From positions 1-64,000 of the forward strand of contig JABXII010000008.1 in NCBI GenBank assembly GCA_013373175.1: DNA of 64,000 bases. The letters are read 5' to 3'. The stretch comes from Campylobacteraceae bacterium. Lineage in GTDB: Bacteria > Campylobacterota > Campylobacteria > Campylobacterales > Arcobacteraceae. The notes under the pieces were generated by a model. It made no database searches, had not been told where the DNA came from, and saw nothing but the letters and a program-made list of their open reading frames with translations. Shown one piece after another: positions 1-64,000 of the stretch (position 1 is its first letter; every line of letters begins with the position of its first letter). Position numbers and translations under genes: made by a program.

Positions 1-1
1 A

Positions 2-540
2 GAACTTGAAAGACAAAGAATAGAGCAAGAGCTTTTAGAAAAAGAAAGAAAATTAGCCCAAAAGAAAAGACTTGCAGAAGAAAAAGCAAGAATTGAAGCA
101 GAGCAAAAAGCTAAAGAAGAAGCACAAAGATTAGCCGAAGAGAAAGCTAAAGCAGAAGTGGAAGCACAAAGATTAGAAAAAGAAGAACTTGAAAGACAAA
201 GAATAGAGCAAGAGCTTTTAGAAAAAGAAAGAAAATTAGCCCAAAAGAAAAGACTTGCAGAAGAAGAAGCAAAATTAGAAGTAGAGCAAAAAGCTAAAGA
301 AGAAGTACAAAGATTAGCTGAAGAAAAAAGAATTGCAAAAGAAGAAGCGCAAAGATTAGAAAAAGAAGAACTTGAAAGACAAAGAATAGAACAAGAGCTT
401 TTAGAAAAAGAAAGAAAATTAGCCGAAAAGAAAAGACTTGCAGAAGAAAAAGCTAAACTAGAAGCAGAGCAAAAAGCTAAGCTAGAAGCTCAAAGATTAG
501 CCCAAGAGAAAAGACTTGTAGAAGAAAAGACTAGATCAGA
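2..540 (+). repeat. 183-nt tandem repeats encoding a coiled coil
   Basis: Near-identical copies start at 2, 185 and 368, giving a 183-nt (61-codon) period; a fourth, degenerate copy fades out near 540. The array continues past the left edge, so the copy number is unknown. Codon-for-codon identity between copies suggests recent duplication or ongoing length variation. Confidence 0.85.
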
Positions 541-898
541 AAACAGCATTGAAAATAAGTCTCCTATAAAAGAGGTTGACTTATCTGGTGAAAAGAAAGA
601 AATAAGAGAAATTATTCCTTATAAAAAAAGAGTAGAAAACTTTGAAAAAAGATTTTCAAGTGCAAGTAATGATAAATATACTTTATACTTAACAACAATA
701 AAACCAGAAGAGTTATCGTGGTATAGAAAAAGATTTGCTTTAGCACCATCTCATATTGCAAAAACACAAGGAAATAAAACTAAACTCTATTTTGGTATTT
801 TTGATACAAAACAAGATGCTTTAAAAGAAGTTGAATATTTACATCCTAAAATATTTGAATCAAATCCTACTCCTATATTAATAGGAAGTGTTAGATGA
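2..898 (+). CDS. Coiled-coil repeat protein with SPOR-like C-terminus (5' partial)
   Basis: The frame is open from the window edge, so the start lies upstream and 298 residues are visible. About the first 180 are almost wholly Glu/Lys/Arg/Leu/Ala/Gln, a long charged coiled coil built on a 61-residue repeat (motif LERQRIEQELLEKERK recurs). The last ~100 residues are normal globular sequence (YTLYLTTIKPEELSWYRKRF, then KLYFGIFDTKQDALKEV), which resembles a SPOR-type peptidoglycan-binding fold; that match is by eye only. The stop overlaps the next ATG (ATGA), so it is translationally coupled to the LapD-like gene. A cell-envelope spacer or TolA-like role is inference. Confidence 0.75.
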   Translation, partial: ELERQRIEQELLEKERKLAQKKRLAEEKARIEAEQKAKEEAQRLAEEKAKAEVEAQRLEKEELERQRIEQELLEKERKLAQKKRLAEEEAKLEVEQKAKEEVQRLAEEKRIAKEEAQRLEKEELERQRIEQELLEKERKLAEKKRLAEEKAKLEAEQKAKLEAQRLAQEKRLVEEKTRSENSIENKSPIKEVDLSGEKKEIREIIPYKKRVENFEKRFSSASNDKYTLYLTTIKPEELSWYRKRFALAPSHIAKTQGNKTKLYFGIFDTKQDALKEVEYLHPKIFESNPTPILIGSVR

Positions 899-3114
899 AA
901 AAGATTTTAGATAAGTTTGAAACAGAAAAAATTAAGAACTTTGGTAAGTTTATTGATACTGGTTCATCTAATACAACTATTATTTTAGGGTTTTTTGCAC
1001 TTGTTTTTTTTATAACTTCATATTTGTTTTTTAAAGAACATAAAGCAAAACTCTTAGAACAAAAAGTTACTGCTTATCATCTAAATATAAATTATCTTAA
1101 CTCAAAACTTGAAGAAAATATATTAAACCATAATGTTTCTCAAATTGAAAAAGAACTACAAAGTCTATATAAAACTGGTTTATTTGAATCAATGGTTCTT
1201 CAAAATAAAATATATGTTTTTAATAAAAACACTTTAATAAACAATACTCCTGATTTTGATGATAAATCATGGAATTTAGCTGATGTTATAGTGGATATAA
1301 GAAATGGGACAATAAGAAGAATAGAAAATACTTCTTTATATAGATTTTATCCTTCTGCTAGATTTGATATTGAACAATCTGTAAAGATTAGATATCAACT
1401 TTATAAAAATAGACAAATAAGAAGTTTTGTTACAGAATTAAATTTTTCTAACTTTGATATTGAAAAAAATTATAAGCCTAAGAGTTCTTTTGTAAGTTTA
1501 GATTTTAAACTACCCATTGAAGATAAAACAATTAAACATGAAATAAAAGTTGAAAATCAAACAATAGCAACTATAACTTATAAATTTAACTTAAAAGATT
1601 TACATCTTGAAATAAAAGATTTCCTTTTTAATCTTATTATTTTTAATGTAGTTATGTTTTTACCAATCTTATTTGTAATAGGTTTTTATCATAGATTTTT
1701 ATTTAAAAAACATGTTACAAATCCCGTTAATAATTTAAATAAATACTTAGATAGTGTATTAGATGATAAGTTCTCGATGCTTGATAAAAAAGAGTATGAA
1801 GGTACAAAAGAAGTGCAAGAACTAAGCAAAAAAGTATCTAAAATATCTGGGAAAATAGCCTCTTTAAAAAATGAGTTAAATATCAATAAAGAGACTTTAG
1901 AATTAAAAGCATCTACTGATACTTTAACAGGATTGCCAAATAAGAATATTTTTGATTTTGATATTAAAAGTATGTATGTTTCAGGTATATCTGGTTATGT
2001 ATTTATTTTAAGAATTGAAAAATTAACTCAAATTAGTGAAAAATATGATTCAAGCTATATTAATAATTTTATTCAAAGTTATGTAAGTGTTGTAAAAAGA
2101 GTTATGGCAAGTATTCATAAAACAAATATTAGTTTATATAGATTTTATGGTTCAAAGTTTGCAATTATTGCAAAGAATATTGATATGGAACAATCTAATA
2201 AACTATGTGAAGATATAATTAAAGAACTTCATATAAATCTAAAAGATATTTATGAAATACCAGATGACTTAGTTCAAATTGCAGGTACTTTTTTTGATAT
2301 TTATGGCAGTGTTGATTCTTTATTAAAATCTACAGATAAAGCTTATGAAATATCTAAGAAAAAAGGTAAAAACTCTTATCACATAATTGCAGAGGAAGAA
2401 TTAGAAAAGAACTTTACAGAACTAGATTCAAGTGTTGTTGATATTATAGAAAGAGCAGAATTTAATTTAGATTTTGTTTTAGATTCATATTCATTTGACC
2501 AACCAGATAAAGTAATTATGAATGAAGCGGCTCCACAATTATATACCCGTGAAAATGAGAAGCTACCAATTGGTTCATTTATCTCAGTTGCTGAAAAGCT
2601 TCAAATAGCTCATAAATTTGATAAGTTAGTTATTGTAAAAACAATTGCACATATTAGAGGAAATGATTTAGAACATGCAGTTGCAATCAATCTTTCAATG
2701 AGTTCAATAAATGACCAAAGTTTTATGACTTGGCTAGAAACTGTACTTCAAGCAAATAAAGATATTCTTGACAAAATTGTATTTAGTATAACTTCATACA
2801 CTGCATATCTAAATAAGGAAACTTTTGTTATGTTTGTAAGAAATATCCATGATATTGGAGCAAATATAATTCTTAAAAGATATAAAACTGACGAGTATCC
2901 TTTAGAAGAGTTAGAAGGTTTACAAATAGATTATATAAGAATGCATCAAGATTATACTGCAAATTTTGCCAATGATATGGTTAAGAAACACAAAGTTAAA
3001 AATATTTTAATTTTTGCAGAGTTAAATGGTATAAATGTAATTGCAGATAGTGTTAAATTAGAGTCTGATTATGATTTATTAGAACGATTAGGAACATATG
3101 CTACAAGTAGATAG
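895..3114 (+). CDS. LapD-like membrane protein with degenerate GGDEF and EAL domains
   Basis: 739 residues. Membrane segments lie at about 27-46 and 242-268 and flank a periplasmic domain of ~195 residues, as in LapD/MoxY-type receptors. A HAMP-like linker follows, then a GGDEF fold from ~341 (TDTLTGLPNKN) whose signature site reads YGSKF, and an EAL fold from ~510 whose EAL position reads NEAAP. Both catalytic motifs are lost, so this should be a c-di-GMP receptor rather than an enzyme. In LapD systems such a receptor sequesters the LapG protease and so controls release of a giant adhesin; the neighbouring coiled-coil and lipoprotein genes fit a surface operon. The LapD role is inferred; no LapG gene is visible. 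Confidence 0.75.
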   Translation: MKKILDKFETEKIKNFGKFIDTGSSNTTIILGFFALVFFITSYLFFKEHKAKLLEQKVTAYHLNINYLNSKLEENILNHNVSQIEKELQSLYKTGLFESMVLQNKIYVFNKNTLINNTPDFDDKSWNLADVIVDIRNGTIRRIENTSLYRFYPSARFDIEQSVKIRYQLYKNRQIRSFVTELNFSNFDIEKNYKPKSSFVSLDFKLPIEDKTIKHEIKVENQTIATITYKFNLKDLHLEIKDFLFNLIIFNVVMFLPILFVIGFYHRFLFKKHVTNPVNNLNKYLDSVLDDKFSMLDKKEYEGTKEVQELSKKVSKISGKIASLKNELNINKETLELKASTDTLTGLPNKNIFDFDIKSMYVSGISGYVFILRIEKLTQISEKYDSSYINNFIQSYVSVVKRVMASIHKTNISLYRFYGSKFAIIAKNIDMEQSNKLCEDIIKELHINLKDIYEIPDDLVQIAGTFFDIYGSVDSLLKSTDKAYEISKKKGKNSYHIIAEEELEKNFTELDSSVVDIIERAEFNLDFVLDSYSFDQPDKVIMNEAAPQLYTRENEKLPIGSFISVAEKLQIAHKFDKLVIVKTIAHIRGNDLEHAVAINLSMSSINDQSFMTWLETVLQANKDILDKIVFSITSYTAYLNKETFVMFVRNIHDIGANIILKRYKTDEYPLEELEGLQIDYIRMHQDYTANFANDMVKKHKVKNILIFAELNGINVIADSVKLESDYDLLERLGTYATSR

Positions 3115-3122
3115 GAAGAGCC

Positions 3123-3923
3123 ATGTATAAATATTTATTAGTTTTTGTTTTAATTTTTTTCGCTGGATGTTTTAGCAATAAAAATCTTTCTGTTGATGTA
3201 GAAAAAAAAGATAATAAAAATAGTACAAAAAGAGTTTATAAAGATATCTCAAAAGATGCAATTTTTGAAGCTGCAAAAAGAGTATTTATTTTAACTGGTG
3301 GTTTAGAATTTAGAATAGATTCATACAGAGACTCTATAATTGTTTCAAAAACAAAACTTTCTCATTATCCTTTTTATACAAATGTTTCAGAAGATAGATG
3401 GCAAATTTCTATTGAAGAAAAAGATAATTCATCTTATGTAAAAATATTAGCAAAAAGAATAGATAATTTTGATGATAAAAATCCTATATATTTAAGCAGT
3501 AGCTTACATGAACTACTATTTGATAGAATAGACTTCTATTTGGGCTTAAAGAATAGTTGGAGTAGTTGTTTAGTTGATTTTTCTTTAGATGATGCTTTAT
3601 GTGATATTATTGATTTAAAGTTCTATTCAAGTCCTACAAAAGAAAATGTTTTAAAGAATATTTATATCTCACAAAGAAAACCTAGTAAAAAGCTAATTGA
3701 TACAAAAGATATTTTACTTGAGGATATCTCTTTTACAGTTGATGAACAATCAGAAGATATTTTATCTCAAGAAGATAATATTGATACAAATTCTGAGACA
3801 AGAGAATTTGATGCAGAGATTTTAGAACTAGATAGAAAAGTTAATAGTAATTTAGATAAGACTTTAGATAAAATAGATGAGAGTCTTGAAAATAAAGAAG
3901 AAACAAATGAGAGCACTAAATAA
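3123..3923 (+). CDS. Putative lipoprotein of unknown function
   Basis: 266 residues, beginning with a short hydrophobic signal and a lipobox (FFAGC, Cys at about residue 16), so an outer- or inner-membrane lipoprotein is expected. The middle (about 40-150) looks like a small alpha/beta domain; the C-terminal ~90 residues are acidic and low in complexity. It sits 8 nt after the LapD-like gene and overlaps the next gene by 17 nt, which suggests one operon. No family is recognised. A role in assembly or anchoring of the surface structure implied by the operon is inference. Confidence 0.65.
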   Translation: MYKYLLVFVLIFFAGCFSNKNLSVDVEKKDNKNSTKRVYKDISKDAIFEAAKRVFILTGGLEFRIDSYRDSIIVSKTKLSHYPFYTNVSEDRWQISIEEKDNSSYVKILAKRIDNFDDKNPIYLSSSLHELLFDRIDFYLGLKNSWSSCLVDFSLDDALCDIIDLKFYSSPTKENVLKNIYISQRKPSKKLIDTKDILLEDISFTVDEQSEDILSQEDNIDTNSETREFDAEILELDRKVNSNLDKTLDKIDESLENKEETNESTK

Positions 3924-4848
3924 ACTTTTACTTATTTTTATTTTTTGTATCTCTTTAAATGCAAATACTTTTGAAGAGGCACAAAAGAGTTTAAATGAAA
4001 AAAAATATTCAAAGGCAATAGAACTATTTACTGATTTAGCTTTGCATGAAGAAAATGCAAAAGCTCAATATAATCTTGGAGTTATGAACTATAAAGGACT
4101 AGGTACTAAAGAAAATAAAGAGTTAGCTTTTTTTTGGTACGAACAAGCTTCAAATAATGGAAGTTTAGAAGCAAAAAATAATTTAGCTTATATGTATTCT
4201 ATTGGTGAAGTTGTAGAAAAAAATATAAAAAAAGCAAGAGAATTATATGAAGAAGCAGCTGATGAAGGTTATGCTTTAGCTCAATTAAATACTGCAATGT
4301 TTTATGAAAAAAATCCAACAAAAGAAAATCTAAAAAAAGCATTTATTTATTATGAAATGTCTGCAAAGCAAGGAGTTATAATGGCTCAAAATAATCTTGC
4401 TTCAATGTACTATTATGGTAAAGGTGTAAAAAAAGATATAGAGAAAGCTTTTTATTGGTATACAAAAGCTTCAAATGCAAATAATGAAGTAGCCTCTTAT
4501 AATTTATCAATGATGTATTTAACTGGTGAATATGTTAAAAGAGATTATGAAGTGGCAGTTTCTTTACTAGAAAAGTCTGTAAAAAAAGATTATAAAGTTG
4601 CAATTTTAAAGCTTGCAGATATATATAGAATAGGTAGCATAGTAAGTCAAGATTATAAAAAAGCTTTTTCTTTGTATGAACAAGCTGCAAAACAAAATAA
4701 TCTAAAAGCTATGTACTATCTTGGGTTATTCTATTACAAAGGCTATGGTGTCTTAAAAGACCTTGGTAAGGCTAAGTTATGGATGAAAAAAGCTGCTGAT
4801 AATGGACATCAAAGGTCAAAAAATTTCTTGGAATTAAATAAACTATAA
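3907..4848 (+). CDS. Sel1-repeat (SLR) exported protein
   Basis: 313 residues from the ATG at 3907, chosen because a signal peptide (NKLLLIFIFCISLNAN) follows at once and AAGAAG lies upstream; an in-frame start 30 nt earlier would bury the signal. The mature part is about seven 36-residue Sel1-like TPR units with the pattern A..NLG.MY..G.GV.KD..KA..WY.KAA. Such periplasmic solenoids mediate protein contacts. It overlaps the lipoprotein gene by 17 nt and closes the operon before tRNA-Glu. Partners are unknown. Confidence 0.8.
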   Translation: MRALNKLLLIFIFCISLNANTFEEAQKSLNEKKYSKAIELFTDLALHEENAKAQYNLGVMNYKGLGTKENKELAFFWYEQASNNGSLEAKNNLAYMYSIGEVVEKNIKKARELYEEAADEGYALAQLNTAMFYEKNPTKENLKKAFIYYEMSAKQGVIMAQNNLASMYYYGKGVKKDIEKAFYWYTKASNANNEVASYNLSMMYLTGEYVKRDYEVAVSLLEKSVKKDYKVAILKLADIYRIGSIVSQDYKKAFSLYEQAAKQNNLKAMYYLGLFYYKGYGVLKDLGKAKLWMKKAADNGHQRSKNFLELNKL

Positions 4849-4875
4849 TTAAAAGGTTTTTAAAGACTTTTTATA

Positions 4876-4881
4876 TATAAT
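4876..4881 (+). promoter_or_regulatory. -10 element of the tRNA-Glu promoter
   Basis: A perfect TATAAT lies 14 nt before the first base of the mature tRNA, so transcription would begin around 4888 with a very short 5' leader. No good -35 box is seen, as is usual for sigma70 promoters of this phylum. Confidence 0.6.
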
Positions 4882-4894
4882 TCCTTTCTTTTTT

Positions 4895-4970
4895 GACCCC
4901 GTCGTCTAGTGGCCAAGGACGTCAGGATTTCCTCCTGAAGACGGATGTTCGAATCATCCTGGGGTCGCCA
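4895..4970 (+). tRNA. tRNA-Glu (anticodon TTC)
   Basis: A 76-nt cloverleaf. Acceptor GACCCCG pairs with TGGGGTC (one G-U pair), the D stem is GTC/GAC, the anticodon stem TCAGG/CCTGA holds the loop ATTTCCT with anticodon TTC, the T arm is GGATG-TTCGAAT-CATCC, the discriminator is G, and CCA is encoded. It reads GAA/GAG codons, the most used in the glutamate-rich neighbours. Confidence 0.95.
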
Positions 4971-5023
4971 ACTATCTTCACATATTTTATAACTGTAAAA
5001 ATGAAAATATATTTTAAGTATTT

Positions 5024-6904
5024 CTATACTTTTGTTTCAAATTTTTTATTGCTTAATTCACTAACAATCTCTTTTGCTATTTCATCATTTTCAATAGCTA
5101 TTTCTTTTGTTTGGTTTGCAATTATTGCATTTTTTTGTGTTTGTTCTTCCAATAATAAAATAGCTTCATTTATTTGAGAAATGCCGTTTTCTTGTTCTTT
5201 TGAAGAAGTTTCGATATTACTAATTATACTTGTTGTTTTATCAATACTATCAATTAATAAATCATATCCATTTATCATCTTATCACTTGTTTGTTTTCCA
5301 AAAGTTGCTTTATTTGTTGCTTGTTCCACAATCGATTTTATCTGACTTGCTGCTTGGGCACTTCTATTTGCTAAGTTTCGTACTTCCTGTGCAACTACCG
5401 CAAAACCTTTTCCTGCTTCTCCTGCTGTTGCTGCTTCTACTGCTGCATTTAAGCTTAAGATATTTGTCTGAAATGCAATTTGATCAATTACTGTAATTGC
5501 ATCATTGATTGTTGTAACTTGTTGAGATAATTCAGTCATTGCAACGCTTGTATTTTTTGCATATTTTTGACCCTCTATTGCAAAATTATTTACCTCTTTT
5601 GCATATTCTGACATCTCATCTACATGATTAGAATTAGTTTTTACATTTTTCATTATACTAGTTAAAGAAGCAGTTGTTTGCTCTAATGATGAAGCAGCTT
5701 CATTTGAACTTATATCTAATTCATTTACATTTTTTATTAATAGTTTAGATGAATTCTCTAATTTTTTTCCAACTTCATATGAATCACTTAAAAGACTTGA
5801 TATTACATCTCCTAGTTCATTTATAGCTACAGTCACTTTTGCATCAGAGTTCTCAAATCTTGGTGTAAAATCATGCTCTTTAAAACTTTTTAAAATATTT
5901 AATAACTTAGGAATACTACTTGTAACACTTTTTTCAAGATCATCTTGCATTTTTGTTAAAATCTCTTTTAACTCAATTAGTGATTTTGTATTTGTTTCTT
6001 TTTGTATTTTAACTTGCATATTTCCTGCACCAATCTCTTTTGCAAATGAAGCAATCTCTTGTACAAACTCTTCATCTTGAATAATTGTATTTTCTATATT
6101 TTTGATATTTGAGTTTATATCTTTTGCCATTTGTGCAAACTCATCATTTCCCTTTACATTTATAATAGAAGCTTTGTTTGTTTTTTTATTTAAAAAATCA
6201 AAAAATCCTAATAATCCTTCTTGCACTAAATTTACAGACTTAACTAACTGATTTGAGATTAGAAAAGATACTATTAAAGCAACAAGTAAAGAAATAAATA
6301 AAATAATCAACATTGTAAAAGTAAAACTACTCGCTACTTCCCTTGCTTTTGGTGTTTCTACTTGGTTCTTTTCTTCTTCATAATCAATAAATTGATTAAT
6401 AACTTTCAACCAAATTGTAAAATTTGGACCAACTTTTTCAACTAATAATTCTTTTGCTTCTTCATCCATATTATTACTTTTTAATGTGATAAGCTTATTT
6501 ACCAAAGGTAATGTTTTATTTTCAATCTCTTTGATTTTTGAAAGAATCTCTTTTTCTTCCTCATCTACATTTAAACCTTTTTGAATGATTTCATCAAGAG
6601 GAACAGCAGATTTTACATAATAATTTTCTAATCTTTTTATATTTTCAATATTTGTTTTAAATAGCTCACTATCGCTATCTTTTGCAAGTACCACATCTCT
6701 TATTGCAATTGCTCTGTCATGAACACTTCCTCTAAAGTTAATAGCATATCTTTGTTTTACAGAATTTATTTCAACAACTTTGTTAAGCGTTTCATCTATA
6801 AATTTTACTTTTAATATTCCTATTGTAGTTACTATTATAATAATTATAATCATTATTGAGAAGCCTAGGTAAAGTTTTTTAGATATTGATAGATTATTTA
6901 ACAT
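5024..6904 (-). CDS. Methyl-accepting chemotaxis protein, membrane-bound
   Basis: 626 residues. TM1 at about 11-31, a periplasmic helical bundle of ~160 residues (4HB-type), and TM2 at about 192-218 precede HAMP-like and cytoplasmic helical domains. The highly conserved signalling tip ([21 protein letters not shown], followed by [17 protein letters not shown]) lies at about 475-510. It should cluster with CheW/CheA and control flagellar rotation. The ligand is unknown. The C-terminus (NKKFETKV) lacks the WESF-type tether seen on two other receptors here. It is divergent from the kinase gene at 7111 and convergent with tRNA-Glu. Confidence 0.92.
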
Positions 6905-7051
6905 TAAATAATTCCTTAATGGATAATTTTTTTCTTATGAGAAAGTTTATTGTATTTTAAACTATTTATTATTAAAGTAATATAAATTGTTAATTTAATT
7001 TTTTCTGTCTTTTTTTACTTTATTACACAATAAATATATGAGTTTAATATC

Positions 7052-7072
7052 ATATGAGAATTGTTTTCATAT
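7052..7072. promoter_or_regulatory. Imperfect inverted repeat between divergent receptor and kinase genes
   Basis: ATATGAGAA and TTTTCATAT form 9-bp arms (one G-T) around a 3-nt centre, in the 206-nt divergent spacer 6905-7110. It could be an operator for either gene, but AT-rich spacers give such repeats by chance. Nothing else is evident in this spacer. Confidence 0.25.
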
Positions 7073-7110
7073 TTATATTAAGTAAATACTATTTAAGCTA
7101 ATATTTTTAT

Positions 7111-8766
7111 ATGAAAGAAAAGTATATAAACCTCAATCCCTTTATTACAATAATAGTTTCTATATTGATTGTATTAGTGTTAGTTATAACTAGTTATAAG
7201 TTTTTTATTAAAAGCTTTGAAGATTTAGAAAGCCAACAAAATAGAAAAAATCTCTCTTCAATTTTAGACATTATGAATAAAAAGCTATCTTATATTGATG
7301 CAATTATTAATGATTATGCTAAGTGGGATGATACGTATAACTTTATAAATAATAAAAGTGACGATTACATATATGAAAACTTTAGAGAAGGAACAAATAC
7401 TCTAGAAGACTTAAAAATAGAATTTATCATTTTTACCAATTTAAAAAATGAAATAATCTTTACTTCAACAATAGATAATAAATATTATAAAGAAAATAAT
7501 CATCTTGTAGAAAATATTTTAGATGAATATTCACAGAGTAAAGATTTTGTAACTATCTATAAAGAGAATGTCAAAGACAACAAAGATTTAAGTAAAAACA
7601 AGTTTTATTTAGTAAAACGAGCCATTTCAAATAGTGATAATAGCGCAAAAACAAATGGATATATTTATGCTGGAAAACTAATCTCTGATTCCACTTTTAA
7701 TAGTATAAAAAATGTTTTTAGTGAAGTAAAAATCAATGAAGATACTTATTTAAATAACGATATTACCTTGCAGTCTCAATACTTAAAAAATGTAAAAGTA
7801 AAAATAAGTGTAAATGAAACATGCTCTTGTTTAGAAAATACTATTCAAATCTATGATGATAAAAATAACTATTCTATGTCTTTAATTACACAAAATAAAA
7901 GAACTTTAATACAAGAGGGTAAAACTACAATTTTTTATTATAATTTAATTCTTTCTATTTTCGTATTCATTGTATTATTCTTAATTTTTAGAAATCAAAG
8001 ACTTTTACAAACTTACAATAGAGAGCTTGAAAATAAAGTAAATGAAGCAGTAACTACTCTTAGGGAAAAAGATAAACTTCTTTTCCAACAATCAAAGTTA
8101 GCTTCTATGGGTGAGATGATAGGAAATATTGCTCATCAATGGAGACAACCTTTAAATATATTAAGTCTTTTAATTCAAAAAATAGAGATTAAATATCAGA
8201 CAAATAGTTTAGATGAAAAGACATTAAATGAAATAGTTGATAAAAGTAAACTTCTTACAAATAATATGTCTGAAACAATTGAAGATTTTATGAACTTCTT
8301 TAATCCAAAACAAAATGATGAACTATTTGATATAGATGATATTTTAGAAAAGACATTAAATCTTTTCCATGCTAGAAATAATCTTTGTAAATTGAGTATT
8401 TCTAATAATTTAACTTCAAATAATAAATTAAGAGGTTCTAAAAATGGTCTTATTCAAGTTGTTTTAAATCTACTAAGTAATGCTTCTGATAGTATGAAAG
8501 ATATTGATGAGTGTAAAATAGACCTAATTTTAGAAGAAGATGAAAAGAATTTATATATCTTAGTTAAAGACTATGGATTGGGAATAAAAGAAGAAATCCT
8601 AGAAAGAATTTTTGAGCCATATTTTACAACAAAATTTAAATCACATGGAATAGGAATAGGGCTATATATGTGTAAAATGGTTATTGAAGAGAATATGAAA
8701 GGTTCTATCGTTGCACAAAACGATAAAGTTGGAGCCACTTTTAAAATAACTATTCCATATATCTAA
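7111..8766 (+). CDS. Sensor histidine kinase with CHASE4-like periplasmic domain
   Basis: 551 residues. TM1 (~12-33) and TM2 (~274-294) bracket a periplasmic domain starting with a KWDDTYNFI motif, typical of CHASE4 sensors. The phospho-acceptor box GNIAHQWRQPL is near residue 341; the ATP-binding domain shows the N box (NLLSNASDS, ~452), DYGLGI, and a G-rich lid ending GIGIGLYMCK. It autophosphorylates on His and should pass phosphate to the receiver encoded 62 nt downstream. The signal is unknown. Confidence 0.88.
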   Translation: MKEKYINLNPFITIIVSILIVLVLVITSYKFFIKSFEDLESQQNRKNLSSILDIMNKKLSYIDAIINDYAKWDDTYNFINNKSDDYIYENFREGTNTLEDLKIEFIIFTNLKNEIIFTSTIDNKYYKENNHLVENILDEYSQSKDFVTIYKENVKDNKDLSKNKFYLVKRAISNSDNSAKTNGYIYAGKLISDSTFNSIKNVFSEVKINEDTYLNNDITLQSQYLKNVKVKISVNETCSCLENTIQIYDDKNNYSMSLITQNKRTLIQEGKTTIFYYNLILSIFVFIVLFLIFRNQRLLQTYNRELENKVNEAVTTLREKDKLLFQQSKLASMGEMIGNIAHQWRQPLNILSLLIQKIEIKYQTNSLDEKTLNEIVDKSKLLTNNMSETIEDFMNFFNPKQNDELFDIDDILEKTLNLFHARNNLCKLSISNNLTSNNKLRGSKNGLIQVVLNLLSNASDSMKDIDECKIDLILEEDEKNLYILVKDYGLGIKEEILERIFEPYFTTKFKSHGIGIGLYMCKMVIEENMKGSIVAQNDKVGATFKITIPYI

Positions 8767-8828
8767 AGTTTTTTAAAAGTAATATAAATATATAATAGAA
8801 ATAATATATTTTATAGGAAGTGATTATC

Positions 8829-9179
8829 ATGGCTAAAGTACTTTATGTAGAAGATAACAATGACGTTTCTGAAATAATGAAAGATATGCTTGAATCATTT
8901 TTTGATGAAGTTTTTGTTGCAAAAGATGGAATAGAAGGTTTAGAGTTTTACAAGAAATATAATCCTGAATTAGTTATTAGTGATATATTAATGCCTAGAA
9001 TGAATGGAATTAACTTGGTAAAAGAAATTCGTAAACTTAATAAAGATGCAAAAATTGTATTAATAACTGCAGACAATGATGATAGCTACTATTTAGAAGC
9101 GAAAGAATTAGGAGTAATAGGTTACTTTAGAAAGCCCTTTGATTTTTCAGAACTTCAATCTATTTTTAATAATCTTTAA
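8829..9179 (+). CDS. Single-domain response regulator (CheY-like)
   Basis: 116 residues from ATG 8829; AGGAAG at 8815-8820 is correctly spaced for this start, whereas an upstream GTG at 8820 would overlap the ribosome site. It is a pure receiver domain: acidic pair E8/D9, phospho-acceptor D52 (ISDILMP), Thr in VLITAD and Lys in YFRKPF. There is no output domain, so it must act through protein contacts or a phosphorelay. It is the likely partner of the preceding kinase. Confidence 0.88.
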   Translation: MAKVLYVEDNNDVSEIMKDMLESFFDEVFVAKDGIEGLEFYKKYNPELVISDILMPRMNGINLVKEIRKLNKDAKIVLITADNDDSYYLEAKELGVIGYFRKPFDFSELQSIFNNL

Positions 9180-9268
9180 CAAAATTAGATTTTAATAAAT
9201 TCCTCCTCCATAAACTCTACACAAAACTATGTTAAAATAATCAAAATTATAAAATCGGAGTTTTTTTA

Positions 9269-9913
9269 ATGCAAAATAAAAAAGTAGTTTTAGTTTCAAT
9301 AGTTGCTTTGTTAGCACTATTTTTTGTTGCGGGATATGTTTACAAAAATAAGCAATCTGAAGAATATAAAAATATTTCAAAAAATCAAGCTTTAGTTTTT
9401 CAAAGACCTTACTCAATAGTAATTGGGAATAAGGATGCCAAGCTTCAGTTAGTAGAATTCTTTGACCCAGCTTGTGGTACTTGCGCATATTTTCATCCTC
9501 ATGTAAAAGAGATTATGAAAGAGCACGAAGGTAAAATCAAATTAGTTTTAAGATATGCACCATTTCATCAAAATTCAAATTATGCAGTAAAGATGCTTGA
9601 AGGAGCAAGAGAACAAGGTATGTTTATGGATACTTTAGAGTTCATGTTTGCTACTCAAACTTATTGGATAAAAAATCATACTGTTCAGCCTAAACAATTG
9701 TGGGCATTATTAACAAATGTAAAAGGTTTAGACATGGAAAAAATGGCTGAATTTATGAATAATAATAAAACAGCAGATGAAAGAATTGCACAAGACTTAA
9801 AAGATGCAGAAGCTTTAAAAGCTGATAAAACACCATCTTATTTTGTAAATGGAAAACCTTTACAAGAGTTTGGATTAGAAAACCTAAAAAAACTTATTAA
9901 TTCTGAACTTTAA
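9269..9913 (+). CDS. DsbA-like periplasmic thiol:disulfide oxidoreductase
   Basis: 214 residues with an N-terminal membrane anchor or signal (about 7-25), then a thioredoxin fold with an inserted helical domain. The active site is C69-G-T-C72 in FDPACGTCAYFHPHV, and the cis-proline loop is KTPSYFVNG near 188. CGTC rather than CPHC suggests a reductase/isomerase-leaning or weakly oxidising enzyme; this is inference. A good ribosome site (CGGAG) precedes the ATG, and a strong hairpin follows at 9924. It is monocistronic. Confidence 0.85.
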   Translation: MQNKKVVLVSIVALLALFFVAGYVYKNKQSEEYKNISKNQALVFQRPYSIVIGNKDAKLQLVEFFDPACGTCAYFHPHVKEIMKEHEGKIKLVLRYAPFHQNSNYAVKMLEGAREQGMFMDTLEFMFATQTYWIKNHTVQPKQLWALLTNVKGLDMEKMAEFMNNNKTADERIAQDLKDAEALKADKTPSYFVNGKPLQEFGLENLKKLINSEL

Positions 9914-9923
9914 ATCTTATTTT

Positions 9924-9953
9924 AAATACTTTATGATTTTTCATAAAGTATTT
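9924..9953. terminator. Perfect 13-bp hairpin after the DsbA-like gene
   Basis: AAATACTTTATGA and its exact complement are separated by TTTT. It begins just after the stop of the DsbA-like gene. The T-run after the stem is short, so it may be a weak terminator or an mRNA-stabilising end. Confidence 0.6.
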
Positions 9954-10040
9954 AGAAAACTCTTATATCTTCGCCTTTTTAACCCATTTTCAATAAATTT
10001 TGGATAATATATTTAAAAAACTATAAACTATGGATTTTTA

Positions 10041-11081
10041 ATGATTGTAAATATTTCCTTACCAGATAATACTAAATATGATATCACTATTGATACTTTA
10101 GCAAAACAATATTTTGACAGAAAAGTTGTCATAGTTACTAACCCAACTGTTAGTGGCTTACACTTAGAGTATTTAAAAGAAAAAATTTCTGCAAAAGAGT
10201 TGTCTGTTGTTACAATACCAGATGGTGAACAGTATAAACATATGAAAACTATTGAAGATATTTTAGAACACTGTTTTGAACAAAAGCTAAATAGAAACTC
10301 ACTTCTTATTGCTTTTGGTGGTGGTGTTATTGGAGACATGACAGGTTTTGCTGCTTCGATTTACCAAAGAGGAATTGATTTTATCCAAGTTCCAACAACT
10401 TTACTTTCTCAAGTTGATGCAAGTGTTGGAGGTAAAACAGGTGTAAACAATAAATTTGGTAAAAATTTAATTGGTGCATTTCATCAGCCAATTGCTGTAA
10501 ATATTGACCCTCATTTTTTAACAACTTTACCAAAAAGAGAGTTTGGTGCAGGTATTGCTGAAATAGTTAAAATGGCAGTAACTTTTAACAAAGAGTTCTT
10601 TTCGTGGCTTGAAGAGAATGATTTAAATGATAAAAAAAATGTTAAAACAGCTATTGCAAAATCAGTTGAAACTAAAGCTTGGGTTGTTTGCCAAGATGAA
10701 AAAGAAAAAGGCTTAAGAGCTGCACTTAACTATGGTCATACTTTTGGACATGTAATTGAAAATGAAACAAACTATAATACTTATTTACATGGAGAAGCTG
10801 TTGGTATTGGTATGGTTATGGCTAATGCTCTTGCATGTAAAATAGGCTATATGAATGAAGATGAAGCTTTAAGAGTTAAAAAATTATTAGAAAAATATGA
10901 AATTCCAACTGATTATAAGATAACAGATGTAGAAGATTTTTATGAGCATTTTTTCTTAGATAAAAAATCATTAGACAATAAAATAAAATTTATAGTTCCT
11001 AAAGGTATTGGAGATTGTGAAATCACAGATGAGATTTCAAAAGATGATGTAATGCAAGTTCTAAAAGGGTTCACAAATTGA
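10041..11081 (+). CDS. aroB: 3-Dehydroquinate synthase
   Basis: 346 residues, the normal size for AroB. It converts DAHP to 3-dehydroquinate in the shikimate pathway, using NAD and a divalent metal. Visible hallmarks are the NAD loop AFGGGVIGDMTGF (~93), the VPTTLLSQVDASVGGKT block (~117-133), and the metal-binding AALNYGHTFGH (~229) and LHGEAVGIGM (~251) motifs. It heads the aroB / mscS-like / mtaB / FtsH-like order also known from Helicobacter and Campylobacter. Its last codons overlap the TTG start of the next gene. Confidence 0.96.
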   Translation: MIVNISLPDNTKYDITIDTLAKQYFDRKVVIVTNPTVSGLHLEYLKEKISAKELSVVTIPDGEQYKHMKTIEDILEHCFEQKLNRNSLLIAFGGGVIGDMTGFAASIYQRGIDFIQVPTTLLSQVDASVGGKTGVNNKFGKNLIGAFHQPIAVNIDPHFLTTLPKREFGAGIAEIVKMAVTFNKEFFSWLEENDLNDKKNVKTAIAKSVETKAWVVCQDEKEKGLRAALNYGHTFGHVIENETNYNTYLHGEAVGIGMVMANALACKIGYMNEDEALRVKKLLEKYEIPTDYKITDVEDFYEHFFLDKKSLDNKIKFIVPKGIGDCEITDEISKDDVMQVLKGFTN

Positions 11082-12742
11082 AAAATATTTTCAAAATATT
11101 ATTACTAACTCTATTTATATCTTTTTCTTTTGCACAAGAAAATATAAAAGAAACGGTATCTAATAAACTTTCTGATATAGAAGCAATAGAGGTAAAAAGA
11201 TTAAAAGAGATTGAAGAAGAGAAGCTAAAGCAAAAAAAAGAAGAAGAGAAAAAAGCAAAGGTTCTTGCACTAAAAAGTGAGATAAATGCTATTGATGCTG
11301 AACTAAAGAATAATATTTTATTAAAAAGATATAGCAATTATGATGCCTATAGAAGAATTTCTCAAGAACTAGATGATTTAAAAGATACACTTGAAGATGT
11401 AAATCCAAAAAATGAAGACAAGATTTTTCAACTAAACAACAAAATTAGAATTAAAGAAAATGAGTTAGAGTTAATTTCAGAATATAAAGGTTCACCTATT
11501 GGAGGACTTATTAATCCTCCTGAAATAGAAAGTTATGAAGCTATTTCAAATCCTTTTGGAATAATAAATGCACTTTCGTATATTAAAAAATTAGAAAACA
11601 ATAAAAAACAGTTTTCCTCTATTGAGGAGAGAATTTCAGAAATCACAAACTTACTTGATGAAAAGTTATTTGCATATGTTGAACTTTACAATACTGACCC
11701 AAAACCTGAGTATAAAGAAGAGATAAATTTCTTAGATAAAGAGAAAAAAGATTTTCATATGGTTCTTGAAATTGTATCTACTACAGAAGAGGTTTATACA
11801 AGAAAAATTGAGCAAGTAATTTTAGAAACAAAATCACAAATTTCTAACCAAGTTGAAAAGATATTTAACATTGCGATGATTATTTTTTCTTTATTTTTAA
11901 TTGCATTTTTAATCAAACTTGCACTTAAAAAGTATTTTTCTCAAAATGAAAATTATTATATGACAAACAAAGTGATTAACTTCTTTGTTGTTTTCTTTAT
12001 CATGATGATTATTTTATTCTCATATATTGACAATGTATCTTATGTAGTAACAATCCTAGGGTTTGCATCTGCTGGTATTGCTATTGCCCTTAAAGATTGG
12101 TTTATGTCTTTATTTGGATGGATGGTTATTGTTACTTCTGGTTCTATTCATGTAGGAGATAGAATAAAAGTTACTAGAAATGGTCTTGAAGTAGTTGGTG
12201 ATGTACTTGATATTTCATTATTTAAATTAACAGTTAGAGAAGATATTACTTTAACCTCATATACTGTAAATAGAAGAACAGGAAGAATTTTCTTTATTCC
12301 AAATAACTATATTTTTTCAGAGATGATAGCAAACTATACTCACTCAGGGCTTAGAACTGTTTGGGATGGTATTGATATTACAATCACATTTGATTCAAAC
12401 CACAAAAAAGCTCAACATATTGCAAAAGAGATTTTAAAACACTACTCAAAAGGATATACTGATATTACAAGAAAACAGTTATCAAAAATGAGAAGTAAAT
12501 ATCAATTAAGAGCAACAGGTGTTGAACCAAGAGTTTATACTTTTGTAGAATCTTATGGTATTGTAATCTCTTCTTGGTATTTAACAAACTCTTATGCAGC
12601 ACTAGTACTTAGAAGTACTATGTCTCCTGAGATACTTGAAGCCTTTATGAAAGAGGATGATATTCATATCGCATACCCAACTCAAACTGTTAATTCAACT
12701 ACTGGTGTTAGAACTCCACCACTTGATTTGGAGAGTGTATAA
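11078..12742 (+). CDS. Large MscS-family mechanosensitive channel
   Basis: 554 residues starting at a TTG that overlaps the aroB stop (TTGA). A signal peptide (FKILLLTLFISFSFAQ) leads into a Lys/Glu-rich periplasmic coiled coil (~20-130) and another helical region to ~260. At least three membrane helices follow (~265-285, 298-318, 320-346), then the MscS beta domain (SGSIHVGDRIKV) and a C-terminal alpha/beta domain. It should gate on membrane tension or respond to osmotic change. The long periplasmic extension sets it apart from the small MscS at 53447. Confidence 0.88.
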   Translation: MKNIFKILLLTLFISFSFAQENIKETVSNKLSDIEAIEVKRLKEIEEEKLKQKKEEEKKAKVLALKSEINAIDAELKNNILLKRYSNYDAYRRISQELDDLKDTLEDVNPKNEDKIFQLNNKIRIKENELELISEYKGSPIGGLINPPEIESYEAISNPFGIINALSYIKKLENNKKQFSSIEERISEITNLLDEKLFAYVELYNTDPKPEYKEEINFLDKEKKDFHMVLEIVSTTEEVYTRKIEQVILETKSQISNQVEKIFNIAMIIFSLFLIAFLIKLALKKYFSQNENYYMTNKVINFFVVFFIMMIILFSYIDNVSYVVTILGFASAGIAIALKDWFMSLFGWMVIVTSGSIHVGDRIKVTRNGLEVVGDVLDISLFKLTVREDITLTSYTVNRRTGRIFFIPNNYIFSEMIANYTHSGLRTVWDGIDITITFDSNHKKAQHIAKEILKHYSKGYTDITRKQLSKMRSKYQLRATGVEPRVYTFVESYGIVISSWYLTNSYAALVLRSTMSPEILEAFMKEDDIHIAYPTQTVNSTTGVRTPPLDLESV

Positions 12743-12744
12743 TT

Positions 12745-14010
12745 ATGCAATTTAGTACAAATAAACAAAAAGTATATTTTAAAACTTTTGGTTGTAGAAC
12801 AAATGTTTTTGATACTCAAGTTATGATGAGTAATCTAAAAGATTTTGAAGTTACTACTGATGAAAAGCAAGCAGATATTGTTGTAATAAACTCATGTACT
12901 GTGACAAATAGTGCAGATAGTACTGCAAGAGGTTATATAAATTCACTACAAAAGCAAACAAAACCACCAAGAGTTATCTTCACAGGTTGTGGAGTTTGGA
13001 CAAAGGGTGAAAATCTTTTTAAAGATAATAAAATAGATGCACTATTTGGACATAGTGAAAAAGAAAATATCAATGAACTTCTAAAAAAAGAAGAGAGATT
13101 TTTTGATGCAGGTGATTTAGAACATATTGATGAGACTATAGTTGAAGAGTTTGTTGGGAAAAGTAGGGCATTTATTAAGATACAAGAAGGCTGTGACTTT
13201 AGATGTTCTTATTGTATTATTCCTTATGTAAGAGGAGATGCAAGAAGTTATAAAGAAGATAAAATCTTAGAACAAGTAACTACTTTAGCAGCCAATGGTT
13301 TTGGTGAGTTTATTTTAACTGGAACAAACGTTGGTTCATATGGAAAGAAACAACATACCTCTTTAGCAAAACTTCTAAAGAAAATGTCACAAATAAAAGG
13401 TGTTAGAAGAATTAGAATGGGAAGTATAGAACCTATTCAAATTGATGATGAGTTTAAAGAGATCATCAATGAACCTTTTATGGCAAAACATTTACATATT
13501 GCCTTACAACATACTTCTAAAACAATGTTAAAAATTATGAATAGAAGAAATAAAGTGTTGTCTGATTTAGAACTTTTTGAGTTCTTAAAAGATAATGGTT
13601 ATGCTTTAGGAACAGACTTTATTGTAGGACACCCAGGTGAAACTGATGAGTTATGGAAAGAAGCAGTAGAAAATCTACATAGATTTCCTCTAACTCATGT
13701 TCATGCATTTACTTATTCAAAAAGAGATGGAACTCCTAGTGCAACAATGAAAGAAGAAGTAAGAGGTGATATCGCAAAAATTAGATATAACGAGCTAACT
13801 TCAATTATTAAACAAAAGAATTTAGAGTTTAGACAAAACAATACAAATCCCTTAGATGTGTTAATCGAATCATACAAAGATGGTAAGTATCATGGACTTG
13901 ATCAACACTTCAATCAAATAGAGGTTGAAAGTAGTGCAGATTTAGTTGGTGATTGGATAACAATTGAAAACTATGAAGCAAAAGAAGAAAAAAATGTGGC
14001 AAAATTCTAA
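12745..14010 (+). CDS. mtaB: tRNA (t6A37) methylthiotransferase, MtaB type
   Basis: 421 residues. The N-terminal UPF0004 domain (YFKTFGCRTNVFDTQ, then NSCTVT and FTGCGVW) supplies three Cys for one 4Fe-4S cluster; the radical SAM motif CDFRCSYC (~149-156) binds the second. It methylthiolates t6A at position 37 of ANN-decoding tRNAs. MtaB rather than MiaB or RimO is inferred from the CRTN start and the conserved gene neighbourhood. It lies 2 nt after the channel gene and overlaps the next gene by 17 nt. Confidence 0.9.
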   Translation: MQFSTNKQKVYFKTFGCRTNVFDTQVMMSNLKDFEVTTDEKQADIVVINSCTVTNSADSTARGYINSLQKQTKPPRVIFTGCGVWTKGENLFKDNKIDALFGHSEKENINELLKKEERFFDAGDLEHIDETIVEEFVGKSRAFIKIQEGCDFRCSYCIIPYVRGDARSYKEDKILEQVTTLAANGFGEFILTGTNVGSYGKKQHTSLAKLLKKMSQIKGVRRIRMGSIEPIQIDDEFKEIINEPFMAKHLHIALQHTSKTMLKIMNRRNKVLSDLELFEFLKDNGYALGTDFIVGHPGETDELWKEAVENLHRFPLTHVHAFTYSKRDGTPSATMKEEVRGDIAKIRYNELTSIIKQKNLEFRQNNTNPLDVLIESYKDGKYHGLDQHFNQIEVESSADLVGDWITIENYEAKEEKNVAKF

Positions 14011-15487
14011 TAACAAAAAACAAAACAATTTACTAGATAAAAATATTAAATTGATGGTAATCTCTGCTGTTGTATTAATAGTTCTATTTTTATATACTTT
14101 ATATAAAAGTAGTTCTCATATAGAGTCAGGTTCATACTATTTTGGAATAATTTTTTTAATTTTCCTTTTAGTATTTGCAGTGTTTGCAAGAATGAAACAA
14201 GACAAAATACAAGCATTTTTAAATAAAAATAGAAAAGAGAATGAAAACAGTTTTTCTACTGAACTAAAACAAGCAAAGCAAACATCAGTAGTAAAAGAAG
14301 AACAAGAAGAGAGTTCTTCAATTAAAGCTGTAAGTTCAGATGTTAGCTTCAATGATGTTGCAGGTATTTCTGAAGTAAAAGCAGAACTTGAAGAAATAGT
14401 TGACTTTTTAAATAAACCAAGTAAATACTTAAAGCATGGAGTTAAACTACCTAAAGGTGTTTTACTTGTAGGACCTCCAGGTGTTGGAAAAACTTTAATC
14501 GCAAGAGCTGTTGCAGGTGAAGCTGATGTTCCTTTCTTTTATCAAAGTGGTGCAAGTTTTGTTCAAATCTATGTAGGAATGGGAGCTAAAAAGGTTAGAG
14601 AACTTTTTATGCAAGCAAAACTAAATGCTCCTTCTATAGTATTTATAGATGAAATTGATGCAATTGGTAAACAAAGAAGTGGAAAATCAAATGACGAAAG
14701 AGAATCAACATTAAATGAACTTCTAACTCAAATGGATGGTTTCGAAGGTGATTCAGGTGTAATTGTAATTGCTGCAACTAATAAAATTGAAGTTTTAGAT
14801 GATGCACTTTTAAGAGCAGGAAGATTTGATAGAAGAGTTTTTGTAAACTTACCTAATATCGAAGATAGAAAAAAGATTTTAGAATTATATTTAAATAAAA
14901 AACATTATGAATTTGATTTAGATAATTTAGCCCACGAAACTTCAGGTTTCTCTTCGGCTGCACTTTCTACACTGATTAACGAAGCTTTATTAAATATGAT
15001 AAAAAGAGAATCAAAAGTAGTAGAGCAAGTTGATATAGATACTGCAAAAACTAAAATAGAGTTTGGTAAAAAACAAACAGTTCTTTTAGATGATAAACAA
15101 AAAGAGATTTTAGCTATTTATCAAGCAAGCAAAGCTTATATTACAAAATCAAAAGTTTCACTTTTTGATGAAAAAGTTTCTATCTTAGACTCTATTTATC
15201 CTTCTTACAATGAATTATTAGAGAATATAAAAAGATATCTTTGCGGTTCAATTGCAGTAGAAGTTATCAAAAATGAAAAATATGCAATAAATAAAGAAGA
15301 TATCAAAAAAGCATATGACTTAGCAGAAGATATGAAAGAAGAGTATAAGATGGTAAAAAGCTCTCAAAATATTATTGATGAAGTTTCAAACTCTCTTAGG
15401 TCAACTATTTCTCAAAATGTAACTGAGATAAATAGATTAAAAACGCTTATTTTAGAAAATGAGGTAATTTTAAAAGATGACATTTAA
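13994..15487 (+). CDS. FtsH-like membrane AAA+ ATPase with dead peptidase domain
   Basis: 497 residues from ATG 13994, the first good start with a purine-rich site upstream. Two membrane helices (~20-37 and 48-65) precede an FtsH-type AAA module: GPPGVGKT (~160), FIDEID (~217), a second-region arginine motif (ALLRAGRFDR). The M41 peptidase region is recognisable at the C-terminus (AEDMKEEYKM matches the end of FtsH), but the zinc site HEAGH is replaced by YQASK (~375). It should therefore unfold or remodel membrane proteins without cutting them. It corresponds in order to the AAA gene beside mtaB in Helicobacter and Campylobacter. Confidence 0.85.
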   Translation: MWQNSNNKKQNNLLDKNIKLMVISAVVLIVLFLYTLYKSSSHIESGSYYFGIIFLIFLLVFAVFARMKQDKIQAFLNKNRKENENSFSTELKQAKQTSVVKEEQEESSSIKAVSSDVSFNDVAGISEVKAELEEIVDFLNKPSKYLKHGVKLPKGVLLVGPPGVGKTLIARAVAGEADVPFFYQSGASFVQIYVGMGAKKVRELFMQAKLNAPSIVFIDEIDAIGKQRSGKSNDERESTLNELLTQMDGFEGDSGVIVIAATNKIEVLDDALLRAGRFDRRVFVNLPNIEDRKKILELYLNKKHYEFDLDNLAHETSGFSSAALSTLINEALLNMIKRESKVVEQVDIDTAKTKIEFGKKQTVLLDDKQKEILAIYQASKAYITKSKVSLFDEKVSILDSIYPSYNELLENIKRYLCGSIAVEVIKNEKYAINKEDIKKAYDLAEDMKEEYKMVKSSQNIIDEVSNSLRSTISQNVTEINRLKTLILENEVILKDDI

Positions 15488-15992
15488 ATATTTTTCAGGT
15501 TTTTCTTTAGAAAATGAAAAAGAGCTTTTTGAAGATTATTTAGTTGAAAATGATTTAACTGTTGCAGGATTTTCTTATGGGGCGATAAAAGCTTTTGAAT
15601 ATGTTTTAACTACAAAAAGAAGAGTTGATTTATTACAACTATTTTCACCAGCTTTTTTTGAAGTAAATGATGAAAAGTTTAAAAGAACTCAACTAATGTA
15701 TTACAAAAAAGATGAACAAACTTATTGTAATACTTTTTTGCAAAATGTATCTTTCCCTTCAAAAGTAAATATGAAAGAGTATTATAAAGAAGGAACTTCT
15801 CAAGAGTTAGAAGAGTTACTTTATTATAAATGGAATGAAAAAGATTTAGAAAAACTTTTAAATAAAGAAACTAAAATAGAAGTATATTTAGGTCAAAAAG
15901 ATAAAATTGTTAATACTACAAAGGCAAAAGAGTTTTTTGAAAAATTTGCTACAGTATATTATATAAAAGAGAAAGGACATATTTTAAAATGA
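15477..15992 (+). CDS. Small alpha/beta hydrolase, probable BioV-type pimeloyl-ACP methyl ester esterase
   Basis: 171 residues, very short for an alpha/beta hydrolase. The nucleophile elbow is GFSYG (S33), with candidate acid D142 in GQKDKIV and His168 in KGHILK at the extreme C-terminus, giving a full Ser-Asp-His triad. This size and layout match BioV, the esterase that frees pimeloyl-ACP for biotin synthesis in Helicobacter. The assignment rests on size, motif order and phylum. It overlaps the upstream gene by 11 nt and the next by 4 nt. Confidence 0.65.
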   Translation: MTFKYFSGFSLENEKELFEDYLVENDLTVAGFSYGAIKAFEYVLTTKRRVDLLQLFSPAFFEVNDEKFKRTQLMYYKKDEQTYCNTFLQNVSFPSKVNMKEYYKEGTSQELEELLYYKWNEKDLEKLLNKETKIEVYLGQKDKIVNTTKAKEFFEKFATVYYIKEKGHILK

Positions 15993-16528
15993 GTAAAGAA
16001 ATAGCAAAAATTGGAATTATTACAACTTCAGATAGAGCAAGTAAAGGTATTTATGAAGATATTTCTGGACGTGCAATTGAAGAGACTATGAATGATTATT
16101 TAACTTCACCTTGGGAACCAGTTTACAGATGTATTGAAGATGATCAAGAAACAATAGAAACTACTTTAAAAGAGTTAGTTGATCAAGAAGAGTGTTGTTT
16201 AGTTGTAACAACTGGTGGAACAGGACCAGCAAAAAGAGATGTGACACCAGAAGCTACAGAAGCAGTGTGTGATAGAATGATGCCAGGCTTTGGAGAACTT
16301 ATGAGAGCAGAGTCTTTAAAGTTTGTACCAACTGCTATTCTTTCAAGACAAACAGCAGGTCTTAGAGGAAGTTCATTAATTATAAATCTACCTGGTAAAC
16401 CAAAATCAATTAGAGAGTGTTTAGATGCAGTTTTCCCTGCAGTTCCATATTGTATTGACTTAATGGAAGGTCCATTTTTAGAATGTAATGAAGAGGTTAT
16501 GAAACCTTTTAGACCAAAGAAAAAATAA
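15989..16528 (+). CDS. mog: Molybdopterin adenylyltransferase
   Basis: 179 residues of the MogA/MoaB fold. It adenylylates molybdopterin before metal insertion by MoeA (encoded at 43958). Motifs: SDRASKGIYEDISG near the N-terminus, the MPT-binding TTGGTGPAKRDVTPEAT (~71-87) and LPGKPKSIRECLDAVFPA (~135). It ends the aroB-led operon and is followed by a strong hairpin. It ties this operon functionally to the formate dehydrogenase island. Confidence 0.93.
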   Translation: MSKEIAKIGIITTSDRASKGIYEDISGRAIEETMNDYLTSPWEPVYRCIEDDQETIETTLKELVDQEECCLVVTTGGTGPAKRDVTPEATEAVCDRMMPGFGELMRAESLKFVPTAILSRQTAGLRGSSLIINLPGKPKSIRECLDAVFPAVPYCIDLMEGPFLECNEEVMKPFRPKKK

Positions 16529-16534
16529 TAATAT

Positions 16535-16570
16535 CTTTCAATAGACACATACTTTATGTGTCTTTGAAAG
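16535..16570. terminator. Bidirectional terminator between mog and a chemoreceptor
   Basis: CTTTCAA(T)AGACACAT pairs with ATGTGTCTTTGAAAG with one bulged T, about 15 bp, in the 45-nt spacer of two convergent genes. It can serve both directions. Confidence 0.75.
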
Positions 16571-16573
16571 CTT

Positions 16574-17818
16574 TTAATGCTTACCTATAAATTCAGCTTT
16601 ATTTATATGCTCCACATTTTTATTTGCAATACCTTTAATCTCTAGTGATGTTTCTCTTACATGTTGAGCAACATTAGCATTTTGTTGTGTTAAAGAATCA
16701 ATTTGTCCAACAGAATCATTTATAAGAGTGATACTTTTCTCTTGTTCTTGAGAAGCCTCTACAACTTCCTCAATTAGTTTAGTTGTTTTTGAAATATTTT
16801 CATCAAGCTCTTGGTATCCTACAATCATTTTATCTGCAATTGTTTTACCTTCATTAGCCTTAACAGTAGCAGATTCAACTAAGTTTTTTATCTCTTTTGC
16901 AGCTTCAGCAGATCTACTTGCAAGATTTCTAACTTCTCCTGCAACTACAGAGAAACCTTTTCCTGCTTCACCAGCTGTAGCAGCTTCAACAGCAGCATTT
17001 AGTGAAAGAATATTTGTTTGAAATGCAATTTGGTCTATTAAATTAATAGCTTCATGAACAGCATTTGTAGAGTCATTTATCTCATTCATTGCCGTAACTG
17101 TTTCTGATGCAAGTTTTAATCCTCCTGTAATAGAAGTTTTAACATTTTCACCTTGTAATGACATAGTTTTGGCAGTTTGAGTATTACCTCTTGTTGTATT
17201 TGTAATTTCTTCAATTGCAGCAGATGTTTCTTCTATTGCTGATACTTGAGAACTAGTAGCTTCAAATAAAGAGTTTGCATCCTCCAATAAACCATGAGAC
17301 TTATCTTTTAATGAAATACTTGTCTTATACTTTGTTCTAAGATTATTAGTAATCTCTCCTTTTAAAAAGTTGATACCTTTTGCAAGTTCTTGAAGTTTAC
17401 CACCTTTGAATAAACTCTCATCGATATCTTTAATATAGTTTTCATTACCATACTCTTTTAAAGTATCTGAAATTTCAGTAAGACTTTGGTCTAACTTTTC
17501 AGTCATTACATTTATAGATTTTGCAATATAGTTCAACTTTTCATTGGATGTTTTTATTGAGATTCTATCTGTTGTATATCCATCAGAAAGTTTTTCAGTT
17601 GAGAGCATTATCTCACCAAATAGAGTTAAGTCTTCAGTTTGCTTTGATTCTATCAAGTGAGATAACTCCATAATAGTCTCAATTACCTCTCTTGTTTCAC
17701 CTTTGCATTTGTGGTCTATTTTTTCAATAGAGTTTATTTCATCCTTTATGTATTGTTCAATAACTTTAATTGAATCAATTACTCCTTGGTTTTTGTTTTT
17801 TTTGAGGAAAGATAACAT
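16574..17818 (-). CDS. Soluble chemoreceptor paired with a PAS protein (Aer/CetA-like partner)
   Basis: 414 residues with no hydrophobic segment, so cytoplasmic. The N-terminal half is helical, with a HAMP-like stretch around 75-150; the receptor signalling tip ([33 protein letters not shown]) lies at about 260-300. It starts 10 nt downstream of a single PAS-domain gene, an arrangement like the two-part energy-taxis receptors CetA/CetB. It likely relays the redox or flavin state sensed by that PAS protein to CheA. A close paralogue pair lies at 49396-51081. Confidence 0.88.
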
Positions 17819-17828
17819 TATTAATCCT

Positions 17829-18209
17829 TTATTTAAGAGTCTTGTAGAGTTCTTCAGCTTTTTCTATTTCTTTTCTTGTAGGCTTAATTCTTACGGAAAT
17901 ATATCTCTTTTTGCCATTTGTGGAAGTAGAGGGGTAAGCTGTTGCATTTACCCAATAGTAATTCCCATCTTTTGTTCTATTTTTTACAATGCCTTTCCAA
18001 ATCTTTCCAGCTTGGATTGTTGACCAAAGATCTTTAAATGCAGCACTTGGCATATCTGGATGTCTTACAATATTGTGGGGTTGACCTATTAATTCCTCCT
18101 TTGTGTACCCTGCTATTGAACAGAAATCATCATTTGCATAAATAATGATACCTTTTTCATCAGTTTCCGAGACAATCATTGTTTTTTTGTCGAGTTCAAC
18201 TTCACGCAT
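17829..18209 (-). CDS. Aer-like single PAS-domain redox sensor
   Basis: 126 residues, one PAS domain and nothing else. It carries the Aer/CetB signature [13 protein letters not shown] followed by VRHPDMP (~40-62) and [19 protein letters not shown]. In Aer this fold binds FAD and reads the respiratory state. With the chemoreceptor encoded 10 nt downstream it forms a receptor split over two polypeptides. FAD binding is inferred from family resemblance. Confidence 0.88.
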
Positions 18210-18381
18210 AGCTTATCCTTTGTATTGGATTGTAATTAAATTGTATATTTATTGATTTTAAACCAAGGTTATAGAAAAAAACTAATTGTATTATTAATTA
18301 GTAACAAAAAAAATAATAAGTTATGCAAAATTATCTTAAGTACATTTTTGTATAATTATTGAACATTTAGGAGTAATATCA

Positions 18382-19716
18382 ATGAAGAAAATACTATTTT
18401 CAGTGGCTATTTCAATAATCGCCTTTGCTTTAGCCTCTGTATCTTTTAATTTACAACATTCTATCTTGGTTGGGATACTAGTTTTATTAGTTACACTGTG
18501 GACAAATGAAGGTTTACCTTTAGGTGTAGTTTCATTATTACCAATAATCTTGTTCCCATCTTTTGATATTTTGAGTACAAATGAAACAGTGTCTAATTAT
18601 TCGAAATCAATTATATTCTTGTTTTTAGGTGGTTTTATGATTGCAATTGCAACTCAAAAGACTGAATTGCATAAATACATAGCAAATAAACTTTTAAGTA
18701 TCTTCCCAAGTACAACAAGGGGAATAATCTTTTCATTAGCTGTAACATCAGCTTTTTTAAGTTCACTTATTTCAAATACTACAACGGCACTTTTACTTAT
18801 ACCAATTGCAATGTTTTTAACAAATGAATCAAGCTTAAAATTAAGATTTGTTCTTGCTATTGCATATGGAGCAAGTATAGGAGGAATAGTAACTCCAATT
18901 GGAACACCTCCAAATCTTATTCTTTTAGGTTTCCTAGAACAACATAATATTGAAACAATCTCTTTTGTTAACTGGATTTTCTTAACAGCTCCATTGGCAG
19001 TAATAATGCTTATTATCATACCTTTTATTCTATCACTAGGTGCAAAAGATATTGTATTAGATAAAGATATTGGAAAAGCGATTGCTTTAACAAGTGAACA
19101 AAAAAGGTTGGGAACAATTTTACTTACTTTGATAGTTTTACTTTTTGTAAACTCAAAGATTGAGCCATTTTATTCTGGACTTGGAATAAATGAAAAAGGA
19201 ATATTATTAGGATATGGACTTTTAATGTTTTTCCCAAAAATTGGTTTTTTAGAGTGGGAAGATGCTAGAAAAATTCCATATGAAATCATTTTTTTATTTG
19301 GTGCAGGTTTTTCTATTGCAATGGCTTTTTCTTCAACAGGCTTAGCAGAACAAATTGCAAGTTATTTACTAGCCTTAACTTCTCTACCTGTTATGTTGCT
19401 TATTTTATTAGTAGCTGCACTTGTAACCTTTACAACAGAAGTAACTTCAAATACAGCTTTAATCTCTATTGCTTTACCGATAATTTACTCATTAGGTGAA
19501 GCAGCTCAAATTGATATTCAATTAATTCTTTTTGTAGCTACAATTTGTGCTTCATATGCCTTTATGCTTCCTATTGCAACTCCTCCAAATGCTATTGCAA
19601 TGAGTAGTGGAGCTGTAAAAGTAAAAGATATGGCAAAGTATGGTTTTGTATTTAATTTATTAGGAATTTTATCTATAACAATTGTTGCTTTAGTTTATTG
19701 GCAGTTTATGATTTAA
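18382..19716 (+). CDS. SLC13/DASS-family anion transporter
   Basis: 444 residues, about 11-12 membrane helices. It has the two family signatures: SNTTTALLLIPIA with TPIGTPPNLILLG (~122-180), and TSNTALISIALPI with IATPPNAIAMS (~350-410). The repeated S-N-T and T-P-P-N motifs bind Na+ and substrate in DASS carriers. The substrate could be a dicarboxylate, sulfate or another divalent anion and cannot be read from sequence. AGGAG sits before the ATG, and a terminator hairpin follows. Confidence 0.87.
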   Translation: MKKILFSVAISIIAFALASVSFNLQHSILVGILVLLVTLWTNEGLPLGVVSLLPIILFPSFDILSTNETVSNYSKSIIFLFLGGFMIAIATQKTELHKYIANKLLSIFPSTTRGIIFSLAVTSAFLSSLISNTTTALLLIPIAMFLTNESSLKLRFVLAIAYGASIGGIVTPIGTPPNLILLGFLEQHNIETISFVNWIFLTAPLAVIMLIIIPFILSLGAKDIVLDKDIGKAIALTSEQKRLGTILLTLIVLLFVNSKIEPFYSGLGINEKGILLGYGLLMFFPKIGFLEWEDARKIPYEIIFLFGAGFSIAMAFSSTGLAEQIASYLLALTSLPVMLLILLVAALVTFTTEVTSNTALISIALPIIYSLGEAAQIDIQLILFVATICASYAFMLPIATPPNAIAMSSGAVKVKDMAKYGFVFNLLGILSITIVALVYWQFMI

Positions 19717-19746
19717 AAGAAGACTCAAAAAGAGTCTTTCTTTTAA
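19714..19746. terminator. Bidirectional terminator after the SLC13 transporter
   Basis: AAAAGAAGACTC pairs with GAGTCTTTCTTTT (one bulge) around AAAAA. It lies between convergent genes, with T-runs on both strands. Confidence 0.75.
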
Positions 19747-22181
19747 AATGATTCCCATTCATCATTTGAAGATGTATCTTTAAATGATTGGTTTTTATCT
19801 ACTTTAGAGTAGGTACTTTTTGTTTCAACTTGTTTAGTTTGTCTAGGCATAGTTTGAACATTTTCTTTAGAGTCTGTTTTTATCTCTTTTGAAATATCAA
19901 TATTATCTTTTCCTTCAAACTCTTTTTTATCTACTTCTGAAACTATCTCTTTAGCTAAAGAAGCTGTATTTGTAGCAATATCTTGAGTTTGTGTTGCTAC
20001 AGCTGCATTTTTTTGAGTTTGTTGATCTAGTGAGTTAATAGCATCATTGATTTGGATTATTCCTGTCTCTTGTTCTTTTGAAGCATTAGAAACATCAGAA
20101 ATAAGTTCAATAGTTTTGTCAATATTTGTATTTAAACTTGCATATCCTTTAATCATATTTCCTGCTATATTTTTACCTTCATTAGCTTTAATATTTGCAG
20201 TTTCAACTAACTCTTTAATCTCTTTAGCTGCTTCAGCAGACCTTGAAGCTAGGTTTCTTACTTCTTGGGCAACAACTGCGAAACCTTTTCCTGCTTCACC
20301 TGCTGTTGCTGCTTCTACTGCAGCATTTAATGAAAGAATATTTGTTTGGAATGCAATTTGGTCAATTACAGTAATAGCTTCATTTATAGATGTTACTTGT
20401 TCATTAATATCATCCATTGCAGAAGTTGTTTTTGTTGCTAATTCTTGACCTTCACTTGCAGAGTTTGTAACTTGTGTAGCAAACTCTGACATCTCTGCAA
20501 CTTTTAAACTTGTTGATTTAACATTACCTGTAATCTCTTCTAGTGCAGCAGCTGTTTCCTCTAATGATGCAGCAGCTTCATTTGAAGCTTGATTTAGAGT
20601 ATCTACATTTCTTAAAAGTATAGTTGAAGATTCATTTACAATAAGACCATTTTTTTTGTTTTCAACTAGCATTTCAGTAATAGAGTCACCTAAATTATTA
20701 ACTCCTTGGGCTAATTTTTCTAAGTGTTCTTTGATTCCTGAAGTATTTACTCTATTTTTATAGTTGTAGTTAGAGTATTGTGAAAATACTGTTAAAATAT
20801 TATCAATGTTTTTTTCTAAATTATCAGCCATTTTATTTAAAACATCTCTTAGTTCATTTAAAGCAGGGTTGTTTACTTGTGTAGTGATTCTTTGAGTTAA
20901 ATCTCCTTGTTCAAACTCTCCTAAAACTTTAATAGCTTCATCAATAATTGCACGGTCTTCTTCTATACCTTTTTGAGCTTTTTTGATATTTTCATTAACA
21001 GCTTTAGACATAAGTCCTATTTCATCAAAACTATCACTTTCAAGCTCTTCTACACTACTTGCTTCTCTGTTTATATAATTAAAAAATCCAAGTAGTCCTT
21101 CTTGAAAAGATTTTAATCTCTTTACAATTATATTATTAATAATTAAGATTGTACCAACAATTACAAAACCTAAAACACCAAGAGATATTGCAATGATTAA
21201 ATTTCTAATTGCATTTGGAGTAATTAAAACTTCTGCTTCATCAATCTCTGAAAGAATCGCCCAATTAAAGTCTTGTCCAATTTTGACTTCAGAATATGCA
21301 GATAAAACGGGATTGTTATTATAGTCCACTACAATTTCAGTATTCACTTTTCCTTCAAGGGCGTTTTTAGCTGCAACTGTATTAACTTTTGATTTATTTG
21401 CAAATGATGCTTTAAGTGAATACTCTTTTGGGTTTAAGTAACTATCACTTCTCATAAGTAAATCTTCACCTACTAGATAATCTTCTTGTGATTTACCATA
21501 TCCTTCTCTAAACTGCATGATAGTATTTATTGCTCTATCACTAATTTGAAATACTAAAACAGCAATTACTTCACCTTCATCTATAATAGGATTTCCTAAG
21601 AACATTGCAGGGGCATTGTTACTTGGAGCATAAGGTTGCATATCTATAAAAGTAGGTCTTTTATTTTCCATGGTTTGTTTATAAACTTTTCCAAGTCCAC
21701 TATTTTTAAGCTTACCATATTTTAAGTTAGCTCCATAATCAGACTCTTTTGCAGCAGTATAAATTACATGTGAAGTTTGTGCATCAATTAAGAAGATATC
21801 GTAATATCCATACTCTTTTAAGTAATATTGTAAAAACTCTTCATGTTTTTTTGTTGCATCTTTTACAATAACTGAATCAACAGGAAACTTTCCTTTTTCT
21901 TCAATATCAAGTAAATCATATGTATTTTTTAAGTCATAAATTAATTCAACTACATTATAGTTTCTTGAAAGTACATTTATATCTCCAATTCTTTCTTTAA
22001 AAAATCTTGAGATTTGATTTGATTTTGAATCTCTTGCAGCAGTTAACATTGAATAGTTTTGGTTTAATAAACTCTCTTTAGCTTCTCTTACAGAAAAAGA
22101 AGTAAGAATAATAGTTAAAAAACTTAATGAAAAGACTATTAAGACAATAATCTTAGTTTTAATAGTAAATTTTTTTAGCAC
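19743..22181 (-). CDS. Cache-domain chemoreceptor with C-terminal WESF tether
   Basis: 812 residues from a GTG with AGGAG correctly spaced. TM1 at about 9-29 and TM2 at about 331-358 enclose a ~300-residue periplasmic domain of double-Cache type ([24 protein letters not shown]). HAMP-like and signalling regions follow with the standard tip ([17 protein letters not shown]). After a flexible linker of ~70 polar residues the protein ends in DEWESF, resembling the NWETF pentapeptide that tethers CheR and CheB in enterics. The ligand is unknown; dCache receptors often bind amino or organic acids. Confidence 0.92.
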
Positions 22182-22273
22182 TTTTTCTCCTAGTTACCAA
22201 TTTGTTACAATTATATAACAATTGAATTACATTTTACTTGAAATTTATATTGTAATATGATTAAAACAGAAAA

Positions 22274-24115
22274 CTATGAGATTAATATTCTTTTATTTTC
22301 TTCTTTTTTTATTTCAGAAAAGTTATCTAGGTAATCTAAGTAGCTAATTAGATATTTTCTACTAATTGGAAATCTTTCTTTAAAATTAGAAATATCAATA
22401 AATCCTTCGTTTTTAATTATATTCTTCATTTCAAGAATGATTTTACTTAAGCTTTGTGCATGAATAAAAATATTGTGTTGAAGTCTTACTACACTTTTTT
22501 TAGCACATAAAGATTTTAGAATATCATCTCCAACTTTTCTATCAATATCAAGCTCATCATAAATATTATATGGAGCAGTAGGAGCAATATCCTCTTCTTC
22601 TAATCTTTTTAAGATGATATTTTCAAGACTTTTTTTGAAATCTTCTTTTACATTTGAGCTTTTATATAATTTTCCATCTTGTATTAAAAACTTTTCATTT
22701 ACTAATTCAGTCATTACTGTTTGTATAAAACTTTCGCTAGCCCATTTAAGTCTTAATGCAATAGAGGCAACAGAAAGTAGGGCATACTGATTCTTTTTGT
22801 AAATTGAAACGATAATCTCTTTTATAATCTCTTTTGTTTCTATTGGATATAAAATAAGTGAATTCTCATCAATAAATACATTGTCTAAACTTCTAGCAAA
22901 CTCTAAAGCCTTTTCATGACTTAATGCAAATCTTTGTGCAGATGAAACTAATCCTAAACCTTTTTTATGTGCTTCAAGTAAAACTCTATAGGCTTTTTCA
23001 ATATCTTCTTTTTCTAAAGCTTCTAGTAGTTGTAATTTCTGACTTTTCTTCATTGGGTCTATAATTGGATTTAATACAGTTGCTCCTGCAATAGTATCGT
23101 TTGATTGTCTAATAATAATTTTCTCTTTATATATTGAAAAAATAGGTTCAGATAATGAGATTTGAGCAAAGCCTTGTGAAACTTCTAGCTCTTCTGTAGA
23201 ATTAAATAGTAAAACTCTAGCTTCAACTTTTTTTGTACCAATGAATATAGAGTACATTTGATTATGATTTATTGTTTTATTTTTTAAACATTTAAAAGAG
23301 ATATCTATTTTATCAAAACCTCTTAAAAAACCTTTTTTAGATATCAAAAAACCTTTTTTAATATCTTTTGTATGCACATTACTAAGATTTATTGCAGTTC
23401 TATTTGAAATATTTGAAACTTCACTATCTTCTCCATGTACTTGAAGATTTTTAACTTTTGCTTCTTTTTTTATATCGCAGATAAAAACTTTTTCATCTTT
23501 TTTTAGAGGTTTCCCTAAAACTGTTCCAGTTACAATAGTACCTGTTCCAGATGAAGAAAAAACTCTATCAACATAGTATCTAAAGAAGTTTTCTTCTATT
23601 TTTGTACTTGCATCTAAAGTAAATAGTTTCTCTTTTAGTTGTTTAATTGAAGTTTCATCATAAATAGAAACTGCTTTTGAAAATAGTATATGGAAGTCAT
23701 ACTCTTTTTCAATAAACTCTTCTATTTCTTTTTTGTTTTGTTCTAAGGTATCTTCATCTACTAAATCTTTTTTAGTAATTGTTAAAATAGCATTTTTAAC
23801 TCCAAGAAGATTTAAAATTTCAAGGTGTTCAATTGTTTGTGGCATAATCTTTTCTACTGCACTTACAACAATCATCACACAATCAAAAGAAAAGGCTCCT
23901 GCAATCATATTTTTAACTAGTTTTTCATGACCTGGAACATCAATAAAAGCAACATTTTTATTATCATTACTAAGATTTGAAAAACTTAAATCAATAGTAA
24001 TTCTTCTTTGTTTCTCTTCTTTTGTTGAGTCACCTTCATAACCATTTAAAGCTTTTATTAAAGCAGTTTTACCATGGTCAATATGTCCACAAGTTCCAAT
24101 AATATAGTTATTCAT
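22274..24115 (-). CDS. selB: Selenocysteine-specific elongation factor
   Basis: 613 residues. N-terminal EF-Tu-like GTPase: G1 GTCGHIDHGKTAL, G3 DVPGHEKLVKNM and a G4 site reading TKKD. C-terminal winged-helix domains (~380-613) bind the SECIS hairpin. SelB carries Sec-tRNA-Sec to ribosomes paused at UGA. It overlaps selA by 8 nt; both lie opposite tRNA-Sec, and the two UGA-containing targets selD and fdhA are in this window. Confidence 0.95.
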   Translation of the reverse strand: MNNYIIGTCGHIDHGKTALIKALNGYEGDSTKEEKQRRITIDLSFSNLSNDNKNVAFIDVPGHEKLVKNMIAGAFSFDCVMIVVSAVEKIMPQTIEHLEILNLLGVKNAILTITKKDLVDEDTLEQNKKEIEEFIEKEYDFHILFSKAVSIYDETSIKQLKEKLFTLDASTKIEENFFRYYVDRVFSSSGTGTIVTGTVLGKPLKKDEKVFICDIKKEAKVKNLQVHGEDSEVSNISNRTAINLSNVHTKDIKKGFLISKKGFLRGFDKIDISFKCLKNKTINHNQMYSIFIGTKKVEARVLLFNSTEELEVSQGFAQISLSEPIFSIYKEKIIIRQSNDTIAGATVLNPIIDPMKKSQKLQLLEALEKEDIEKAYRVLLEAHKKGLGLVSSAQRFALSHEKALEFARSLDNVFIDENSLILYPIETKEIIKEIIVSIYKKNQYALLSVASIALRLKWASESFIQTVMTELVNEKFLIQDGKLYKSSNVKEDFKKSLENIILKRLEEEDIAPTAPYNIYDELDIDRKVGDDILKSLCAKKSVVRLQHNIFIHAQSLSKIILEMKNIIKNEGFIDISNFKERFPISRKYLISYLDYLDNFSEIKKEENKRILIS

Positions 24116-25457
24116 TTATAAGTTGTCCTATTTTTTCAATTAAAATATCTAAATCATCTTCTAAAATTGTTCTAAAATCTAATAAGAATTTTTCATTTTC
24201 AATTCTTCCGATGATGTTGTTTTTTCTAAATAATTTTTCAATCTTGTTTGGTTTGTAATTTTTAAATTCAATGCTAAGAGCTATTGTTGGAATTTTTTTA
24301 TTTGGAGTTGTTCCTCCTCCAATTACAGTTTTAGTTTCGAAAACCTCACAAGTACAAATAGTAGAAATACTTTCTTTTACATTTTTTGCATTTACTTCTA
24401 ACTCTTCAAGTGTTTTAAAAAGCATTTTAAGTGTAGGAATAGAATCATACTCTTTTAAAAGGATTGATTTTACATTCTCTTCTAAAATAGCAAGGGTTAA
24501 TTTATCAACTCTTAACATTCTTAAAAGTTGGTTTTTCTTTAGTTTATCAATATATTTTTTCTTTCCAACTATAATTCCAGCTTGAACTGAACCTAAAAGT
24601 TTATCCCCTGAAAAGCTAAGTAAACTTGGATTTTCTTTCATATAGTCTAATACTGAAGGTTCACTTTCATTAAGTCCATAAGGTAAATCAACTAAGTGAC
24701 CGCTTCCCATATCATAATAGTCTATAATTTCATTTTTTTGGGCTACTTTAATAATATCTTTAAAAGATACTTCTTGAGAAAAACCTTCAATTGAGTAGTT
24801 TGACTTATGTACTTTCATTAACATTGAAGTATTTTCATTTATGGCGTTTTCATAATCTTTTAAGTGAGTTTTATTTGTAGTTCCTATCTCTTTTAAAATA
24901 GCTCCACTATTACTCATAACATCAGGAACTCTAAAACTCCCACCTATCTCTACAAGTTCGCCTCTACTTACTGCTACTTCTTTTGCTTTTGCAAAAGTAT
25001 TAAGGATTAAGAAAACTGCACTTGCATTGTTATTTACAATTAAAACATCTTCACACCCAAGTAGTTCACAAAAAACTTTAGAAATATGAGAGTATCTTTC
25101 ACCTCTTTTACCTTTTTCTAAATCATATTCTAAATTGTTGTATGAAGTTGCAATATCTTTTGCTTTTTCAAAAATATTTTTATCTATAAGACTTCTTCCT
25201 AAGTTTGTATGAACAATTACTCCTGTTGCATTTATAACTTTTTGTAGTGAGGGTTTAATTGTATTTTCATACTCTTTTAAAATATTAGATATTAGTTGCT
25301 TTTCATCTATAGAATCAATTTTTTCATCTAAAATATTTTGTCTTAAAGCTTCAATTTCTTTTTTTGTAATTGATGTAACTAAAGAGTTTGATAAATCTTT
25401 AAATGCTTCATTAGAAGCTAGTTTATCAATCTTAGGAATAGATTTTAGTAAAGTCAT
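24108..25457 (-). CDS. selA: L-seryl-tRNA(Sec) selenium transferase
   Basis: 449 residues, normal for bacterial SelA, a PLP enzyme that turns Ser-tRNA-Sec into Sec-tRNA-Sec using selenophosphate from SelD. Motifs: INATGVIVHTNLGRS (~80-94), NNNASAVFLIL (~144), GGSFRVPDVM (~171) and the PLP lysine in SFSGDKLLGSVQAG (~285). It is first in the selA-selB operon, divergent from tRNA-Sec, which starts 60 nt away. Confidence 0.96.
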   Translation of the reverse strand: MTLLKSIPKIDKLASNEAFKDLSNSLVTSITKKEIEALRQNILDEKIDSIDEKQLISNILKEYENTIKPSLQKVINATGVIVHTNLGRSLIDKNIFEKAKDIATSYNNLEYDLEKGKRGERYSHISKVFCELLGCEDVLIVNNNASAVFLILNTFAKAKEVAVSRGELVEIGGSFRVPDVMSNSGAILKEIGTTNKTHLKDYENAINENTSMLMKVHKSNYSIEGFSQEVSFKDIIKVAQKNEIIDYYDMGSGHLVDLPYGLNESEPSVLDYMKENPSLLSFSGDKLLGSVQAGIIVGKKKYIDKLKKNQLLRMLRVDKLTLAILEENVKSILLKEYDSIPTLKMLFKTLEELEVNAKNVKESISTICTCEVFETKTVIGGGTTPNKKIPTIALSIEFKNYKPNKIEKLFRKNNIIGRIENEKFLLDFRTILEDDLDILIEKIGQLINE

Positions 25458-25492
25458 TTTTACCCTTTTAGAAATTTTTAATCTTTTTATTG

Positions 25493-25498
25493 TAGAAT
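25493..25498 (+). promoter_or_regulatory. Candidate -10 box for tRNA-Sec
   Basis: TAGAAT preceded by TG (extended -10 form) lies 19-24 nt upstream of the tRNA-Sec 5' end. No convincing -35 box is seen. Confidence 0.4.
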
Positions 25499-25516
25499 TT
25501 CAATCTAACTAAAGTT

Positions 25517-25616
25517 TGGGGGGTATGTGACCCTGGTGGGCACCGCAGGCTTCAACCCTGATCGGCGGTTTTTGTGTAAACGCCGCGGTAGGTTCGATTC
25601 CTACACCTTCTCGCCA
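25517..25616 (+). tRNA. selC: tRNA-Sec (anticodon TCA)
   Basis: About 100 nt with a long variable arm, as expected of selenocysteine tRNA. The anticodon loop is CTTCAAC (TCA at 25552-25554) on stem CAGG/CCTG; the variable arm pairs CGGCG with CGCCG; the T arm is GTAGG-TTCGATT-CCTAC; the discriminator is G and CCA is encoded. The D stem is six pairs with one apparent mismatch (GTGACC/GGGCAC). The acceptor 5' strand is nearly all G and pairs with ACCTTCTC through several G-U pairs, so the 5' end could be 25517 or 25518. Confidence 0.9.
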
Positions 25617-25642
25617 AACAATAATCATTTTTCAAATCAAAA

Positions 25643-26677
25643 TTAATAAATTATAATTGGTGTTGCACCTCTAGGAATAACTTCACCCATAATTGTTGCA
25701 TATCCATATGTTAAGTCTTCTACTCTTTTTACATACTCTTTAGCATCTTCAGGGTCCATTGCAATTAATAGTCCACCAGAAGTTTGTGCATCACAATATA
25801 GTTGATAACATTTGTCTGTAGGACACATAATTGTTGTTTTATCTTCAAGGTATTTCATATTTCTTTTTGTTCCACCTGGAACAACACCTTGCTCACCAAG
25901 CTCTTGTGCTTCAGGAGCAACAGGAACAACTCCACAATGAATAGCAAAAGAGTTAAATGGACCAGTTGCTTCTAAAGCATGACCTAATAATCCAAAACCT
26001 GTAATATCAGTACAAGCACTTACATCATAATCTCTTAAAAGTTTTGCAGGCAGATAGTTTAATGTTTCCATAACTTTTATAGCTTCTTCTTTTGCACTAT
26101 CACTTATTAAATCTCTTTTAATAGCTGTTGTTAAAATACCCATACCTAAAGGTTTTGTAAGAACTAATACATGTCCAATTTTTGCAGTATTATTTCTTAG
26201 TATTTTATCTGGATGTACTAATCCTGAAACTGATAATCCATAATACATTTCAGGTGATTCAATTGTGTGTCCACCCATAAGTAATCCACCACATTCTTGA
26301 ATCTTTTCATTTCCACCTCTTAACATTTCTCTTAGTACATCTGTACCATGATTTTTTCTATCAAAGCCTACAATGTTTAAAGCAGTTTTTACTTCTGCTC
26401 CCATTGCAAAAGCATCTGATAAAGAGTTTGCAGCAGCAATTTTTCCATAAATATATGGATCATCTACAACTGGTGTAATAAAGTCTAATGTTTGCACTAG
26501 ACCTTCTTCATCATTTAATTTATATACAGATGCATCATCATTATTTTCAAATCCAACAAGCACTTTGTCATCACTAGGTACTAAACTACAAATTGTTTGT
26601 TTAAGGTCACCCGGACCCATTTTTGCAGCTCAACCAGCAGCTTGTACGAATTTGGTTAATTTATATTCGTCACTCAT
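25643..26677 (-). CDS. selD: Selenophosphate synthase, itself a selenoprotein (in-frame UGA)
   Basis: 344 residues when read through TGA at 26630-26632 as selenocysteine 16. The true start is ATG 26677 (MSDEYKLTKFVQAAG-U-AAKMGPGDL), because the Sec sits exactly where SelD carries its catalytic Cys/Sec before KMGPGDL. Starting at the internal Met at 26620 would remove the active site. SelD makes selenophosphate from selenide and ATP. Further family blocks are GGHTIESPEMYYGL, TKPLGMGI and CTDITGFGLLGH. A hairpin with GGU in its loop follows the UGA. Confidence 0.95.
26604..26632 (-). promoter_or_regulatory. SECIS element of selD
   Basis: Reading from the UGA (26632-26630), a hairpin begins about 12 nt later: GGTC, loop CGGGT, GACC, extendable by a G-U pair. 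A GGU in the apical loop within ~30 nt of UGA is the SelB-binding pattern of bacterial SECIS elements. Confidence 0.65.
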
Positions 26678-26858
26678 AAAATATTCCTGTATTTTTGTAT
26701 GGAGATAGTATAGATAAATAGTCGTTAAAAGTAGGTTCAATATATTTATGTATACCTATTCCATAGGTTATATTTAAAGATTTTACTTTCTTATTATTTA
26801 AAGCTTGTTTAAGTAAGGTAAAAATTTTTTTACTATTTAAGTTAAAATTTATTTGCAC
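26670..26858 (-). CDS. Possible 62-residue protein upstream of selD
   Basis: A GTG-started frame of 62 codons whose stop overlaps the selD start by 8 nt (ATGAGTGA), which would give translational coupling. The product is basic, with no recognised domain. No clear ribosome site precedes the GTG. It could be a real small gene or a chance frame in the selD leader. Confidence 0.3.
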   Translation of the reverse strand: MQINFNLNSKKIFTLLKQALNNKKVKSLNITYGIGIHKYIEPTFNDYLSILSPYKNTGIFYE

Positions 26859-26887
26859 TTGAATATAGTTACATCATCAAAAAGCAT

Positions 26888-26904
26888 AACCTAAGGTTTA
26901 GGTT
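26888..26904. promoter_or_regulatory. Inverted repeat between selD and the ABC transporter operon
   Basis: AACCTAA and TTAGGTT are perfect 7-bp arms around GGT. It lies in the spacer between divergent transcription units that both appear to serve selenium metabolism, so it is a candidate shared operator. G/C content is locally above background. Confidence 0.4.
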
Positions 26905-26983
26905 GGACATAAAAATTAACTATGCATGCAAATTAATTTATGACTACATATGCTTCAAAACAATTAAAAATTTTGGAGTACAA

Positions 26984-27829
26984 ATGAAAAAACTACTGTT
27001 TATTGCACTTTTATGTGTAAGTTCACTTTTTGCAAAAGATTTTGCATTTACGGCAATTCCTGATCAGGATGAAACTCAATTAAAAGAAAGATTTTCTTTA
27101 TTAGCTGATTATTTATCAAAAGAGTTAGGTGTTAATGCTAAATTTATACCTGTTAAATCATACTCTGCATCAATTGCAGCTTTTAGAAACAACCAAGTTC
27201 AATTAGCATGGTTTGGTGGATTATCTGGTGTTAGAGCAAGACTTATTGTTCCAAATGCAGTAGCAATTGCACAAGGTATAGAAGATACACAATTTCACTC
27301 ATATATCATTGCTAATGCTTCAACTGGTTTAGAAAAATCTGATTCTATTCCTGCTGGAATTAAAGGTAAAACATTTACTTTTGGTTCTAAAGGTTCTACA
27401 TCTGGAAGATTAATGCCAGAATATTTTATTAGACAAGCTTTTAATAAATCTCCTAATGATATTTTTGAAAAAGTAGGATTTTCAGGAAACCACTCTAAAA
27501 CAATTGCATTAGTACAAAGTGGTGCATATGAAGTTGGTGCTGTTAACTTTAAAGTTTGGGATAGAGAATTAAAAGAGGGTAAGATTGATACTTCTAAAGT
27601 AAAAGTACTTTATAAAACTCCTGCATATCCAGATTATCAATTCACTGCAAGAGGTGATTTAGATAAAACTTATGGAAAAGGTTTTACAAAAAAATTACAA
27701 GAAGCATTAATTGCAATTAAAGATGAAAAAATCTTAAAAGCATTTCCAAGAAGTGGATTTATCAAAGCTGAGAATAAAGACTTTGAACCAATCTTAGAAA
27801 CTGGTAGAAAAATAGGGATTATTGACTAA
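26984..27829 (+). CDS. PhnD-like substrate-binding protein, probable selenium-oxyanion ABC transporter
   Basis: 281 residues from ATG 26984, which has GGAG upstream and an immediate signal peptide (KKLLFIALLCVSSLFAK). The fold is the phosphonate-binding PhnD class (FTAIPDQDETQLKERF, WFGGLSGVRARL, FGSKGSTSGRLMPEYF). A clade of this class is encoded next to selD in many bacteria and is annotated as putative selenate-binding; here selD is the divergent neighbour and no phosphonate catabolic gene is near. The substrate assignment is from context. Confidence 0.75.
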   Translation: MKKLLFIALLCVSSLFAKDFAFTAIPDQDETQLKERFSLLADYLSKELGVNAKFIPVKSYSASIAAFRNNQVQLAWFGGLSGVRARLIVPNAVAIAQGIEDTQFHSYIIANASTGLEKSDSIPAGIKGKTFTFGSKGSTSGRLMPEYFIRQAFNKSPNDIFEKVGFSGNHSKTIALVQSGAYEVGAVNFKVWDRELKEGKIDTSKVKVLYKTPAYPDYQFTARGDLDKTYGKGFTKKLQEALIAIKDEKILKAFPRSGFIKAENKDFEPILETGRKIGIID

Positions 27830-27830
27830 T

Positions 27831-28490
27831 ATGGCATTTAATCTTGTTAATGAATCAATATTCTATGATGATTTCAAAGCAATTGACTCTTTAACACTAA
27901 GTATCCAAAAGGGCGAAAAAGTAGCTCTTTTGGGTAAAAGTGGAAGTGGAAAGTCAACACTTTTAAAAAGAATGTTTGAACTTCAAAAAGATTATTCTTC
28001 TTATATTCCTCAAGAATTAGGTTTAGTAAATAATTTATCTGTTTTTCATAATGTTTATATTTCAAAACTAGATTCAAACTCTTTATTTTATAATATTAGA
28101 AATTTTATTGTTCCCTGTAAAAAACAAGTTAATGGGATTTCTAATGTTTTAAAAGATTTAATGCTTGAAGACAAGCTATTTACTAAATCTTTAAGTCTTT
28201 CAGGTGGTCAAAGACAAAGAGTTGCAATTGCAAGAGCAATATATGGACAAAACTCTATTTTACTTGCTGATGAGCCAGTTTCAGCTTTAGATGAGTTTTT
28301 ATCAAAAAAAGTTATTGAAAAACTAAATAACTCTTTTGAAACTGTAATTTGTACAATGCACAATGTTGATTTAGCAATTGAAAATTTTGACAGAATCATT
28401 GGTTTAAAAGATGGAATTGTTTTAGTAGATAAACACTCTTCAGAACTAACAGACGAAGATAGAAATAGACTATATCATGTTACAAAGTAA
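27831..28490 (+). CDS. ABC transporter ATP-binding protein (PhnC-like, selenium context)
   Basis: 219 residues from ATG 27831, just after the binding-protein stop; an upstream in-frame TTG is possible. Walker A GKSGSGKST (~35-43), signature LSGGQRQR (~123) and Walker B ILLADEP (~142) with the H-loop TMHN are intact. The usual stretch before the Q-loop is short, so this is a compact PhnC-type ATPase. It overlaps the permease gene by 14 nt. Confidence 0.85.
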   Translation: MAFNLVNESIFYDDFKAIDSLTLSIQKGEKVALLGKSGSGKSTLLKRMFELQKDYSSYIPQELGLVNNLSVFHNVYISKLDSNSLFYNIRNFIVPCKKQVNGISNVLKDLMLEDKLFTKSLSLSGGQRQRVAIARAIYGQNSILLADEPVSALDEFLSKKVIEKLNNSFETVICTMHNVDLAIENFDRIIGLKDGIVLVDKHSSELTDEDRNRLYHVTK

Positions 28491-29958
28491 AAGTTTAAAT
28501 GTATCAGCTATATTTTTAGTTGTTGCAATTATTTCATTTATATTTGGTGACTTTACAGTTTCAACTTTAGAGCCTTTTTTAGAGTTAAAAAAGTTTTCAC
28601 TAGCTATATTTGAAATAAATCTTTTAGAAGTTCCAAAGTTAATGCCAGCACTTTTTACTACAATTTCTATTGCAGTAGTTGCAATGCTTGTATCTTCAAT
28701 TATAGGTTTTTTTCTTGCACTTATTTTTGAAAACTTTTTTGTAAGAACTACTTTAGCTTTTACAAGAGCAATTCATGAACTTTTTTGGGCATTGATTTTT
28801 TTACAAATATTTGGCTTAAATACTTTAACTGCGCTATTAGCAATTATTTTACCTTATAGTGCTATTTTAGCAAAGGTTTATGCTGAGATACTACAAGAAC
28901 ATGACACTTTCCCAAATGAACTAAAAGGTAAATCAAGAGTTTCTTATTATTTTTATACAAAAATACCAGATGCTTTTCCTCATCTTATTGCATACACTTA
29001 TTATAGGTTTGAGTGTGCTTTAAGGTCAACTGCAATTTTAGGTTTTGTAGGAATTACAACTTTAGGTTATTATTTGTCTTCTTCTTTTATGCAAGGGTAT
29101 TATAATGATGTATGGTTACTTCTAATCATGTTTTATATAATAATTGCAACGATTAGATGGTGGTTAAATAAATACACAGTTATTCCTGTTGTCGTAGCCT
29201 CTTTATTTTATTTAGATGATTTTGGTACAGTTAATTTTGATAATTTTATTAGATTTATTACAAGTGATATTATCCCTTATCCAATAAGAACAGATAAACC
29301 TTTTTCAGAAGTGATTGCTTGGTTTGAGGCTATTTTTAAAGATGAAATTCTAATTGGAGTTTTTAATACTATTTTAGTAACTCAAATTTCATTAGTCTTA
29401 ACAGCCCTTTTAGCACTTGCTACTTTTCCTCTTGTTTCAAAAAGGTTTACAAATAAATTTGCAAGAACCCTTTCCCATGTGTTTTTAGTAGTTTTAAGAT
29501 CAACTCCTGAATATATCTTAGCATATCTATTTTTACAGATTTTTGGACCATCAATGCTTCCAGCAGCACTTGCTTTAATGCTTCATAATGGAGCAATAAT
29601 CGGCTTTTTAATGGGTCAACAAACAGATGAGATAGATTTTAGACTTGACGTAACAAGAAAGAAAAATGAACTATATTTATATGAAGTTTTACCAAGAATT
29701 TATTCTCAGTTTTTAGCTTTCCTTTTTTATAGATGGGAAATTATTATGAGAGAATCAGCTATTTTAGGAATACTTGGTGTTGCTACTTTAGGTTTCTTTA
29801 TTGATTCTGCAATTGCAGACTTTAGACTTGATAAGATGATGTTATTATTAATCATAACTGCTATTTTAAATATTTGTATTGATTTGATTTCTAAAAAGAG
29901 TAGGGATTATTTAAAAGTAGAAAAAAGCATTACTTCTTGTGGATGTGATTTAAAATAA
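28477..29958 (+). CDS. Fused double PhnE-like ABC permease
   Basis: 493 residues carrying two complete permease halves in one chain. Each has its own coupling-helix region (EILQEHDTFPNELKGK at ~145, EIDFRLDVTRKKNEL at ~385) followed by a conserved R-x-x-AILG-x-x-G block (LRSTAILGFVGITTLGYY and MRESAILGILGVATLGFF). PhnE proteins are normally single, so this is an internal duplication and fusion that would make an obligate pseudo-heterodimer. It completes the putative selenium-oxyanion importer. A terminator follows. Confidence 0.85.
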   Translation: MLQSKSLNVSAIFLVVAIISFIFGDFTVSTLEPFLELKKFSLAIFEINLLEVPKLMPALFTTISIAVVAMLVSSIIGFFLALIFENFFVRTTLAFTRAIHELFWALIFLQIFGLNTLTALLAIILPYSAILAKVYAEILQEHDTFPNELKGKSRVSYYFYTKIPDAFPHLIAYTYYRFECALRSTAILGFVGITTLGYYLSSSFMQGYYNDVWLLLIMFYIIIATIRWWLNKYTVIPVVVASLFYLDDFGTVNFDNFIRFITSDIIPYPIRTDKPFSEVIAWFEAIFKDEILIGVFNTILVTQISLVLTALLALATFPLVSKRFTNKFARTLSHVFLVVLRSTPEYILAYLFLQIFGPSMLPAALALMLHNGAIIGFLMGQQTDEIDFRLDVTRKKNELYLYEVLPRIYSQFLAFLFYRWEIIMRESAILGILGVATLGFFIDSAIADFRLDKMMLLLIITAILNICIDLISKKSRDYLKVEKSITSCGCDLK

Positions 29959-29959
29959 G

Positions 29960-29991
29960 AAAATAAAAGAAGAATTATCTTCTTTTATTTT
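29960..29991. terminator. Perfect 14-bp bidirectional terminator
   Basis: AAAATAAAAGAAGA and its exact complement flank ATTA, between the convergent permease and Panacea-like genes. It ends in a T-run on both strands. Confidence 0.8.
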
Positions 29992-30485
29992 TAGATAATT
30001 ACTTCATTTAAAGCAGTATCTCTAACTTTTTGAATTTTAAATGTTGCATTTGCAACTTTTCTTGCAGTATCTTCACTATATTTTTCAATAACTGCTTCAA
30101 TACTATTTATCTCTTTTCTTGAAAAAAGTGACTTATCAAACTCTTCTTCCATTTTTATAAATTTTAGTTCTATAAATTTATCTTTTGTAAGAACTTCAAT
30201 ATCTAAATAATCAAGTAATTCTTGAATAATATACAGTCTTTCATCTTCTTCATCTAAATCTTCACTATTTGCAATAATTTCAAATATTTCACCTATAACA
30301 GCAGGTTCTGGATTTCTTTTATCCTTTATATACTCTTCATTAAATATTTTTTCACCAGTTTTCTTTTGGTGTTCAAAATCCATTAAAAAAAGTAAAATAG
30401 CTACTTTTCTATCATTTAGATGTTTTACATCTTTTTCTAACATATATAAAATTGCATTAGCAATTTTTGTAATATCAATTTTCAA
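29991..30485 (-). CDS. Panacea-like (DUF4065/SocA-like) domain protein
   Basis: 164 residues. The N-terminal part (KVAILLFLMDFEHQKKTGE, then NPEPAVIGEIFEII) and the C-terminal block (SRKEINSIEAVIEKYSED) follow the pattern of Panacea domains, where a L-x-Y-x-x-D start is followed by a P-x-P/V block and a final helix. Panacea proteins are mostly antitoxins or proteolytic adaptors. Here it is last in a sensor operon, 10 nt after a response regulator, with no toxin visible. The family call is by eye. Confidence 0.5.
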   Translation of the reverse strand: MKIDITKIANAILYMLEKDVKHLNDRKVAILLFLMDFEHQKKTGEKIFNEEYIKDKRNPEPAVIGEIFEIIANSEDLDEEDERLYIIQELLDYLDIEVLTKDKFIELKFIKMEEEFDKSLFSRKEINSIEAVIEKYSEDTARKVANATFKIQKVRDTALNEVII

Positions 30486-30495
30486 TTTTTTCCTT

Positions 30496-31158
30496 TTATA
30501 TTAAGTCTAATGCTTTTTCATTAAACGTGTAGGTTTTATGTGCAACTTTTGTAAGAATATCTTTTGCAGCTAAATCTTTAAAAAGCTTAATTAGTGTTGG
30601 TTTAGAAATACAAATCTCATTCATTATATCACTATAAGAAGCATGAAGTTGATTCTTTTTATCTAAATTACTAATAATGTATTTTACTACATCAACTTGT
30701 TTACTATCTGTTATAGCAGAGATTGTTTTAATAATGTTTGAATTCTTCTCATTTTCTTGAGTTTGAACAATAGGGAAAAGAACATCATGTAAAGTATTTA
30801 GAAGCTCTTTTATATTTATAGGTTTTACAATATAGTTTTCAACTTTTAATTTAATTGCATCTAAAAGATACTTTGTATCAGTGTGTGCTGTTGTTAAAAT
30901 AGTTGGAATTATTCTTTCTTCCTCTTTTAAACTTCTTAAAAAATCAATTCCGTTTTCATTTTCTAAAAGTATATCAGAAATAATAAGGTCTACTTTTTTA
31001 CATTCAAGTATTTCCAAAGCTTCCTTTGAAGTATTTACTGCATAAACATTTGCAACAAAATCATCAAGTATATCTTTTGTATGTGTTAATAATGATTTAT
31101 CATCTTCTAAATAAAGAATATTAAACTTATTTAGAATATTAAGGTCTCTTTCTGACAT
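30496..31158 (-). CDS. Response regulator with winged-helix-like output
   Basis: 220 residues. Receiver domain ~10-125: acidic pair in YLEDDKS, phospho-acceptor in LIISDILLENENG, Thr in ILTTAHTD and Lys in YIVKPINI. The C-terminal ~80 residues look like a small winged helix (SYSDIMNEICISKPTLIKLFKDLAAKD). It should bind DNA when phosphorylated by the kinase whose gene overlaps its start by one base. Likely targets are nearby genes such as the formate dehydrogenase operon that starts at 34055; this is inferred from position. Confidence 0.85.
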   Translation of the reverse strand: MSERDLNILNKFNILYLEDDKSLLTHTKDILDDFVANVYAVNTSKEALEILECKKVDLIISDILLENENGIDFLRSLKEEERIIPTILTTAHTDTKYLLDAIKLKVENYIVKPINIKELLNTLHDVLFPIVQTQENEKNSNIIKTISAITDSKQVDVVKYIISNLDKKNQLHASYSDIMNEICISKPTLIKLFKDLAAKDILTKVAHKTYTFNEKALDLI

Positions 31159-32750
31159 TATTCTTTCCCTTCTATTTTTGTATCAAGTGGTATGTCTATA
31201 ATAAATAGTGCGCCATGTTCTAAATTGTATCCGTCTATTTTATTAAAAACATTCTTACATTTTATATTTCCATTCATATGCCTTTCAATAATTTGCTTAG
31301 ACATATAAAGACCAATTCCTGTTCCTGCACTTTTATATTTAGTTGTGTAGTATGGTTCAAAAATTTGTGAGAGAATAGTTTCATCTATCCCTTCGCCATT
31401 ATCATATATATTTACTCTTGCACAATCTTTGTGCTCTTTAACAACAATTTTAATATATCTATCTTTATTTAAATTCTTTAAAGCATCTTTTGAGTTAGAA
31501 ATTATATTTAAAAATACATGAGATAATTCATTATAAAAACCATAAATCTTTAAATCTTTCTCTACAATCAATCTTAAGTTTATATTCTCTTTTTCTAAAA
31601 TATATTTAGAAAGTTCAATAGAGTGTTCTAAACACTCTTTTAGACTAAAAGAAGATTTATCTTTGTTTGGGCTAAAGAAGTTTTGAAAGTCTTCTAAGGT
31701 ATTTGACATATTTTCTGCAAGAAGTATCGCATCTTCTGTTTTTTGCTCAACAAATTCAAAGGATAGTTTTCCTAACTGCATTTTTGTTTGGAAAGATTGA
31801 ATAATCATCATCAGTGAACCTAAAGGTTGTCTCCATTGATGAGCTATGTTTCCAAGCATTTCACCTAAAGAAGCAAGCTTTGATTGCTGGAACATTATTA
31901 AATCTTTTTTTCTAGAGTTAGCAACTTCTTTTTGGATTTTGATTTCAAGATAGTCATTAAGCTCTTGTAACTCTTTTGTTTTTTCATCAACGGCATCTTC
32001 AAGTCTAAAGTGAAGTTTTCTAAAGTTATTGATTAATAAAATTGATAAAACAATTGAGAATAAAAACACAAATACAATTGAGATATTTAAAACAGTTGTT
32101 AAGGTACTAAAAGTTTTTAAAGTCTCTCTTCTTTCGCTAATTGCTAAAGTTAAGTCATAGTTAGAAAGGTTTGTAATATAGATATTAATAGAGTTTATTT
32201 CAAAGTAAATTTCATTAATTAAATCTGATGATTCTATTGATTCATTATTCTCTAAAAGTTTTACAACTCTTTGTATTTTTCTATGAAGTTCTAAAATCTT
32301 GTCATCAATATTGGAAATAATACTATCTTGTAAAATTTGACTCGTAGATTGATAACTTACTCCAAAAAGTTCATTTATTTTTCTTGTTACATAGGATTTT
32401 TTAAAGTTTGCATTTTTTGAGGTTTTTAAATAGCTATCCCAGTTCTTATTAATAAGTTGTTGTCCTAAAAGAATTATCTCTTTTGATTGTTTTATAGAGA
32501 TATTGTTCTTTTGTATATCGTAAAGAGTGTCGTAAATATTTATCTTATAAGTATCTTTGATTTTTTCTAATTTGATAATAGGTTTTGTTCTTTTTTCAAA
32601 AAGAATATCAAAGTCATTTTTTAAAGTATAAATTGATATTTGAGAAAGTATGATGATAGAAATCATTCCCCCTGTAATAATAAATATTAAAATAGAAGTT
32701 TTATAAGAAAAGGGTAAATCATCAAAGTAAGACCAAATTTTTTTAATCAT
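31158..32750 (-). CDS. Sensor histidine kinase
   Basis: 530 residues. TM1 ~18-40, a helical periplasmic domain of ~170 residues and TM2 ~215-240 precede a coiled coil and the H-box GNIAHQWRQPL (~308). The ATP domain has NIISNSKDAL, DNGEGID and GTGIGLYMSK. It overlaps the upstream binding-protein gene by 8 nt and the regulator by 1 nt, so the three act together. The periplasmic part may read a ligand-loaded binding protein rather than the ligand itself. Confidence 0.88.
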   Translation of the reverse strand: MIKKIWSYFDDLPFSYKTSILIFIITGGMISIIILSQISIYTLKNDFDILFEKRTKPIIKLEKIKDTYKINIYDTLYDIQKNNISIKQSKEIILLGQQLINKNWDSYLKTSKNANFKKSYVTRKINELFGVSYQSTSQILQDSIISNIDDKILELHRKIQRVVKLLENNESIESSDLINEIYFEINSINIYITNLSNYDLTLAISERRETLKTFSTLTTVLNISIVFVFLFSIVLSILLINNFRKLHFRLEDAVDEKTKELQELNDYLEIKIQKEVANSRKKDLIMFQQSKLASLGEMLGNIAHQWRQPLGSLMMIIQSFQTKMQLGKLSFEFVEQKTEDAILLAENMSNTLEDFQNFFSPNKDKSSFSLKECLEHSIELSKYILEKENINLRLIVEKDLKIYGFYNELSHVFLNIISNSKDALKNLNKDRYIKIVVKEHKDCARVNIYDNGEGIDETILSQIFEPYYTTKYKSAGTGIGLYMSKQIIERHMNGNIKCKNVFNKIDGYNLEHGALFIIDIPLDTKIEGKE

Positions 32751-33888
32751 ATTTTATCTCTTCAAAGGAATTATTTTTATATTTAAATAAATATACATTA
32801 TTTAACAATTGATGATTTTTATATTCAATTTTTATTCCTTTTATTACATTGTTAGGAATAGTTTTAATTGCTTTTAAAAATTTTGCTTGTGTTATACTTC
32901 CGTTTATTGTACTTAGTGCTTCAACAGTAGTTTTAGCAGCAAGAAAAGCTTCTAGTGAAATGAACCCTAAAGGTTCTTTAGGAAAATACTTTTTCATAAT
33001 ATTTCTATACTCTGCAACTATTCTTATTCTATTGTCATAATATGGCGGAACAACTTGTGAAAATAGAACATTAGAAGTTGAGTTATTAAGTTCATTTACC
33101 ATCTCATTTGCATCTCCAAAAGAGATATTACAAAAAATAGTATCTTTGAAGCTTTTATCTTCTTTTGCTTTTTTTATAAAGTGAGCATTTGCTTCATATG
33201 CCCCAACCATAATTATTGCTTGTGGATTGTGAGATTTGATTTCTAAGAAAGCATGTCTAATAGAAAGAGTATTTCTTTTATACATTCCTTCCCCTTGAAT
33301 GCTTAGGTTTTTTTTCTTTAGAGATTTTATTAAAGCCACATAACCTTCTTCTCCAAAGGTGTCATTTTGATAAAAAACTGCAAACTTATTTATGCCTTTT
33401 GTTTTATATAAATAGTCAACAATTTTGTCTATCTCTTCTTGATAAGAACTTCTAAAATTAATGAAGTTATCAAGTTTTTTATTTCTTAAAAATGAGGCTC
33501 CTGAAAAAGGTGCTATAAAAGGAATTTCAAGTTTAGTAAGTTCTGGCAAGATATTTTTGATTGTAGGTGTTCCAACAAAACCAAAAAGAGCAAAAAGTCT
33601 ATTGTTATCAACAAGTTTTTCAAGATTTTCTTTTGTAAGTTCTGGTTCGTATTTATCATCATACCAAAGAAGTTTTATTTTTTTATTATCAGGAAGAAGA
33701 CCCATCTCATTTGCATAGTTAAAATAAGCATTAGCTCCAACATATACATTATGTCCTACAGCTTTCATAATTCCTGTTTTAGGAAGAGACGTTCCTAAGT
33801 ATAAAGTGTCTTCATTAAATTCATTTCTATTTAATTTAAAATAGCTTAAAATAAATATTAGTATAAATATTAAAATATATTTTATCAA
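32743..33888 (-). CDS. Periplasmic binding-protein sensor (Peripla_BP_6-like)
   Basis: 381 residues from a TTG start with AGGA correctly spaced. An N-terminal hydrophobic helix anchors or exports it; the rest matches branched-chain amino-acid or amide binding proteins (LYLGTSLPKTGIMKAVG, PFIAPFSGASFLR, FAVFYQNDTFGEEGYVAL). No permease or ATPase gene accompanies it. Instead it leads a kinase/regulator operon, so it most likely presents a ligand to the kinase, a three-component design. Confidence 0.82.
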   Translation of the reverse strand: MIKYILIFILIFILSYFKLNRNEFNEDTLYLGTSLPKTGIMKAVGHNVYVGANAYFNYANEMGLLPDNKKIKLLWYDDKYEPELTKENLEKLVDNNRLFALFGFVGTPTIKNILPELTKLEIPFIAPFSGASFLRNKKLDNFINFRSSYQEEIDKIVDYLYKTKGINKFAVFYQNDTFGEEGYVALIKSLKKKNLSIQGEGMYKRNTLSIRHAFLEIKSHNPQAIIMVGAYEANAHFIKKAKEDKSFKDTIFCNISFGDANEMVNELNNSTSNVLFSQVVPPYYDNRIRIVAEYRNIMKKYFPKEPLGFISLEAFLAAKTTVEALSTINGSITQAKFLKAIKTIPNNVIKGIKIEYKNHQLLNNVYLFKYKNNSFEEIKYD

Positions 33889-33934
33889 ATAAAGTCCTAT
33901 ATTTTTTAAAGATTATAGCATAACAGTCAAACAA

Positions 33935-34045
33935 TTTTTACCAAAAGGTAACAGTTTCAAAATAATAGGTAAAGTATATTTAACTTTTTAAGTTTCATGT
34001 AAGTTTTAAACTAATAGAATAAAGTAAAATATTTTTTACCAAAAG
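33935..34045 (+). repeat. Repeated TTTTTACCAAAAGG motif upstream of the formate dehydrogenase operon
   Basis: The 14-mer occurs at 33935-33948 (there inside the palindrome TACC-AAAA-GGTA) and at about 34032-34045, next to the start of the ferredoxin gene. Both lie in the divergent spacer with the sensor operon and could bind its regulator. The second copy overlaps the ribosome site, so chance is possible. Confidence 0.3.
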
Positions 34046-34054
34046 GCATAGGTT

Positions 34055-35749
34055 ATGCAGGAATTTATATATTATAACAAAGATGGAATAGATTTTCCAT
34101 TACCTGAAACAATTTTTGTAACTCAAAGTTTATCAGATATACCTCAAAGTGAGTATATTGTATCTAATGCAATAGGTACTCAAGCGGAGCTTGTAGCTGA
34201 TGAAATTGATTTTTATATTAAAAACTCTCAAGACTCTTTAGCAGACAAAATTAAAAATGTAGAAAAACTTTATGAAGTAAATGCAATTAGATTTGATAAT
34301 GCAAAAGATATCACATTTACACAAGAAGTATCAAATGGTATATTATTAGTATGTGATGATGAGCAAAAGAAACAAGTTTTAAAATCTATGGTTCCTGATG
34401 AATTTAATCTATTTCATGTAAACGAAGATATTATCAAAGATATTAATGGTCATATTGGTAACTTAACTGTTGTTGTAGAAGATGATGGTGATGATATTGA
34501 GTTAAGAGTAGACCAAATTATTTGGTTTGATGAAAAAGAACTAGGTTTAAAACAAAGTGGTTGTTTTGACCCTTTAAAAAGCTCAATTGATGATGTATTA
34601 GCAACAGTAAGAGAAAATATAACTAACTACGAATATAGAAAATTTACTACATATGATAAAACAATCTGTCAATACCATGAAAGAAGAGAAGAAATCTGTT
34701 CTAAGTGTGAGGAAGTATGTCCTACAGTTGCAATTGTAAAAGATGATACAAATAAACATTTAGAGTTTTCTCAAGTAGATTGTCATGGTTGTGGTGGATG
34801 TGTTTCTGTTTGTCCTAGTGGTGCAATTGATTACGCACCAACTTCTAGAGACTCTATTTTTGAAATGGCAGAACTTTATGAAGATACTCATCCTTTAATA
34901 GTTCCTCAAAAAATGCATATTGCAAATTTAGATATTGAAATAAAAGAAAATGTTTTACCATTTGCAATTGATGGAGAAAAATTTTTAGATGAGTCTACTT
35001 TATTAACAATTGCTCAAATCTCTGGCTCTCAACTTGTTTTCTATACTGATTTTATATCAAAAGGAAGTGGAGATGCAATTAGAATCGTAAATGATATTTA
35101 TCAAAGTAAATATGGTAAAGATGCAATTTTAGTTGCAATGAATGAAGAAGAGTTAAAAACTGCATTAGAAGAAGTATCATTTATAGAAGATTCACATTTC
35201 AACTTCAATCAAGATGGACTTAAAAAAAGAGAAGTTTTCTCTCATAGAGTTCAAAAAATTGTTGGTGAAGAGGATTTAGGTGAAGTTAAAACTGGTGAGC
35301 ATGTACATTATGGACTTGTAAAAGTAAATGAAGATAAATGTACTCTTTGTTTAGTTTGTGTTGGAGCCTGTAACGTGGATGCATTACAAGCTGATGCATC
35401 CGACAATACATTAAGATTAAATCCTTCATTATGTACTTCATGTGGTTATTGTGAAGTTTCATGTCCAGAATCAGATTGTTTAACTATTGAAAGAGATGTT
35501 ATTAAATTAACTCCATCTTGGTTTAAAGAAAATATTTTAGCTCAAGATGAATTATTTGCATGTGTAGAGTGTGGAAAAGAGTTTGCCACAACAAAATCTA
35601 TTGAAAAAATAGCCACTATGATGGGACCTATTTTTGAAAGTGACCCAGTAAAGAAAAGATCTTTATACTGCTGTGCAGATTGTAAACCAAAAATCATGAT
35701 GCAAAACTATTATGATCAAAAAAAAGAAGGAATGGCAAATGCAAGATAA
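34055..35749 (+). CDS. Polyferredoxin-like 4Fe-4S protein of the formate dehydrogenase operon
   Basis: 564 residues. Cys motifs for four 4Fe-4S clusters occur in two ferredoxin pairs (CSKCEEVCP, CHGCGGCVSVCP around 210-255; CTLCLVCVGACN, CTSCGYCEVSCP around 430-475), and a zinc-ribbon-like CVEC...CCADC lies near the end. There is no signal peptide, so it is cytoplasmic. It heads the operon before a TorD-like chaperone and the fdh structural genes. A role in electron transfer or in FdhA maturation is inferred. Confidence 0.78.
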   Translation: MQEFIYYNKDGIDFPLPETIFVTQSLSDIPQSEYIVSNAIGTQAELVADEIDFYIKNSQDSLADKIKNVEKLYEVNAIRFDNAKDITFTQEVSNGILLVCDDEQKKQVLKSMVPDEFNLFHVNEDIIKDINGHIGNLTVVVEDDGDDIELRVDQIIWFDEKELGLKQSGCFDPLKSSIDDVLATVRENITNYEYRKFTTYDKTICQYHERREEICSKCEEVCPTVAIVKDDTNKHLEFSQVDCHGCGGCVSVCPSGAIDYAPTSRDSIFEMAELYEDTHPLIVPQKMHIANLDIEIKENVLPFAIDGEKFLDESTLLTIAQISGSQLVFYTDFISKGSGDAIRIVNDIYQSKYGKDAILVAMNEEELKTALEEVSFIEDSHFNFNQDGLKKREVFSHRVQKIVGEEDLGEVKTGEHVHYGLVKVNEDKCTLCLVCVGACNVDALQADASDNTLRLNPSLCTSCGYCEVSCPESDCLTIERDVIKLTPSWFKENILAQDELFACVECGKEFATTKSIEKIATMMGPIFESDPVKKRSLYCCADCKPKIMMQNYYDQKKEGMANAR

Positions 35750-36521
35750 TCAAGCAATAAATAAAGCAAGAGCTTTATACTACAACTTATTTGCAAACTT
35801 TTTTGTTCCTGCATCTGATGTAGAAAACTATTTAGAGTTAGTTAAATTAGTTGATATTTTAAAGAAAAGTCCTCTTGATGCAAATTCAGGGAAAGCTTTA
35901 GAACAAATTAGTGAGTTACTTGATTCAACTTCAAATGTAACACTTCTTCAAGAGTATGATGAAATATTCCATAGTCCAACATCTAAGAATATTAGAACAA
36001 CTGCTTCATACTATGATGAAGGTGTAGAATCTGGTAAAAAAAGAGTTGAAATGATTAATTTTGTTGGAAAAACAAAGTTAAGAAGAGATGAAAAAAAATA
36101 CCATGAATATGAAGATTCTGTTGGTTTTATTTTCTCTTTAATGGCTCAACTTACTGATTTAATTGCACAAGGTGAAAAAGAGTATGAGAATACAGTTCAT
36201 TGTATTTTTGATCAAATTTTAAATGACTTTATTGATGAATTTGCAAAAGAACTTTATGAACATAATAAAGCAGTTTCATATAGAGAATTAATGGTAGTTC
36301 TTCACTCTTTTGTTGAGTTTGAAAGACTTTATCTTGAAATTTCAAAACCTATTCCAAAAGAGAAAGTTGAAAAAACTCCAACTGCAGATAAAGATGAAGA
36401 TATCTCAGAAGAAGAAAAAGAAAGAAGAGCAAGAAATAAAGCATTAAAAGCACAAGGTCCAAAAAAAGAAGATGAAGCTTGTCCTATTGATGTTGCTTAT
36501 GATGTGGAAAATAATATTTAG
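35739..36521 (+). CDS. TorD-like maturation chaperone for FdhA
   Basis: 260 residues from ATG 35739, overlapping the ferredoxin gene by 11 nt; upstream in-frame starts would lie deeper in that gene. It is all-helical, with the TorD/DmsD pattern (RALYYNLFANFFVP at the start, LLQEYDEIFHSP, ASYYDEG). TorD proteins bind Tat signals and hold molybdo-apoenzymes for cofactor loading; FdhA, encoded just downstream, has such a signal. The C-terminal ~45 residues are a charged extension ending with EDEACPIDVAYDVE. Confidence 0.8.
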   Translation: MQDNQAINKARALYYNLFANFFVPASDVENYLELVKLVDILKKSPLDANSGKALEQISELLDSTSNVTLLQEYDEIFHSPTSKNIRTTASYYDEGVESGKKRVEMINFVGKTKLRRDEKKYHEYEDSVGFIFSLMAQLTDLIAQGEKEYENTVHCIFDQILNDFIDEFAKELYEHNKAVSYRELMVVLHSFVEFERLYLEISKPIPKEKVEKTPTADKDEDISEEEKERRARNKALKAQGPKKEDEACPIDVAYDVENNI

Positions 36522-36544
36522 CAAAAGGCTTTGCCTTTTGCTAA
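36518..36544 (+). terminator. Perfect 12-bp hairpin after the TorD-like gene
   Basis: TTAGCAAAAGGC and its exact complement flank TTT; the arm includes the stop codon of the chaperone gene. There is no T-run after it, so it may be an attenuator or an RNA-processing site within the operon rather than a full terminator. Confidence 0.5.
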
Positions 36545-36549
36545 GGGAT

Positions 36550-36580
36550 TTTATAAAGAAAGCTTTGCTTTTTTTATAAA
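36550..36580 (+). terminator. Second 14-bp hairpin upstream of the small Tat gene
   Basis: TTTATAAAGAAAGC pairs with GCTTTTTTTATAAA (one G-U) around TTT, only 5 nt after the previous hairpin. Two stacked stems between chaperone and structural genes suggest control of their relative expression. Confidence 0.5.
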
Positions 36581-36621
36581 GTCTCTTAATCGGGGGCTTA
36601 ATTTCTATAAGGAGGTCAGTC

Positions 36622-36834
36622 ATGCAACAAAGCAGAAGAGATTTCGCTAAGAAAACTGCAATTGTTACAGCTGGAGCTGCAGTAGCTGCAGGAACTAGCG
36701 TATTGGCTGCTACTGGTAATTCATCGTATCAAGATGATTCAAATAATGGTGTTGTAAAGGGAAATTCTAGAAAAAAAGAGATCCTTTATAAAAAAACTGC
36801 GACTTGGGAAGAGTATTACAAGAACGCAAAATAA
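36622..36834 (+). CDS. Small Tat-signal protein of formate dehydrogenase operons
   Basis: 70 residues. A twin-arginine signal (SRRDFAKKTAIVTAGAAVAAG) makes up the first half; the mature part is only ~40 polar residues (ILYKKTATWEEYYKNAK). It matches the short 'formate dehydrogenase region Tat target' proteins that precede fdhA in Campylobacterota and other groups. Its function is not established; an assembly or Tat co-export role with FdhA is plausible. AGGAGG lies upstream. Confidence 0.85.
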   Translation: MQQSRRDFAKKTAIVTAGAAVAAGTSVLAATGNSSYQDDSNNGVVKGNSRKKEILYKKTATWEEYYKNAK

Positions 36835-36858
36835 ATCAAATGATAGTAGGAGAAGCAT

Positions 36859-39681
36859 ATGTCAGCTAACACATATGAAACTCTGAATGCAAAAGTTGGT
36901 AGACGGTCATTTATGAAAATGGCTGCTGTAGCTACTGCATTTGGTGTTACGTCATCTTTTGCTAGTACTACTGCTACAAGACAAGCTACTGAGGAAGAGA
37001 TTAAGAATCCTTTCCCTGGTTCAAAAATGGTTAAATCTATTTGTACTGCTTGTTCTGTTGGTTGTGGTATTATGGCAGAAGTACAAAATGGTGTTTGGGT
37101 AAGACAAGAAGTAGCTCAAGATCACCCTGTATCACTTGGAGGGCACTGTTGTAAAGGTGCTGATATGATTGATATGGTTAGATCAGAAGTTAGACTTAAA
37201 CACCCAATGGTGAAAAGAGCAGGAAAATGGCAAAGAATTTCTTGGGATGAAGCGTTAGATAATATTGCTAACAAGCTTGAATCTTTAAGAAAAACAGATG
37301 GTCCAGATTCTGCAATGTTTTTGGGATCAGCGAAATTTGGTACAGAGCAATCTTACTATTTCAGAAAATTCGCTGCAATGTTTGGAACGAATAATATAGA
37401 TCACCAAGCTAGAATTTGACATAGCTCAACAGTTGCCGGTGTGGCAAATACATGGGGTTATGGTGCTATGACAAATTCTTTAGGAGATATTCAAAATTCT
37501 AAAGCAATAATTATATTTGGTGCGAATCCAGCGGTTAATCACCCTGTAGGATTCCAACATTTCTTAAAAGCAAAAGAAAGAAATAATGCACAAATTATAG
37601 TTATAGACCCAAGATATACAAAAACAGCTGCAAAAGCTGATTACTTCGCACAAATTAGACCAGGAACTGATATTCCATTTATGTATGGAATGTTAAATCT
37701 TATCTTTAAAAATGGATGGGATAATCTAGAGTTTGTTAAATCTAGAGTGTTTGGTATGGAAGAGATAAAAAAAGAGGCTGCAAAATGGCCGATTGAAAAA
37801 GTTGCTGATGTTACAGGTGTAAAAGCAGAGCTTATTGAGCAAATTACGAAAGTTTATGCTCAAAATACTCCAGGTACACTTATTTGGGCAATGGGACTTA
37901 CTCAACATACAAATGGATCATCAAACACAAGAATGGCTCCTATCTTACAACTTGCTCTTGGAAACATGGGTGAAGAAGGTGGAGGATGTAATATCCTAAG
38001 AGGACATGATAATGTTCAAGGTGCTACGGATATGTGTTGTTTATCACATTCACTTCCAGGTTATTATGGATTAAGTGAAGGTTCATGGAAATATTTCGCT
38101 TCATCTTGGAATGTTGATTTTGATTGGCTACAAGGTAGATTTAAAAGTCCTGAATGGATGGGTAAAAAAGGTTTCACTCTTGCTAGATGGTGGGCTGGAG
38201 TATTAGGTGGAAATCCTGGTGAAGATGCAATTCACAATGCAGGAACAAACTTAAAAGCTTTATTTGTTATGGCAAATGGTATTACATCAATTGCACAACA
38301 AAAGAAAGTAAAAGAAGCTTTAGACAACTTAGAACTTGCAGTATTTGTTGACCCATTTGTAAATGAAGGTGCAATTGTTACTGATAAACAAGATGACGTT
38401 TATATTTTACCAGGTGCAACTCAGTTTGAAACTAGTGGTTCTGTAACTGCTACAAATAGAAGTGCACAGTGGAGAGATAAAATAGTTGAACCAATGTATG
38501 AGTCTAAAACTGACCATGATATTATGTTTGAATTAGCAAAAAGACTTGGGTTCTATAAAGAGTTTGTTGCAGGTATGGGTAAAGGTGAAAACTTCACTTG
38601 GCCAGAAGATGCTACAGATGAAATTGCTAGAACTATTAAGACTATTGGTCTTACAGGTTGGACTGCCGAAAGACTTAAAAAACATCAAAAAAATTGGCAT
38701 ATGTTTGATGAAATTAGTCTTAGAGGATACGGTGAAATGGCTGGTGAGTACTATGGTTTACCATGGCCTTGTTGGACAAAAAGTCACGGTGGATCTCCTA
38801 TTCTTTATAACATTAATAGAAGTGTTAGAGATGGTGGTATGGGATTCAGAAATAGATTTGGACTTGAATACAATGGTGTTTCTCAACTTGCAGGAAAAGG
38901 TTCTGCTCCAAGAGATTCATTCTTCAAAGATGGTTATCCAGAGATTACTAAAGATAACATCGAAGAGATACTTGGAATAAAATTAACTGAAGATGAGAAG
39001 AAAAGAATAGGTAAAAACTGGAAAGTTGATACTTCAGATATTATTGCTGAAAAAAGTATTGAAAGAGGAATCGCTCCTTATGGAAATGCTAGAGCAAGAG
39101 CTGTTGTATGGACATTTGCGGATAAAATCCCAGTACATAGAGAGCCATTACACTCTCCAAGAACAGATTTAACTAAAAAGTATCCAAACTTTGCAGATAA
39201 AAAAGACCATTATAGAGTTGATACAAGATATATAAGTGAACAAACTGAACAAGATTGGGCAAAAGACTTCCCAATTAACTTAGTTACAGGAAGACTTGTA
39301 AATATGAATGGTGCTGGTATTGAGAATAGAGCATCTAAATATCTTGCTAAGTTAACTCCAGAAATGTTCTGTGATATAAACCCAGAACTTGCTGGAAGAC
39401 ATGGAATTAGAGATGGTTCAATGATGTGGATTCATTCACCTCAAGGAACTAAGATTAAAGTTAAAGCTAAATATTCATTTAGTGTATCTGAGGATAGAGT
39501 ATTCTTACCATTCCACTTCGCAGGTGTAATGGAAGGTGTTGATTATACTCATAATTTCCCAGAAGGTACAAAACCTTTTGCATGGGGAGAAAGTGCGAAT
39601 ACTGTAACTAACTATGGTTATGATATTGTTACTCAAATCCCTGAGACAAAAGGTGGATTATGTAGAATAGAAAGAGCGTAG
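36859..39681 (+). CDS. fdhA: Selenocysteine formate dehydrogenase, catalytic subunit
   Basis: 940 residues read continuously through TGA 37417-37419 as Sec187 (context ARI-U-HSSTVAG). A Tat signal (GRRSFMKMAAVATAFG) is followed by a 4Fe-4S motif (CTACSVGCGIM), the Mo/W-bis-MGD fold and a C-terminal dinucleotide-binding domain (INLVTGRLVNMNGAG). It oxidises periplasmic formate to CO2 and passes electrons to FdhB. The Sec ligates Mo or W; the tupABC genes downstream make tungsten plausible. Standard gene callers would split it into two genes. Confidence 0.96.
37417..37447 (+). promoter_or_regulatory. SECIS element of fdhA
   Basis: After UGA at 37417, stem TTGCC (37433-37437) pairs perfectly with GGCAA (37443-37447) around the loop GGTGT. 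The GGU in the apical loop and the distance from UGA match the E. coli fdhF-type element recognised by SelB. Confidence 0.8.
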
Positions 39682-39691
39682 GAGAAGCAAC

Positions 39692-40303
39692 ATGAGTAAT
39701 AATGTAGATTATGCAAGAATGAAATTTTACTGCGATGAACACAGATGTATTCATTGTGATGGTTGTTCTGTTGCTTGTGCCGAAGCTCACGAGTTACCAG
39801 TAGAAATTTCTAGAAGAAAAGTAATAACAGTAAACGAAGGTAAGCTAGGGGAGGAATTTTCTCTTTCTGTAGCTTGTATGCACTGTACTGATGCACCTTG
39901 TGAACAAGTATGTCCAGTTGATTGTTTCTATATCAGAGAAGACGGAATTGTTTTACATGATAAAAATAAATGTATCGGTTGTTCATATTGTTTATATGCT
40001 TGTCCATTTGGAGCGCCTCAGTTCCCTAAAGATGGAGCATTTGGAACAAAAGGTGTAATGGACAAATGTACAATGTGTGCAGGTGGACCTGATGAGACTA
40101 ATAGTGAACATGAAAGAGAACTATATGGTCAAAATAGAATATCAGAAGGAAAAGTTCCAGTGTGTGCTGCGATGTGTTCAACTAAGGCCTTATTAGTAGG
40201 AGACTCAGAGTCTGTATCTAATATTTATAGAGAAAGAGTTCTATCATTCGGTCATGGTGCACAATCTATGCCTTACGGATGGGATAAAGCATATGGAAAA
40301 TAA
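39692..40303 (+). CDS. fdhB: Formate dehydrogenase iron-sulfur subunit
   Basis: 203 residues with four 4Fe-4S sets: CIHCDGCSVAC, CMHCTDAPCEQVCPVDC, CIGCSYCLYACPFG and CTMC...CAAMC. It carries electrons from FdhA to the cytochrome b subunit. It has no Tat signal and would be exported together with FdhA. It starts 10 nt after fdhA with GGAG upstream, and its last bases overlap fdhC. Confidence 0.94.
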   Translation: MSNNVDYARMKFYCDEHRCIHCDGCSVACAEAHELPVEISRRKVITVNEGKLGEEFSLSVACMHCTDAPCEQVCPVDCFYIREDGIVLHDKNKCIGCSYCLYACPFGAPQFPKDGAFGTKGVMDKCTMCAGGPDETNSEHERELYGQNRISEGKVPVCAAMCSTKALLVGDSESVSNIYRERVLSFGHGAQSMPYGWDKAYGK

Positions 40304-41252
40304 AAGTTTTCTTAGCGAATACAAAGCCTATTTATTAATAGGCTTGTTATTCGTCCTTTTAACATATTGGTATTTTTGGTTAGCAACAATTGCAGACATT
40401 AGTTATGTTTACAATTTCTTGTTACAAGTAGCACAAGGTAATTTTACTGGGCAGGTTGTTCCTTTTGACTCTTTAACTAGATATGAGCAAATGGAAGTAG
40501 CACTGTTTGGACCAGAATACGATGCAATTGCACCTGAAGTAATTAGAGCTTTTGAAGAAAGACAGCATTTACTTCCTATAGTATTTACTGTAGAATTCTT
40601 TATTTTTCTAACTATGTTTATAGTTGCAAAGGGAAGAAAACAAGCGAAAATCACAAGAGAAAGTGATAAAGTAAGAGTCTACTCTGTTTTTCAAAGAGTA
40701 GTTATCTTACTTAACATCGTAATTATGATTTATTTATTTATCACTGGTTTTTCAATTACATTTGGAAACTGGACTGGTGGTGGAGAACTTGCAAGATTAA
40801 TGAGGGCAACACATGAGATAGTAGGAGTTGGTTGGATTCCTGTATGGGCAATAATGACTATTATCGCATTTAAAGACCACAAATTTTTTGTAAGACCAAG
40901 TTCTAAGATTTGGAATAAAATTTTCCTAAGAGGAAAATATAAGCATATGGATAGAATCAATTACTACATGTATGTAGCATTTGGTTCAACATTAGTTGTA
41001 AGTGGATTTATCATTTGGTGGTTATTTCCAGATGCTGCAACTCATGCGGAGACTATTCAGCTTAAAAGATTTATTCTTTTCTTCCATTTTATGGGGAGTG
41101 CAATTATTTCATTCTTTACGTTTGAAACAGTTTATTCTTACTTTGTATCTGTAAAAGGATATATTCCTGGAGTAATAACAGGAAAATTACCAGTTGAGTA
41201 TCTAGAACAATTAAGACCTGATGTTCTAGAAGAAGAGGATTTAAGAAAATAG
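40293..41252 (+). CDS. fdhC: Formate dehydrogenase cytochrome b subunit
   Basis: 319 residues from ATG 40293, overlapping the fdhB end by 11 nt. Four to five membrane helices carry His residues for two b hemes (RATHEIVGVGWI, FFHFMGSAI). It is longer than E. coli FdnI because of an N-terminal helix and loop. It anchors FdhAB on the periplasmic face and delivers electrons to menaquinone. A weak hairpin follows at 41265. Confidence 0.9.
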   Translation: MENKSFLSEYKAYLLIGLLFVLLTYWYFWLATIADISYVYNFLLQVAQGNFTGQVVPFDSLTRYEQMEVALFGPEYDAIAPEVIRAFEERQHLLPIVFTVEFFIFLTMFIVAKGRKQAKITRESDKVRVYSVFQRVVILLNIVIMIYLFITGFSITFGNWTGGGELARLMRATHEIVGVGWIPVWAIMTIIAFKDHKFFVRPSSKIWNKIFLRGKYKHMDRINYYMYVAFGSTLVVSGFIIWWLFPDAATHAETIQLKRFILFFHFMGSAIISFFTFETVYSYFVSVKGYIPGVITGKLPVEYLEQLRPDVLEEEDLRK

Positions 41253-41264
41253 AATTAGCATCTA

Positions 41265-41283
41265 AGTTTCCTTTAGGGGAACT
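41265..41283 (+). terminator. Weak hairpin after fdhC
   Basis: AGTTTCC pairs with GGGAACT (one G-U) around TTTAG, followed a few bases later by a T-run. It may end the fdh structural operon before the fdhD unit. Confidence 0.4.
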
Positions 41284-41307
41284 AGGTTGCTTTTTCTGTT
41301 TTATTTA

Positions 41308-41330
41308 TAATATGCAAGATTAGCATATTA
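41308..41330. promoter_or_regulatory. Palindrome 1 upstream of fdhD (candidate ModE-like operator)
   Basis: TAATATGC and GCATATTA form perfect 8-bp arms around AAGATTA. A TATAAT box (41306-41311) overlaps the left arm, so a bound protein would block this promoter. A near-identical copy lies 81 bp downstream. Confidence 0.55.
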
Positions 41331-41388
41331 TTTAGTACAAATAAGAAGAGTTTACTTTAAATATAAGCAGACTTTTTTTAGAATTATA

Positions 41389-41409
41389 AATATGCAAAAT
41401 TAGCATATT
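41389..41409. promoter_or_regulatory. Palindrome 2 upstream of fdhD
   Basis: AATATGC and GCATATT flank AAAATTA, the same half-sites and 7-bp spacing as palindrome 1. It ends 14 nt before the fdhD start. Two ModE-like DNA-binding proteins are encoded downstream in the same unit and are the natural candidates to bind. Confidence 0.55.
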
Positions 41410-41423
41410 AAAAAGAGAAAGAT

Positions 41424-42215
41424 ATGGACAACACAAAATATTTAAAAACAGTAGTAATAGACAAACTTATAGAAAATGAAGCAACTGAATTTGAAGACGT
41501 GACAATAGATGAGTCACGTCTTAATTTGTATTTAAATGGAGAGAAAACCATATCTATGATGTGTATTCCAAAAGACCAAGATGCCCATGCTATTGGTTTT
41601 TTAATGAGTGAAAATGTAATCTCATCAATTGAAGATATTAAAAGTTTAGAAGTTAGCGAAGATGGATTAAGAGTTGATGTTGAGGCTAAAATCGATGAAG
41701 CTTCTTTACAAAACCTTTACAAAGAAAAAACACTTACAAGTGGTTGTGGAGGTGGAGTTACTGGAACTGCTGATGGCAACCTTGAAATCCCTTTTAATCA
41801 AACAGCTTTTAATATCAAACCCCAAACAATTTTAGATGAGATTAAAATATTTTATAGAGAGAGCGAACTTTATAATTTAACTGGTTGTGTACATAAAGCA
41901 ATGATTTATTTACTTGATGGAACAACAGTTACAGCAGAAGATATTGGAAGACATAATGCAATAGATAAAGCTATTGGTAGATGTAAACTTCAAGGATTAG
42001 AAACTAAAAAATCTGTACTTTTTGTATCTGGAAGATTAAGTTCAGAAATGGTTACAAAAGCAGTTATGCATAGAATCCCAATAATTGTTTCAAGAACAGC
42101 TCCTACATATTTAGGCGTTCAAACAGCACATAAACATGGAATTACTCTTATTGGTTTTGCAAGAGGTAAGAAAATGAATATCTATACACACTCTGGTAGA
42201 GTACTAGGAGTGTAG
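41424..42215 (+). CDS. fdhD: Formate dehydrogenase sulfurtransferase accessory protein
   Basis: 263 residues. FdhD moves sulfur from a cysteine desulfurase to the bis-MGD cofactor of FdhA, which needs it for activity. The sulfur-carrying loop TSGCGGG is present (~108), as are GCVHKAMIYL (~155), DIGRHNAIDKAIG (~173) and SGRLSSEMV (~203). It begins a unit after two palindromes. A cysteine desulfurase-like gene lies three genes downstream. Confidence 0.95.
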   Translation: MDNTKYLKTVVIDKLIENEATEFEDVTIDESRLNLYLNGEKTISMMCIPKDQDAHAIGFLMSENVISSIEDIKSLEVSEDGLRVDVEAKIDEASLQNLYKEKTLTSGCGGGVTGTADGNLEIPFNQTAFNIKPQTILDEIKIFYRESELYNLTGCVHKAMIYLLDGTTVTAEDIGRHNAIDKAIGRCKLQGLETKKSVLFVSGRLSSEMVTKAVMHRIPIIVSRTAPTYLGVQTAHKHGITLIGFARGKKMNIYTHSGRVLGV

Positions 42216-42216
42216 T

Positions 42217-42636
42217 ATGGGTAAACTTCAAAATATAATCAATCTTGATGAAACACAAAAAGAACTTATCTTATCAAATTTAGATGATAATGGAAGACTA
42301 TCTTGTCTAAAGGCTTTTAAAGTGGCAAGACTAATTGGGGTAAAACCAATTGAAATGTCAGATGCTTGTAAAAGTATAAATGTAAAGATTACAAATTGTG
42401 AACTTGGAGTTTTTGGAAAAATTAAATTTCAAAATGCAGAGAGTGCAATTTATAGCAAAATAAAACAAAACTTTACACAGGATAGTGATGTTTCTTGTAA
42501 AACCTTATGGTATATAGCACAAGAAAGTAGTTTAAGAAGAGTGGGCAATACAGTGAAAAACAGTGATGTAGAAGTAACAAATTGCCAATTAGGATGTTTT
42601 AGAAAAAGAAAGGGGCATCGTGAAATCAAAAGTTAA
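42217..42636 (+). CDS. Unknown two-repeat cysteine protein between fdhD and a ModE-like gene
   Basis: 139 residues starting 1 nt after fdhD. It consists of two related ~45-residue units: each opens with S-C, contains an A-x-x-hydrophobic helix, and closes with T-N-C-(E/Q)-L-G-x-F (~57-65 and ~123-131). Five Cys in a 139-residue cytoplasmic protein hint at metal or sulfur handling; the helical centre could also be a degenerate DNA-binding fold. No family is recognised. Its place between fdhD and a desulfurase-like gene suggests a role in cofactor sulfuration or its control. Confidence 0.7.
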   Translation: MGKLQNIINLDETQKELILSNLDDNGRLSCLKAFKVARLIGVKPIEMSDACKSINVKITNCELGVFGKIKFQNAESAIYSKIKQNFTQDSDVSCKTLWYIAQESSLRRVGNTVKNSDVEVTNCQLGCFRKRKGHREIKS

Positions 42637-42994
42637 AATCTGGATAGAAGATAGTGAAAATAATCTTATTTTTGGTGGTGGTAAAACTCAAATTCTAGAG
42701 CTAATAGATGAAACAGGTTCAATTTCTGAAGCTTCTAAAAGAGCAGGTATGAACTATAAAAAAGCTTGGTCTCATATAAAAGTTTTACAAGAGTACATAG
42801 ATGATGAATTAGTAATTGTAACTAAAGGAAGAAATTCTGGAGGAACAACATTGACCCCTAAAGCAAAAGAGTTAGTAGAAAACTTTAAAAAGCTTAATGA
42901 AGAAGTTAGTAAATTCTCAGAAAATAGATTCAAAGAACTTTTCTTAAAAAGTGAAAACATTATTCAATGTTCAAAAGATAATGAAAATGTATAA
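42620..42994 (+). CDS. ModE-like winged-helix regulator lacking molybdate-binding domains
   Basis: 124 residues, GTG start overlapping the previous gene by 17 nt. It matches the N-terminal DNA-binding domain of ModE (KIWIEDSENNLIFGGGKTQIL, SISEASKRAGMNYKKAWSHIK) and then stops after a dimerising helix, without the MOP domains that sense molybdate or tungstate in E. coli. It may still respond to metal by another route. Probable targets are the palindromes before fdhD. Confidence 0.85.
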   Translation: MKSKVKIWIEDSENNLIFGGGKTQILELIDETGSISEASKRAGMNYKKAWSHIKVLQEYIDDELVIVTKGRNSGGTTLTPKAKELVENFKKLNEEVSKFSENRFKELFLKSENIIQCSKDNENV

Positions 42995-43958
42995 ATTAAA
43001 TTTTATTCAATATCCAAAGGTAGAAAAGATAGAAGTTAATGAGACTCTTTCTTTACAAGCATTAAAAGATAATGATGAAGCAGAAGCTGTTATAGAGAGT
43101 TTTAAAACAAGATTTAATTTTAACTCTTTAAATTCATTCTCTTTTTCAGAAGATGGATTCTTAAGTTTGATGATAAAACTTGGTGGAAAAATTATTGTAT
43201 CAAAGGGTGAAAGCCAAGCAATAATTGATGCAGCAAATAGATACAAAGACTTAGGTTTTGATCTGGAGTTTATTTCATTAAATAGAAATGGTCAGTTAAA
43301 TTATGATGAAATTAAAAGTTGTGATTTTGCTTTTATCTCGTCTTATATCATGGACACTTATGTAAAAGTAGACTTACAAAAAGTAAAAGAGTTATCAGGT
43401 GCAAAACTAATTTCAAATGTAAGTGCAACATTAGATGTAAGTTCTTGTGATATAGCAATATTTGACGCCTATAAACTTACTGGTTTCTCTTTTTCTTCAA
43501 TTCTTTTACATAATGAAATTTTAGAAGAACAGTATTTAGCTCTTATTGATATTACATCTGTAGTAACTATTTTAAAAGCAGTTGAAAACTTTACAAAGAA
43601 TATAGATTATAAACAAGAGTTTAAAATAGCTTTAGAAGAAGAACTAAAAGAAGATATCTATTTCTTTGTTGACCCAAATGAAACTTTAGAATATACACTT
43701 CATTTTGGATTAAAAGGTATTAAAGCAAGGGAGATAATTCGTTCTTTAGCTTTAGGTGGAATCTTAGTAACAAATGGAGAAGGGTGTTCTTTAGGTTTAT
43801 CAAAACCATCACGGGTTTTAAGTGAAATGGGTTATGAAGAGCTTGAAACTAGATGGGCACTAAGTCTAAGTTTTAAAGAAAAATTATCAAGTGATGATAT
43901 TAATTTAATAGTAAAAGCAATAGGCAAAAAATATAGACAAATAAAAAGGTTAGGCTAA
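42981..43958 (+). CDS. Divergent cysteine desulfurase-like (class V aminotransferase) protein
   Basis: 325 residues; the start could also be 42951 or 42987. The class V fold is seen in ISSYIMDTYVKVDLQKVK, the PLP-lysine region DAYKLTGFSFSS (usual form H-K-x-x-G-P), and the C-terminal loop NGEGCSLGLSKPSRVL, which aligns with the GSACSSGSLEPSHVL active-site Cys loop of NifS/IscS. The Lys and Cys are kept, but the His before the Lys is lost. A dedicated sulfur donor for FdhD, or a selenocysteine lyase for SelD, are the leading ideas. Confidence 0.7.
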   Translation: MKMYKLNFIQYPKVEKIEVNETLSLQALKDNDEAEAVIESFKTRFNFNSLNSFSFSEDGFLSLMIKLGGKIIVSKGESQAIIDAANRYKDLGFDLEFISLNRNGQLNYDEIKSCDFAFISSYIMDTYVKVDLQKVKELSGAKLISNVSATLDVSSCDIAIFDAYKLTGFSFSSILLHNEILEEQYLALIDITSVVTILKAVENFTKNIDYKQEFKIALEEELKEDIYFFVDPNETLEYTLHFGLKGIKAREIIRSLALGGILVTNGEGCSLGLSKPSRVLSEMGYEELETRWALSLSFKEKLSSDDINLIVKAIGKKYRQIKRLG

Positions 43959-45190
43959 TGAAGAAAACATTTTTAGATTTTAATATAGCAATAGAAAAAG
44001 CATTAGAAAATGCGACAGTAACAAAGTTTACTGAAGTAATTAGTATTGATGAAGCTTTAGGAAGAGTTCTTGCAAAAGATATAACTTGTGTTAAAAATTT
44101 ACCATCTTTTAATAACTCAGCAATGGATGGTTTTGCAATAAAAGCAAGTGATGCAGGAAAAGCTTTAAAAGTAAAAAAAGTGATATTTGCAGGCCAGTCA
44201 GTTGAAGCTTGTTTAGAAGAAGGAGAATGCTATAAAATCATGACAGGAGCTAAAGTTCCAGATGATGTGGACACAATTATTCCTATTGAAGATGTAGTAT
44301 CTTTTGAAGAAGATATAGTAACTATTAAAGAAGAGGTTAAAAAAGGTTCTTCTTTAAGACTTAAAGGTGAAGAAAAAGCTTTAGGTGAACTACTTTTTGA
44401 AAAAGGGGAAACAGTAACTTCTAGTAAAGTTGCAGTATTAGCTTCTCAAGGAATTGTAAAAGTAGAAGTATTCAAAAAACTAACAATAGCAGTTGTTTCA
44501 ACTGGAAATGAATTAAAAGAACCTTGGGAAGAAGCAAGTGAAGATGAAATTTATAACTGCAACTCTTATGCTCTTATTTCTTTCTTACAAGAAAAAGGTT
44601 TTAAAGCAATTTATTCAGGATTAGTTCCAGATAACTTAGAAGAGTCAATTGATTTTGTAAAAGATTTATCAACTTATGATGTTGTTATTACAACAGGCGG
44701 TATCTCTATGGGTGATGCAGACTTTATTGGAAAAGCCTTTTTAGAAAATGGTTTAGAAACGATTTTTCATGGAGTAAATATTAAACCAGGAAGACCAATT
44801 ATGATGGGAAAAATGAAAAACACTTTTGTAATGTGCCTTCCTGGAAATCCTCTTACTGCTTTAGTAAATATGCATCTTTTTGCTATTCCAGTTTTAAATA
44901 AGATTCAAGGGAGTAGTTTTATTTATCATGATGTAACAATAGCAAAAAACCAAGAAGAGTTTAAAACAAAAACAGGACGAGTAAATGTAGTACTTGGAAC
45001 TTGTGAAAAAGGAGAATATAAAGTAACAAAACAGAATAAATATGGTTCGGGAATGATTACTGTACTTGATGAGAGTAACAGTATAGTTGTCACTGATGAG
45101 TCAACTTCTAGTATAGAAGAAAGTAGGGACGTTAAAGTGATTAAGTTTTCTTGTTTATATTTAAAAGAACAAGTAAATATTTTTAATTAA
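43958..45190 (+). CDS. moeA: Molybdopterin molybdenumtransferase
   Basis: 410 residues. MoeA inserts molybdate (or tungstate) into adenylylated molybdopterin made by Mog. Motifs: NSAMDGFAIKASD (~50), ITTGGISMGDADF (~245-257) and MCLPGNPLTALVN (~290). Its ATG overlaps the previous stop (TAATG). Its position before tupABC fits a version serving tungsten-loaded FdhA; specificity cannot be read from sequence. Confidence 0.94.
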   Translation: MKKTFLDFNIAIEKALENATVTKFTEVISIDEALGRVLAKDITCVKNLPSFNNSAMDGFAIKASDAGKALKVKKVIFAGQSVEACLEEGECYKIMTGAKVPDDVDTIIPIEDVVSFEEDIVTIKEEVKKGSSLRLKGEEKALGELLFEKGETVTSSKVAVLASQGIVKVEVFKKLTIAVVSTGNELKEPWEEASEDEIYNCNSYALISFLQEKGFKAIYSGLVPDNLEESIDFVKDLSTYDVVITTGGISMGDADFIGKAFLENGLETIFHGVNIKPGRPIMMGKMKNTFVMCLPGNPLTALVNMHLFAIPVLNKIQGSSFIYHDVTIAKNQEEFKTKTGRVNVVLGTCEKGEYKVTKQNKYGSGMITVLDESNSIVVTDESTSSIEESRDVKVIKFSCLYLKEQVNIFN

Positions 45191-45213
45191 TTAATAATTC
45201 AAAAGGAAAAAAC

Positions 45214-46029
45214 ATGAAAAAAACATTATTAACTTTAGGTTTATCAGCAATATTAGCATCATCACTTATGGCAAAAGATGCTTTAATGATGGCTACAACA
45301 ACAAGTACAGATAATACAGGATTATTAGACTATCTAGCTCCAAAGTTTGAAAAAGACACAGGTGTTACTTTAAAATGGGTTGCAACTGGAACTGGAAAAG
45401 CTTTAAAAATGGGTGGAAATTGTGACGTAGATATTTTATTTGTACACGCACCAGCGTCTGAGAAAAAGTTTATTGCAACTGGATTTGGTGTTGATAGACA
45501 ACAAGTTATGTATAATGATTTTATCGTAATTGGACCTAAAAAAGACCCAGCTTCTGTTTCTGGTATGACTCCAAGTAAAGCACTACAAACAATCAAAGAT
45601 AAAAGTGCTAAATTCTTCTCAAGAGGAGATAATTCAGGAACAAATAAAAAAGAACTTTCTTTATGGAACAATGCTAAAGTTGATACAAAAGAAGCTTCTT
45701 CTTGGTATGTTCAAACAGGTCAAGGTATGTTAAGAACTATTAATATGGCTGCTGAGAAAAATGGTTATACAATGACTGATAGAGGTACTTGGATTAAGTA
45801 TATGTCTCAAAAAGGTGAAGACAATACAATGAAAGTAGTAGTTGAAGGTGATAAATCATTATTCAATCAATATTCTGTTGTATCAATCAATAAAGAGAAA
45901 TGTTCAAATGTAAAACCTGAATTAGCTAAAAAATTCACTAACTGGGTTGTAAGTCCTAAAACTCAAAAAACAATTGCTGACTTTAGATTATTAGGTCAAG
46001 CACTATTTATTCCTAATGCAGATAAATAA
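45214..46029 (+). CDS. tupA: Tungstate-binding protein of an ABC transporter
   Basis: 271 residues with a signal peptide (LLTLGLSAILASSLMAK). The TupA signature MATTTSTDNTGLLDYLAP with TGTGKALKMG and CDVDILFVHAP is clear and differs from ModA; the TTTS and GTGKAL segments line the oxyanion site. TupA proteins bind tungstate with very high selectivity over molybdate. It is followed by its permease and ATPase genes. Confidence 0.92.
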   Translation: MKKTLLTLGLSAILASSLMAKDALMMATTTSTDNTGLLDYLAPKFEKDTGVTLKWVATGTGKALKMGGNCDVDILFVHAPASEKKFIATGFGVDRQQVMYNDFIVIGPKKDPASVSGMTPSKALQTIKDKSAKFFSRGDNSGTNKKELSLWNNAKVDTKEASSWYVQTGQGMLRTINMAAEKNGYTMTDRGTWIKYMSQKGEDNTMKVVVEGDKSLFNQYSVVSINKEKCSNVKPELAKKFTNWVVSPKTQKTIADFRLLGQALFIPNADK

Positions 46030-46041
46030 GGTATTAAATAG

Positions 46042-46737
46042 ATGAATCTTTTTACGGATGGCTTTCAAGAAGCAATACAATTATTAACATCAGGTAATGA
46101 GTCTGTTTATTCAGCAATTACAACTACTATAACTGTATCTTCTTGGTCTTTATTAATTAGTTTAATATTGGGTCTTCCACTAGGCTTCTTACTGGGGTAT
46201 TATAATTTCCCTGGTAAGGCTGTAGTAAGAACTATTGTTGATACACTCTTAGCTTTGCCAACTGTTGTAATAGGTTTAATTGCATATACAATGTTATCTC
46301 AAGTAGGTCCACTTGGAAGTTTAGGTTTACTTTTCTCTCAAGAAGCAATAATAATGGGGCAAATAGTTTTAGGCTTGCCTATTATTATCGCTTTAACTGC
46401 AACACAAGTTGAAGCTGTAGATAAAAGACTTTATATTTCATTAAAAGGTTTAGGCGCTAGTTCTAAGCAAATTTTGATTGCCACTTTGATTGAAGCGAGA
46501 TTTGGTCTTATGACAGCAGCAATGACAGCTTATGGAAGAATTATTACTGAAATTGGTATTTCAATGATGGTTGGTGGAAATATTAAGTATCACACAAGAA
46601 CTGTTACTACTGCAATTGCATTAGAAACAGGGAAGGGTGAGTTTGTTACAGGAATTGCACTTGGATTAGTATTGTTTGTAGTTGCTTTATCTGTAAATAT
46701 TGCTTTATCTATGTTAAAAAGGAAATGGAACCAATGA
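46042..46737 (+). CDS. tupB: Tungstate ABC transporter permease
   Basis: 231 residues, about five to six membrane helices. The permease coupling region is VDKRLYISLKGLGASSKQI (~130), followed by EIGISMMVGGNIKYHTRT. It begins 12 nt after tupA and its stop overlaps the tupC start (ATGA). Confidence 0.9.
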   Translation: MNLFTDGFQEAIQLLTSGNESVYSAITTTITVSSWSLLISLILGLPLGFLLGYYNFPGKAVVRTIVDTLLALPTVVIGLIAYTMLSQVGPLGSLGLLFSQEAIIMGQIVLGLPIIIALTATQVEAVDKRLYISLKGLGASSKQILIATLIEARFGLMTAAMTAYGRIITEIGISMMVGGNIKYHTRTVTTAIALETGKGEFVTGIALGLVLFVVALSVNIALSMLKRKWNQ

Positions 46738-47756
46738 GTAATATTTATGAGTTAAAAAACATAGAACAATATTATGATGGAAGAAGAGTATTAAATATTG
46801 AAAAACTCTCTTTACAAGAAAGTCAAATAATAGGTTTTTTTGGTCCAAATGGAAGTGGGAAATCAACCCTTTTTTCTCTTTTATCATTTATAAATAAACA
46901 AACAAATGGGGAACTACTTTTTAATGGTGTAGATAATAAGCATTTACAACAAGAGTTAAAACAATCAGTAGTAATGGTTCCTCAAAATCCTTATTTACTA
47001 AAAAGAACAGTATTTGAAAATATTTCATATGGTCTGAAGCTAAGAAATGAAACAAGTAATATTGAAGAAAAAGTAAATGAAGCTTTGTCTTTAGTTGGAT
47101 TAGATAGAAGTTTTGCAAATAGAAAATGGAGTCAACTCTCAGGGGGAGAAGCTCAAAGGGTTGCCCTTGCTGCTAGACTTATATTAAAACCAAAGGTTTT
47201 AATTTTAGATGAACCTACAACAGGAGTTGATACAAATTCAGCTCAACTTATAAAAGAAGCTATTTTAAGTACAAAACAAAAATGGAATACCACAATACTT
47301 ATTTCAAGTCACGATAATAACTGGCTTAATCATATTTGTGATAGAAAAATTGCTCTTTTTAATGGTCATTTAGTAGATAGTGGTAATCTTAATTTACTTT
47401 TTGCACCTTGGGAAAAAGCAGAAGATGGAAATCTTATTAAACTTTTTCCTGATGGGCAAGTATTAAAAATACACAATAGTGAATCTAAAAAAAGAGACTC
47501 AGTTGTAATGATTGAGTCTAATGCAATTAGTATATGTCGATTAGAGTGCAAAGAGTTAATTACTGAGTCTACTTTAATTGGAACAATTAGCTCGATTTCT
47601 CAACAAAATTTAGATGAACTATTAATGGTAGAATTTACAATAGGTGGAATATCATTTAACTGTAAAATAGATAGAAAAATAATGAAAGAACAAAGGTTTT
47701 TACCCTCTGATAGAGTTTATGTAAATATTGATACAAACCAAGTTTGTTGGATATAA
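46734..47756 (+). CDS. tupC: Tungstate ABC transporter ATP-binding protein
   Basis: 340 residues from ATG 46734, preferred to an in-frame ATG 9 nt upstream because AGGA is then well spaced and the TupB stop overlaps. Walker A FGPNGSGKST, signature LSGGEAQR, Walker B LILDEPTTG and SSHD are intact. After the ATPase (to ~225) a C-terminal ~110-residue part ends in a TOBE-like domain (TLIGTISSISQQ, DRVYVNID), which may bind oxyanion to inhibit uptake. Confidence 0.88.
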   Translation: MSNIYELKNIEQYYDGRRVLNIEKLSLQESQIIGFFGPNGSGKSTLFSLLSFINKQTNGELLFNGVDNKHLQQELKQSVVMVPQNPYLLKRTVFENISYGLKLRNETSNIEEKVNEALSLVGLDRSFANRKWSQLSGGEAQRVALAARLILKPKVLILDEPTTGVDTNSAQLIKEAILSTKQKWNTTILISSHDNNWLNHICDRKIALFNGHLVDSGNLNLLFAPWEKAEDGNLIKLFPDGQVLKIHNSESKKRDSVVMIESNAISICRLECKELITESTLIGTISSISQQNLDELLMVEFTIGGISFNCKIDRKIMKEQRFLPSDRVYVNIDTNQVCWI

Positions 47757-47829
47757 GTAAATTACATCATGCAAAAAAAGTACTTAAAAACAAAAAAAAG
47801 ACTATAAAAAAAAGTTAAAAAAACTGAAG

Positions 47830-47843
47830 ATAATATATATTAT
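47830..47843. promoter_or_regulatory. 14-bp perfect AT palindrome upstream of the second ModE-like gene
   Basis: ATAATATATATTAT lies in the 169-nt spacer 47757-47925. It is purely A/T in an A/T-rich spacer and so weak evidence for an operator. No other structure is seen in the spacer. Confidence 0.2.
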
Positions 47844-47925
47844 TATATTAGAATAAGGAAACTTAAGTAAAATAAACTTTACTTATTTACTAAAGTATTT
47901 GAAGATATAAAGGGTTAGTGTAAAA

Positions 47926-48279
47926 ATGAATTTAAAAGTCAAGTTGTGGATTGAAAACAAAAATAGAAATCTTATTTTTGGGGATGGTAAAAATTTAATC
48001 TTGCAGTATATTGACTCTACTGGTTCTATTAGTGAAACAGCAAATAAACTTTCTATGTCTGAAGATAATATCTTAAAGCACTTAAGAATCTTAGAAGATA
48101 ATAATACAAGTGAAATGGTATTAAAAATACAAGGTTTAAAAAAAGATTCTAAAGCCTCTTATGTTTTAACTCCTGAAGCTAGGATGGTTTTACAAACCTA
48201 TCAAATCTATCAACACGATATCAAAAAGTTTGCACAAAAAAAATTTGATGAGATTTTTAAAGATTTTATAGAAAAATAA
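47926..48279 (+). CDS. Second ModE-like winged-helix protein
   Basis: 117 residues, same domain as the ModE-like protein at 42620 (KLWIENKNRNLIFGDGKNLIL, STGSISETANKLSMSEDN) and likewise without MOP domains. The recognition helix differs (SEDNILKHLRIL), so its target may differ. The spacer after tupC suggests its own promoter. One of the two may control tupABC and the other the fdhD unit. Confidence 0.82.
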   Translation: MNLKVKLWIENKNRNLIFGDGKNLILQYIDSTGSISETANKLSMSEDNILKHLRILEDNNTSEMVLKIQGLKKDSKASYVLTPEARMVLQTYQIYQHDIKKFAQKKFDEIFKDFIEK

Positions 48280-48310
48280 TATTAGTTTTATAAAGAGTTT
48301 TGAGCATAAA

Positions 48311-48338
48311 AAAAGGCTAGTAAAGATACTAACCTTTT
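48311..48338. terminator. Bidirectional terminator between convergent genes
   Basis: AAAAGGCTAGTA pairs with TACTAACCTTTT (one mismatch) around AAGA. A-run and T-run flanks serve both the ModE-like gene and the aldolase. Confidence 0.7.
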
Positions 48339-48344
48339 AAAATC

Positions 48345-49319
48345 TTAACTATACTCTTCAGTTAATTTGTCATAAAATTTAACATATTCAGTATCACCTT
48401 CATCTCTAGCTTTCATAGCTGGTCTTGGATGTTCGTTTAAGTGACCTGTAATGATGTACGGTACGCTTGGTCCCCAGTCTAACTCCTTTTCTAACGCAAC
48501 CATATGCTCTTCAATGAATTTTAATACTGGAGCTAATTTATATTTTGGATTTTTTAAGAACCCAAGTAATAATTCCATAGCACAGTTTCCAGCTCCTCTA
48601 CCTAATCCACTAACTGTTACATCTAAGTAACTAGTTCCATAAATCATAGCTTCTAAAGTATTTGCATATGCAAGTGTTAAGTTATTGTGTGCATGGATAC
48701 CAACTTTTTTACTAGCTGGTTTTGCAAATGATAAATATTTATCTGTTAGTTTATTAATTTGTTCTGGATAAAAAGAACCAAAGCTATCTGCAATATAGAT
48801 TACATCTACATTTGTTTCAGCAAGTTGTGTTAATACTTCTGTTAATTCATCATCAAATGATTTTGAAATAGCCATGATATTACATGTAGTTTCATAACCT
48901 TTTGCATGGAAATCTTCAATTAACTCAATTGCTTCTGGTAGTTGGTGAATATATGTAGCTATTCTAATCATATCAACTACTGATTCAGATTTTGGTGGAA
49001 TTTCTTCTTTAATAGTTCTTCCAACATCTGCCATTGTAGCAATTTTCATATTAGTGTCGTTCTCACCTACAATTCTTCTAATATCCTCTTCTTTACAGAA
49101 GTTCCATGGTCCATACTCATCTTCACTCATAACAGTTGGAGATACATTTTTACCGATTTCCATATAATCAATTCCAGCAGCAACACACATTTCATAGTGA
49201 GCTTTTACAAATTCATCAGTAAAGTGGTAGTTATTAACTAATCCACCATCTCTTATTGTACAGTCAAAAACTTTTACGTCTTTTCTAACCGAAAGTATAG
49301 AACCTTTTCTTTCTAACAT
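48345..49319 (-). CDS. HMGL/DRE-TIM family aldolase-like enzyme
   Basis: 324 residues. A DRE-TIM metallolyase barrel: FDCTIRDGGLVNNYHF (metal Asp19, ~18-33), IHAHNNLTLAYANTLEA (metal His pair, ~204-220) and VSGLGRGAGNCAMELLL. The family includes 4-hydroxy-2-oxovalerate aldolase and the citramalate and isopropylmalate synthases; this one lacks the synthase C-terminal domains. The RDGGLVNN form is typical of aldolase-like members often linked to surface-sugar or small-molecule loci. Substrate unknown. It stands alone. Confidence 0.8.
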   Translation of the reverse strand: MLERKGSILSVRKDVKVFDCTIRDGGLVNNYHFTDEFVKAHYEMCVAAGIDYMEIGKNVSPTVMSEDEYGPWNFCKEEDIRRIVGENDTNMKIATMADVGRTIKEEIPPKSESVVDMIRIATYIHQLPEAIELIEDFHAKGYETTCNIMAISKSFDDELTEVLTQLAETNVDVIYIADSFGSFYPEQINKLTDKYLSFAKPASKKVGIHAHNNLTLAYANTLEAMIYGTSYLDVTVSGLGRGAGNCAMELLLGFLKNPKYKLAPVLKFIEEHMVALEKELDWGPSVPYIITGHLNEHPRPAMKARDEGDTEYVKFYDKLTEEYS

Positions 49320-49395
49320 AATCTATCCCTATTTTTAATAATTAAATGTGAAAAATATAATACCTTAAAGTTATAAAAAAAATTATTAAGGAGTC

Positions 49396-50691
49396 TTAAA
49401 ATTCACGTCTTTCTTGCCCTTGATAACGTTTTGGTGACATAGAGTCTCTTATTTTTAACTTATCTTTGCCTTCAAATTGCATATGACTAGTACTTTCTAC
49501 ATTTTTATCTGCAATCTTACTTAGACTATGAGAAATATGTTTTACGTTTTCAGCGATATCTGCATTCTTTTGGGTTAAAACATCAATATCTGAAACTGTT
49601 GAATTGATTTGTGATATTCCTCTTTCTTGCTCAATTGAAGCTTCAACTACATCTTGAATAAGCTTTGTAGTTTCATTTATATTTTCATTTAAAATTCCAT
49701 AACCTTCAATCATTTTATCAGCAATTGTTTTGCCTTCATTTGCTTTACTTGTGGCATTTTCTACTAAATCTTTTATTTGTTTTGCAGCTTCAGCGGATCT
49801 ATTTGCTAAATTTCTAACCTCTGCTGCAACAACTGCAAAACCTTTTCCAGCTTCACCAGCAGTTGCTGCTTCAACGGCAGCATTTAGTGATAGAATATTT
49901 GTTTGAAATGCAATTTGGTCAATCATCTCAACTGCTTCATGTACAGCATTAGTAGAGTTATTTATTTCATTCATTGCTTGAACTGTTTGAGAAGATAAAT
50001 TCATACCTTCTTTAATTTCATTTTTTACATTTTTACCATAAATAGACATCTCTTTTGCTGTTTGTGAAGTAGTTACTATTCTATTTGTTATCTCTTCAAT
50101 AGCTGCAGAAGTCTCTTCTAAAGAAGCCGCTTGTGAAGATGTAGCTTGTGAAAGATTGGTACTATTTTCAAATAAAACCTTTGATTCTTTTTGCATTACT
50201 AAACTTGTTCTATATGTTGACATAAGATTTTTAGTAATCTCATTTTTTAAATAGTTTACTCCAACGGATAAGTTTTTTAATTCTCCACCTCTAAATAAAT
50301 CTTCATTTATACTTGTTAGAAAGTTTTGTTTAGAGTATTCCTCTAATACATTATCAATTTCTATTAAAGACTCTTCTAGTTTATTAGACATTTTATTAAA
50401 TGTTTTTGCAATATAATTTAACTTTGCATTTGATGTAGTTTTTGTGATTCTATCATCTATAAAACCATCAGATAGTTTCTCTGCACAAATCATAATCTCA
50501 CCATAAATAGTTAAATCTTCTTCTTGTTTGTGTTCTATTAAGTTTGCAAGAGAGTGAATCTTTTTTAAGATAACATCATCTTTTTTTAATGCTTCAAGTT
50601 CAATAGTATTTGTATTTCCTTTAACAAACTCTTCTATTTGGTCTAGTGCATTAATTATATTTTCTGTATTGTTTGATTTAAAAAACATCAA
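49396..50691 (-). CDS. Soluble chemoreceptor paired with a PAS protein (second copy)
   Basis: 431 residues without membrane helices, a clear paralogue of the receptor at 16574 (shared FGGEL-type HAMP stretch, [29 protein letters not shown]). It differs in its ~20-residue C-terminal tail, which is basic (MSPKRYQGQERREF). It lies 6 nt after a PAS gene. The two pairs probably arose by duplication of a whole split-Aer unit. Confidence 0.88.
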   Translation of the reverse strand: MMFFKSNNTENIINALDQIEEFVKGNTNTIELEALKKDDVILKKIHSLANLIEHKQEEDLTIYGEIMICAEKLSDGFIDDRITKTTSNAKLNYIAKTFNKMSNKLEESLIEIDNVLEEYSKQNFLTSINEDLFRGGELKNLSVGVNYLKNEITKNLMSTYRTSLVMQKESKVLFENSTNLSQATSSQAASLEETSAAIEEITNRIVTTSQTAKEMSIYGKNVKNEIKEGMNLSSQTVQAMNEINNSTNAVHEAVEMIDQIAFQTNILSLNAAVEAATAGEAGKGFAVVAAEVRNLANRSAEAAKQIKDLVENATSKANEGKTIADKMIEGYGILNENINETTKLIQDVVEASIEQERGISQINSTVSDIDVLTQKNADIAENVKHISHSLSKIADKNVESTSHMQFEGKDKLKIRDSMSPKRYQGQERREF

Positions 50692-50697
50692 CTTCCC

Positions 50698-51081
50698 TTA
50701 TCTTAAACTTTTATATAAGGCTTCGGCCTTTTTTATCTCATCAGAAGTTGGTTTAACTCTTACAGATACATATCTTGTTTTTCCCTTTGAAGTTTTTGAT
50801 GGAAAAGCCGTAGCATTAACCCAATAAAAACCACCATCTTTGGTTTTGTTTTTTACAATACCTTTCCATACTTTACCATTTTGGATTGTTTTCCACATAT
50901 CTTCAAAAGCAGCTTTTGGCATATCATTGTGCCTAACATAGTTGTGAGGTTGACCTATTAATTCATCTTTTGTATATCCTGCAATTTTACAAAAGTCTGC
51001 ATTAGCATAAATTACTATGCCTTTTTCATCAGTCTCAGATACAATCATTGTATCCTTATCTAAAGTTATTTCTTGTCCCAT
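50698..51081 (-). CDS. Aer-like single PAS-domain redox sensor (second copy)
   Basis: 127 residues, about two thirds identical by eye to the PAS protein at 17829 ([50 protein letters not shown]). RHPD of Aer is RHND here, a change close to the flavin site that could shift ligand or redox tuning. It partners the receptor encoded just downstream. Confidence 0.88.
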   Translation of the reverse strand: MGQEITLDKDTMIVSETDEKGIVIYANADFCKIAGYTKDELIGQPHNYVRHNDMPKAAFEDMWKTIQNGKVWKGIVKNKTKDGGFYWVNATAFPSKTSKGKTRYVSVRVKPTSDEIKKAEALYKSLR

Positions 51082-51220
51082 TTGTTGTTTCCTACCAATA
51101 ATTAAGGGCAGGATTATATAATAACAAGTCTGTTACTTTCATTATGTACAATTATTAGTTTTTCTAATTATAAATAATTGCAATAAAATATTATTTATAA
51201 AATAATCAATGCTTTTAAGA

Positions 51221-51226
51221 TATAAT
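51221..51226 (+). promoter_or_regulatory. -10 box immediately before mutS2
   Basis: TATAAT ends only 6 nt before the mutS2 ATG (51233). Transcription from it would start at or next to the ATG, giving a leaderless mRNA; there is no ribosome-binding site between them. Confidence 0.4.
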
Positions 51227-51232
51227 GCGCCC

Positions 51233-53437
51233 ATGAACGAAATATTAAAAAAATTAGATTTATCAGAGTATGTAGACTCTTTTTCAAAACATTTCGCAAG
51301 GCAGAAGCCTGTAGTGCTAGAGGGTGATATTAATCTTCACTATAGATTAATAAATGAACTTTCAAATTTTGAAATAAAACAACCAAAAACTGTAGAAAAT
51401 TTAGATACACAAATAATTCATATTCAAAAACAAGGTATTTTAAAATCTTATGAAATATATGAATTTATAAAAATCATTAATTACTTTTTATATCTAAAAA
51501 AATTCTCTTTCGAAGGTAAGTTAGAAGAGTGGATAGAAAAAATTATTATTCCAGATGAGCTTATAAAAGTTTGTGATTATTTTGATGAAAAAGCAAAATT
51601 AAAACATGGTGTTGATGAAGATTACGATAGAGTTGTTGAAGCAATAAAACAGAATAAACAAGAGATAAAACAAAATCTTTATAAGACAATTAATTCTAGT
51701 AAAATTAGATCTTATATGGTTGATTCTCAGGTTCATTATATAAATGGAGAAGAGTGTTTACTTGTAAGAGGTGGATTTAACCACGTTTTAAAAGCACAAG
51801 TTTTAGATAGGTCTAATTCTGGATTCTTTTATGTATTACCTCATAGCGTTAGTACTTTAAAACAAAAACAAAATGATTTACAAAATAAACAAGAAGAGAT
51901 TTTATTAAAGCTTTGTAAACAAATTACTTCAACATTTGAAAAGCATTTACTATTTTTAAAGTTTATAAATAAAGAGTTTGATAGATTTGACCATTATCAA
52001 GCAAGATTGCATTTTGCAAAAATAGGAGATAAAAACTTTATCTTACCAAATAAAAAAGGTAAAAATAGACTTGTAGAATTTAAACATCCTGCACTTCATG
52101 AACCAAAACCTATTTCTATTGACTTTTCTAAATCTGTTATTATGATTACTGGTGTAAATGCTGGTGGTAAAACTATGATGTTAAAATCAATTTTAAGTGC
52201 AGTATTTTTATCTAAATATTTACTTCCATATAATGCTCACCACGAGACTGAAATTAGTAACTTTAAGTCAATTCAAGCAGTTCTTGATGACCCACAAAGT
52301 GTAAAAAATGATATCTCAACTTTTGCTGGAAGAATGGTAGAGTTCTCTAAACTATTTTCAAGCAAAAGTGCAATAGTTGGAGTTGATGAAATCGAGCTTG
52401 GTACAGATTCTGATGAAGCAGCAAGTCTGTTTAAAGTGATAATTGAAGACTTAATTCAAAAAGACATGAAGATTATTATTACAACTCACCACAAGAGACT
52501 TGCGGCGCTTATGGCTTCAAATGAAGATGTTGAATTAATAGCAGCTCTTTATGATGAAGCAAATCAAAAACCAACTTATGAGTTTTTACAAGGAACAATT
52601 GGTAAATCATATGCCTTTGAAACAGCTAGTAGATATGGAATTCCTCATAATGTAATCAAAAGAGCAAAAGAAGTTTATGGTGAAGATAAAGATAGATTAA
52701 ATGAACTTATCGAAAGAAGTTCTGCTTTAGAAATTGAGTTAAAACAAAAGATTGTAAAACTTGATGAAGAGATAAAAGAGCATGAAAGATTAAATAGAAA
52801 TCTAAAAGATACAAAAGAGAGTTTAGATAATCATATTTTCATGGAAAAATCAAAACTTCACAAAGAGTATAGCGATGCAAGAAATGAAGCTAAAAAAGCA
52901 ATTAAAGCAAAAATCTCTAAAGAGGGACATAGGCATTTAAATACAGCCCATGAAAAAGCTTCACAAATTAAAACCCAAAAAGTAAAAGATGTTGAGGAAA
53001 ACTTAAAAGAGGGTGATAGAGTTAAATATAGAAACTCAAAAGGTGTTATTGTTTCAATTAAAGGAAAACGTGCATTTATTGAAAATGAGATGGGTATGAG
53101 ACTTCAAGTTCCATTGGTTGATCTTTCTAGAAGTGGAAATCCTCCAAAAATAAAACAAAAACCAAATGCAACGGTAACAGTTCAAAAACCAGATTCAGGA
53201 CATGTAAAATTAGACTTACATGGACAAAGAGTAGAAGAAGCGTTAGAAAACTTAGATAAGTTTATTTCTGATTCTTTAATAGCTGGATTTGATGAAGTTT
53301 TAGTTTACCATGGAATAGGAACAGGTAAACTAGCAGCAGCAACTAAAAAGTATCTTGATAAACATCCAAAAGTAAAAGCATATGAAGATGCTCACCCAAG
53401 TAGTGGTGGCTTTGGTGCAAAAGTTATAAAACTATAA
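51233..53437 (+). CDS. mutS2: MutS2 family ATPase with Smr endonuclease domain
   Basis: 734 residues from ATG 51233; a more upstream in-frame start would include the -10 box. It has the MutS core and clamp without the mismatch-binding N-terminal domain, Walker A TGVNAGGKTMM (~310), VDEIELGTDSDEAA, a long coiled coil (~480-580), and a C-terminal Smr domain (LDLHGQRVEEAL, VYHGIGTGKL). MutS2 suppresses homologous recombination or rescues collided ribosomes in other bacteria. Campylobacterota commonly lack MutS1/MutL repair. Confidence 0.93.
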   Translation: MNEILKKLDLSEYVDSFSKHFARQKPVVLEGDINLHYRLINELSNFEIKQPKTVENLDTQIIHIQKQGILKSYEIYEFIKIINYFLYLKKFSFEGKLEEWIEKIIIPDELIKVCDYFDEKAKLKHGVDEDYDRVVEAIKQNKQEIKQNLYKTINSSKIRSYMVDSQVHYINGEECLLVRGGFNHVLKAQVLDRSNSGFFYVLPHSVSTLKQKQNDLQNKQEEILLKLCKQITSTFEKHLLFLKFINKEFDRFDHYQARLHFAKIGDKNFILPNKKGKNRLVEFKHPALHEPKPISIDFSKSVIMITGVNAGGKTMMLKSILSAVFLSKYLLPYNAHHETEISNFKSIQAVLDDPQSVKNDISTFAGRMVEFSKLFSSKSAIVGVDEIELGTDSDEAASLFKVIIEDLIQKDMKIIITTHHKRLAALMASNEDVELIAALYDEANQKPTYEFLQGTIGKSYAFETASRYGIPHNVIKRAKEVYGEDKDRLNELIERSSALEIELKQKIVKLDEEIKEHERLNRNLKDTKESLDNHIFMEKSKLHKEYSDARNEAKKAIKAKISKEGHRHLNTAHEKASQIKTQKVKDVEENLKEGDRVKYRNSKGVIVSIKGKRAFIENEMGMRLQVPLVDLSRSGNPPKIKQKPNATVTVQKPDSGHVKLDLHGQRVEEALENLDKFISDSLIAGFDEVLVYHGIGTGKLAAATKKYLDKHPKVKAYEDAHPSSGGFGAKVIKL

Positions 53438-53446
53438 GGGAAAAGT

Positions 53447-54286
53447 ATGGAACAAATGCAACAAGAAATACAGTCAATACAAAAGGTATATAATCTTCTA
53501 ATAGAGTTTTTTATGAATTATAGTTTCCAAATTCTTGGTGCTATAATCATCTTAATACTTGGTTTTTTTGTAGGTAAAAAAGTTGCTGGGGCTGTTCAAA
53601 AACTTTGTGATAAAAACAATTTAGATGTTACTCTTACAAAGTTTATTGTAAATACAGTAAAGTTTGCCATTATAATTGGTGCAGTAATAATTGCAGTTGG
53701 TAAATTAGGAATTACTTTAACTCCATTTATAGCTGGTATTGGTGCTGCTTCACTTGGTGCAGGACTTGCTTTACAAGGAACACTATCAAACTATGGTGCA
53801 GGACTTTCTATAATTATCACAAGACCTTTTATAGTAGGAAATACAATTACAGTGCAAGATGTATTTGGAGTTGTAGAAGAGATAAAACTAGGATATACAG
53901 TACTTTTAACTGAAGATGGTGAACAAATAACTGTACCAAACAAATATATTATTGGGGAAGTTATTGTTAACTCTTTTGATTATAGAATAGTAGAAGCAAC
54001 TATTGGTGTTGCCTATGATAGTGATATGGATAAAACTATTTCTTTGATTTTAAATGAGTTAAATAAGTTTGATGAGTTTATCTCTAAAGAGGCTAAACCT
54101 CAAGTTGGGATAAAAGAGTTTGGTGACTCTTCTGTTAATATTGAATATAGATATTGGGCAAAAACAAATAACTACTTTGAGACTCAATACAAAGTAAACT
54201 TTGCTATTTTTGAGACTTTAAAGAAAAACTCAATAGAGATACCTTTTCCTATTAGAGATGTTTTTATTCATGAAAAAAAAGCATAA
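53447..54286 (+). CDS. mscS: Small MscS mechanosensitive channel
   Basis: 279 residues, the size of E. coli MscS. Three membrane helices (~22-42, 62-85, 90-115); the pore helix has the Gly/Ala pattern IAGIGAASLGAGLALQGTLS, and then SIIITRPFIVGNTITV opens the beta domain. It releases solutes on hypo-osmotic shock. It lies 9 nt after mutS2; the stop codon is inside the arm of a terminator. Confidence 0.93.
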   Translation: MEQMQQEIQSIQKVYNLLIEFFMNYSFQILGAIIILILGFFVGKKVAGAVQKLCDKNNLDVTLTKFIVNTVKFAIIIGAVIIAVGKLGITLTPFIAGIGAASLGAGLALQGTLSNYGAGLSIIITRPFIVGNTITVQDVFGVVEEIKLGYTVLLTEDGEQITVPNKYIIGEVIVNSFDYRIVEATIGVAYDSDMDKTISLILNELNKFDEFISKEAKPQVGIKEFGDSSVNIEYRYWAKTNNYFETQYKVNFAIFETLKKNSIEIPFPIRDVFIHEKKA

Positions 54287-54307
54287 AATAGATTTTTTAT
54301 TTTATGC
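54281..54307. terminator. Bidirectional terminator after mscS
   Basis: GCATAAAATA and its exact complement flank GATTTTT, between convergent genes, with an A-run before and a T-rich loop and flank. Confidence 0.75.
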
Positions 54308-54836
54308 TCATAAATGATTTAAATACACATTTTATTCTTTGTTTAATATCACTTCCATCTTGTTTCATATAATCAGTTTGAATCTTATAAATTAGTTCTT
54401 TATCTATTTTAAACTCAAATACTAAATATCCTGCGTAAAGCTTAGCTTTTTTATTTTTTTTACCCTTATCTTCTTTATCATTTTCATAAATGTAGTAGTT
54501 TATTTCAAGTTTGTTTTTTAATTGATTACTTGTATTGAAATATGAATTTAAAACTTCTTTTACTTCTTGTTGTAAATCTTCTTTTGAGTAATACTTTATT
54601 AAAACAGATGGCATAATTTTAGAGTATTCAATATCTGATTTCAAATCTATATTTTGTGTTTTCAATAAGTTTATAGCTTCTTTGATTTTATTTTTATTTG
54701 CTATTTTTTCAAATGTAGTTGTTTTTTCTTGGCAAGTTAATCTTTTAGATTTGATAGTTTTTTTATTTACTTGTTCATATATTCCATAACCAAAAAATAG
54801 AGCAATAACAAAGATAAGTAATAGTAGTTTTTTCAT
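54297..54836 (-). CDS. Exported or anchored protein of unknown function
   Basis: 179 residues: an N-terminal hydrophobic segment (LLLLIFVIALFFGYGIYEQ) and then a polar, Lys-rich, mostly helical then beta-rich periplasmic part. Only two Cys (~35 and ~170) are present. No family is recognised. It lies 87 nt downstream of the AsmA/DUF748 gene on the same strand, so the two may be related in envelope function. Confidence 0.6.
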   Translation of the reverse strand: MKKLLLLIFVIALFFGYGIYEQVNKKTIKSKRLTCQEKTTTFEKIANKNKIKEAINLLKTQNIDLKSDIEYSKIMPSVLIKYYSKEDLQQEVKEVLNSYFNTSNQLKNKLEINYYIYENDKEDKGKKNKKAKLYAGYLVFEFKIDKELIYKIQTDYMKQDGSDIKQRIKCVFKSFMSIK

Positions 54837-54923
54837 AATAATATTCCTTTAAATAATATATTAAAGAAATATTACTATTATAATAATTATAAGTAAATAA
54901 AATAATTAGTTTATAAGTAAAAC

Positions 54924-57900
54924 TTATCTTTTTACTGATACATTTAATTTAGATTTTGCCCATTTATCTTTTTTGTCTGTTTGTACTTTGATTTTTTCAT
55001 CAATTACAACTGCATTTTTATCTATTTTTTTCTCTTTTATTAAGTAATCTAAAATATTTTGTGTTCTTTCTTTGGCTAAGTTCTCTAACTCTTCTGTAGA
55101 AACTTCTTGTAGACTAGCTAGAGTTTTTCTTAAGTTTTGAACATAGCCTTTGTCATCGAAGTATTTTTTGCCTTCTTTATCTGTTTTTTCAAAACTTTTT
55201 TCTATTGCATCTAAATCTTTATCTTTAAAGGTTTCTTCAAAGAGCTCTTCTAAGGCTTTTTTATATTCATCACCTTTTACTATTTTTTTCATTCTTTTTT
55301 CTAAGAATGCCTCAAACTTTTTATCTTGTATTGCACTTGTATCATAAATTTGGTGATACGATGGAGTTACATTAATTGCAAGTCTTCTTTTCTTTTGAAG
55401 AATTTTGGCAATATTATCTAAAGCTTCTTTTTCAGATTCTATAATTGCAGTATCTCCATATTTAAAATCAATACTTTTTATTTTATCTGCTTCTATTCCA
55501 AGTACAGATGCTAAAAGAGTAAATGGCGAAGAAATTGCCTTAGCAATTATGTTTCTAAATACTTTCCATACAATTGGGGCTATGGCAAATTGTGGGTCAT
55601 CTACATTTCCACTAATTGGTATTTCTAACTCAATTACACCATCACTATTTTCTAAAAGAGCAATAGCTAAATCAAGTGGCAAGTTTGCTGCTTCTTCACT
55701 TTGTACTTTCTCTCCTAATCTTATATCACTGATGATAATAGAGTTTTTTGCTTTTAGGTCTGATTTTCTAATATTATATTTTAAATCTAGGTTTAATTTT
55801 CCACTATCTATTTCTCTACCTAAAAATTTTCCAGAATATGGACTAAAATCTTTAATAGCAATATTTTTAAATAAAATCGTTGTATCAGTTAATAGTTTTA
55901 TATCAGTTATATCTACAGTTCCTGTGATTTTTGTATATCCATATTTATTAACTTTTCCTTCAAGTTGAAGTTTTGTAGGTTTTGATGAACTTGAATTAAG
56001 CCTTGAAAAATCTCCATTTAGTTTAGATATATTTGCTTTAAATGGTATTGGCAGATTCTTATCTTGAAATGCCATTTGTGCATTTTTGATTTTTACTGGA
56101 CCTATATTAAAAGAGAAGTCACTCTCTTCTTTTTTTGTATTTTTCTTTTTAGCTACTACTTTTTTCTCATCTTCTTTCTTTTTAGCTTGTTTTTCTAAAG
56201 TTACAGCTACAAAAGGCTTGTTAATAGAAGAAGAAATAATTTCTAATTCATTATTGTTGTAGGTAACTTTATTCACTAATATATCGATATCTTTTGCTTT
56301 TATATTAGTTTTTTCTTTGTTATCTTTAAAACTAAAATCTGGCTCATTTACTTTTACATTATCAACAGTTATTTTACTTGCAACTTTCTTGATGTTGTTA
56401 ATATCAATAAGAATTTCATTAATAGAGATCTCTCTATTTGTTTTTTTATCATTTATAAAAATAGTTGGTCTATTTAGACTTATTTTTGTTACATCTAAAT
56501 CTTCATTTTCATTTTTTAATTCATTAACATTTAGATTAATATTATTTGCTGTGATATCTGTCTTTGATTTTTTGTCACTTACTTTTATTTCTTGTGATTT
56601 TAAGTCAAGATAGTTTACTTGATTGTTTATAGTGTCACTTGAGATATTTTTTGCAAGGAAACTATTGTTTAAGGTAGTTATTTCAAGATTGTTTTTACTA
56701 TCTTTAAAATCTAAGCTATTTTTTAAAGAAAATTCTTTTAGGGTAATATCTTTGTTCTTAACTTTTAAACTTTTTCCTTGAAGATTTATATCTTTAAGTA
56801 TAGTTGAGAATAAAGCTTTCTTGTCATCAAAAGATACTTTTGTATTATCAACATATATTTTATTTAAATTTACTTTCCACGGCTTAGAAGCTTTTTCTTC
56901 TGCTTTTGTTTTCTCTTCTTTTTCTACAACTTTTTCTTCATCTAGATTTACAAGTTTTGTAAGATTTATAACTTCTTTTTCATCTTTTATGATTTTTGTA
57001 TTTAATTGGTCTAAAGTAAAAGCTTGAATATTCAGATTGTTTTCTGGGTAACTAAGGTTTAAATCATCTATCTTTAAACTTTTTAGATATACAGTTGAGT
57101 GTTTATTTTGCATAATATTTAAATTTGAAAGTGCAAAGTTTAAGTTATTGACTTTTATATCTAACTCTTTTTTAGTATCTACGTTATATCCAAAATCTAA
57201 ATCAATATTTGTTTCATCTGTTAGCTTGAAATTAAATAATTCTTCTTTATAAGGTAACAATTCACTTGGTCTTAGATTTGAAAGTTTTACATTACCATAC
57301 ATATGGAAAGGGTAAATTCTAAGTCCACCATTTATATCTAATCTTGTATGCTTATTTAACAAAATATTTAAACTATGAGAAGCTAAGATATTTCTAAAGG
57401 TACCCATATCATAAAAGATATAGTTAAATTCATTGATATTTGCTTCAAAAGGTTTTTTATCTTTTTGCAGTTTTGTAAATTTGATTTTTGCTTTTTGTAT
57501 AGCAGTTTTGTAAATCTGAAATTTTATTGGCTCTGATTTTTTATCTGTTTTTGTTTCTTCTTTTGAAGCTGTTTTTTCACTTGGCTTAATTAGTTTTTCT
57601 AGATTAAAACTATTGTCCTCATTTTCAATAATATGAACATATGGATTGATTAGTTGTAAGTCTTGAAAAGCTAAGTGTTTCTCACTAATAGTTCTAAAAA
57701 GATTAAAGTCAACAATTAAAGAATCAATAGAAAATGTTGTGTCTTCCTTGTCTTGAATTTTTAATTTTTCTAAAGTAACTGTAAGTAAAAATGGATTGAA
57801 AGATACTTTACCTAAGCTTGCTTTTTGTGTGATATTTGCATTTATATTATCAAGAATAATAGGTTTTACTATTTTGGGAACTGCAACAAAACCTAAGATT

Positions 57901-57953
57901 GAATAGATGATTAATATAGATGATAGTATTAAAGCTAATTTATTCTTTTTCAT
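54924..57953 (-). CDS. Giant AsmA-like/DUF748 envelope protein
   Basis: 1009 residues: an N-terminal membrane anchor (~7-27), then long repetitive beta-rich sequence. The AsmA/DUF748 opening (NANITQKASLGKVSFNPF, LTVTLEKLKI) and a C-terminal block (FKYGDTAIIESEKEALDNIA, then RRLAINVTPSYH) resemble DUF748 proteins. Related AsmA/TamB/YhdP proteins form hydrophobic-groove bridges for phospholipid transport to the outer membrane. Such a role is likely but inferred. Internal charged linkers (EKEEKTKAEEKAS, KKEDEKKVVAKKK) separate the modules. Confidence 0.8.
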   Translation of the reverse strand: MKKNKLALILSSILIIYSILGFVAVPKIVKPIILDNINANITQKASLGKVSFNPFLLTVTLEKLKIQDKEDTTFSIDSLIVDFNLFRTISEKHLAFQDLQLINPYVHIIENEDNSFNLEKLIKPSEKTASKEETKTDKKSEPIKFQIYKTAIQKAKIKFTKLQKDKKPFEANINEFNYIFYDMGTFRNILASHSLNILLNKHTRLDINGGLRIYPFHMYGNVKLSNLRPSELLPYKEELFNFKLTDETNIDLDFGYNVDTKKELDIKVNNLNFALSNLNIMQNKHSTVYLKSLKIDDLNLSYPENNLNIQAFTLDQLNTKIIKDEKEVINLTKLVNLDEEKVVEKEEKTKAEEKASKPWKVNLNKIYVDNTKVSFDDKKALFSTILKDINLQGKSLKVKNKDITLKEFSLKNSLDFKDSKNNLEITTLNNSFLAKNISSDTINNQVNYLDLKSQEIKVSDKKSKTDITANNINLNVNELKNENEDLDVTKISLNRPTIFINDKKTNREISINEILIDINNIKKVASKITVDNVKVNEPDFSFKDNKEKTNIKAKDIDILVNKVTYNNNELEIISSSINKPFVAVTLEKQAKKKEDEKKVVAKKKNTKKEESDFSFNIGPVKIKNAQMAFQDKNLPIPFKANISKLNGDFSRLNSSSSKPTKLQLEGKVNKYGYTKITGTVDITDIKLLTDTTILFKNIAIKDFSPYSGKFLGREIDSGKLNLDLKYNIRKSDLKAKNSIIISDIRLGEKVQSEEAANLPLDLAIALLENSDGVIELEIPISGNVDDPQFAIAPIVWKVFRNIIAKAISSPFTLLASVLGIEADKIKSIDFKYGDTAIIESEKEALDNIAKILQKKRRLAINVTPSYHQIYDTSAIQDKKFEAFLEKRMKKIVKGDEYKKALEELFEETFKDKDLDAIEKSFEKTDKEGKKYFDDKGYVQNLRKTLASLQEVSTEELENLAKERTQNILDYLIKEKKIDKNAVVIDEKIKVQTDKKDKWAKSKLNVSVKR

Positions 57954-58028
57954 GGAATAGCCTTTTTATGTATTCAATATTATTATAACTAAATATTAGC
58001 TACAATCCGTTTACAATAAAGGAACAAA

Positions 58029-59129
58029 ATGACAGTTATAGAATTATTTCAAAAATTATTAAGGTTTAAATCTGTTACTCCTGATGATGATGGAGCATTT
58101 GATTTTATAGAAGAGTATTTAGGTGAGGAATGGACTTGCATAAATATCGATAGAGAAGATACAAAAAATAGATTTTATTATAAAAAGTTTAATGACAATC
58201 CACAGCACTTATGTTTTGCTGGACATATTGATGTAGTACCTCCAGGTGAGGGTTGGGAGGTTGACCCATTTGCAGCTGATATCATTGATGGTGTGATAAC
58301 TGCACGTGGAACTCAAGATATGAAAAGTGGTGATGCTGCTTTTTTATATGCTTGTAAACATGCACAAAACTTTGATGGAACACTTTCAATTTTAATGACA
58401 AGTGATGAAGAGGGTGAAGGAACTTATGGAACTATCAAGGCTTTAGAACACTTAAAAGAGATTGATTTTATTCCACAATACGCAGTTGTAGCAGAACCAA
58501 CGTGTGAAGATATTTTTGGAGATGCAATCAAAGTAGGGCGAAGAGGAAGTATCAATGGATATATCACTATCAAAGGAAAGCAAGGTCATGCTGCTTATCC
58601 TGAGAAGTGTATAAACCCAGTACATAACTTTGCCCATGTACTTCCTAAAATAGCTGGTCATAATCTTGATGATGGAGATGAGTATTTTGCACCTAGTAAA
58701 ATGGTAATCACTGATATAAGAGGTGGTATGCAAGTTACAAACGTAACTCCAAATGAGTTAAAACTTATGTTCAATGTAAGAAATTCAACAAATACTACAA
58801 GAGAATCAGTAGAAGAGTTTATCCATAAAAATCTTGTAGGTTTAGAGTATGACTTTGTGAGCACACAAGGCTCTTTTCCTTTTGTTACAAACAAAGAATC
58901 AAAAGTAGTAAAAGCAATGGAAACTTCAATACAAAAGGTACTTGGAGTAACTACAAAACACTCAACTGCTGGTGGAACTTCTGATGCTAGATATTTCGGA
59001 GCATTTGGAATAGAAGCTATCGAGTTTGGTGTTATAAATGATACTATCCATAGTGTAGGGGAAAGAACAACAGTTAAAGAAGTAGAAGGTTTAGCTGATG
59101 TTTATGTGGATTTGATTAAAAATTTTTAA
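58029..59129 (+). CDS. dapE: Succinyl-diaminopimelate desuccinylase
   Basis: 366 residues, M20 metallopeptidase family. It frees LL-diaminopimelate for lysine and peptidoglycan synthesis. Two-zinc motifs: FAGHIDVVPPGEGW (His67, Asp69), ARGTQDMKSGDAAF, the catalytic Glu in TSDEEGEGTYGT (~131), and HSVGERTTVKEV near the end; the dimerisation domain lies between. It begins with AAGGA and ends at a strong terminator. Confidence 0.94.
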   Translation: MTVIELFQKLLRFKSVTPDDDGAFDFIEEYLGEEWTCINIDREDTKNRFYYKKFNDNPQHLCFAGHIDVVPPGEGWEVDPFAADIIDGVITARGTQDMKSGDAAFLYACKHAQNFDGTLSILMTSDEEGEGTYGTIKALEHLKEIDFIPQYAVVAEPTCEDIFGDAIKVGRRGSINGYITIKGKQGHAAYPEKCINPVHNFAHVLPKIAGHNLDDGDEYFAPSKMVITDIRGGMQVTNVTPNELKLMFNVRNSTNTTRESVEEFIHKNLVGLEYDFVSTQGSFPFVTNKESKVVKAMETSIQKVLGVTTKHSTAGGTSDARYFGAFGIEAIEFGVINDTIHSVGERTTVKEVEGLADVYVDLIKNF

Positions 59130-59136
59130 AACCTTT

Positions 59137-59169
59137 AACTCTTGGGGTTAATACCTCAAGAGTTTTTTT
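59137..59169 (+). terminator. Rho-independent terminator of dapE
   Basis: AACTCTTGGGG pairs with CCTCAAGAGTT (one G-U) around TTAATA, followed by TTTTTTT. It is a textbook intrinsic terminator 7 nt after the stop. Confidence 0.88.
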
Positions 59170-59209
59170 GTTTATTAAGACATTAATATCATTATATAGT
59201 ATTTTTTAG

Positions 59210-59215
59210 TATAAT
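59210..59215 (+). promoter_or_regulatory. -10 box of the STAND/TPR gene
   Basis: TATAAT lies 30 nt before the ATG at 59245, giving a ~23-nt leader. It follows the dapE terminator, so the gene has its own promoter. Confidence 0.5.
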
Positions 59216-59244
59216 TGCTCATTAAACTTTTGAAAGAATATTAT

Positions 59245-62019
59245 ATGATTGAAACTTTAAAATCACATCCATGGTTATCTCAGCAGGAAACTTCAACTTT
59301 AGAACTATTATCAAATAAAATTACTGAATACGAATTAACACCAAACATTGTAGTTGATTGGTTTTCAAATTTTTCAGATGAAAAACAATTTAATTTAGCA
59401 TTGAAAATATTTAATTTAATTGACTATCGTACAAATAAAAAATCAATAGATACAATCAAAATATATAAAAAACAAATTGACCAATCCATGTATAAAACTA
59501 AACGTAATAATATAATATTAGTCAGTTCAGATGAGCATGGAGATAGTTCTAATCGTTTTATTTATGATATTGCAAAGAATTGGAAATTATTAGAATCTAA
59601 TATATTTAGAAAATCAGAACTAAATGAGGAAATTATAAATGATAAAAATAATTTCTTCATATTCTTTAACGATACCCATGGCACTGGTAATCAATTTGTA
59701 AATGAGTTTAATGATATAATAAATTCAATAGGTGAAGAAAACTGTGCAATTATTAGTATTACAATGACAGATATAGCACTTAAAAGATTTAATGAAGAAT
59801 TTCCAAATATAGGGTTAATTCAGCCAACCTTTCAATCAACTAAGAATATAAAAAAACATATTGATGAAAATAGTTTAACTACTTTTGATTTAGAACTTTT
59901 AAGACAACTTGGTAATGATGTTTATTCTAAGGGAGCTTTAGGATATAAAGATTCTGGTCTTTTAATTGCATATTCTCATCAATGTCCAAATAATACTTTA
60001 CCAATTATTTGGGCAAATGGAGAAAATAATGAAGTAGAGAATAGAGCTTTTCCATGGAGTCCATTATTTGAATATAAAAAAATAAAGAAAAAAGTATTAA
60101 AAAAAGAAGAAGAAAAAGATGAAAAATATTTAACTACAATTCCACCAATAAATCCAGATTTTATTGGGAGAATTGATGAACTTAAAGAAATTAAAAAGAA
60201 TCTAAATGAAAATAAACTTATTTATATAGTTAATGGTATAGGTGGGGTAGGGAAAAGTGAACTTTCTTATGAATACTTCCATCAGCATAAAAGTAAGTAT
60301 AAAAAATGTGCTTTTATTGAGCTTTCAAGTGATGAACTTAGCTTAGAAGAAGTTTTTGTTATTAAATTTAAAGATAAATTTCAATTAGATAATTTTGATG
60401 CTATTATAAATAGACTTCAAGAGTTTCCTGAAAAAAATCTTTTTTTAATAGATAACCTAGAGAGAAGAGAAGATTTTGAGAAATTAAAAGCTTTAAATAC
60501 AAACTTTGATTTACTAATAACTAGTCGGCTTACAGATATAGATACAAATCATCAACTCAACTTAGAAACACTCTCCCCAGAAGATGCAGAAAAGCTATTT
60601 TTAGGAATTTTTGATACAAAGGAAGACATCAAAGATATCTTAGAGTATCTTGATAACCATCCCTTATTTATAAATTTATGTGCAAAATCATTACTTAGAA
60701 ACTATATAAGTTTAGATGAACTAAGAAATGATATAAAAAACAATAATATTTATAAAATTAAATCAAAAGATGCAAAAACTTTTCAAGAGCATTTAGAAAA
60801 AATATTCAATAAACAATTTCAAAATGAAAAAGATAAAGACTTAAAGTTACTTTTACAAAAGCTTTCTATTTTCCCTTCCATAGAGGTAAGTTTTGATGTT
60901 TATGAAAAAATATTAAATATTAAAAGACAAGACTTGCAAGGCTTAGTTGATAAGGGCTGGTTAATACAAAAGGAAGATGAGTATAAATTACATCAAATTA
61001 TAAAAACATTTATATTTTCTTCATATAAACCTAATTACAACGATTTAACTTATATCTTTGAGAACTTGTCAAAATTTATAGACCCAGATGATTCAACTAT
61101 AGTAGCAAGTTTGTTAAATAATTATATTCCAATAATAGAGTCTTTTTTAGTTTACTATGAAAATAAAAAAGATATTTATATTTCAGGTCTTTTAGATTCG
61201 TTAACTTATTTATATTTTTCTATTGGAAACTATAATAAATCTTTAGAAATTCAAGAAAAATCCTGTGTAATAAAAGAAAATTTAAAAGAGGATGATTTAA
61301 CTTATTTAGCTAAAAGTTTTAGTTTATTAGGGGTCATACATTCTTCAAAAGGGAAATATGATTTAGCTTTAGAGTGGTATGAAAAATCATTAAAAATAAG
61401 AGAACAAGTATTAGGGAAAAATCATCCTGATACTGCAACTATATACAATAATATAGCTGCAGTTTACTACTCCAAAGGAAAATATGATTTATCTTTAGAG
61501 TGGTATGAAAAATCATTAAAAATAAGAGAACAAGTATTAGGGAAAAATCATCCTAATACTGCAACTATATACAATAATATAGCAGCAGTATATGATTCAA
61601 AAGGGAAATATGATTTATCTTTAGTGTGGTATGAAAAATCATTAAAAATAAGAGAACAAGTATTAGGAAAAAATCATCCTGATACTGCAACTACATATAA
61701 TAATATAGCAACAGTATATGATTCAAAAGGGAAATATGATTTATCTTTAGAGTGGTATGAAAAATCATTAAAAATAAGAGAACAAGTATTAGGGGAAAAT
61801 CATCCTGATACTGCAACTGTATATAATAATATGGCTTTTACATATAAACAAAAAAAATCATGTGAGAAAGCAAAAGAATTTTTTGAAAAAGCCTTAAGTG
61901 TAGATTATAATCAAAGGAATTTTCAACGTCTAAAACGAGAGCTTAAACTTATAGAAAAAGCACAAAAACAAGAAAAAAAAGCAAAATTAAAAGATAAGGG
62001 CAGGTTTTGTAAAGATTAA
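59245..62019 (+). CDS. PRTase-like / STAND NTPase / TPR protein, predicted conflict or immune sensor
   Basis: 924 residues from ATG 59245 (an upstream in-frame ATG falls at the -10 box). Residues 1-280: phosphoribosyltransferase-like domain with a PRPP-loop-like FNDTHGTGNQ (141-150) and PNNTLPIIW (248-256), resembling the PRTase-CE effector of predicted conflict systems. Residues 300-600: STAND NTPase, FIGRIDEL, Walker A GIGGVGKS (331-338), Walker B LFLIDN (399-404), LLITSR (423-428), NHPLF (471-475). Residues ~690-870: four near-identical 42-residue TPRs of kinesin-light-chain type (REQVLGKNHPDTATIYNN); a Lys-rich tail follows. Effector, switch and sensor in one chain. Antiviral function is inferred. 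Confidence 0.78.
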   Translation: MIETLKSHPWLSQQETSTLELLSNKITEYELTPNIVVDWFSNFSDEKQFNLALKIFNLIDYRTNKKSIDTIKIYKKQIDQSMYKTKRNNIILVSSDEHGDSSNRFIYDIAKNWKLLESNIFRKSELNEEIINDKNNFFIFFNDTHGTGNQFVNEFNDIINSIGEENCAIISITMTDIALKRFNEEFPNIGLIQPTFQSTKNIKKHIDENSLTTFDLELLRQLGNDVYSKGALGYKDSGLLIAYSHQCPNNTLPIIWANGENNEVENRAFPWSPLFEYKKIKKKVLKKEEEKDEKYLTTIPPINPDFIGRIDELKEIKKNLNENKLIYIVNGIGGVGKSELSYEYFHQHKSKYKKCAFIELSSDELSLEEVFVIKFKDKFQLDNFDAIINRLQEFPEKNLFLIDNLERREDFEKLKALNTNFDLLITSRLTDIDTNHQLNLETLSPEDAEKLFLGIFDTKEDIKDILEYLDNHPLFINLCAKSLLRNYISLDELRNDIKNNNIYKIKSKDAKTFQEHLEKIFNKQFQNEKDKDLKLLLQKLSIFPSIEVSFDVYEKILNIKRQDLQGLVDKGWLIQKEDEYKLHQIIKTFIFSSYKPNYNDLTYIFENLSKFIDPDDSTIVASLLNNYIPIIESFLVYYENKKDIYISGLLDSLTYLYFSIGNYNKSLEIQEKSCVIKENLKEDDLTYLAKSFSLLGVIHSSKGKYDLALEWYEKSLKIREQVLGKNHPDTATIYNNIAAVYYSKGKYDLSLEWYEKSLKIREQVLGKNHPNTATIYNNIAAVYDSKGKYDLSLVWYEKSLKIREQVLGKNHPDTATTYNNIATVYDSKGKYDLSLEWYEKSLKIREQVLGENHPDTATVYNNMAFTYKQKKSCEKAKEFFEKALSVDYNQRNFQRLKRELKLIEKAQKQEKKAKLKDKGRFCKD
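61342..61845 (+). repeat. Four 126-nt tandem repeats encoding TPR units
   Basis: Copies align with anchors at 61357, 61483, 61609 and 61735, an exact 126-nt period (42 codons). They differ at only a few bases each, far less than neighbouring sequence would drift, which indicates recent expansion or gene conversion. Confidence 0.9.
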
Positions 62020-62103
62020 TAGATTTATTATTAGAGGCTAAAATAGAGAATAAAAAAGTTAGGAAAAAAATGAACAATAAATTATATTTTATGTGTTGCA
62101 AAA

Positions 62104-62565
62104 ATGAAAATAATAACTTATAACAAAAACTATTCAAAACAAATACCAGAACTATTTACAAATACTATTCATAAAACATGCAATAAAGATTATACAAAAG
62201 AGCAATTAAATGCTTGGGCAAATTTGCATATCAATTATGAAGTTTGGGAAAAAAGATTAAATAAAACAAAACCATATTTGACAATATGTGATAAAAAGTT
62301 AGTTGGTTTTGCTGAGTTTTATGAGGATTATATTGATTGTTTTTATGTACACCATGAATATCAAGGTTGTGATGTAGGAAAAATGCTTTTAAATAATATT
62401 TTTAAAATAGCAAAACAGAATGAACAAACTTTATTAAGAGTAGATGCAAGTATCACTGCAAAACCATTTTTTGAGAAGTTTGGTTTTATAGAAGTAAAAA
62501 AGAATAAAGTTGAAAGAAATAATATAGAGTTAGTAAATTTTAGTATGGAAAAAAAGATACTATAA
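62104..62565 (+). CDS. GNAT-family N-acetyltransferase
   Basis: 153 residues. The GNAT fold shows the acetyl-CoA loop as HHEYQGCDVGKMLLNN (~80-95; the usual Q/R-x-x-G-x-G/A is Q-G-C-D-V-G here) and FFEKFGFIEVKKN near the end. Substrate unknown. It starts 84 nt after the STAND/TPR gene. A 17-codon frame with a good AGGA site (62070-62123) overlaps its start and may couple translation. A perfect terminator follows. Confidence 0.82.
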   Translation: MKIITYNKNYSKQIPELFTNTIHKTCNKDYTKEQLNAWANLHINYEVWEKRLNKTKPYLTICDKKLVGFAEFYEDYIDCFYVHHEYQGCDVGKMLLNNIFKIAKQNEQTLLRVDASITAKPFFEKFGFIEVKKNKVERNNIELVNFSMEKKIL

Positions 62566-62571
62566 AATGTT

Positions 62572-62601
62572 AGGATAATGAGTATTTATACTCATTATCC
62601 T
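62572..62601. terminator. Perfect 13-bp bidirectional terminator
   Basis: AGGATAATGAGTA and its exact complement flank TTTA, between convergent acetyltransferase and AhpD-like genes; the arm reaches the AhpD-like stop codon. Confidence 0.82.
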
Positions 62602-63131
62602 TTGTAATCTTTTATTTTGAAGCTATTAAAAAGTATGTCTGTTGCATACATTCTTGCACCATGATTTAAGGCATCTAATATATCTTTATCACTCCAATTT
62701 TGAAGCTTTAATTCACTTATCGTATTTTCACTTACTGCGTGAGGATTTTTAACTGAATCAATTACAAACTTTAAAAGAGTATTTTCTTCTTTTTTTAATT
62801 TTTCAGAATATATTTTATCTTTTAAATTATCTACTTCTTCTATCGTCCATTTTGCATTATTTACTAAAAGTGCAGTGTTGAAATCAATACAAAAGTTGCA
62901 TTTTTCTTGATTTGATACACATACTCTTATACTTGCAAGTAGTGGCATTGATAATGTTTCATGAGTTGCATAATATTTGATAAATTCAAGTTGTTGCTTT
63001 AATAACTGGGGACTTGAACTAAAAAGCTTTGCGTTGTTTCCCACTTCTCCTCTTAGTTTCATTATCTCTTCATATATTTCTAATAACTCACCTGTGGCTT
63101 CGTCTTTTTCATATGTTTTAATTAGTGGCAT
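62595..63131 (-). CDS. AhpD-like (carboxymuconolactone decarboxylase family) protein
   Basis: 178 residues, all-helical, with the redox motif EKCNFCIDFNTAL (~95-107). The C-x-x-C is kept, but the His usually found three residues later in AhpD is Asp here. Members act as alkylhydroperoxidase partners or thiol oxidoreductases. It is preceded by AGGAG, a strong sigma70 promoter and two operators, and is divergent from a TetR gene that should regulate it. The inducer may be an electrophile or peroxide; this is inference. Confidence 0.82.
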   Translation of the reverse strand: MPLIKTYEKDEATGELLEIYEEIMKLRGEVGNNAKLFSSSPQLLKQQLEFIKYYATHETLSMPLLASIRVCVSNQEKCNFCIDFNTALLVNNAKWTIEEVDNLKDKIYSEKLKKEENTLLKFVIDSVKNPHAVSENTISELKLQNWSDKDILDALNHGARMYATDILFNSFKIKDYKG

Positions 63132-63147
63132 TATAGCTCCTTTTATT

Positions 63148-63167
63148 AGTTGACTTGTAGGTCAAGT
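63148..63167. promoter_or_regulatory. TetR operator 1
   Basis: TTGACTTGTAGGTCAA is a palindrome with TTGAC/GTCAA half-sites and 6-bp centre. It covers the predicted transcription start of the AhpD-like gene. Confidence 0.7.
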
Positions 63168-63170
63168 AAA

Positions 63171-63199
63171 ATAATACAATAACTTGACCTGTAAGTCAA
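63171..63199 (-). promoter_or_regulatory. Sigma70 promoter of the AhpD-like gene
   Basis: On the minus strand TTGACT (63199-63194), a 17-bp spacer and TATTAT (63176-63171) form a near-consensus promoter. Operator 2 overlaps the -35 box and operator 1 the start point, ideal for repression. Confidence 0.65.
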
Positions 63200-63201
63200 G
63201 T
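63182..63201. promoter_or_regulatory. TetR operator 2
   Basis: ACTTGACCTGTAAGTCAAGT has 7-bp arms and the same half-sites as operator 1; the shared consensus is TTGACYTGTARGTCAA. It lies next to the tetR promoter, so autoregulation is expected. Confidence 0.7.
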
Positions 63202-63210
63202 ATAAAATGA

Positions 63211-63216
63211 TATAAT
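63211..63216 (+). promoter_or_regulatory. -10 box of the TetR gene
   Basis: TATAAT ends 6 nt before the ATG at 63223, with no ribosome site in between; a TATAAA at 63201 is an alternative. A leaderless message is possible. Confidence 0.4.
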
Positions 63217-63222
63217 TAAATT

Positions 63223-63801
63223 ATGGAAAAAAATACAAGAGATAATTTAATAAATTCAGCATTTGATGAAATATTTGAAAATGGCTATCAAGGTGCTTCT
63301 TTAACTGTTATATTAAAAAATGCAAAAGTACATAAAGGCTCAATGTATCATTTCTTTGCAAACAAAAAAGAGTTGGCTTTAGTATCAATAAAAGAGAAGA
63401 TATATGAGAGATTTGCTCAAAGATATAATACAATTTTAGAATTAGAATCAAACTATTTAGAAGCTTTTATCTCTAATATAAAAGATACTAGTCAAAGAGA
63501 TTTTAATAAAGGTTGTCCTATAGCAAATATAGTACAAGAGATGTCAAATCTTGATAGTGATTTTAAAGTTTTGATGAAAGATATTTATTTATCTTTTAGA
63601 AAAAATATAAAAGATATTTTGGATAAGGCAATAGAAAAAAAAGAGATGCAACCCTGTGATACATCAAACTTAGCACTTTATATAGCTTCAACTTTAGAAG
63701 GTGCTATACTTTCAGCAAAAGCAACAGGAAATGTTCAAGACTATACAGCTGTAATAGATATACTTTCTTCTTATATTTTATCTTTTCGTTTAAAATTGTG
63801 A
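63223..63801 (+). CDS. TetR-family transcriptional regulator
   Basis: 192 residues. N-terminal helix-turn-helix: IFENGYQGASLTVILKNAKVHKGSMYHFFANKKEL is read over ~17-50, with Y-x-F-F typical of the TetR recognition helix. The C-terminal part is a helical ligand-binding and dimer domain with a Cys in FNKGCPIANI, like regulators of the AcuR/NemR kind that use Cys to sense electrophiles. It faces the AhpD-like gene across two matching operators. Confidence 0.9.
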   Translation: MEKNTRDNLINSAFDEIFENGYQGASLTVILKNAKVHKGSMYHFFANKKELALVSIKEKIYERFAQRYNTILELESNYLEAFISNIKDTSQRDFNKGCPIANIVQEMSNLDSDFKVLMKDIYLSFRKNIKDILDKAIEKKEMQPCDTSNLALYIASTLEGAILSAKATGNVQDYTAVIDILSSYILSFRLKL

Positions 63802-63826
63802 GAGGGCTTACTCCTATCACAATTTT
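63792..63826. terminator. Bidirectional terminator between tetR and a chemoreceptor
   Basis: AAAATTGTGA pairs exactly with TCACAATTTT, with an inner GAG/CTC extension; the tetR stop is in the left arm. The genes converge here. Confidence 0.7.
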
Positions 63827-63844
63827 AAAGATTGTATTTGAAAT

Positions 63845-64000
63845 TTAAAAACTTTCCCAATCATCGTTATCATTATTTGCTTTGATAACTCCTTCTTTTG
63901 TTTTATGTTGTGACTTTTCTTTAATCTCTTCTTTTATTGAGGTATTATCTTTTTCTTTTTTTTCACTTTTTTTTGCGACAACAGAGTCCTTTCCTTTAAA
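63845..64000 (-). CDS. C-terminal end of a chemoreceptor with WESF tether (partial)
   Basis: 52 codons are open from the right edge to a TAA at 63847-63845. The peptide begins FKGKDSVVAKK, matching the end of the signalling domain of the receptor at 19743 (FEGKDN), continues as a charged linker and ends in NDDWESF. The start and sensor domain lie outside the window. Confidence 0.75.
   Translation of the reverse strand, partial: FKGKDSVVAKKSEKKEKDNTSIKEEIKEKSQHKTKEGVIKANNDNDDWESF

Follow-up and report, generated by a model that had tools for sequence, protein, structure and literature searches.

The ModE protein of Campylobacter jejuni has no metal-binding domain and represses molybdenum and tungsten transport genes, as stated in PMC7011364 with reference to Taveirne et al. 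2009. Deletion of modE in this species abolishes FDH activity and the defect is complemented, and in PMC11237541 the authors suggest a role for ModE in FDH biogenesis beyond repression. C. jejuni ModE (Cj1507c) is encoded after fdhD and has an HTH orthologous to that of the protein described here, designated sModE; a MOP domain was not found in it (subsp. jejuni 414).

The window, that is the whole stretch of 64,000 nucleotides analysed, comes from a genome of the Arcobacteraceae. It differs from C. jejuni in that an unannotated protein, p139, is encoded between fdhD and sModE. In the C. jejuni type of ModE the p139 half is fused to the HTH in one ORF, whereas the window has two overlapping genes. 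A ModE without MOP is already known from C. jejuni; what is new here is the candidate operator, the regulon and the split partner. No description of this operator was found in the literature, in a weak search partly swamped by the ordinary word 'mode'.

The winged-helix DNA-binding domain of ModE is present in sModE, with a match to TIGR00637 of 70.5 bits (E 9.8e-20; cut-off 98.5). Profile searches of the PDB gave 2ijl as the best match (E 5.2e-14), together with 1o7l and 1b9m (E 1.8e-9, E. coli ModE). The domain search of the 124 amino acids gave HTH matches only, and the C-terminal di-MOP/TOBE region was not found. The winged helix is thus common to sModE and E. coli ModE (1b9m, 1o7l), while TOBE/MOP was not found in sModE. 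The putative ModE of Agrobacterium tumefaciens in PDB entry 2ijl (135 aa), likened here by the entry title, is also a short ModE HTH. TunR of Desulfovibrio, which we take to be a tungstate-related regulator, presumably combines a ModE-like DNA-binding domain with an integrase-like second domain; no integrase-like domain was found in sModE.

The fdhD locus and its two palindromes

Upstream of the palindromes is an FDH unit of fdhA, fdhB and fdhC, ending at 41252 (Table 1). The in-frame TGA of fdhA presumably encodes selenocysteine. The terminator-like hairpin that follows fdhC suggests that a new transcription unit begins at the palindromes, with the order fdhD, p139, sModE, an aminotransferase-like gene, moeA, tupABC-like genes and sModE2. 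The p139 and sModE ORFs overlap by 17 nt. The aminotransferase-like gene, perhaps a sulfur donor for FdhD, is found in all 24 FDH loci of relatives without sModE as well.

Table 1. Coordinates of features in the window, and of the loci in related genomes where a TonB-dependent receptor starts beside an exact site
Feature	Position	Strand	Remark
fdhA	36859..39681	+	upstream FDH unit; in-frame TGA ending at 37419
Terminator-like hairpin	41265..41283	+	between fdhC and palindrome 1
Palindrome 1	41308..41330	.	candidate sModE operator; overlaps TATAAT at 41306-41311
Palindrome 2	41388..41410	.	candidate sModE operator; overlaps TATAAA at 41385-41390
fdhD	41424..42215	+	first gene of the unit; FdhD equivalog, above cut-off
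p139	42217..42636	+	unannotated protein; four invariant Cys, two repeats
sModE	42620..42994	+	short MOP-less ModE, 124 aa, GTG start; putative binder of the palindromes
Class-V aminotransferase / cysteine-desulfurase-like gene	42951..43958	+	start codon uncertain
moeA	43958..45190	+	
tupA-like	45214..46029	+	best NCBIfam match TupA, 348 bits, cut-off 400
tupB-like	46042..46737	+	best NCBIfam match TupB, below cut-off
tupC-like	46725..47756	+	best NCBIfam match TupC, below cut-off
sModE2	47926..48279	+	second ModE-like protein, altered DNA-reading helix; probably not binder
TonB-receptor locus L352	2601-4538		
TonB-receptor locus L358	4623-6569		
TonB-receptor locus L423	1-956		
TonB-receptor locus L424	3988-5001		

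Palindrome 1 is TAATATGC-AAGATTA-GCATATTA, with perfect arms of 8 bp. Palindrome 2 is AAATATGC-AAAATTA-GCATATTA, with an A as the outermost base on the left, and the arms therefore match over 7 bp. An earlier note on this DNA had described two palindromes 81 bp apart with the same half-sites, each near a -10-like box. The pair and both boxes are present, the distance is 80 bp from start to start, and the half-sites are the same except for the outermost left base of palindrome 2. The TATAAA box shares the first three bases of palindrome 2, and the end of this palindrome is 13 bp from the fdhD start codon, adjoining the ribosome-binding region. A scan of the palindrome region with the sigma-70 consensus gave four promoter-like sites, 2.9 being expected from shuffles, and therefore adds nothing to the case for a promoter.

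The 2.76-Mb genome has exactly two copies of the 12-base core ATATGC-N7-GCATAT, both in this pair. In order-1 Markov copies of the window the exact 12-base core came up at 0.015 per 64 kb, which corresponds to about 0.65 per genome, and a close pair was found in none of 200 copies. A looser 16-base pattern with up to three mismatches gave three matches in the window, a number reached in 5 of 100 shuffles and only mildly unusual by itself. At least 29 matches with one mismatch, coding or unclear, are found in the same genome. The palindromes are placed beyond chance by the exact pair together with their conservation in relatives, not by the count of the looser pattern. An origin by chance was rejected on the two cores genome-wide, the expectation from random copies and the whole-genome counts in relatives.

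Conservation and co-occurrence with sModE

sModE was matched at E 1e-12 in 53 of 104 genomes of the family, in three of them (G058, G097, G098) through a long ModE only, giving 50 sModE-positive and 54 sModE-negative genomes. The fdhD loci of all 50 positive genomes were examined and one was dropped, as a contig end cuts the locus (G109, L142). The motif search in related genomes that the earlier note had proposed found the palindromes conserved: of 49 sModE-positive family genomes, 44 (43 of 48 and the genome of the window) have a site no further than 300 bp from fdhD, with one mismatch or none. The same test gave none in 24 loci from 23 sModE-negative genomes, where the best match, seen once, had three mismatches. 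Two loci from outside the family (L058, L059), in which no site with up to one mismatch was found near fdhD, were kept in the statistical comparison (44/51 versus 0/24, Fisher p ~1e-13). Five positive family genomes lack such a site before fdhD (G082, G091, G094, G099 and G100), and three of these carry a site with two mismatches. For 40 of the 43 relatives that carry a site, the 19-bp core nearest to fdhD starts 30-41 bp before the gene, a position that, as far as sequence goes, is repressor-like. The spacing within pairs ranges from 33 to 111 bp and has no clear helical phase (nine loci, L056 left out).

Exact copies of AATATGC-N7-GCATATT number 79 in 41 sModE-positive genomes and 5 in 54 sModE-negative genomes, or 1.9 versus 0.09 per genome, and at least one copy is found in 36 of the 41. 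These 41 do not include the genome of the window, with its two sites, and eight other positive genomes. A looser end base gave 96 sites in the family, of which the 79 reading AATATGC...GCATATT were kept, matching the sModE-negative control. Among the 17 sites dropped are true sites at fdhD or the aminotransferase-like gene (e.g. in G107, G112, G017 and G096) and four in G070, two of which were examined and sit in a repeated transposase-looking gene. The five exact sites of the sModE-negative genomes are all inside ORFs. What was read directly from the genomes comprises the sites and how they are conserved, the co-occurrence with sModE and the content of the regulon.

Within each of the genera g1, g17, g18 and g2 some genomes have sModE and others do not. 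The fdhA type of the sModE-negative genomes has about 56-61% identity to the fdhA of the window and about 50-54% to fdhA2, a second type; sModE and FDH type are thus partly confounded within the family. fdhA2 did not serve as a clean control for the FDH type, as the sModE-negative genomes carry a third type. That confounding caused the co-occurrence is argued against by the Desulfopila case described below and by the spread of the sites over FDH, transporter and TonB genes.

Genes adjacent to the sites

A tally by hand placed 68 of the 79 exact sites at genes for FDH, FDH maturation or tungstate uptake. The sites precede fdhD (28), an FDH operon of the fdhA2 type (26) or an operon with the FDH type of the window (7), or lie where the aminotransferase-like gene begins (5) or at tup or wtp genes (2). 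The others are before a TonB receptor (4; G015, G090, G091 and G105), before an ABC system of the FecCD type (2), inside an fdhF-like gene (2; G090 and G091) and in a RhuM-like gene (2), with one next to an unclear neighbour (G002). The assignment of one pair, which adjoins the second fdhA2 copy of G095, used coordinates only.

All 15 fdhA2 copies found in 12 sModE-positive genomes have a site, which is exact in 13 and has one mismatch in one and two mismatches in another. The second FDH operon (fdhA2) has one to three exact sites in L344, L347, L349, L354, L355, L356 and L361. None of 17 FDH operons from sModE-negative genomes (L401-L417) has a site with up to two mismatches before fdhX or the first gene of the operon. 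Sites precede three different FDH types, including the one in Desulfopila. In relatives the sites are also found between divergent tupA and tupB, and the wtpA next to a site scored 380.6 against an NCBIfam WtpA cut-off of 355.

In G015, G105, G090 and G091, four genomes that represent three genera, the start of a TonB-dependent receptor gene adjoins an exact site (Table 1); the receptor family scan covers the G015 and G105 copies. From its position next to the site this gene is a candidate outer-membrane receptor for tungsten or molybdenum. The locus L357 (1510-4465) of G105 has a pair of exact sites before an importer of the FecCD type, followed by another TonB-receptor-like gene. The TonB-type receptor, in its four genomes, and the FecCD-type system are candidate genes for tungsten or molybdenum uptake.

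The same core is found inside a RhuM-like coding gene, at position 1502 of L326, L328, L364 and L366. Two of the five exact sites of sModE-negative genomes are in this gene, as are sites in two sModE-positive genomes, and these are taken as a coding coincidence.

The p139 protein

Four invariant cysteines in two repeats characterize p139 (18 sequences). It is part of a fused open frame of about 243-281 amino acids in Sulfurospirillum and 11 of 12 Campylobacter loci, with a p139-like N-terminal half and the ModE HTH as the C-terminal half; the exception, L242, has a short form of ModE. Searches with p139 gave no Pfam family, only scattered weak matches, and nothing convincing among PDB profiles, and its single-sequence model had no Foldseek match at E 0.001. 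The model of the fused protein (pLDDT 81.6, pTM 0.47) had structural matches spanning residues 128-238, which barely cover the p139 part. The helix-strand order of p139 looks winged-helix-like.

p139 is next to sModE in 48 of 49 loci, the exception being G013, which has both sModE and sites; in the Desulfopila locus it was not found. It is also present beside fdhD in 15 of the 24 FDH loci without sModE. A second p139 paralog is present in many genomes, in a context without molybdenum genes in the four examined, and also in G009 and G014, genomes without an fdhD match. The genome of the window has such a paralog on contig C34, in a non-molybdenum neighbourhood (L419, 4722-5129). The presence of p139 in sModE-negative loci and the second paralog mean that it is not only a part of the regulator. 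A role for p139 as indispensable sensor is weakened by G013, by Desulfopila, by the loci without sModE and by the paralogs.

Sites outside the Arcobacteraceae

Desulfopila sp. IMCC35006, from another phylum (Thermodesulfobacteriota), has an sModE of 49% identity, followed by a site and then an fdhA-like gene. The site, AAATATGC-AATATTT-GCATATTT, is the only exact match in the 5.6-Mb genome. sModE and site are here linked without the other genes of the window, in a single case. Sulfurospirillum diekertiae has one exact site and one with one mismatch upstream of a molybdopterin aldehyde oxidoreductase gene (1609 versus 1100 bits). The ModE ortholog of Sulfurospirillum superposed on E. coli ModE with Z 14.6 and an rmsd of 1.5 over 102 residues.

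The ModE ortholog was present in 57 loci, 12 of them titled Campylobacter and 45 not; some of the latter are family members or MAGs with doubtful titles. When sites anywhere in the locus were counted, allowing one mismatch, 40 of these 45 had one (528 kb, about four sites being expected from background) and none of the 12 Campylobacter loci did. Ten Campylobacter loci were also searched at two mismatches and none had a site before fdhD. The operator may thus have diverged in Campylobacter, or the regulator of the window differs from that of C. jejuni.

Proposed regulation and alternatives

The palindromes are probably operators for sModE, with one dimer per palindrome. When bound, sModE would sit over the -10 region and the first part of the 5' leader of the unit that runs from fdhD through p139, sModE, the aminotransferase-like gene and moeA to tupABC. 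Palindrome 2 is so close to fdhD, and the cores of relatives are at such a distance before it, that bound protein would block the start of transcription or early elongation. sModE most likely represses this unit, including its own gene, when the cell has ample tungsten (or molybdenum). In relatives the FDH structural operons, the tup/wtp transporters and the TonB-type receptor would be under the same protein. This gives a concrete candidate operator and regulon for a ModE without MOP. Binding by sModE, repression, tungstate as the signal and the signal route are what we infer. The signal would, by analogy with C. jejuni, be tungstate or molybdate sufficiency, reaching sModE through p139, by direct binding or through another partner.

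The sign of the regulation may differ at the FDH operons. The loss of FDH activity in the C. jejuni modE mutant, as given in PMC11237541, is not predicted by a plain repressor, and by analogy it points either to a positive effect at these operons or to a function of its own for the p139 half. The p139 of the window is the counterpart of one half of C. jejuni ModE, and the p139 domain in that protein offers a possible, testable reason for the mutant phenotype. A related but doubtful version is that sModE only reads DNA and that p139 reports the tungsten, cofactor or Fe-S status of FDH maturation, so that the FDH, tungsten-uptake and TonB genes would follow maturation and not the free oxyanion. 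If true, this would also account for the C. jejuni mutant.

It is improbable that the palindromes are instead the operator of another transcription factor travelling with these FDH operons. Such a factor would fit the difference in FDH type of the sModE-negative genomes and the Campylobacter loci without a site despite a ModE ortholog. A site of 31 bits, the core part of which is inflated by the way the sites were picked, would suit many dimeric factors. Against it, one type of site precedes three FDH types and also wtpA, the tup genes and the TonB receptor, the number of exact sites per genome follows sModE, and in Desulfopila sModE is adjacent to the only exact site of the genome.

A third reading, that the palindromes are RNA stem-loops in the 5' leader of fdhD and act as a terminator or an attenuator or by covering the ribosome site, is very unlikely. 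The folds have -7.8 and -5.9 kcal/mol (z about -4.2), as any palindrome would, and palindrome 2 does adjoin the ribosome-binding region. The 336 half-site pairs of 56 sites are in contrast made up of 312 consensus pairs, 23 one-sided changes and one compensated change. The reading was rejected for this absence of covariation, while arms conserved in sequence fit a protein site. The spacer is conserved as well as the arms, and sites between divergent tupA and tupB and before several other genes are not in an fdhD leader.

That sModE2, alone or as heterodimer, binds the sites is scarcely credible and was rejected. Its HTH is of the ModE type, matching TIGR00637 at 34 bits (below the cut-off), and the C-terminal helix motif is retained, but the near-invariant NYKKAW.H motif is lost and reads SEDNILKH. 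Within the family only G000, G015 and G003 gave a match to sModE2, whereas the site is family-wide. Between these two proteins only sModE is for these reasons a credible binder, and sModE2 is possibly its partner or antagonist. Of the two MOP-less ModE-like proteins put forward in the earlier note, sModE thus stands as the candidate and sModE2 does not; the proposed tie of the palindromes to a ModE-like protein without MOP/TOBE is borne out by the co-occurrence in relatives, and the palindromes also go with tungstate-uptake and FDH genes.

Some relatives also have a separate, full-length ModE. Two such proteins were tested (L031, L042); both have TOBE and adjoin a ModA-like gene, named by eye. 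Varied palindromes of the TATATA type with a short spacer are found upstream of several full-length ModE genes, and are only suggestive of an operator of the full-length protein.
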